A DNA stretch of 24,395 nt from positions 1 through 24,395 of IMG/VR virus record IMGVR_UViG_3300043640_000093. The stretch is one strand, 5' to 3'. Each line of letters starts with the position of its first letter. The first letter of the stretch is position 1. The notes under the pieces are model-generated. The model saw nothing but the letters and a program-made list of their open reading frames with translations, did not search any database and had not been told where the DNA came from. This stretch comes from a virus. The translations under genes and the position numbers were made by a program. Shown piece by piece: positions 1 through 24,395 of this stretch.

Positions 1-111
1 CTGGTGCGCCGTGCGGCGGCCGGACCTGGCCGGGACCGCGGCGGTGTGCCCGGGGCGGCCCGCTGGCTGTGAGCCTGGTAGCTCTGGCCAGCGGGGCACC
101 GCGCGGGAGCA

Positions 112-247
112 GGTCACCGGCCCGATTTGAACGGGCGTCTCCCCGACCGGAGCCATTCCCTTGCGGGTTCGGGGATGTGCGCGCCATCCCCAGGGGACTC
201 GATCCCCACGGCACGGGGTGTCCTGGGCCACTAGACGAGCGGCGGCC
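112..247 (-). tRNA. tRNA-like sequence, unassigned and possibly degenerate
   Basis: Read on the minus strand, 217-238 closely matches the D-arm and flanks of bacterial tRNA-Glu (GTCTAGTGGCCCAGGAC). A canonical T-arm, GCCCG-TTCAAAT-CGGGC, lies at 120-136, and a second T-arm-like hairpin with loop ATCGAGT lies at 192-208. The ends 240-247 and 112-119 can pair as an 8-bp acceptor-like stem (GGCCGCCG with CGGTGACC, one mismatch and one G-U). The middle is far too long for a normal tRNA and no anticodon arm is clear. Either it is one RNA with an expanded centre, or two decayed tRNAs side by side. No CCA is encoded. No protein gene is convincing in 1-273. Confidence 0.3.
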
Positions 248-273
248 TGCGAGGTCACGGTACTACGGCCCGG

Positions 274-561
274 CTAGTTGATCCCGGAACCCCAGGCGAG
301 CAGGTAACCGGCGTCGTTTGCCATGCCGGATGGCATCGTCACCACGGTGCCGGGCGCGTTCCAGTTCGCGGCGATCTCCACGAACGACGTCACCGAGATG
401 ATGACCGCCCGGTTGATGACGGCCAGCAGGTTCATCCCCGTGGCGCCCAGGTCGAGCGTGTCGCCGGTGGTGACGTTCCGCAGGCCGACCAGGATCACCC
501 GGTCAGCCGCGCCCATCTGGAACACCGGCACCGCGCCGACCCCGGCCGCGATCAGCGCCAT
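274..561 (-). CDS. Small phage protein, probably structural
   Basis: A 95-aa protein with an ATG start at 561, preceded by AGGAG about 7 bases upstream. It is rich in V, I, A, G and T with alternating hydrophobic residues, which suggests a beta-rich fold; the core reads RNVTTGDTLDLG near residues 28-39. No signal peptide, catalytic motif or clear membrane helix is visible. It lies downstream of the tail-tip genes on the same strand, but is separated from them by a two-gene plus-strand island, so it either uses read-through or its own promoter. A small virion or accessory late protein is the likeliest role. I do not recognise a named family. Confidence 0.6.
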   Translation of the reverse strand: MALIAAGVGAVPVFQMGAADRVILVGLRNVTTGDTLDLGATGMNLLAVINRAVIISVTSFVEIAANWNAPGTVVTMPSGMANDAGYLLAWGSGIN

Positions 562-626
562 GAATATCTCCTAGCTCCCGTGCTGTAATGGGTCATCGGT
601 CACCTACCTGACAAGGGACGGTTCAG

Positions 627-878
627 ATGACCCGGATCACTGACGCTGCCGCGAAGGACCTCGACGAGACCCGCCGCCTGCTCTACATGGCGCTGGTCGT
701 CGGGAAGACGAAGAAGTACAACCTCGCCGGGACGCTCATCAACACGCTGCGGCACCACCAGGGCGTCGATGACGCGGACCTTGAGGCCAAGGTCATCGAC
801 TACCTCGAAGGCCGCAGCGAGGACGACACCTGGATGCGCGGGCAGATCCAGCGCTGCATCGACGCGCTCGGCGAGTGA
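627..878 (+). CDS. Small helical hypothetical protein
   Basis: An 83-aa plus-strand protein in a region otherwise coded on the minus strand. The ATG at 627 follows the purine-rich AAGGGACGG at 613-621. The sequence is charged and looks all-helical (DETRRLLYMALVVGKTKKY, then NTLRHHQGVDDADLEAKV), with no membrane segment or cysteines. It starts 65 bp from the divergent gene ending at 561, so a divergent promoter would have to lie in 562-626; I could not see a convincing one. Its stop overlaps the GTG of the next small gene (GTGA), so the two are probably translationally coupled. Function is unknown; a regulator or small accessory protein is possible. Confidence 0.6.
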   Translation: MTRITDAAAKDLDETRRLLYMALVVGKTKKYNLAGTLINTLRHHQGVDDADLEAKVIDYLEGRSEDDTWMRGQIQRCIDALGE

Positions 879-1048
879 TATCCCGGCTGCGCGCCTGGAT
901 CCGCAGCATCATCGGGGTGCGGTGTCCCTGGTGCGGCGGTGAGGGCATCTACTACGCGTATTCGCCGGTAGCTTCCCTGAGCACAATCCGGCACGCCCAG
1001 CCTTACCGCTGCGGGAAATGTGAGGGCACCGGCCGCGTGGCCTCCTAG
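875..1048 (+). CDS. DnaJ-type zinc-ribbon small protein
   Basis: A 57-aa reading frame with a GTG start at 875, overlapping the upstream stop as GTGA. It carries two CxxCxGxG-like knuckles: CPWCGGEG at residues 17-24 and CGKCEGTGRV at residues 46-55, the pattern of DnaJ cysteine-rich zinc domains. The N-terminus is basic (RLRAWIR). The spacing is consistent with one Zn ion bound by four cysteines. Small proteins of this type are common in actinobacteria and their phages, usually without assigned function. The TAG stop at 1046-1048 overlaps the stop of the convergent minus-strand gene by a few bases. Coding is supported by the coupled start and the motif pair. Confidence 0.65.
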   Translation: MISRLRAWIRSIIGVRCPWCGGEGIYYAYSPVASLSTIRHAQPYRCGKCEGTGRVAS

Positions 1049-1767
1049 CAGATTCGTTTCGGGACGGCCACACGGCTGGTCACCGACGGGGCGCCGGTCG
1101 TGGACTGCCACGCGGCCGACACCCCCAGGAGCTGGTTCGCCGTGGTGTCTATGGCCGTGGTGGCGGCACCCTCACAGCTCACGAACCCGCCGGACCCGTT
1201 CGCCCCCGTGGCGGGCAGCGCGTTCGCCCCGGACACCGTGCACTCGCCATAAATCAGCGACGACCAGAGCCCCGCCACCCCGGTGGTGTGGCAGACGACG
1301 CGGCCGACGACCCGGATCCGGAACGTGGTGCTGATGGCAAACCAGGACGCCCCGAGCGTGACCGTGGACAGGTTATTGCCGCCGAACACCACCTGCAGGC
1401 CCAGTGACTGCTGGGTGCTGCCCCACGTGCCGTTGCCCCATATCTCGACCTCATACACCGCGCCGCCAGCGGCGTCACCGGCCGGGACGGTCCAGCTTCC
1501 CAGGTCGGTGAGGGTGATCGCGGTCGCCACGTTGCCGGGGAAGAATGCGTTCTGCGACCCCATGTTGCCCATGACCAGCCCCGACGGGGTGACATAGCCG
1601 GGCTGCCCGTCGGCGGCGGCGAACTTCTGCACCTGATTCGGCTGGGCGTTGGGGATCACGCCGCCGGTGCCGTCCAGGGCGTGGACCTCGCCCAGGCGAT
1701 CCACCTGCGCGCGGAGGTCGGCGATCGACTCCTCGGCCTGCTCAAGCGTGTACGGGGCGGTCGGCAC
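1045..1767 (-). CDS. Tail-tip / fibre beta-sandwich protein
   Basis: A 240-aa protein with a GTG start at 1767 and GGAGG about 10 bases upstream, overlapping the end of the large minor tail gene region. Residues 5-30 form a short heptad-like coiled coil (LEQAEESIADLRAQVDRL), suggesting an oligomer. Residues about 85-240 are beta-rich: GLQVVFGGNNL, then a strand with RIRVVGRVV, a late AIDTTANQ, and a C-terminal strand VTSRVAVPKRI. From memory this is the layout of the small beta-sandwich proteins encoded after tape measure and minor tail genes in actinophages. It is likely a tail-tip or receptor-contact component. The exact role is inferred from position and fold impression. Confidence 0.7.
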   Translation of the reverse strand: MPTAPYTLEQAEESIADLRAQVDRLGEVHALDGTGGVIPNAQPNQVQKFAAADGQPGYVTPSGLVMGNMGSQNAFFPGNVATAITLTDLGSWTVPAGDAAGGAVYEVEIWGNGTWGSTQQSLGLQVVFGGNNLSTVTLGASWFAISTTFRIRVVGRVVCHTTGVAGLWSSLIYGECTVSGANALPATGANGSGGFVSCEGAATTAIDTTANQLLGVSAAWQSTTGAPSVTSRVAVPKRIC

Positions 1768-1770
1768 CGC

Positions 1771-4700
1771 TCACCACCTCCGCAGGCTGGTCGTCACCTG
1801 GATGTACGGCGTGTAGGGCACGCAGTTGAAGGTGCAGGTCCACTCGTAGGCGTTCAGGGTCTCGGTGTAGCCGACCACCATCTGCTTCGCCGTCGTGGAC
1901 GGGTACCAGAACGGCAGGTTATTGATCTGGACCAGGTCCCCGATCTCGACGCCCGCGACCGCGGACATCAGGGGGGCCAGTGCGTTCCCCGTGATCCCGG
2001 CCCGGGCCAGGTTCACTGTGATGGTCGGATATCTCTCGTCACTGGACGTGCCCACCAGCAGCAGGTGCGCGGCGAGCGCGGCCAGCTGCTCGTCCGCGGC
2101 GGCCACGGCCTTCAGCCGCTTCTTGAACCGGCCGGACCCGCCCCCCGACGGCTCGATGATCGACATGCCGCCGGCGTTCAGCGTCACCTGCACCTTGGAG
2201 CCCTTGTGCCGGTGGACGGTGATGTCGTTCTTCAGGTTCCTCGTGTCCACCACCGGGGCCAGCGGCGGGCTGATCATCCCCTGCGCGTAGTCGAGGGTGA
2301 CCGCCGCGGCCTGGTTGATGAGCCGGATCCGGGTCCGGTACTTCATCCCCCAGAGCTCTTTGGCTTCCTTCATCAGGCCCTGGTCCAGATCCTGGATCTC
2401 CTCCAGGAAGTCCTTATACTGCTTGCGGGTCTGCGGGCCCATCGCCGGGTGAATATGCACGTGGTCGATGTACAGCTTCGTGGTGTTGGCCGGGGTGCTG
2501 TGGCAGCCGATGATCACCGCGACGAACGCCGTGCTCGGCGGGGCCTGCCCGAGCGCGCCCGAGATGCGCCGCGAGTGGATCTCGTTCACCGGCAGGTTGT
2601 AGTCCGTCTGGTCGGACTCGGACAGGAACGTGCCCGCCGCGTTGTAGAACCGCAGGCCGATGAACACGTTATTGATCTGCACCGGGTTGTACACATCAGC
2701 GGACACCGACACGACGTCGCCGGGGAGGCACGGCTGCGCCGACGTGCCCGCCGGGGATTGGGCCGACGGGTTCGCTGAGCCGTTGCAGGTGAGCAGCAGG
2801 GAATGGGTGCCCACCGTCGGCCAGGTGTCGCCACCCGTGTCGGTGAACGTGGTGGTGGGGTTGGTCAGGGCGCCGTTCACCGCGACCCAGGACTGGGTTC
2901 CGGCCTCGAAACCCCAGTGGTCCGAGCCCTCGTTGTATTCCTCCAGGTGGCCCATGGCCTGCTCTTTGGCCAGCCGGATGAACCGGTCGATCCCCGATTC
3001 GGTGTGGTGGCCGTGCAGCGCCCGGCTGACTTTCCACAGCGGGATCAGGGCGTACTGGACGCTGATATGCCCGATCGCCGTCTTGGTGATGTCGCCGTTG
3101 GGGGCGACGATCACCTGGGACACCGACCCCATCGTCGCTGTGGTGACGGTGCCGCTGCCCTTGGCGACAACACCGTCATCCCCGGGCCGGATCGCGGAGA
3201 ACGCCCACTTCACGTCCGCGCCGGAGACGGCCAGCTCGGCGGACACCATGAGGGTCTGGCCGTCCGCGCCGAACGTCTGGAAGCCCGAGTCGAACAGGAG
3301 GGCCGGGGCCGAGCTGTAGCCCTGCAGCTTCATCTGGCCGCCGGTGCCGTAGATCACGTCCAGGCGGGCGATCGTGCCGGACCCCAGCGCCCGGACCATG
3401 ACCTTATTGTTGTTGCCGGTGTGCTTGGGGACGAAGCAGATGAACCGGACCACGTTGTTGCTGGGCTTCGTGCCGCCGCCGCTGGCGGTGTAGATCAGCT
3501 CGACCTTGCCGGACGCCCCCGCCCCGCCGAACGTGTGGCTGGAGTTGTTCGCCCAGCCGCCGCCACCACCGCCGCCGGGGCTGCTGCCGTCCTTGCCGTC
3601 CCGCTGCGGGGAGAACCCGCCGCCGTCGCCGCCCTGGCCGCCGCCAGTGACCGCGTTACCGCCTGCACCGAACGACCCGAAGGAGGCGTTGGACCCGTTG
3701 TTCCCGGCCGCGGCGGTGCCCGCGGAACTGCCGCCGCCACCGCCCTGGTTGAACGTGGCCGAGCCGCCGCCCGCACCGCCGGCGAAGTTCGCGGTAGCCG
3801 CGCCGCTGGTCGTGCCGCCCGCACCGCCGGACGCACCGTTCGCGGCCGAGCCCTTGCCCGCGTGGCCCGTCACGGTGACCGCGTCGCCGGTGAACGACGA
3901 GTCAGTCCCGTCGTCGCCGCCCGTGGACCAGTTATCCGGCTGGCCACCCGTGCCCACCGTCACGAAGTACTGCTGGCCCGGGGTGACCACGACCGCCGAG
4001 TTCCGGGCGTAAGCGCCGCCGCCGCCCCCTGAGCCGCCGGAGTTGCCCTCGGAGCCTTTCGACCCGCCACCGCCCGCGCCCCAGACCCGGGTGTCCACCG
4101 TGGCCGTCGACGCGATCCACGGGTAGGTGCCCGGGTTGAGGAAGATGTCGTCGCCGGAGGAACCGAACGAGCTGGTTATCCCGGTCCAGGTCGAGCCGTT
4201 GACTACGCCAATCGGCGCCGAGCCGTTGAAGTCGCTGACCGCTTTCCACTTCGGCGCACCGGACACCACGGTCATGCTGGAACCGCCCTGCACGCCAGGG
4301 CCGATCAGCTCGGTGTTCTCGTCCTCCTCGCACGGCCAGTACCCGATCGGGGCGTACAGGCCGGTCAGCGACGCGTAGTAGCGGGCCAGCGCGCTGCCCT
4401 CGCCGCCGCCATTGCGGATCCGGCGCAGCGGCCCGTTCGCGATGATCTGCACGTAGACGTCGTTGCCGGAGATGTCGCTCAGCGGCGGCCACTCGGGGAC
4501 CTCACCCCAGAAGCGGAAGCCGTTGTAGACGTTCCCGGACGATGACGTGTCGTTCACCGAGATGCGCAGCTGGGTGTTCTGCTTCAGGTAGGGGAAGAAC
4601 GCGCCGCTGGCGTAGCCCGGGCTGAACCGGCCGTCGCGGTTGTTCAGGGTGATGGTCACCTGCGCGGGCTGGGACGTGTCCCCGTTGTCCGTCCGGCCGC

Positions 4701-4803
4701 CGGTGATCGTCAGGGTGTCGCGCTGGTAGACGTACCTGCTGATGTCACGCCAGGTGCCGTTGATCAGGATCTCGACAATGATGTTCAGCGGGAACAGGGC
4801 CAT
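1771..4803 (-). CDS. Large minor tail protein with glycine-rich insert
   Basis: A 1010-aa protein, ATG at 4803 with AGAAGG about 9 bases upstream, beginning 3 bases after the tape measure stop. Residues 1-130 resemble the start of actinophage minor tail proteins (IIVEILINGTWRDISRYVY, then RDGRFSPGYASGAFF). Residues about 150-240 and 440-570 look like two halves of a LamG/concanavalin-like domain. Between them, residues 241-432 are a glycine-rich domain with GGGG runs, ending in GKVELIYTA. Residues about 640-790 look like a carbohydrate-binding beta domain, and the rest is a mixed C-terminal region. It probably forms part of the baseplate or tail tip and contacts the host surface. Confidence 0.85.
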   Translation of the reverse strand: MALFPLNIIVEILINGTWRDISRYVYQRDTLTITGGRTDNGDTSQPAQVTITLNNRDGRFSPGYASGAFFPYLKQNTQLRISVNDTSSSGNVYNGFRFWGEVPEWPPLSDISGNDVYVQIIANGPLRRIRNGGGEGSALARYYASLTGLYAPIGYWPCEEDENTELIGPGVQGGSSMTVVSGAPKWKAVSDFNGSAPIGVVNGSTWTGITSSFGSSGDDIFLNPGTYPWIASTATVDTRVWGAGGGGSKGSEGNSGGSGGGGGAYARNSAVVVTPGQQYFVTVGTGGQPDNWSTGGDDGTDSSFTGDAVTVTGHAGKGSAANGASGGAGGTTSGAATANFAGGAGGGSATFNQGGGGGSSAGTAAAGNNGSNASFGSFGAGGNAVTGGGQGGDGGGFSPQRDGKDGSSPGGGGGGGWANNSSHTFGGAGASGKVELIYTASGGGTKPSNNVVRFICFVPKHTGNNNKVMVRALGSGTIARLDVIYGTGGQMKLQGYSSAPALLFDSGFQTFGADGQTLMVSAELAVSGADVKWAFSAIRPGDDGVVAKGSGTVTTATMGSVSQVIVAPNGDITKTAIGHISVQYALIPLWKVSRALHGHHTESGIDRFIRLAKEQAMGHLEEYNEGSDHWGFEAGTQSWVAVNGALTNPTTTFTDTGGDTWPTVGTHSLLLTCNGSANPSAQSPAGTSAQPCLPGDVVSVSADVYNPVQINNVFIGLRFYNAAGTFLSESDQTDYNLPVNEIHSRRISGALGQAPPSTAFVAVIIGCHSTPANTTKLYIDHVHIHPAMGPQTRKQYKDFLEEIQDLDQGLMKEAKELWGMKYRTRIRLINQAAAVTLDYAQGMISPPLAPVVDTRNLKNDITVHRHKGSKVQVTLNAGGMSIIEPSGGGSGRFKKRLKAVAAADEQLAALAAHLLLVGTSSDERYPTITVNLARAGITGNALAPLMSAVAGVEIGDLVQINNLPFWYPSTTAKQMVVGYTETLNAYEWTCTFNCVPYTPYIQVTTSLRRW
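3508..4083 (-). repeat. Glycine-rich segment inside the minor tail protein
   Basis: This stretch encodes residues 241-432 of the 1010-aa minor tail protein. Glycine dominates, in runs of up to seven, with Ser, Ala and Asn between them. It opens with VWGAGGGG and closes with FGGAGASGKVELIYTA, the boundary pattern of the glycine-rich domains known in phage tail proteins. It appears to interrupt a LamG-like domain. Poly-glycine helix sandwiches in phage adhesins such as gp38 of T-even relatives bind host receptors; whether this segment folds that way is inference. Confidence 0.7.
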
Positions 4804-4806
4804 CCG

Positions 4807-7131
4807 TCAGGCCTTCTGGCCGAGTGCCGCCTGCACGTCGCCGCCGCCGCTGACGATGACGAACTTCTGGATGATCTCCACCAGGGCCCGTTCGAGGTTC
4901 GTCGCGCCGTGCCGGGCGCGGACCTCCAGCACCATCCGCTGGCCGCTGGCATGGCCGCCGGGCGGCAGGATCTGCTCGGGGCGGCCCGTCTTGTTCATGG
5001 CCAGGGTCAGGCCGGGCATCAGCCAGCCGCCCTTGTCATACCAGTTGTAGGCCAGCTCGTGCCGCTCGGCCGCGGCCGGGGAGCCGTAGCGGCCGCGGAT
5101 GTAGTTGAGGCCCCAGATGATCTGGTTCTTGTAGTCGCCCAGGTTGTACGGGTGGCCGTGGCCGAGGCTCTGCGGGATGCCGTACGCGCCGGAGCTGGGG
5201 TTGACGGCGTAGGCGTTCCACCCGGACTCCTGGTTCCACAGCGGGATCAGGCTGGACATCTGGGAGCCGGACCAGCCGTACTGCGCCAGCAGTGACCGGG
5301 CGTACGCCTGCGCCACCGCCGCCGAGTGGGTGCGGGCGCCCGAGTCGCCCATCCGGCCGCCAAGCGCCCCGGACAGGGACGCGGCGACCTGTGCGCCGAT
5401 GGACGTGGTGAAGCTGGTGAGCTGGCCCAGGCCGTGACCCAGGCCGATGTGCAGCCCCTTCATGATCCACTTACCGGCGCCGATCGCCCACCCGGGCGGG
5501 CTGTGCACACCGAGGGCGTGCAGGATCATCCTCGGCAGGCCCTGGAACCAGTGGATCACCGAGCCGAAGACGCCCTTGAATCCCTGCCACATCTGGCTGA
5601 TCGAGGCGGACGCGAACGCGGCGAGGGAATGGCCGAGACCGAACAGGGCACCGACCGCCTTGCCGGGAAGGCCCTTGAACCAGCGGACCACGTCGCTGAC
5701 GCCGTTCTGCACCCGGGTGACCGTGTTGTTCCAGATGGTGTCCCACACGGCGGCGATGTCGTGGCGCAGATTGTCGAACGTGCCCGCGACGGCGTGCCGG
5801 AAATTGGCGACGATCCGCTGGTCGTCGGCGACGCCGCGCTGCAGCCGCCCGAACGTGTTGTCCCACAGCTTGTCCCAGATGGACGACACGTCGTGGCGGA
5901 GCGCATCGAAAGATGAGACGACGTCGCGGCGCATCCTGCCGATCGCACCCGGGAAATTGAACTCCAGCAGGTTCGCGATGAAGGACACCGTGACGCCGAC
6001 CCCGATCAGGGCGCCCTTGATCACCAGGCAGATCCGCTCGAAAATCTGGGCGCTCGCCTTCATCCCCGGACCGAGCGCGACAACGAACCCGGCCAGGCCC
6101 TGCACCAGGTACACCAGGCCCTGCGTCATCTCCTTCAGAGCACCGGACTTGACCATCTCCGTCATGGCCTGCGTGAACGCCGGTATCAGGATCTTCCCGG
6201 CCTGCAGCATCACGGTCAGGAACTGCCTGATGAACGGCAGGCTGGCCTTGAACATCTGCGTCATCAGCGGGCCCAGCAAGGTCAGGCCCTTGCCGAACTG
6301 GGTGAAAATCCCGGACAGGGGCGCCATGATCCCGCGGAGCGGCTTCAGGACCACCTGGGCCAGGCCGGACAGCGACTTCTGGAACGCGATAAACGGGGCG
6401 TAGAACGCGCTGTCTTTGGCGTACTGCTTGTTCGCCGCCACCAGTGCCGCGGACAACTGCACCTTCTGCTTGCCGATCGCCGTCTTCAGCGCGGTGGTGA
6501 TCTGGGTGATGTTGGACGTGTCGGCCTTCAGGATCTTGGTGCCCTCCTTGGCACCGAACAGGCCCCCGGCGATCGCGCCCAGGCCGACACCGCCGCCGAT
6601 GCCAGCGCCGGCGACACTGGGGACGCTGCCCGCGGCAAGCAGGCCGCCCCCGATCAGGCCGGCGATCCCGACCGGGGAGGTCAGGCCACCGGAGACCAGC
6701 GACGACGCGCCGCCCCCTCCGCTGCCCGCACTGCCGCCGCCGCTGAGCAGCCCCAGGATGCCGCCCCGGCCGCCGCCGCTGACACCGACCGATGCGGTGG
6801 CGCTCTTAGCATTGAGGCGGTCCAGGGCCAGGTCTATGCCGGAGATGTCAGCCCGCGCCCGGGCGACCCCGTCCAGCTTGATCTTCCCCGTCGCCACACG
6901 CTTGCCGAGCGTGATGAGCTTGGCGTCCGTGACGTCGAGCTCGTGCTGGGCTTCCTTGTTCCCGTCCAGCTTCACCCGCGCTGCGGCGACGCGGCCGTTC
7001 ACGTCCTTCAGCTTGTCCGACAGTTCCTTCATGCTGCCGGACGCTTCCAGGGCCGCGTCGCCGACCTTCTTCAGCGACGGGGACGCACCGTCACGCGCTA
7101 GAATATCGAAAATCAAGGACTCATTGGCCAT
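4807..7131 (-). CDS. Tail tape measure protein with lytic transglycosylase domain
   Basis: A 774-aa protein. I choose the ATG at 7131, 8 bases after GGAGG; a GTG at 7140 would put the ribosome site against the start. Residues about 10-110 are coiled coil with heptad-like repeats on Ser/Lys-rich helices. Residues about 125-205 are Gly/Ala/Ser-rich and hydrophobic, then come long alpha-helical and hydrophobic parts (about 255-420), typical of tape measures that set tail length and enter the host envelope. Residues about 611-705 form an SLT-like domain: LWNQESGWNAYAVN contains the probable catalytic Glu635, followed by SSGAYGIPQ and LNYIRGRYG. The domain should cleave peptidoglycan during DNA entry. 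Confidence 0.93.
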   Translation of the reverse strand: MANESLIFDILARDGASPSLKKVGDAALEASGSMKELSDKLKDVNGRVAAARVKLDGNKEAQHELDVTDAKLITLGKRVATGKIKLDGVARARADISGIDLALDRLNAKSATASVGVSGGGRGGILGLLSGGGSAGSGGGGASSLVSGGLTSPVGIAGLIGGGLLAAGSVPSVAGAGIGGGVGLGAIAGGLFGAKEGTKILKADTSNITQITTALKTAIGKQKVQLSAALVAANKQYAKDSAFYAPFIAFQKSLSGLAQVVLKPLRGIMAPLSGIFTQFGKGLTLLGPLMTQMFKASLPFIRQFLTVMLQAGKILIPAFTQAMTEMVKSGALKEMTQGLVYLVQGLAGFVVALGPGMKASAQIFERICLVIKGALIGVGVTVSFIANLLEFNFPGAIGRMRRDVVSSFDALRHDVSSIWDKLWDNTFGRLQRGVADDQRIVANFRHAVAGTFDNLRHDIAAVWDTIWNNTVTRVQNGVSDVVRWFKGLPGKAVGALFGLGHSLAAFASASISQMWQGFKGVFGSVIHWFQGLPRMILHALGVHSPPGWAIGAGKWIMKGLHIGLGHGLGQLTSFTTSIGAQVAASLSGALGGRMGDSGARTHSAAVAQAYARSLLAQYGWSGSQMSSLIPLWNQESGWNAYAVNPSSGAYGIPQSLGHGHPYNLGDYKNQIIWGLNYIRGRYGSPAAAERHELAYNWYDKGGWLMPGLTLAMNKTGRPEQILPPGGHASGQRMVLEVRARHGATNLERALVEIIQKFVIVSGGGDVQAALGQKA

Positions 7132-7168
7132 TTTTCTCACCTCCGCCCGCAGGTCAGCCCGTGTATGT

Positions 7169-7183
7169 CATAGTTAAGCTATG
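7169..7183. promoter_or_regulatory. Inverted repeat over the start of the HNH-like gene
   Basis: CATAG-TTAAG-CTATG is a perfect 5-bp inverted repeat with a 5-base spacer, covering the start codon of the plus-strand gene at 7181. It also lies 38 bases upstream of the tape measure ATG on the other strand. It could be an operator or part of a recognition site, but a 5-bp arm can arise by chance. Confidence 0.25.
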
Positions 7184-7909
7184 AAACCGATCACGCTTAC
7201 TGTCGAGGTAGGACAGCGCATTGATCGTCTGGTTGTCATTGACCCGGACATCCGCGTTCCCGGAAATGCCCGCGGCGCACGGCTGCGCTGCGACTGCGGG
7301 AAGGTCTGCGAAATACGGATAGCCAACCTGCTGCGAAACGGACGGGTTAAGCCAGCCTCGTGTGGCTGCCTGACCGGCAGGCCAAGAGCACTGGCCGTGT
7401 CTGCCGGTCAGAGGATCGGCCGCGGCGTCGTGATCGACCCGGACATACGGACCGGCTTCACCCGGTCACACCCGGGCGGCCGCCCGGGTGCCAAGCTGCG
7501 CTGCGACTGCGGAACGGTCTACGAGGCCGCGCTGATGTCCCTGATGGAACGGGACGGCCACATCAACACGCAATCGTGTGGCTGCCTGCATGAAGAGCAG
7601 GCTCCCCTGAACGGCCAGCTAGGCAGCACAACCCATGGGCTGCATAGTCATCAGCTCTACGGAACCTGGCGGCAGATGCTGCAGCGCTGCGAGAACCCGG
7701 ACGTTGATTCCTACCGCTACTACGGCGCCAAGGGCCGGTCTGTCTGTGACCGCTGGCATGACATCACGGCATTCATCGCGGACATTGAGCGCGATCTTGG
7801 CCCCCGGCCCGAAGGCATGACGCTTGACCGGATGAACAACCAGGGGAACTACGAGCCCGGGAACGTCCGCTGGGCGACTGCCGCCGAGCAGGTAGCGAAC
7901 CGCGGCTAG
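7181..7909 (+). CDS. HNH-like homing endonuclease candidate with two zinc modules
   Basis: A 242-aa plus-strand protein, ATG at 7181, without a strong ribosome site. Residues about 8-65 and 73-140 are two copies of one module: GQRIxRxVVIDPDIR, then GARLRCDCG or GAKLRCDCG, then CGCL, each likely binding zinc through CxC and CxC. Residues about 153-242 match a widespread phage domain with YGTWRQMLQRCENP, YRYYGAKGRSVCDRW and LDRMNNQGNYEPGNVRW, often annotated as HNH endonuclease. A His expected in classic HNH metal sites is Arg in the LDR motif, so activity is not certain. It sits between the tail chaperone and tape measure genes, opposite to them, as a free-standing mobile gene would. Its stop overlaps the chaperone stop. 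Confidence 0.7.
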   Translation: MKPITLTVEVGQRIDRLVVIDPDIRVPGNARGARLRCDCGKVCEIRIANLLRNGRVKPASCGCLTGRPRALAVSAGQRIGRGVVIDPDIRTGFTRSHPGGRPGAKLRCDCGTVYEAALMSLMERDGHINTQSCGCLHEEQAPLNGQLGSTTHGLHSHQLYGTWRQMLQRCENPDVDSYRYYGAKGRSVCDRWHDITAFIADIERDLGPRPEGMTLDRMNNQGNYEPGNVRWATAAEQVANRG

Positions 7910-8336
7910 CCCCCGCCCTTCTCCTCGATGTAGTCGATCAGGGCCTCGAAGTCGTCGCGTTCCAGCAGGGGGATCTCCCAGGGCCGGATGCCGAGGACCT
8001 CGGAGAACACGCCTATGTAGCGGAAGCGGTCGTATCCGAAGGCTCCTGGGGCAGGCTGGTAGGGTCCGCCTCACCCTCATCCGGCTCGATCTCCAGGGCG
8101 GTCAGGTCGATCTCGACGTCGCCGGACAGGATGTCGGCGAGGTTCACGTCCTTGCCGTTGCGGCGCCACACGAGCCAGATGAACCCGCACATGGCCCGGG
8201 CCGACCCGGCCTCCATGTCGGTCTCCCACTTCGCGTACGTGCACTTCAGGCCGTTCTCGATCGCGAGGGCCTCGCTCATCGGCCGGCGGCTGGTGTCGAA
8301 ATCGAACACCTCGCCGTTGATCGTCACCTTCGCCAC
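7906..8336 (-). CDS. Tail assembly chaperone GT, made by -1 frameshift
   Basis: This is the long form of the tail assembly chaperone, about 143 aa. The first frame (from ATG 8336) must shift by -1 between about 8067 and 8016 to enter a frame that reads GYDRFRYIGVFSEVLGIRP and then LLERDDFEALIDYIEEKGGG before the TAG at 7906-7908. That frame has no start codon of its own and is blocked by TGA codons just upstream of 8067, the arrangement seen in G/GT pairs of siphoviruses. GT recruits tail tube protein to the tape measure during tail assembly. The slip heptamer is not a textbook one; see the separate entry. Confidence 0.75.
8013..8336 (-). CDS. Tail assembly chaperone G (short form)
   Basis: A 107-aa protein, ATG at 8336, starting 3 bases after the preceding gene ends. 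Residues 1-20 form beta strands (KVTINGEVFDFD), followed by a helical part with CTYAKWETDMEAGSARAMC and FIWLVWRRNGKDV, and an acidic C-terminal tail ending at a TAG at 8013-8015. This is the usual plan of the short chaperone upstream of the tape measure: an N-terminal fold and an acidic end where the frameshift happens. Identification rests on position, size, and the overlapping T frame, not on a catalytic motif. It acts in the host cytoplasm during tail assembly. Confidence 0.8.
   Translation of the reverse strand: MAKVTINGEVFDFDTSRRPMSEALAIENGLKCTYAKWETDMEAGSARAMCGFIWLVWRRNGKDVNLADILSGDVEIDLTALEIEPDEGEADPTSLPQEPSDTTASAT
8061..8067 (-). other. Candidate -1 frameshift slip site of the tail chaperone
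   Basis: On the minus strand the heptamer is G-GAC-CCT. After a -1 slip, CCT re-pairs as CCC perfectly, and GAC re-pairs as GGA with a first-base match and a second-base wobble only. It is the first position after the last TGA of the T frame, so the fusion would then read YQPAPGAFGYDRFRYIG. A second, weaker candidate is GCCCCAG about 12 bases later. Neither is a canonical XXXYYYZ site. Confidence 0.35.
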
Positions 8337-8339
8337 GCG

Positions 8340-8825
8340 TTACCCGCTTCCTGTGATCTTCCGGGCCGTGTCCGTCATCGCCTGCAGCACCTTGCTGCGG
8401 ATCTGCGGCGTGGCATCCCGGCATGCGTCGGTGAAGAATCCGGCCTTCATGCCGCCCGTCTGGTAGTTCGACCAGCTCCATGTGCGCCGGGGACCCTGCG
8501 CGTAAATGGGGTGGTTGATCGTCCCGGCGTCCAGCCGGGCGATCTTCCGCTTGCGCTCACGGGCCTGCGCGCGGACCATGACACCCGGGCTGGTGCCCGC
8601 GAACCTGTTCTGCACCCGGACGGTCAGGTCGCGCGACAGCACCGCCGCGTAACGGTCCGGCAGGTAAGGCTCCAGGTGGCCCAGGCTGGCGATCTCCCGG
8701 GCCAGCGGCTCCGCGGCGTCGCGGATGTTCTTCTGCAGCTGGCGCTTCAGGCCCTGCTTCCCGGCTTCCTGCAGGCGTGCGCCGAGGAGGGCCAGCGCCA
8801 GCGCGCCCTCGTTCACGTCAGCCAT
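8340..8825 (-). CDS. Phage gp10-like tail/neck protein
   Basis: A 161-aa protein. The ATG at 8825 is preceded by GGGGAGGT 8 bases upstream, which rules out the longer upstream extension that would run through the divergent promoter. The N-terminal half is helical and basic (LQEAGKQGLKRQLQKNIRDA). The C-terminal part has RTWSWSNYQTGGMKAGFF followed by a long helix, TPQIRSKVLQAMTDTARKI, the layout of HK97 gp10-like tail completion or minor capsid proteins that contact the tail tube end. It lies between the moron and the tail chaperone. The family assignment is tentative, because gp10-like genes more often precede the major tail gene. Confidence 0.6.
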   Translation of the reverse strand: MADVNEGALALALLGARLQEAGKQGLKRQLQKNIRDAAEPLAREIASLGHLEPYLPDRYAAVLSRDLTVRVQNRFAGTSPGVMVRAQARERKRKIARLDAGTINHPIYAQGPRRTWSWSNYQTGGMKAGFFTDACRDATPQIRSKVLQAMTDTARKITGSG

Positions 8826-8842
8826 GCGCTTGACCTCCCCGT

Positions 8843-8870
8843 TTGACAATGTGGTATTACCGCATACAGT
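8843..8870 (+). promoter_or_regulatory. Promoter of the lipoprotein/RHH moron
   Basis: A perfect -35 box TTGACA lies at 8843-8848. TACAGT at 8865-8870 is a plausible -10 (4 of 6 matches to TATAAT) after a 16-base spacer. The lipoprotein ATG lies at 8914, giving a leader of roughly 35 bases. A consensus -35 is rare in this GC-rich window and it faces away from the late operon, so expression independent of the late genes is likely. Confidence 0.65.
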
Positions 8871-8892
8871 GAGCATCGTGTGGTGATACCAC
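8851..8892 (+). promoter_or_regulatory. Paired operator-like palindromes at the moron promoter
   Basis: Two similar 9-bp palindromes occur: GGTATTACC at 8853-8861, between the -35 and -10 boxes, and GGTGATACC at 8882-8890, just past the likely transcription start. Their starts are 29 bp apart, close to three helical turns. The second sits in a larger inverted repeat, GTGGT-GAT-ACCAC (8880-8892), and GTGGTAT (8851-8857) is also the inverse of ATACCAC (8886-8892). The placement is that of a repressor-controlled promoter. The binding protein is unknown; the RHH protein of the same cassette is a natural candidate. Confidence 0.5.
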
Positions 8893-8913
8893 CACCGGAA
8901 CGAGAGAAGAGAC

Positions 8914-9474
8914 ATGAAGCGCACCAGGATCACCGTAGGCCTCATACTCACCGCCGCCGCGGCACTCGCCGCCGCAGGCTGCGCCACCACCGGCCACCCC
9001 ACATCCGCCGCCACCGCCCCCGCCGCCGCAGCCACGTCAGCCGCGCCAGCCACCACCCCCGCGGCCACACCCAGCGGCCCGGCGCAGTTCGGACGCGCCC
9101 ACGGCTGGACCTACAGCGACGACCTGCAAGTCGCCGTCGTCTCCGCCACCACGACCGCCGTCGGCCAGTACGCGGGAGGCGGCCACCCCGGCGACCCCGC
9201 CGTGATCCTCAAGGTCCGCGTCACCGCCGGCAAAACCAGCCTCGACGCCAGCGAGATCCAGGTTGACGCCAACGCCGGGCCCGACGGCAGCCAGCTCGAA
9301 GCCGTGTTCGACACCGGCATCGATAACCCGTCCGGCACCCTCACCCCGGGCCAGCACGGCACGTACCTGTTCGAGTTCGACGCGCAGCACTCCAGCTGGG
9401 AAAGCCAGCTGAACGTGACCGTCACCCCCGGGTTCGACTACAACGCCGCCAGTTTCACCGGGGCCGCGTCGTGA
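8914..9474 (+). CDS. Secreted lipoprotein (moron cargo)
   Basis: A 186-aa protein, ATG at 8914 after GAGAAGAGA. Residues 1-22 are a lipoprotein signal peptide: basic MKRTR, a hydrophobic segment, and AAGC with the lipidated Cys23; the residue at -3 is Ala rather than the usual Leu. Residues 24-60 are an Ala/Thr/Pro-rich linker. Residues about 65-180 form a beta-rich domain with VAVVSATTT, VILKVRVTAG and YLFEFDAQ, resembling extracellular immunoglobulin-like DUF4352-type domains of actinobacterial lipoproteins. It would be anchored on the outer face of the host membrane. Membrane lipoproteins encoded by prophages often block superinfection or change the host surface; that role is inferred. It is co-transcribed with the next gene. 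Confidence 0.75.
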   Translation: MKRTRITVGLILTAAAALAAAGCATTGHPTSAATAPAAAATSAAPATTPAATPSGPAQFGRAHGWTYSDDLQVAVVSATTTAVGQYAGGGHPGDPAVILKVRVTAGKTSLDASEIQVDANAGPDGSQLEAVFDTGIDNPSGTLTPGQHGTYLFEFDAQHSSWESQLNVTVTPGFDYNAASFTGAAS

Positions 9475-9635
9475 CCGACCGGCACAAGCGGCGCCCCATC
9501 CCCTTCCGGCCATCGGAAGGGGATGAGTCGTGGCTCAGAGACCACGCCAAGCGCACCGGGCAGGCCGTCAACGCGGTCCTGGCCGCCGCACTCGCCGCAT
9601 ACCGCGCACGCCAGGAGGACGGGGAAGGCAGATGA
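9471..9635 (+). CDS. Ribbon-helix-helix-like small protein
   Basis: A 54-aa frame with a GTG start at 9471, overlapping the lipoprotein stop as GTGA. The sequence has a ribbon-helix-helix plan: basic start, strand RPIPFRP at about residues 8-14, helix DESWLRDHAKRTG at 18-30, and helix QAVNAVLAAALAAYRARQ at 31-48. Such proteins dimerise and bind palindromic DNA with their strands. It probably regulates its own cassette or acts on another promoter. It is the last gene of the moron; the terminator at 9673 follows. Evidence is the translational coupling, the fold pattern and the position, without a database check. Confidence 0.7.
   Translation: MTDRHKRRPIPFRPSEGDESWLRDHAKRTGQAVNAVLAAALAAYRARQEDGEGR
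9497..9525 (+). repeat. 12-bp perfect inverted repeat inside the RHH gene
   Basis: CATCCCCTTCCG (9497-9508) and CGGAAGGGGATG (9514-9525) are exact inverse complements around the 5-base loop GCCAT. It lies about 25 bases into the RHH coding region and encodes residues of its first strand. A stem this long and GC-rich could slow translation, mark an RNA processing point, or be a protein binding site. There is no T-run after it, so it is not a standard terminator. Confidence 0.6.
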
Positions 9636-9652
9636 GGATCTGTATTCGCGTA

Positions 9653-10078
9653 TTAGGTGTTGAGACCACCTGACAGAGGGTTATACCTCTGTATTTTACT
9701 GGCAGCATTCCATGTCGATTTGAAATTGACGGGACCGCCAATTGCACCGTCAGCAGAAAAGTCCGGAAGAATTGTTCCGAACCAATAAAGATTAGGATCT
9801 GCTGTAATGTTTGGATAAAGGTAGAACGAGCGGGCCAGGCCGTCCACGGCGGCGATATAGGTCTGGCTGGTGGCGTCGTCGAGGAAGCCGCCGAAATCGC
9901 CGCTCGCGTCGGGCAGCCCCGCCACGTACGTCGTGTTCCCGTCGCCGAACGCCGTCACATCGGACTTGTTGGTGACCATATTGATGGTCCAACTCGCCTG
10001 GAACGGCAGCGGTGACGCCGCGGCACCAGCCGCTATCCCACAGTACACCTGGCCATTCCGGCCATGAATCCGAGACAC
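9653..10078 (-). CDS. Major tail protein (tail tube)
   Basis: A 141-aa protein. The GTG at 10078 has AAGGAG 8 bases upstream, which excludes the longer upstream reading. The sequence has the tail-tube pattern of actinophages: SWTINMVTNKSDVTAFGDGN, then TYVAGLPDASGDFGGFLDD, YIAAVDGLARSFYLYP, YWFGTILPDFSADG and GPVNFKSTWNAAS. It polymerises into the tube around the tape measure. The C-terminal third (about 9653-9830) is clearly richer in A+T than the rest of the gene and the window, and includes the terminator of the opposing moron. That suggests a recent recombination joint inside the gene. The gene follows the glycosyltransferase at 10092 on the same strand. Confidence 0.88.
   Translation of the reverse strand: MSRIHGRNGQVYCGIAAGAAASPLPFQASWTINMVTNKSDVTAFGDGNTTYVAGLPDASGDFGGFLDDATSQTYIAAVDGLARSFYLYPNITADPNLYWFGTILPDFSADGAIGGPVNFKSTWNAASKIQRYNPLSGGLNT
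9673..9698 (+). terminator. Rho-independent terminator of the moron
   Basis: ACAGAGG (9673-9679) pairs with CCTCTGT (9686-9692) across a 6-base loop and is followed by ATTTTA on the plus strand only. It lies 38 bases after the RHH stop, so it would end plus-strand transcription before it runs antisense through the major tail gene. On the minus strand the stem is followed by CAGG, so it should not stop the late operon. It overlaps the last codons of the major tail gene. Confidence 0.6.
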
Positions 10079-10091
10079 AGTTACCGCTCCT

Positions 10092-11150
10092 TCACTTGAT
10101 CCTGACTGGCTGCCGGTCGAGCAACCGGAGCAATGACCTGGCGTTGGCTTCGAACGTCCGCCCGGCGACAGCCTCACGGGCCGCGGCGGCGCACATCTCC
10201 CGCTGGTCCGGGTGCGCCACGTACCAGCGGATCAGTTCCCCTGCCTGCTGCGGCGTGGTGAACGAGGGCAGCATCGGGAACAGCTCATCCGACTCGGGCC
10301 GCGGGTCCCGGGCGAAGAACAGGCCGCAGGCGGCCATCTCGATTTCCCGCGGGCCGCACGCGACGCCCTCGCCCGCGTGGGCTTCCTCGCCCTCGCGGCG
10401 ATAGAAGTTGATGCCGCACCGGGACCGGCGGTAAATGGCCGCCGTGTCGGCGTTGTCTACGCAGTCGTCGTCGCGGGTGGTCGTCCAGTCCCGCAGCGGC
10501 GAGTCGGCGGGCAGCTGCATCCACATGCCGGCGAGCTTCACCGCCAGCCCGTCCAGGCCCATCTCCTCGAAGAACCGGATCCGGGACGGGAACCCGGTCC
10601 CGATGAACGACAGGTCCCACTCCGGCTCGGTGCCGGGCGCTGGCGGGTGATGGATGGCCGGGCGGTAGCTATGCGGCATGTACTCCGCGGGCCCGAACTC
10701 GCGGTAGGCGGCGATGCCGGACGGGTCGTTCAGCAGGTTCACGTCGGCGTGCGCGGCCCGGACCAGCTGCTCGTCGTCCTGGTATGGGCTCTCGGTGTGC
10801 AGCAGGACGATCTTGTGGCCGCGGCCGCGCATCATGTCCAGCAGGTAGGGGGGGGTGAAGAACGCCGAGACCAGCAGGACCACGTCGGGCCAGCACTGGT
10901 ACGCGGCGCCCAGGATGCCGTACGCGGCCTGCTCGACCGCCCGCTCGCGGGACATCGCCTTGCGGACCGCGGGACGGCCCTCGGAGTCTTTCTGTTCCAT
11001 CTCGACCAGGGCGGTGTCGTAGAACTGGAGCCGCTTGTCCAGGTTGAACGTGAACACCTGCTCGCCGAGGGCACGCAGTGCCTCGGCCCAGCCTTCGTAG
11101 ACGTCGTGGACGCTGAAGTTCGGGCCGGGGTGGGCGATGAGCCAGCGCAT
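10092..11150 (-). CDS. CgeB-like glycosyltransferase
   Basis: A 352-aa protein, ATG at 11150 overlapping the tail terminator stop by one base (TAATG). It resembles CgeB-type, GT-B fold glycosyltransferases: an N-terminal Rossmann-like half starting MRWLIAHPGPNFSV, a HTESPYQDDEQ motif at 118-128, SFIGTGFPSRIRFFEEMG at 181-198, and a C-terminal nucleotide-sugar half with EIEMAACGLFFARD at 269-282 and GRTFEANARSLL at 330-341. It would transfer a sugar from a nucleotide donor to a protein or glycan in the cytoplasm. Its place between the tail terminator and the major tail gene suggests a tail protein as acceptor, which is inference. Two more glycosyltransferases lie further upstream. Confidence 0.8.
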   Translation of the reverse strand: MRWLIAHPGPNFSVHDVYEGWAEALRALGEQVFTFNLDKRLQFYDTALVEMEQKDSEGRPAVRKAMSRERAVEQAAYGILGAAYQCWPDVVLLVSAFFTPPYLLDMMRGRGHKIVLLHTESPYQDDEQLVRAAHADVNLLNDPSGIAAYREFGPAEYMPHSYRPAIHHPPAPGTEPEWDLSFIGTGFPSRIRFFEEMGLDGLAVKLAGMWMQLPADSPLRDWTTTRDDDCVDNADTAAIYRRSRCGINFYRREGEEAHAGEGVACGPREIEMAACGLFFARDPRPESDELFPMLPSFTTPQQAGELIRWYVAHPDQREMCAAAAREAVAGRTFEANARSLLRLLDRQPVRIK

Positions 11151-11566
11151 TACTCGGTGCCTGCCGTGACGGACAGGCGGGCGCCGAGGTACTGGACGCC
11201 GCCCCACTCGAGCAGCCCGTAGCTCTGGGCGGTGGTGACGACCGCGTAGTCCACGACGTGGCCGAGGGTCTGGTCAGCGGCGACGGCGGCACGCACCGAT
11301 GACGGGCCGGTGGCGGACAGGTAGCCGTCTATGAGCAGCTGGCCGCTGCGCTCGTCGGCGTAGGAGACGAGCAGGATGATCTCCAGGAGGTAGTCGGCGA
11401 TCCCGGCCTCGAAGGTCTCGCCGTAGGTGATGAACGTGCCGGGTGCCGGGGTGATGATCGCTATGGGCGGGCTGATCTCGCCGCTGACGGCCGCGGTGGC
11501 GCGCAGGCCGGGGATGTTATCGACGGCGGCGGCGAGGGCGGCGCGGACATCGCTCAGGACGGCCAT
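11150..11566 (-). CDS. Tail terminator protein
   Basis: A 138-aa protein, ATG at 11566, 10 bases after the preceding stop; no strong ribosome site, so coupling is likely. The pattern matches tail terminators of actinophages: VRAALAAAVDNIPGLRA, PPIAIITPAPG, a strand EIILLVSYADERSGQLLIDG, YLSATGPSSVRAAVAADQTL and a closing QYLGARLSVTAGTE. Tail terminators form a hexameric ring that caps the tail tube and joins it to the head. The position before the major tail gene fits, apart from the glycosyltransferase between them. A longer in-frame reading upstream is rejected because it would run through the small gene at 11577-11732. Confidence 0.8.
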   Translation of the reverse strand: MAVLSDVRAALAAAVDNIPGLRATAAVSGEISPPIAIITPAPGTFITYGETFEAGIADYLLEIILLVSYADERSGQLLIDGYLSATGPSSVRAAVAADQTLGHVVDYAVVTTAQSYGLLEWGGVQYLGARLSVTAGTE

Positions 11567-11576
11567 GCGATGCCAT

Positions 11577-11732
11577 TCATGACGACGCCAGCCACGCCAG
11601 GCCGCGCAGCGCCCGGCCCAGGGCCTCATCCCACACGTGGCGGGAGCCGCCGGTGATCCGCACACCGGGGAAACGGTCGTCGCGGACCTCCCACGCCCAC
11701 AGCCCGTGATCCTTCCAGACCCGCGCCTTCAT
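11577..11732 (-). CDS. 51-aa small protein, translationally coupled
   Basis: A 51-aa reading frame whose ATG (11732) overlaps the stop of the C39-like gene as ATGA; it ends 10 bases before the tail terminator ATG. It fills what would otherwise be a gap. The sequence has three parts: MKARVWKDHGLWAWEV, RDDRFPGVRITGGSRHV, and an amphipathic end, EALGRALRGLAWLAS. It is rich in Trp and Arg and has no cysteine or membrane segment. The exact overlaps on both sides and the sensible composition support that it is translated. Function is unknown; a small neck or assembly factor is possible. Confidence 0.6.
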   Translation of the reverse strand: MKARVWKDHGLWAWEVRDDRFPGVRITGGSRHVWDEALGRALRGLAWLASS

Positions 11733-12382
11733 GAGCCTTGCCGCCCTTCCCATCCGACCGTCCAGGCTTCCTCGAGCACTACGTCAGGGAACGCGGACAC
11801 CGGCCACGCCTGCCCCCAGCTGACCCACTCGCTGCCGGTGTCCAGCACCGCGTGCGGGCCGGGCAGGTCCACGCCGAGGATCAGCCCGGCCCCGCCAGCG
11901 ATCAGGGACCGTGCGTCATCGGGCATCACCTTCTCGAAGCTGACCGGCCGGGTACCGGCTAGCCCGAACTCGGCGGCGGCTTCCAGCGTCGCCAGGATGG
12001 ACGCCCCGGCGTCTAGGTCCCGGGTGGTGCGCAGGTACAGGGCCAGGACGTCAGCGTCGGACACCGGCCAGCCTGACAGCCGCAGCGACGCGGCGAGAGC
12101 TTCCGCTGAGCAGCACGCCACCGCCGAGCCCAGGGCCAGCTGGCGGCGCGGGTGAGCCTTCGCCTTCTTCGCGTTCGCCGCCCGCGTCTTGCTCGCCTTC
12201 ACCGCCGCCGCGTGCCGGGCCCGGTGGACCGCCCGGGACACCTTCGCGGGTTTCGCCTTGGCTTTCGCCTGGTGCTTCCCGGCGGCTGGCGGGGCCTTCG
12301 CGGTCGCGGTGCCCTTGCCGCCGCCCCCAGCACCACCGCCGCTGCCGCCCTTGACGGGGGCCTTCGGCGCGGGCTTCTTCAC
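11729..12382 (-). CDS. C39-peptidase-like protein with basic Lys/Ala tail
   Basis: A 217-aa protein, GTG at 12382 overlapping the connector stop (GTGA). Residues 1-82 are a highly basic, low-complexity tail of Lys, Ala, Gly and Pro. Residues about 83-212 look like a papain-like C39 fold: ACCSAEALAASL with Cys90/Cys91 at the start of a helix, SILATLEAAAEFGL, and LILGVDLPGPHAVLDTG with His177 on a strand, then WVSWG. Cys and His are in the order expected for a cysteine peptidase; an Asp or Asn third member cannot be fixed by eye. It may cut a virion protein, or be an inactive structural fold. The basic tail could bind DNA or an acidic partner. Confidence 0.55.
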   Translation of the reverse strand: MKKPAPKAPVKGGSGGGAGGGGKGTATAKAPPAAGKHQAKAKAKPAKVSRAVHRARHAAAVKASKTRAANAKKAKAHPRRQLALGSAVACCSAEALAASLRLSGWPVSDADVLALYLRTTRDLDAGASILATLEAAAEFGLAGTRPVSFEKVMPDDARSLIAGGAGLILGVDLPGPHAVLDTGSEWVSWGQAWPVSAFPDVVLEEAWTVGWEGRQGS

Positions 12383-13290
12383 ACGCCGACCTTCCGGGCA
12401 CCCCGGACGTACGGCTGCAGCAGCGCGTACACCTGCGGGGACGCCTGCACCCGGATCACGCCCATGTCCCCGAACCCGGCCACCCCGAACGGCGCGTCCT
12501 TCAGCTTGAAATAGTCGGCAGCGAGCTGCATGGCGGCCTGGCGGACCGCCGGGGGGATCGCGGGCCAGCCGAACACGCCGACGACCTGGATGCGGTCCTG
12601 GCGGGTGAACGCCCAGGTGAACGGGAAGAACTTGCCGCCGCCGATGGCCCGGATCTGCGTGTAGGGCCGCTGCTCCCCCGACGCACCCGTGTTGTAGGCA
12701 CGCTCACCGAGGGCCAGCTCGTAATCGGTGCCCGCCGTCCAGGTGGTCTCGAACACCCCGTCGCCGTCCGCGTCGGTCTTCAGGGTGGTGACGGACACCA
12801 GGTCGTCGGTGGACAGGTACCAGAGGCTCTCGGGGACGTAGGTGCGGGTGTCGGTGCCGCGCCAGAAGTACCGGCCGGTCGCGCCCTCGATCCATCTCGA
12901 GGCGGCCTGGCAGGCGAGGATCACCTGGTCGTCGTCGGTGGTGTCGGTGATGGACAGGCGGGATTTGAGTTCCTCGGCGGTGCAGTAGTACTGGCCGACG
13001 GTGACGGGCTGGACGGTCCACGTCCCGGGGGCGACGTCGGACGCGGTGCCGGTGCCGATCCAGACGAAGGACCAGATGCCGTCGAGGAGGCAGGGGATGT
13101 TCAGGGTGTAGGCGCCGGTGCCGGTGCGGACGATCTGCCCGGCAGTGACAATGTAGGTGACCTGGCCGCCGGCGGGGTCAGTGACGACGCAGGTAATGGC
13201 GGTCGGGTCGGTGGCCACGCCGTTCACCTTGAAGGTGTTGGCCAGGGTGGCGATCTCGCTGGCGCCGGAGTAGAAGACGGTCGCTGACAC
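12379..13290 (-). CDS. Head-tail connector (gp6-like), with N-terminal beta domain
   Basis: A 303-aa protein, GTG at 13290 with AGGAGA 5 bases upstream. Residues 1-95 are a beta-rich, immunoglobulin-like domain (TFKVNGVATDPTAITCVVTD, then a GIWSFVW strand). From residue 101, YYCTAEELKSRLSI begins a gp6-like connector domain, followed by the helix DDDQVILACQAASRWIEGATG, DGVFETTWTAGTDYELA, and FGWPAIPPAVRQAAMQLAADY near the end. The gp6-like part forms the ring under the portal, through which DNA passes. The N-terminal domain is an addition, probably facing outward. It lies downstream of the fibre-like proteins and upstream of the C39-like gene. Confidence 0.8.
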   Translation of the reverse strand: MSATVFYSGASEIATLANTFKVNGVATDPTAITCVVTDPAGGQVTYIVTAGQIVRTGTGAYTLNIPCLLDGIWSFVWIGTGTASDVAPGTWTVQPVTVGQYYCTAEELKSRLSITDTTDDDQVILACQAASRWIEGATGRYFWRGTDTRTYVPESLWYLSTDDLVSVTTLKTDADGDGVFETTWTAGTDYELALGERAYNTGASGEQRPYTQIRAIGGGKFFPFTWAFTRQDRIQVVGVFGWPAIPPAVRQAAMQLAADYFKLKDAPFGVAGFGDMGVIRVQASPQVYALLQPYVRGARKVGV

Positions 13291-13298
13291 CTGGTCTC

Positions 13299-15041
13299 CT
13301 ATCCGTCGCTGGCCGATGGGGTGCTGCTGGCCGCCGGGGTGACGCTGCTGGTGCCGTCCCGCGGGTCTGTGACGGCAGCGCCATGAGCAGCGCCGGTGAC
13401 CGCCGGGGTGAGGACGGCCATGGGTGCGACGGCTGGCGCTGAGGTGCTGCCCGCGGTGACAGTGGCCGTGCTGGCCGCGTTGACGATCGGCGGCGTGCCC
13501 TGGCCGGTCGCGGTGACCGCGCCTGCGGCGGTGAGGACAGCCCCGGCGCGCTGGGTGACGACCGCGGACACGGCTCCGGCACCGGCGAGGGACGCGGTCC
13601 CGGTGGCCGTTCCGCCGCCCGCGCTCCCCGCGGCGGTGAGCGAACCGACCCCGGCGAGGGACGCGGTGACGGCCTGGGCAGCGACTGCGGCCAGCGCGCC
13701 CGCGCCCGTCAGCGTGCCGCCAGCGGCCTGGGCAGCTTTCGCGGTGACCGCACCCGCACCGGCCAGGGCAGCACCCGCAGCCTGGGTGGCTGCGGCGGTA
13801 ACAGTCCCGGCACCAGCAGGAGCCGCTACGGCCGCCTGCGTGGCGAGTGCCGTGACCGCGCCAGCACCAGCGACAGCGGCGGTGCCGGACGACAGCCCGG
13901 ACACCGTCCCCGCGGCGGTGACCACACCCGCCCCGGCCAGGGTGGCCGTAGCGGACTGTGTGGCTACGGCGGTAACCGTCCCCGCAGCGGCGGGGGCCGC
14001 GGCAGCGATCTGCGTGGCTACCGCAGTGACCGACCCTGCGCCCGCCAGTGACGCCGTGGCAGCCTGGGTGGCCGTAGCGGTGACCGCGGCCGCGCCAGTG
14101 AGAGGTGCCCCGGCGATCTGGGTGGCTACCGCTGTCACGGTGCCCGCGGCCGTCAGGGACGCACCTGCGGCCTGGGTGGCGGCCGCAGCGACCGCACCAG
14201 CCCCGGCGGCCGCCGCGCCGGTCGAGTCGATGATGACCCCGCCGGCCGGGATGTCCCCGGACGGCGGCGCGTAGAACGGCGTCCCGCCCGGCATTCCCGG
14301 CAGGCCCTGCCCCGGATGCCAGCCGGGGGCTAGCGGCAGGAGCGGCGGCATGTCCGGGGCGGCTACGGACGCCGGGCCGAGGTAGCCCGTGGTGGACGCC
14401 CCGAAGTCATCGAGCCACAGCGGCCCCACCGCTGAGGCTGGCGAGTTCGAGATACCCCAGCCGATGCTGCCGACCGACGCGCCCGTGTTCTGCAGCGCCG
14501 TGGACGTCTGGGTTTCCAGGACCGACGGGTCGTCCAGGCCGTTGAACAGCTTGAACTCAAGCTGCCCCACCGTGGCCGAGGCGAGGAGGAAACCCTCGAC
14601 CCGGAACCACTGGTTAAGCGGGTAGGTGTTCGCAGACGTCAGGATCGTGGTCGATCCCGAGTTCTGCATGATGATCTTCTGGGCGGTGTTGGTGAGCACC
14701 GCCCCGCAGAGCGTCCCGGCCGACGTGGTGTTCCAGAACGTCACGACCCGGTTATTCGCAGCGGGCTGCGCCGTGACGTACAGGTAGATGCGGAACCAGA
14801 CCTGCGGCTGGCCAGCGCCGAGCGACGTCCCCCAGTAGCCGAAGCTGAACGTGGCCGCGGCGGATGAGCACTGGAGACTTAGGCCGCCGTGCGCGGCGTG
14901 GGCGCTGTCGGACGCCAGGACTGAGCCAGCGCCGATCGACACCGTGTCGAGGGCGTTCCCGGATACGCCGCCAGAGTTGGCGTTGCTGATCGTGGTGCCG
15001 CTGGGAGTGACGCCTTCGAGACTGTTGAGCAGGACAGGCAC
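13299..15041 (-). CDS. LamG-like appendage protein with 13 Ala/Thr-rich repeats
   Basis: A 580-aa protein, GTG at 15041 with GAGAGGCGGG upstream. Residues about 1-225 form a concanavalin/LamG-like beta-sandwich: TVSIGAGSVLASDSAHAAHG, FGYWGTSLGAGQPQVWFRIY, QWFRVEGFLL, and WLDDFGAS. A Pro/Gly-rich hinge follows at 230-270. Residues 278-513 are thirteen repeats of about 18 aa, with the pattern LAGAGxVTAxATQxAxAx. The C-terminus is Ser/Thr/Ala-rich and lacks a membrane anchor. It is likely a capsid-associated fibre or decoration that binds sugars or cell surface. Its long Ser/Thr-rich stretch makes it a good candidate acceptor for the nearby glycosyltransferases. Confidence 0.7.
   Translation of the reverse strand: MPVLLNSLEGVTPSGTTISNANSGGVSGNALDTVSIGAGSVLASDSAHAAHGGLSLQCSSAAATFSFGYWGTSLGAGQPQVWFRIYLYVTAQPAANNRVVTFWNTTSAGTLCGAVLTNTAQKIIMQNSGSTTILTSANTYPLNQWFRVEGFLLASATVGQLEFKLFNGLDDPSVLETQTSTALQNTGASVGSIGWGISNSPASAVGPLWLDDFGASTTGYLGPASVAAPDMPPLLPLAPGWHPGQGLPGMPGGTPFYAPPSGDIPAGGVIIDSTGAAAAGAGAVAAAATQAAGASLTAAGTVTAVATQIAGAPLTGAAAVTATATQAATASLAGAGSVTAVATQIAAAAPAAAGTVTAVATQSATATLAGAGVVTAAGTVSGLSSGTAAVAGAGAVTALATQAAVAAPAGAGTVTAAATQAAGAALAGAGAVTAKAAQAAGGTLTGAGALAAVAAQAVTASLAGVGSLTAAGSAGGGTATGTASLAGAGAVSAVVTQRAGAVLTAAGAVTATGQGTPPIVNAASTATVTAGSTSAPAVAPMAVLTPAVTGAAHGAAVTDPRDGTSSVTPAASSTPSASDG
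13503..14210 (-). repeat. Thirteen tandem 54-bp repeats
   Basis: This segment encodes residues 278-513 of the LamG-like protein. The unit is 18 codons, for example LTAAGTVTAVATQIAGAP, LAGAGSVTAVATQIAAAA and PAGAGTVTAAATQAAGAA. Two copies carry insertions of 4-5 codons (ending SGLSSGTAA and GGGTATGTAS). Copies have diverged, mostly among Ala, Thr, Val and Ser. The count comes from reading by eye. Such arrays usually change in copy number by recombination. Confidence 0.75.
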
Positions 15042-15073
15042 GGGCCACCCGCCTCTCGGTCAGGCCGGGAGGG

Positions 15074-15661
15074 TCACCCGAGCAGCTCGCACGTCAGCTC
15101 GTCGCAGGTGATGGTGGCCAGGGCCGTGGTCACGTTCGGGAAGATGCCGACCGAGATCATCTGCCCCTGGTTCGTGTTACCGCCGCCCGCCACCTGGGTC
15201 GCGGTGCGCAGCGCCAGGGTGATCGGCAGCGCGAACGGCACGGCGAACGCGGTGATAGCCGACGCCTGGTAGAACTTGCCCTGGCCGAAATACACAGCGG
15301 TACCGGCGACCGAGGTGGACAGGGCCCGGACATGGCCGTCCCACTCCAGCGTCCACGGCCACGACGCCGAGCCCGTGTTGGCGACCGTGACGGCCCCCGT
15401 GGCCGCCAGCTGCAGCGACGTCCCGGCGACCAGCGACGTCCCGGCGTTGGACAGGTAGAAGCCCCACGTCGGGGTCGCGGTGGCCGCCGATGAGACGTAG
15501 GAGCCGGTCGCGCGCAGCCGGATGCGGGTGCCCAGGTTCAGCGTGAACGGCGGGATCACCACCTCCGCCGGGGAGTAGTCCGTCAGCGCGGCGGCGACAG
15601 CAGCGGAGTTGCTGACGATCCCCATGTTCTCCATGGGGGCGGACCACAGCGTCGATGGCAT
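15074..15661 (-). CDS. Beta-sandwich structural protein
   Basis: A 195-aa protein, ATG at 15661, 9 bases after the preceding stop; ribosome site weak. It is beta-rich: FTLNLGTRIRLRATGSY at 39-55, TWGFYLSNAGTSLVAGTSL, WPWTLEWDGHVRALST, TAVYFGQGKFYQ, and a closing TTALATITCDELTCEL. The strand pattern is the same kind as in the tail-tip protein at 1045-1767, and resembles the small jelly-roll proteins that cap phage fibres or decorate heads. It lies between the phage-fibre-like gene at 15671 and the LamG-like gene at 13299, so a head-appendage role is likely. No enzyme motif is visible. Confidence 0.65.
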   Translation of the reverse strand: MPSTLWSAPMENMGIVSNSAAVAAALTDYSPAEVVIPPFTLNLGTRIRLRATGSYVSSAATATPTWGFYLSNAGTSLVAGTSLQLAATGAVTVANTGSASWPWTLEWDGHVRALSTSVAGTAVYFGQGKFYQASAITAFAVPFALPITLALRTATQVAGGGNTNQGQMISVGIFPNVTTALATITCDELTCELLG

Positions 15662-15670
15662 GTCAGCGGC

Positions 15671-16117
15671 TCACGTCAGCGAGATCTGGATACCGGCGGC
15701 GGCACCGGACCCGCCGACGATCTGGAACGTGTTGCCGTTGGCGACGTTGACCGGCTGCCCGTTGAACGGCCCCCACCATGCCCGCACCGCCGCCGAGCTG
15801 GTCAGGTCCAGGCTGACGACCGCGGTCGGTGATCCCGATGAGACGAACGACTGGGTGATGAACGGGACGCCCACCGCGCTGCCCGCCGACGACGCGGTAG
15901 ACGCCGTGGTGCCCAGCGTGAAACCGCCCGCCGTGTAACCGGAGGTCTGCGTGCCGATATCCGTGCCCGCCGCGGAAGCCGTGGACAGGGTCGAGTTCAG
16001 CCGCAGCTTCATCGCCGACGCGGCCAGGGCCGTGAACGCCCCGGGGATGCCCGCCGCGCCCGTCGGCGTCGTCGCGTTCAGGATGTTAGAGATCATCGTG
16101 TTGTCGATGGCCGCCAT
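15671..16117 (-). CDS. Phage fibre-like structural protein
   Basis: A 148-aa protein, ATG at 16117 with AGGAG 7 bases upstream, overlapping the previous stop by one base (TAATG). It begins NTMISNILNATTPTGAAG and has GTDIGTQTSGYTAGGFTLGT in the middle and a closing FQIVGGSGAAAGIQISLT. This pattern (start helix with NxxLN, then a GTEVSGGYARQ-like strand) is seen in a widespread family of phage head or tail fibre components. It is Ser/Thr/Ala-rich, so it could be a glycan acceptor. Exact location in the virion is unknown. Confidence 0.65.
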   Translation of the reverse strand: MAAIDNTMISNILNATTPTGAAGIPGAFTALAASAMKLRLNSTLSTASAAGTDIGTQTSGYTAGGFTLGTTASTASSAGSAVGVPFITQSFVSSGSPTAVVSLDLTSSAAVRAWWGPFNGQPVNVANGNTFQIVGGSGAAAGIQISLT

Positions 16118-16311
16118 TACCGCTCCTGCCCGGTGCCCAGCAGCGGCACCTGATCCTCATCGAGGCCGAACATGTGGCCCAGGTCGAACGTGGCCTCCAG
16201 CAGCGTCCGGCCGCCGGCGTCAACCACGTGACCGTCCGGGTCGAGCACCCGCCAGCCCTGGTCCGGTTCCCACGCGGGGAGCTTGATCTGCGCCAGGCCC
16301 AGCAGATGCAC
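16117..16311 (-). CDS. Small acidic hypothetical protein
   Basis: A 64-aa protein. I choose the GTG at 16311, just after the TAG of the preceding small gene; the reading frame extends further upstream but there overlaps that gene with an Arg-rich, shadow-like sequence. The protein reads VHLLGLAQIKLPAWEPDQGW, then VLDPDGHVVDAGGRTLLEAT and DLGHMFGLDEDQVPLLGTG. No strong ribosome site is visible, so it relies on coupling. Its stop overlaps the next start (TAATG). It is acidic and soluble; function unknown. Small proteins of this kind are common between capsid and connector genes. Confidence 0.55.
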   Translation of the reverse strand: MHLLGLAQIKLPAWEPDQGWRVLDPDGHVVDAGGRTLLEATFDLGHMFGLDEDQVPLLGTGQER

Positions 16312-16316
16312 GGCAG

Positions 16317-16526
16317 CTACTGCTTCTTCGCCGCGGTGCGCTTCTCGGCCGTGTCCGGCGCGGGCCGGGTCTCCGCCTTGCGCTCGGCCGCGACCGGCTG
16401 CGCCCATCCGGCCGCGCACACCGCCGCGCCTTCCTCGTCGTCCACGTCGATCTCGCCGCCGAGCGGGGGCCACATCCGGCCGTCGTGGCGCGGGCCGGTC
16501 CGTTCCTCGAGCATCCGGATCTTCAC
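16317..16526 (-). CDS. Small charged hypothetical protein
   Basis: A 69-aa protein, GTG at 16526, overlapping the glycosyltransferase stop as GTGA, with GGAGGT 6 bases upstream. The N-terminal half has MKIRMLEERTGPRHDGRMWP and the acidic EIDVDDEEGAAVCAAGWAQP; this ordered part is similar in style to small phage proteins with a beta-strand plus acidic turn. The C-terminal 25 residues are Lys/Ala/Glu-rich and probably disordered. The excellent ribosome site and the coupling support translation. No function can be assigned. Confidence 0.65.
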   Translation of the reverse strand: MKIRMLEERTGPRHDGRMWPPLGGEIDVDDEEGAAVCAAGWAQPVAAERKAETRPAPDTAEKRTAAKKQ

Positions 16527-17521
16527 AGCAGACCTCCATAGGCGGATTCCCAGAGCTTCCAGCCCTGCTCGATCGTGTGCGCCCGGGCGTGCTCGCGGGC
16601 CTTCGCGCCCATGCTTTCCCGCAGTTCAGTATCGGAAGCCAGCTCCGACATGTACTTAAGCCACTCGTGGTCGCGCTTCACCAGAAACCCGGTCACCCCG
16701 TGCAGGATGAAGTCCCGGTATGGCTCCGAGTCGGTCGCGATCACCGGGATGCCGCGGGCCGCGTACTCCAGTGCCTTGATCGCGCTCTTCGACCGGGCGA
16801 ACTTCGTCAGCACCAGCGGCGCCAGCCCGATGTCCAGGTCAACCGACTGGTAGTACGCCTCCGGGTCGGCGACCACATGCGACCACGGGCTGAACGTGAC
16901 CCGCGGGTGGCGGACCGTGGGCCGGTAGTCCACGCCGCCCAGGTGCCCGTCCCAGCCAGGGAAACGGTTCAGGAACCGCCGCAGCGGCGCGGCGATCACG
17001 CCGATGTCCCGGCCGTGGGACGCGCCGCCCATCCACCCGCACCGGGGCCGCGGCCTGGGCTCCCGCGGCAGGTCGCACACCCAGCCGGGGATGAAGTTCG
17101 GCAGGACCGCCACGTGCGGGTTGTGCTCCCGCATCACTTCCGCGAGCGGCTCGGTGGTGACGGTGACCAGGTTCGCGACCTGCGCCGAGTGCGCCACCGC
17201 GTCCTGCGCGTCGGCGCGGGAGTACCGGGTGTAGGCGGCCCAGTTGACCGGCTCGACGGCCTGGACGTCGTCGTCCACCTCGTAGACCAGTTTCGAGTGA
17301 GCGGCCATCCGCCGCCAGCCGCCCATCCCGGCGTGGGAATCCCACCGCTGCGCGACGACGATGTCCTGCCCGGTGACCTGGCTGACGGTGACACCCGGCC
17401 CGGCGGACTGGTCGGCACCGGCGAGGGTCACGTCGTGGCCGTGGCGGCCGAGTTCCTGCAAGGGCAGGATCACGCGGTACCAGGCGCAGCCTGAGCCGTC
17501 GTGCCCGGCGAAGACCTTCAC
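16523..17521 (-). CDS. GT4-like glycosyltransferase
   Basis: A 332-aa protein, GTG at 17521 overlapping the 60-aa gene (GTGA). It has the GT-B plan of family 4: an N-terminal acceptor half starting MKVFAGHDGSGCAWYRVILP, with LVYEVDDDVQ at 78-87, a LPNFIP linker at 140-145, and a C-terminal donor half with RCGWMGGASHGRD at 160-172, DIGLAPL at 230-236, and SKSAIKALEYAARGIPVIA at 244-262, followed by TGFLV. The latter matches the region that binds the nucleotide sugar in this family. It should add a hexose or similar sugar in the cytoplasm. It is the last gene of the sugar block before the fibre-like proteins. Confidence 0.85.
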   Translation of the reverse strand: MKVFAGHDGSGCAWYRVILPLQELGRHGHDVTLAGADQSAGPGVTVSQVTGQDIVVAQRWDSHAGMGGWRRMAAHSKLVYEVDDDVQAVEPVNWAAYTRYSRADAQDAVAHSAQVANLVTVTTEPLAEVMREHNPHVAVLPNFIPGWVCDLPREPRPRPRCGWMGGASHGRDIGVIAAPLRRFLNRFPGWDGHLGGVDYRPTVRHPRVTFSPWSHVVADPEAYYQSVDLDIGLAPLVLTKFARSKSAIKALEYAARGIPVIATDSEPYRDFILHGVTGFLVKRDHEWLKYMSELASDTELRESMGAKAREHARAHTIEQGWKLWESAYGGLL

Positions 17522-17700
17522 TTGCCGTCGCTGGCCTTCCCCGCCGCCTGGTGGACGGGCCCGTTGACGGCCTCGCCGGACATGTGTGACGCGGTAGTGC
17601 CCGACTTCGCGGTGGCCAGCAGCCGGGTCAGCTTGTCCGCCAGCTCCCGCTCATCCTCCGCGGTCGCGCACTGCCCGGCGGCGGTCAGGGTCCACGCCAT
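17518..17700 (-). CDS. 60-aa protein inside the sugar block
   Basis: A 60-aa protein, ATG at 17700 with GAGGAG 7 bases upstream; a longer upstream reading is rejected because it overlaps the GT2 gene. It reads MAWTLTAAGQCATAEDEREL, ADKLTRLLATAKSGTTASHM, then SGEAVNGPVHQAAGKASDGK. The centre is a helix and the tail is flexible. Its stop overlaps the GT4-like start, so the two are coupled. Small proteins with a similar start occur among actinophage capsid-region genes. It could be a decoration protein that is itself glycosylated, but nothing in the sequence proves that. Confidence 0.65.
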   Translation of the reverse strand: MAWTLTAAGQCATAEDERELADKLTRLLATAKSGTTASHMSGEAVNGPVHQAAGKASDGK

Positions 17701-17710
17701 GACGTGCTCC

Positions 17711-18349
17711 TCAGCCGTTGAAGTAGTAGTCGGCGGTGATCTCGCCGTCGAAGACCCACGTGGCCCCGGCGGACATCCAGCGGGCCACCAGGTCCCAGTC
17801 CACGGTCTCCTGCCACCCGTCATCCCGCCACGTGGCCGTTTCCAGCAGGCCGCGGCGGTGCATGATCGCGGACGTGTCGATCCCGCCGCAGAACGGCGGG
17901 TCAGCGCCGACTGCGTACGGCGGCCCGTGGCCGTTCATCAGGATCAGGCTGTACGCGAACCCGGCGCCCGGGTCGGCTTCCAGTGCCGCGACCAGGCGGG
18001 CGACGTGACCGGGGCGGAACGCGTTGTCGTCGTCCAGGTAGGCGATGTAATCGCCCTTGGCCAGCTCCAGGCCACGGAGCCGGGCGCGGTGACCCCACCG
18101 GGCTGCCGGGTCATGCTCCGGCATTTCGCGGAACTGCACGTCATGCATGGGTCGCGGTTCCCCGTCGAGGACGCGCTGCCGCCATTCGCGGATCACGGCC
18201 GCCAGTTCCGGGTCCGGCCCATCGGAGATCACGACATGCTCGACGTTGCCGTAAGTCTGCGCCTGCACCGACGGGACGCACCGGTTCAGCAGCAGGTCAT
18301 GCCGCCGCCACGACGGGGTTATGACACTGACGAGCGGCTGGTCAGCCAT
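17711..18349 (-). CDS. GT2 family glycosyltransferase
   Basis: A 212-aa protein. I choose the ATG at 18349, which places VSVITPSWRRHDLLLNRCV, the canonical GT-A start, at residues 7-25; the gene then overlaps the epimerase end by 31 bases. Residues 99-109 read GDYIAYLDDDN, with the DDD/DXD metal and nucleotide-sugar site at Asp106-108. WQETVDWDLVARWMSAGATW at 179-198 fits the conserved ED-like acceptor region. At 212 aa it is close to a minimal GT-A domain, with no membrane helix. It should be a cytoplasmic enzyme that transfers one sugar, perhaps directly to a virion protein. Confidence 0.87.
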   Translation of the reverse strand: MADQPLVSVITPSWRRHDLLLNRCVPSVQAQTYGNVEHVVISDGPDPELAAVIREWRQRVLDGEPRPMHDVQFREMPEHDPAARWGHRARLRGLELAKGDYIAYLDDDNAFRPGHVARLVAALEADPGAGFAYSLILMNGHGPPYAVGADPPFCGGIDTSAIMHRRGLLETATWRDDGWQETVDWDLVARWMSAGATWVFDGEITADYYFNG

Positions 18350-19188
18350 TCCCGGTACCAGGCGATCGTCTCGGGGACCAGGTAGGGCCAGGGGTTGCGG
18401 CACACCGGGGACGCGGCGACCACTTCGGCGAAGCCTGGTTCACCGGGGCGGGGCGCGACTCCGACCAGCGCCCACGGCACCAGCGCCCACGGCATCGTGC
18501 GGCCGGCTGCCCTGGCGATATCCTCGGCCACCTGGGCGACACTGACGGGCTTCCCGCACCCGGCCTCGGTTACTGTGCCGTACGGGCCGTCTATCGCGTC
18601 AGCGAGCGCCACAGCGACGTCTGAGACGTGTACGGGGTCGATGAGCTGGCCGCCGCCGCCGCACAGTTCCAGCGGCAGGCCTTCCAGCGCGTTGCAGGCG
18701 AACGTGGGGAAGAACTTGTGCACCTTCGCCGGGCCGTGCGGCGGTCCCGGGATCTGGCCCGGGCCGTACACGTGGTAGGCGCGGACCACGGTGATCTTCT
18801 CGCCCAGCCAGCGGGCCCGCGCCAGGCCCAAGTCCTCCGCGCACGCCTTCGTGATCGCGTACGGGTTCGGCTGCCCCTTGTGGCCGGTGCCGATCTGCAC
18901 CACCGGCACCCCCCCGTACCGCTTCGCCGCGTCGTAGATGTTCACCGCGCCCAGGATGTTCGTCTCGGCGGCCTGGCGCTCGGCGCCGAGCAGCTCGGGG
19001 GTGCCGAGCATCCCGGCCAGGTTGACCACGGCGCCGATGTCGCGGCCGAACAGGGCCCGCTCCACGTCGGCCACGGAGCGGATGTCCTGCGGCTGATCGA
19101 ACGGGATGACCACGTGGCCGCGCTGGCACAACTCAGCGCGCAGGTGACGGCCGATGAACCCCGACGAGCCGGTGACCAGAACTTTCAC
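18319..19188 (-). CDS. NAD-dependent sugar epimerase/dehydratase
   Basis: A 289-aa extended SDR protein, GTG at 19188 overlapping the methyltransferase stop (GTGA). MKVLVTGSSGFIGRHLRAEL at 1-20 is the NAD-binding TGxxGFIG Rossmann start. VVNLAGMLG at 54-62 fits the second conserved part, and PYAITK at 109-114 gives the catalytic YxxxK (Tyr110, Lys114). VRAYHVYGPGQ and LIDPVHVSDVAVAL follow as in nucleotide-sugar epimerases. It likely makes or alters an NDP-sugar for the neighbouring glycosyltransferases. The exact sugar cannot be read from sequence. At 289 aa it is slightly shorter than the usual 310-340. Confidence 0.87.
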   Translation of the reverse strand: MKVLVTGSSGFIGRHLRAELCQRGHVVIPFDQPQDIRSVADVERALFGRDIGAVVNLAGMLGTPELLGAERQAAETNILGAVNIYDAAKRYGGVPVVQIGTGHKGQPNPYAITKACAEDLGLARARWLGEKITVVRAYHVYGPGQIPGPPHGPAKVHKFFPTFACNALEGLPLELCGGGGQLIDPVHVSDVAVALADAIDGPYGTVTEAGCGKPVSVAQVAEDIARAAGRTMPWALVPWALVGVAPRPGEPGFAEVVAASPVCRNPWPYLVPETIAWYREWLTSRSSVS

Positions 19189-19718
19189 GTCTTCACCACG
19201 AACAGGGACCCCGTCAGCTCATCCGGCCCGGCGGGGAACGCCTCACCGAGGGCCTGGCGGACACCGGGACAGCAGCAGTCCTCCCCGTAGTCATGCACGG
19301 CCAGCACCCCGCCCGGGCGGAGGATCTTCAGCGCGCCCGCCACGTCCGAGCGGACTGCGGCGTACGAGTGGTCGCCGTCGATGAACACCAGCCCGAACCG
19401 GCTCCCCTCCGCCGCGAACATGCTCATCGCCGACAGGGAAGACTCCACCAGGATCGCGACGCCGGTGACGCCGTACGCGGCGAGGTTGCGTTCCATCCCG
19501 GCCAGCGAATCGGGAACCCAGGTGTGCGGGTCCACGGCGGCCACCCGGGCACCGGCGAGGGCCATGACGATCGCGCTGTACCCGAACGCCGACCCGATCT
19601 CCAGCACGTCACCGGCGGACGCGGCCAGCCCGGCCAGGGCGGCGGCTTCCTCCGGCGTGATGGACGTGGAGATGGCCGGGCCGTCACCGGCTGCGACGTC
19701 ACGCCAGGGCAGGTGCAC
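19185..19718 (-). CDS. Class I SAM-dependent methyltransferase
   Basis: A 177-aa protein. The GTG at 19718 is the first start after the preceding stop (19720-19722); a longer upstream reading overlaps that gene fully and is rejected. VLEIGSAFGYSA at 38-49 is motif I (SAM binding), VAAVDPH at 59-65 gives the acidic residue for the ribose, and VFIDGDHSYAAVRSDV at 111-126 with GGVLAVHDYG at 136-145 match the Methyltransf_24 type found with sugar genes. A CCC triplet at 148-150 is unusual. It is the first gene of the sugar block and probably methylates the sugar, as in the O-methylated glycans of some actinophage virions; that substrate is inferred. Confidence 0.85.
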   Translation of the reverse strand: MHLPWRDVAAGDGPAISTSITPEEAAALAGLAASAGDVLEIGSAFGYSAIVMALAGARVAAVDPHTWVPDSLAGMERNLAAYGVTGVAILVESSLSAMSMFAAEGSRFGLVFIDGDHSYAAVRSDVAGALKILRPGGVLAVHDYGEDCCCPGVRQALGEAFPAGPDELTGSLFVVKT

Positions 19719-19719
19719 G

Positions 19720-19899
19720 CTAGGTCTGCCGCCAGGGACTGTCCGACGGCCAGTCGCCGGACACCTTCCCGGACATGTCACACGGCCCCGACGACAGCTT
19801 CACCCACTCGCCGAGCATGGAACCGTCCGGTGCGGCCGCGTCGTACGGCTGGCCGGGCTGGTCCGGCGCCGAGGTGACCGGCTCAGGTGCGGTAGCCAT
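19720..19899 (-). CDS. Small hypothetical protein
   Basis: A 59-aa protein. The ATG at 19899 has GAGGAG 6 bases upstream; a TTG at 19920 would lie before that site and is less likely. It is acidic and Pro/Ser-rich: ATAPEPVTSAPDQPGQPYDA, AAPDGSMLGEWVKLSSGPCD, then MSGKVSGDWPSDSPWRQT. It overlaps the end of the preceding 59-aa gene by 17 bases. It lies immediately before the methyltransferase, with a gap of one base. No fold or function is recognisable. Confidence 0.6.
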   Translation of the reverse strand: MATAPEPVTSAPDQPGQPYDAAAPDGSMLGEWVKLSSGPCDMSGKVSGDWPSDSPWRQT

Positions 19900-20062
19900 C
19901 ACTTGCTCCTCGTGTCTCAACGGGCGCGGGCTCCGGTTCCCCGGGATGCCCGCGCGCCTCAGCCATCTCCGCGGCCTTCGCCTTCGCCTGCAGGGAAACC
20001 CTCACCTGCTCCGGCACCGGAGCCGCGGCCTGCTCGTCCGCACCTGGCTCCTGCGCAGCCAT
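19883..20062 (-). CDS. 59-aa small protein, Ala/Glu/Pro-rich
   Basis: A 59-aa reading frame with ATG at 20062, overlapping the stop of the preceding gene by one base (TGATG). It reads MAAQEPGADEQAAAPVPEQV, then a helix RVSLQAKAKAAEMAEARG, then a Pro-rich end. Its stop at 19883-19885 falls inside the next gene. It fills an otherwise empty interval of about 160 bases in a tightly packed operon. It is likely disordered at both ends with a short central helix. No function is assigned. Confidence 0.55.
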   Translation of the reverse strand: MAAQEPGADEQAAAPVPEQVRVSLQAKAKAAEMAEARGHPGEPEPAPVETRGASDGYRT

Positions 20063-20310
20063 CAGTCCATCGCCTTCCAGGTCACGGGAACCGGCTGGTA
20101 CGCCATGGGCAGCCGCGACGGGGCGGTGCCCACCGGCAGCGTGGCGCTGGCCTGCACGGCCGGGTCGCCCTGGTGCTCACGGTCCGGGAGCGGGTCCGAC
20201 GGCTGGCTGCCCGGCGCCGTCATCGCCTGCTCATTGCTGGACACCATGTTCCCGCCGGCCTGCGACGTGGCCCACGGGCCGAACCTGGCCTGCCCTGACA
20301 GATCCTGCAT
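20062..20310 (-). CDS. Small hypothetical protein
   Basis: An 82-aa protein, ATG at 20310 shortly after the preceding stop, with GGAAGGAG about 12 bases upstream, a longer spacing than usual. It has QARFGPWATSQAGGNMVSSN, a Pro/Ser/Glu-rich centre, and QPVPVTWKAMD at the C-terminus. There are no cysteines or hydrophobic segments. It belongs to the run of small low-complexity proteins between the capsid and the sugar block; perhaps these are capsid-associated. No family recognised. Confidence 0.6.
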   Translation of the reverse strand: MQDLSGQARFGPWATSQAGGNMVSSNEQAMTAPGSQPSDPLPDREHQGDPAVQASATLPVGTAPSRLPMAYQPVPVTWKAMD

Positions 20311-20312
20311 CG

Positions 20313-20846
20313 CTAGCTCACGCTCCTTCCGCCCCGCATAACCCGGCCCTGCCCGGACCCGGTCGACGTCGGCTCGTTCCCCATGATCCCGGGCAACTGC
20401 GGGCCGCCGCCCGCGTACGACCCGTCAATCGCCTGCGTCCAGTCACCAGGGCCGGAGATGCTGTCACTCACCGTGTCCTGCACGTAAGTGCCGGTCAGGT
20501 ACGCCCCGGGCCGGGTGTAGTGGATGCTGTCGGGACCGCCGCCGTTGCTGTTCTGCGCGCCCTGGCTGCCCGGCGCGCCGGTGCTGGCGGTCTGCGACGG
20601 GCCCTCACCGGAGATCCCCTCGGTCAGCTGCCCCGGCTGGTTCGTCGGGTCGGCGGCGCCGGACGCGCCCTCTGTGCCCGGCGCGCCGGTGCCCGGCGGG
20701 AGGGCCACGCCGAACAGGGAATCCGGGTACTGGCCCGGCTCGTTCGTCGTGTCCGACTGGGCGCTCGTGCCGGAGAACGCGCCGGTCTCCCGCGTCCCGG
20801 ACACGGGGCCATAACCCGGGGTGGTACCCGGAGTGAGGTTCGCCAT
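20313..20846 (-). CDS. Gly/Ser/Thr/Pro-rich low-complexity protein
   Basis: A 177-aa protein, ATG at 20846, five bases after the preceding stop; an in-frame longer reading runs through the zinc-finger gene and is rejected. GGAAAGG lies about 9 bases upstream. The sequence is disordered and has repeated phrases such as TNEPGQYPDSLFGVALPPGT and PTNQPGQLTEGISGEGPSQT, which look like imperfect internal repeats around NxPGQ. It ends with GQGRVMRGGRSVS. It is highly hydrophilic and rich in Ser/Thr, so it is a possible glycan acceptor on the capsid. Function otherwise unknown. Confidence 0.65.
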   Translation of the reverse strand: MANLTPGTTPGYGPVSGTRETGAFSGTSAQSDTTNEPGQYPDSLFGVALPPGTGAPGTEGASGAADPTNQPGQLTEGISGEGPSQTASTGAPGSQGAQNSNGGGPDSIHYTRPGAYLTGTYVQDTVSDSISGPGDWTQAIDGSYAGGGPQLPGIMGNEPTSTGSGQGRVMRGGRSVS

Positions 20847-20851
20847 CGGGA

Positions 20852-21118
20852 TCAGCCTTTCCTTGTCGTCAGGTACTCCGCGGTCTCTGCGGACACATGC
20901 CGGGCGCAGCGGAACACGCCGCCCTCGCGGACGATCGTCATGCCCGGCAGGCCCATGCAGCCGCAGTCCAGGCGCCGCGGGAGCGCCCCGGCGCACGCGT
21001 CGTGCACCGCACGGCCGCCCGGCAGGCCCACACCGCGGCCGGGACGGATGCCCCGGCCGCAGTGCGCGCACGGCTGCCGCCCCGCGCTGGCCTGCCTGAT
21101 GCGGCGGCGGTTGGACAC
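20852..21118 (-). CDS. Zinc-finger-like small protein
   Basis: An 88-aa protein, GTG at 21118, two bases after the capsid stop; ribosome site weak, so coupled to capsid translation. It has CAHCGRGIRPG at about 17-27, HDAC at about 39-42, and CGC plus a later C in the second half, arranged like a treble-clef or LIM-like zinc site. The N-terminus is basic (NRRRIRQAS). Similar small Cys-rich proteins follow capsid genes in some actinophages. It may bind the DNA or the capsid, or regulate late expression. Function is not established. Confidence 0.65.
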   Translation of the reverse strand: MSNRRRIRQASAGRQPCAHCGRGIRPGRGVGLPGGRAVHDACAGALPRRLDCGCMGLPGMTIVREGGVFRCARHVSAETAEYLTTRKG

Positions 21119-21120
21119 GG

Positions 21121-22392
21121 CTAGGTCGCCGCGGCCTTGAACAGCTTGATCGCGTTCGTGTCCACCAGCGTCCCGTCACCGCGGAGCAGGCAGCGGAACG
21201 TCACCAGGTCCGTGCCGAACGCGAAGTCATCGCTGCGCTCGAACCGCACCCCGCCGACCAGCCGGACGAAGAACTGGCTGAAGTCACCGAACGCCACGTC
21301 GAACGCGGACGTCACCGCCGCCGGCATGAACGGATCCGCCACGATCGGCTTCCCGAGCAGCAGGTCAGGTGACCCCAGCACCGCCGACGGCTCCCAGATC
21401 GGGCGCCCGTTGCCGTCCACGATCTTGCGGAACCCGCCGATCGTCTTGTCCGCCGCCATCCAGTAGCACGACCGGGACTGGCGGTACGGGGCGATCACGC
21501 TGTACTCGAGGTCCACCAGGTTCGCGTAGGTGGGGATCCCGGCCTGGCCGGTGGTCACCTGCGTCACGCCCGGGGACGCCGACGTGGCGAAGATCAGGCC
21601 GGCGGGCTTGGACGACCCGTTGCCGTTGACCAGGTCGGTGCCGAACGCGTTGCCCACCGCACGGCCGGCCTGCATGGCCAGGTACCCGATCAGGTCCACC
21701 CCGGAGTCATCGATGAGCTCACGGCCGAGCTGCAGCATGATGCCGTACTTGAACGACGTCAGCGTGGCCAGCGCGAACGCCGGGTCAGACGTCGGCAGGG
21801 TCCCCGACTGGGCGGTCAGCGCCGCCGTCGAGTGGCCGGTGGTCTTCGGGATCTGCAGCGTCTCCCCGCCCGCGGTGTTCAGCACCGTCGGCCCGGCCTG
21901 CATGATGCCGGACACCTCGATCAGGTGCGCGATCAATCTGTCGTAGAAGTCGGTCGGCACGACCGACGTGGGGGTGCCGGTGTTGGACAGCAGGGTGCGG
22001 TAGTTCAGCGGGCCGAGGCCCTCGGTGTTGTGCGCCAGCTCGACGGCCTTGGTCTCGCCGCGCAGGAACGCCCGGATCTCCGCGGCGGCGTCCTTGCCGT
22101 TGCTGTCCGCGTAGCCGCCAGCGGTGGCGCCATCTCCCCCGGCGCGGCGCTCGACGGGCTTGCGGCCGATCGCGTCGAACGCGTCGTCTGTGTCCTTCGA
22201 CCGCTTCTCCGCCTTGAGGACACCGCCGATCTGATCATCGACCTTGTCGAGCTCCTCCATGAGCCGCTGCCAGGTGCCCTGCTCATCGGGGGTCATCTCG
22301 CGGTTTTCCTCGGCGGCCGTCTCGACGTAGCCCCGGGCCTCGTTCCACACGTTCAGGCGCCTAGCCTGGAGCCTCTTCGCAACCTCGCTCAC
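21121..22392 (-). CDS. Major capsid protein (HK97 fold)
   Basis: A 423-aa protein, GTG at 22392 with GAAGGGA about 8 bases upstream. Residues 1-75 form a charged coiled coil (AAEENREMTPDEQGTWQRLM), the delta/scaffold part that the protease removes. After an Ala/Gly linker, the mature capsid begins about residue 105 and has VVPTDFYDRLIAHLIEVSGI, QIPKTTGHSTAALTAQSGT, LGRELIDDSGVDLIGYLA, NAFGTDLVNGNGSSKPAGL, and AFGDFSQFFVRLVGGVRFER near the end, all typical of HK97-type capsids. It assembles the icosahedral head. It lies after the prohead protease, with 83 bases between, the largest gap in the right-hand half. Confidence 0.94.
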   Translation of the reverse strand: MSEVAKRLQARRLNVWNEARGYVETAAEENREMTPDEQGTWQRLMEELDKVDDQIGGVLKAEKRSKDTDDAFDAIGRKPVERRAGGDGATAGGYADSNGKDAAAEIRAFLRGETKAVELAHNTEGLGPLNYRTLLSNTGTPTSVVPTDFYDRLIAHLIEVSGIMQAGPTVLNTAGGETLQIPKTTGHSTAALTAQSGTLPTSDPAFALATLTSFKYGIMLQLGRELIDDSGVDLIGYLAMQAGRAVGNAFGTDLVNGNGSSKPAGLIFATSASPGVTQVTTGQAGIPTYANLVDLEYSVIAPYRQSRSCYWMAADKTIGGFRKIVDGNGRPIWEPSAVLGSPDLLLGKPIVADPFMPAAVTSAFDVAFGDFSQFFVRLVGGVRFERSDDFAFGTDLVTFRCLLRGDGTLVDTNAIKLFKAAAT

Positions 22393-22475
22393 GGCGGGTC
22401 CCTTCAGGTTGTGACTGGTGGTTGCCGTGAGGGTGGTTGCGTTGCCTGCCCTCGGTATTCAGTTATGAAAGCGTG

Positions 22476-23435
22476 TCAGCCCTGGTCAGTCCAGGGGTCA
22501 CGGCGCTTCTCCATCAGCTTCATCATCGCCGCGGCGCCTGAGATCGGCTTCGGCTCCGGCTTCACCGGGGCACCCCGGTTGTCGGTGCGGATGAAGAACC
22601 GGCGCAGCTCGTCCTGCGCGGCCATGCTGACGACTTCCTCCAGCGCCACGTCCTTCGCCAGCGCCAGGGACCGCAGCCCCGCGGTCGCGTCCGGGTAGGC
22701 CGGGTCCAGGACCGGGGCGACGTCGACCAGCTGCACCTCGTGCAGGGTCCGCATCGGGTAGTTCTGGTCCGTCACCGACCACTCGTCACCACCGGGCGGC
22801 ACCCGGAACGCGAAGGACGAGAACTGGATGTCGTGGCGCTGGACGAGCTCGAGGATGTCGGCGCGGGCCTTCGGGGGGTCCACCTCGTAATCGAGGCCGG
22901 TGCCGTCGGTGCGCAGCTGCAGCGTGTTCCCCGCGGTCGTGCCCAAAACCATATTGGCGTCGTGGTTGTACCGGCAGATCACGTTCGGCCAGCCGAGCGC
23001 CCGGGACTGGTTGAACGCCCCCGTGCCGACCTGCTCAACGAATCCGCCGAGGTTGCGGGACAGCTTCCCGAACACCGCGCCGTAGCCGCCGATCTTCTCC
23101 CCGTCCGCCGCGGCGCGGCACTCGATCACGCCCGGGGTGTACCGGCGTTCCGGCTCACCCGCCAGGTCACCGAGGGACCGGCCACCGGAATCGGTGCCCA
23201 CCTGGACGCCGAACTTCGCCGCAGCTGCCCTGATCTTCGGCATCGCCTTGTCTCCAAACGGTGATTGCGGGGCCCGCGCCAGCGCGTTACGGACATGCGC
23301 GGCGTCATGAATCGGGAAGTGCCGCAGCGACCGCGGCGTGGTCTTCCCCGAACTGTCCTTCGTGCCGCCGCCCTCGATGTACGCGAACGCGGAGTCAGGC
23401 AGGTCATTGATGGAGCCGGCCGAAAGCTCAGCCAT
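22476..23435 (-). CDS. Prohead protease with extra N-terminal domain
   Basis: A 319-aa protein, ATG at 23435, overlapping the portal end by 8 bases. Residues about 1-78 are a separate conserved module (LPDSAFAYIEGGG, TPRSLRHFPIHDAAHVRNAL, SPFGDKAMPKIRAAAAKFGV) of the type often met in actinophage proteases. Residues about 100-260 are the HK97 protease: GYGAVFGKLS, YNHD with catalytic His158, FSSFAFR with catalytic Ser206 or Ser207, and EVQLVDVAPVLDPAYPDA. The C-terminus is charged. The enzyme cleaves the capsid delta domain during maturation. What the N-terminal module does is unknown. Confidence 0.92.
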   Translation of the reverse strand: MAELSAGSINDLPDSAFAYIEGGGTKDSSGKTTPRSLRHFPIHDAAHVRNALARAPQSPFGDKAMPKIRAAAAKFGVQVGTDSGGRSLGDLAGEPERRYTPGVIECRAAADGEKIGGYGAVFGKLSRNLGGFVEQVGTGAFNQSRALGWPNVICRYNHDANMVLGTTAGNTLQLRTDGTGLDYEVDPPKARADILELVQRHDIQFSSFAFRVPPGGDEWSVTDQNYPMRTLHEVQLVDVAPVLDPAYPDATAGLRSLALAKDVALEEVVSMAAQDELRRFFIRTDNRGAPVKPEPKPISGAAAMMKLMEKRRDPWTDQG

Positions 23436-24395
23436 GTCCGTTTCCGTTCATCGCCGGGGCTTTCCCGTTCACTTGCGGCGGGGCCGCGGGGTATACCGGC
23501 GGCGGCGGGGCGGCAGGCTGCGCCGCGGCTTCCTTCGCCAGCACCGCCGCCTGCTCCCGCGCCAGCGCGTCCGCAGGACCCTCGGTCACCAGCTGCTCGA
23601 AGGACTTCGGGATCTCCTTGATGCCGCGGGCCATCGCCACCAGCACCTGCAGCGGCAGCGGGTCCGTCCCCACCCCGCCGCCGGTGAGGGGGTCCAGCTC
23701 CTCGAGCTCCCGGATCTCGTTGACCGTCTTCAGGCCGATGTCCCGGTCCAGCTGGTAGATCTTGTGCCGCGTCTCGGTGTTCGTCTTCAGCATCGCGTCC
23801 GCGTTGAACCGCACGTACTGCTGCGCGGGCAGCACATCGAACAGGGCCGTCTCGATCCGCACCAGCCACGGCCGCAAGGTGTCGGTGATCAGCGAGATCG
23901 ACTCGTCCTCCTGCGTCGAATAAGTCAGCGAGTCGCCGCGCTTCCCGCCGATCCGCTCCGGCGGCAGGCCGAGAATGGCCGCGATCTGCGTCGCATTCAG
24001 CTGCATCGCCTCGATGAACTGCGCCTCCGACGGCGGCACGCTCACCGGCTTGTAATCCCAGTCCCGGCCATACACCAGCGGCTCACGGCGCTGGATCGAG
24101 CGCGTCAGCCGGTTGCGGATCTCGTCGGCCTGGTCCGGCTCGACTTCGGTCTCGGAGTTCTGGAACGTCCCCGGGGGCCAGCCGCCCGCCCGGTACCACG
24201 ACGCGCCGTACTCCAGCGCGTCATTCCCCGAGGCGATCAGGTTCATGAACAGCCGCAGCGGCGAGAGGCCCGCCAGCTTCCCCGGCACGCTGAACGCCCG
24301 GATGTGGAACAGCTCGTCGCGGGACATCTGCCGGCCGTAGAAGTAGATCCGGGCCCGCATCGGGTTCCACGGCTGGTCCGGGTCATCCAGCACCT
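23428..24395 (-). CDS. Portal protein (HK97 family), N-terminus cut by the window
   Basis: The frame is open to the right edge, so the N-terminal part lies outside the window; about 321 residues are visible. They include DELFHIRAFSVPGKLAGLSP, GNDALEYGASWYRAGGWPPG, PSEAQFIEAMQLNATQIAAI followed by LGLPPERIGG, and a late helix EIRELEELDPL, all hallmarks of the HK97-type portal. The last 60 residues are Ala/Pro-rich. Twelve copies form the ring for DNA packaging and tail attachment. It is followed at once by the protease. Confidence 0.93.
   Translation of the reverse strand, partial: VLDDPDQPWNPMRARIYFYGRQMSRDELFHIRAFSVPGKLAGLSPLRLFMNLIASGNDALEYGASWYRAGGWPPGTFQNSETEVEPDQADEIRNRLTRSIQRREPLVYGRDWDYKPVSVPPSEAQFIEAMQLNATQIAAILGLPPERIGGKRGDSLTYSTQEDESISLITDTLRPWLVRIETALFDVLPAQQYVRFNADAMLKTNTETRHKIYQLDRDIGLKTVNEIRELEELDPLTGGGVGTDPLPLQVLVAMARGIKEIPKSFEQLVTEGPADALAREQAAVLAKEAAAQPAAPPPPVYPAAPPQVNGKAPAMNGNGHG

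Follow-up and report, generated by a model that had tools for sequence, protein, structure and literature searches.

A putative virion glycosylation module between the capsid and connector genes of an uncultured actinobacterial siphophage lineage

A cluster of sugar enzymes in the head operon

The window, i.e., the whole 24,395-nucleotide stretch of viral DNA analysed here (IMG/VR record IMGVR_UViG_3300043640_000093), carries five ORFs on its minus strand at 16523-19718, between the capsid and connector genes: an O-methyltransferase (MT, 19185..19718), a short SDR nucleotide-sugar epimerase/reductase (EPI, 18319..19188), a GT-A family 2 glycosyltransferase with a DDD motif (GT2, 17711..18349, start set at an internal ATG), a 60-aa ORF (g60, 17518..17700) and a second glycosyltransferase (GT4, 16523..17521). 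ORF coordinates and Pfam/PHROG matches confirmed the place, strand and tight spacing given in the first-pass annotation: overlaps of 4 bp (MT/EPI), 31 bp (EPI/GT2), 4 bp (g60/GT4) and 4 bp (GT4/next gene), and a gap of 10 bp between GT2 and g60. The portal, S78 protease, HK97-type major capsid protein (21121..22392; PF05065, 1e-56), connector (phrog_442) and tail terminator (phrog_17840) are encoded on the same strand, as are all other features given with coordinates below. Ser/Thr-rich neighbours do exist on both sides of the module, as previously claimed, but they are not directly adjacent, because small genes intervene (g82 and g66 upstream, g69 and g64 downstream). Upstream, a Gly/Ser/Thr/Pro-rich, probably disordered head-gene product (STA, 20313..20846; 23% S+T, 21% G; 64 family members) is conserved in the lineage, and its gene directly adjoins the capsid gene; it is followed by two small conserved proteins, g82 in the capsid-module interval (20062..20310; 48 family members, 99% identity to a sister phage) and g66 immediately before the module (19720..19899; 40 family members, conserved W56-x-Q58). 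Downstream, the small head-region protein g69 (16317..16526; phrog_2616/DUF7302, 3.8e-6 and 1e-4) immediately follows the module, and the Ser/Thr/Ala-rich appendage-like proteins g148, g195 and g580 (22-26% S+T) lie at 13299..16117.

The enzyme classes proposed earlier (methyltransferase, NAD-dependent epimerase, GT2 and GT4-like) agree with Pfam matches and motifs, and the active-site motifs of MT, EPI, GT2 and GT4 are intact. Judged from sequence, MT is a class I SAM O-methyltransferase (PF13578, 5.7e-16), distantly related to MycF-type sugar O-methyltransferases (PDB 4x7v, MycF, 1.2e-4), with catechol-type enzymes also matched; D114 and H117 occur in all 94 family members and D143 in 94%. 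Membership in the TylF/MycF family (PF05711) was rejected, since Pfam gave matches to PF13578, PF01596 and PF13489 only; a true TylF (324 bits) is encoded in the capsid-connector interval of one relative (L191). EPI (PF01370, 5.6e-27; best PDB match MoeE5, 6kv9, 2.9e-14) has an intact SDR site, with Y110-x3-K114 in 100% of 50 family members (motif GTGHKGQPNPYAITK). It lacks the TDE motif, and a 4,6-dehydratase function was therefore rejected for the window copy; RmlB-like enzymes with TDE are present in relatives. GT2 (PF00535, 2.3e-17; D108 in 100% of 89 members) and GT4 (PF00534, 2.3e-10; phrog_7162, 3.6e-50; conserved YEVDDD, GxGG and E-x4-GIP motifs) have the signatures of nucleotide-sugar transferases. 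Conserved catalytic motifs, dN/dS values of 0.21-0.27 for EPI, GT2 and GT4 against the nearest relative, and the many homologues that other viral contigs carry at the equivalent position argue that the module is not a chance assembly.

A tail-linked glycosyltransferase

A second sugar site, absent from the first-pass annotation, lies between the tail terminator and major tail protein genes, where a glycosyltransferase (GTb, 10092..11150; PF13524, 6.7e-14) precedes the major tail (tube) protein (9653..10078; phrog_10528, 1.6e-9). The AlphaFold model of GTb (pLDDT 88.9) has two Rossmann domains in GT-B topology and matched SPS, MshA, BshA and SdgB in Foldseek (E down to 4.5e-11); its predicted fold and sequence place it among GT-B enzymes of the PF13524/GT4-like type, and its C-terminal motif GPREIEMAACG is near-invariant. 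The major tail protein gene follows in 71 of 79 copies and the tail terminator gene precedes in 63 of 79. The family was undetected by tblastn among 50,697 GenBank phage records, and among 84,980 species genomes it occurred on only two contigs, both from actinobacterial MAGs and both with surrounding phage genes, the tail protein adjoining GTb in each. If it does act on the tail, GTb would represent a tail-tube-dedicated transferase family unseen in sequenced isolates. Distances of GTb and of the tail protein covary even after those of connector and terminator are taken into account (partial r 0.29, permutation p 0.002); GTb distances correlate more strongly with those of the tail terminator than with those of the tail protein.

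Variation among relatives

In a neighbourhood search, all 24 non-redundant capsid relatives with at least 5 kb downstream (about 56-91% identical), which share ancestry and are not independent, carried sugar genes in the slot that separates the capsid gene from the connector gene, with more than 20 ordered gene combinations (the automated interval count was 23; in the 24th, L221, the interval ended at an MTP-like ORF, with EPI, GT2 and UGD genes further on). Deoxysugar pathways, including deoxysugar C-methyltransferases and aminotransferases, occupy the slot in some relatives, whereas of 163 genes upstream of the portal only 3 belong to the four sugar-gene families. In other phages the module families take several positions, always within the structural region. 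A search of 297 actinobacterial genomes with GT4 gave hits at E<=1e-40 in only 4, of which one shows the same phage architecture. Taken with the phage-flanked GTb contigs, this does not show the consistent placement of homologues in host cell-surface clusters that would have spoken against the first-pass interpretation. A DNA-level search of phage records with the window gave no match, and no isolate of the lineage was among them.

The closest comparison is with a sister phage of about 90% identity (L003, a 51-kb contig), which retains EPI, GT2 and GT4 and differs in MT and in GTb/tail protein as blocks. Its MT has been replaced (55% identity, versus flanking DNA of about 90%), and GTb and the major tail protein have been replaced together within flanks of about 93%; dS is 0.88 for the tail protein, 0.22 for the tail terminator and 0.15 for the next conserved gene. 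The phage belongs to an uncultured soil-type group in which near-identical viruses swap sugar genes, rather as bacteria exchange surface antigens. The sister encodes a serine integrase and a CI-like repressor, which indicates that the lineage is temperate.

The same comparison removed two parts of the earlier interpretation. The 60-aa protein had been regarded as a substrate or adaptor, but in the sister the GT2 and GT4 genes abut and g60 appears as a clean insertion of about 180 bp; it is therefore not required, and we place it outside the module core. It belongs to no family and has few relatives, none found in phages by tblastn; a related protein (32% identity) is encoded far off in the sister, near the terminase gene. 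The appendages, proposed as natural acceptors, fared no better: the sister, which retains EPI, GT2 and GT4, has no orthologues of g148, g195 and g580, and these are thus ruled out as obligate acceptors.

Comparison with known systems

Virion glycosylation as such is already known from mycobacteriophages, and the window holds a variant arrangement. Capsid glycosylation has been reported for Che8 (PMC12363180), and modification of both capsid and tail tube for the cluster O phages (Corndogvirus; PMC11600133, PMC12363180); a Corndog cryo-EM preprint of 2026 (PMC13252515) does not mention virion glycans. Like these phages, the window combines phage glycosyltransferases with an O-methyltransferase. 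Corndogvirus also has them in the head operon (portal-OMT-GT-GT-GT-protease-capsid), and its O-methyltransferase (Catdawg gp33) matches the MT family (hhalign 96%), but it has no epimerase and lacks a GTb next to its tail tube gene, and none of its three glycosyltransferases, among them the gp38/gp110 type, is matched in the window or the sister. In Che8 (cluster F1), gp108, encoded in the phage's glycosylation cluster, is a GT2-OMT fusion whose halves match the window GT2 and MT families (94% in hhalign for GT2 and the N-terminal domain); the gp108-gp110 genes, however, lie at the right genome end, distant from the head genes, whereas the window module is inside the head operon. The transferase of the Che8 gp110/Corndog gp38 type, described as indispensable for glycosylating the capsid in those phages, has no match in the window, L003, L304 or L305, which excludes the window set from the Che8/Corndog family; the gp109 type is also absent from the window.

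Among GenBank phages the closest capsid relative (32%) is that of Pontimonas phage phiPsal1, in which a group I glycosyltransferase, a SAM methyltransferase and a GT2 lie, independently, between capsid and neck genes, and whose capsid protein ends in Ser; its transferases are only weakly related (hhalign 57-73%), it has no epimerase or GTb, and the phage itself is not discussed in the source paper (PMC6106888). Streptomyces phage Zuko and Microbacterium phage Magritte provide close annotated relatives of GT4 (34%, in Zuko) and EPI (36%), but their SDR and GT pair lies upstream of terminase/portal rather than between capsid and connector, with no MT or GTb in the stretch examined.

Candidate acceptors and proposed function

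The capsid protein ends in Ser or Thr in 34 of 41 non-redundant relatives, which are related by descent and not independent, and in none of 29 module-less phiBT1-like controls; 7 of the 41 lack a terminal Ser/Thr despite the presence of transferases, as do about half of the tail proteins (ending in KVG and similar). Both window proteins end in Thr (capsid ...FKAAAT, tail ...GGLNT), the Che8 and Corndogvirus proteins end in Ser, and glycans have been reported at C-termini (PMC12619734). Tail terminators ending in Thr (36%) were left out of the evidence, because the end of that gene lies over the start codon of the following one. As a candidate acceptor, the Thr/Ser at the capsid protein's C-terminus is better than the 60-aa protein or the appendages, and it offers a concrete acceptor hypothesis.

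We consider it likely that the module and GTb serve to glycosylate the virion of a temperate siphophage of actinobacteria and are produced alongside its head and tail proteins. This is the best reading because the module stays in the structural region across a diverse lineage and because GT2 and MT match the domains of Che8 gp108; the glycosylation proposed in the first-pass annotation is thus well supported, though unproven. EPI would convert a host UDP- or dTDP-sugar, one of the two transferases (GT2 or GT4) would start and the other extend a short O-glycan on capsid subunits, and MT would cap it with a methyl group, while GTb, expressed just before the tail-tube protein, may glycosylate that protein separately. 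Attachment would most likely be at the C-terminus, on the last residue (Thr/Ser) of the capsid protein and, in the window's clade, of the tail tube.

Alternatively, the enzymes might act on the host, altering its cell wall or a polysaccharide on its surface and so preventing superinfection or shifting the host type. Phage transferases that alter host serotype are known (PMC12619734), the sister is temperate, and GT2 is closest in sequence to envelope enzymes, e.g., SpsA and TuaG. Such lysogenic conversion or receptor masking seems unlikely, however, because the module and the co-oriented head genes overlap, GTb stays tied to the tail-tube gene, and family copies in other phages change place only within the structural region. 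The overlap with head genes, together with the failure to find a sigma-70-like promoter on the module strand at 8.8-24.4 kb (a weak test in a GC-rich actinophage), makes late expression likely. Furthermore, EPI, GT2, GT4, MT and GTb have no membrane segment (maximum 19-aa mean hydropathy <=1.62), and the membrane flippase and membrane-bound transferases characteristic of Gtr-type conversion cassettes are not seen among them.

It is improbable that the target of the module is a dedicated appendage of the head (STA, g148, g195 or g580) instead of the capsid/tail-tube lattice: STA, with its composition, conservation and position next to the capsid gene, is a possible acceptor, and the appendages are rich in Ser/Thr, but the latter are replaced in the sister, the branches L046, L047 and L253 carry the module without STA, and the position of GTb beside the tail-tube gene would be left unexplained. 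DNA hypermodification by viral glycosyltransferases has precedent (Pyle et al. 2024, via PMC12619734), but glycosylation of modified bases in the phage DNA is very improbable here, given that the genes lie in the structural operon apart from replication genes, that the same interval in relatives encodes deoxysugar C-methyltransferases and aminotransferases, and that a Pfam scan of 26 non-structural proteins from the possibly incomplete sister contig, small ORFs excluded, detected only a C-5 cytosine methylase and neither a pyrimidine hydroxymethylase nor any other enzyme of base synthesis.

If the virion is indeed glycosylated, the glycan coat would give the particle a different surface for antigen recognition or adsorption, and whole-gene replacement at the locus would change the particle type. 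More tentatively, we suggest a head-operon serotype locus across the uncultured actinophage lineage, in which a fixed capsid-connector slot would hold interchangeable glycan cassettes, the most elaborate being amino- and C-methyl-deoxysugar pathways, whose products are placed on the last Ser/Thr of the capsid protein, GTb, inherited with the tail-tube protein, would decorate the tail, and gene replacement would switch the surface type. If true, exchangeable sugar loci would determine the surface type of phage particles in the way that O-antigen loci do for bacteria, which would point to selection on virion surfaces outside animals (adsorption, competing phages, grazers, matrix binding). The new sugar transferases could also be of use for glycoengineering.

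Layout and integrity of the sugar module

The window is an entire IMG/VR virus record of 24,395 bp. Read along the minus strand, its genes run from a partial portal through the S78 protease, the HK97-type capsid, small genes and the sugar module to the appendage genes, and on through connector and tail terminator to glycosyltransferase GTb, the major tail protein, the tape measure and the distal tail genes; only three ORFs, insertion-like in appearance, lie on the plus strand. The first-pass annotation had proposed a virion glycosylation module within the head operon, and its five ORFs at 16523-19718 were confirmed with the overlaps it had reported. Four encode enzymes with Pfam matches: an O-methyltransferase (MT, 19185-19718; PF13578), an epimerase (EPI, 18319-19188; PF01370) and the glycosyltransferases GT2 (17711-18349; PF00535) and GT4 (16523-17521; PF00534). 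The fifth (17518-17700) encodes 60 amino acids. All four enzymes retain the expected active-site residues in their family alignments: Tyr110 and Lys114 in 50/50 sequences for EPI, Asp108 in 89/89 for GT2, Asp114 and His117 in 94/94 for MT, and many invariant positions across 45/45 for GT4. No membrane segment was found in any module enzyme. Directly 3' of the capsid gene lies a low-complexity Gly/Ser/Thr/Pro-rich product with two DPTNEPGQ-type repeats (20313-20846, minus strand); its family (64 members, no PHROG match) is kept in most of the lineage.

A variable slot between capsid and connector

Viral contigs were queried with five proteins (capsid, EPI, MT, GT4 and GTb), which gave several hundred loci. 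The capsid relatives whose contigs extend 5 kb or more downstream collapse to 24 non-redundant loci, and by automatic count 23 of these carry sugar genes in the capsid-connector interval; in the 24th (L221) the interval was ended early by a tail-protein-like ORF, with sugar genes just past it. That locus has a second major-tail-protein-like gene directly 3' of the capsid gene (L221:5096-5515). Placement of the module is conserved. The sugar-gene set differs in nearly every locus, and beyond the four window families includes deoxysugar C-methyltransferases (PF08484), DegT aminotransferases, cupins, UDP-sugar dehydrogenase, TylF, GNAT and additional GT2 genes. Only 3/163 genes upstream of the portal belong to the four families; copies elsewhere in the structural region include MT-EPI-GT2 before the portal (L067) and copies adjoining GTb and tail genes (L012, L017).

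The capsid-connector interval of some loci also holds an animal-type haem peroxidase domain protein (L172:4993-6576; PF03098, 4.9e-12; family in three loci) and PKD-domain proteins (L191:10362-10796 and five other loci), which are likely surface decorations. A MobA-like nucleotidyltransferase fused to an APH kinase domain lies within another phage sugar locus (L210:15205-16704).

A transferase paired with the tail protein

A further enzyme, absent from the first-pass annotation, is GTb (10092-11150, minus strand), a GT-B glycosyltransferase (PF13524, 6.7e-14) whose gene stops 13 bases short of the one for the major tail protein (phrog_10528). The nearest solved folds to its AlphaFold model (pLDDT 88.9) are GT4-type enzymes, e.g., sucrose-phosphate synthase, MshA and BshA, and the predicted structure also matched the serine-aspartate-repeat transferase SdgB. 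GTb is paired with the tail protein: among 79 copies in viral contigs (near-identical contigs counted), a phrog_10528-type protein follows in 71 and the tail terminator precedes in 63. GTb has no PHROG match and no tblastn homologue among 50,697 GenBank phages; in genomes of 84,980 species it occurs on only two contigs, both phage-like and both with the tail protein adjoining. Between connector and tail terminator, 11729-12382 (minus strand) encodes a protein with a Lys/Ala-rich start and, by eye, a papain/C39-like cysteine peptidase resemblance in its C-terminal part (no Pfam match; relatives in few loci).

Replacement between close relatives

The sister contig 3300043640_000192 (L003, remainder L304/L305) shares 88.8% DNA identity with the window from the portal to the small gene g82. 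EPI, GT2 and GT4 show dN/dS of 0.21-0.27, similar to structural genes. MT is only 55% identical to its counterpart and has been replaced between conserved flanks; GTb (61% identical) was replaced jointly with the major tail protein, whose synonymous distance is 0.88, their flanks remaining at background distance (terminator 0.22, next conserved gene 0.15). The 60-aa ORF is missing from the sister, where GT2 and GT4 abut, and a distant relative (32% identity) lies near the sister terminase gene. The sister also lacks orthologues of g148, g195 and g580, the genes for the Ser/Thr/Ala-rich appendage proteins.

Candidate acceptors and known systems

The transferases might instead glycosylate DNA, which is unlikely, since no base-hypermodification enzyme was found among the 26 sister proteins scanned. 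Virion proteins are the presumed acceptors, and both the sugar and the transferase that would start the glycan are assigned by inference. Phage transferases glycosylate virions of Che8, Corndog and Myrna (PMC12363180), and in Corndogvirus the cluster lies inside the head operon (PMC11600133). By profile comparison each of the two domains of Che8 gp108 has its counterpart in a window family, one in GT2 and the other in MT, and the MT family also corresponds to the Corndogvirus O-methyltransferase. The transferase reported as essential in those systems (Che8 gp110, Corndog gp38) has no match in window or sister, and we therefore rejected membership of that system; the window set probably works like it. 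Of the GenBank phages, phiPsal1 has the capsid protein nearest to that of the window (32%). In the corresponding interval it carries glycosyltransferase and methyltransferase genes of its own, only weakly related to those of the window and not discussed in that phage's paper.

We examined C-termini because PMC12619734, citing Freeman et al. 2023, places glycans at the C-termini of mycobacteriophage capsid and tail-tube subunits. In Che8 and two Corndogvirus members, Ser is the last residue of both the capsid and the tail-tube protein. In the window's lineage 34/41 non-redundant capsid proteins end in Thr/Ser; one residue further in (position -2) the Thr/Ser frequency drops to 32%, and at -3 and -4 it is close to zero; the background for the last residue in other proteins of these loci is 15.5%. 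Terminal Thr/Ser occurs in 0/29 capsid proteins of phiBT1-like phages, which lack sugar genes by these models, and in 9/27 of distant HK97 relatives. The window tail protein ends in Thr too (GGLNT), but roughly half of those encoded next to GTb do not. The terminal residue is a tentative candidate for the glycan site, suggested by correlation among related sequences, which is not proof; a selective benefit of glycosylation is likewise presumed.

Host and lifestyle

The host is presumably actinobacterial, judging from the GC content (70%), sister gene families of actinobacterial type and one Micromonosporaceae MAG contig (MAG binning being fallible) that shares the order portal-protease-capsid-MT-GT2-GT4-g69-connector, g69 being a small head-region gene. 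GT4 relatives occur on three further contigs from actinobacterial genomes; on one of these they apparently lie beside phage tail genes. The phage group is temperate, since the sister encodes a serine integrase, repressor, RecT and YqaJ. An HNH endonuclease gene (7430-7909, plus strand; phrog_374, 4e-43) lies between the tail chaperone region and the tape measure gene. Between the tail tube and the next tail gene lies a plus-strand lipoprotein-like gene (8914-9474) that is 92% conserved in the sister. Its product has a signal peptide with an LAAAGC lipobox and matches DUF6491 weakly (1.2e-4). The gene has its own promoter-like site (TTGACA-16-TACAGT, 8843-8870) and looks like a prophage-expressed moron.
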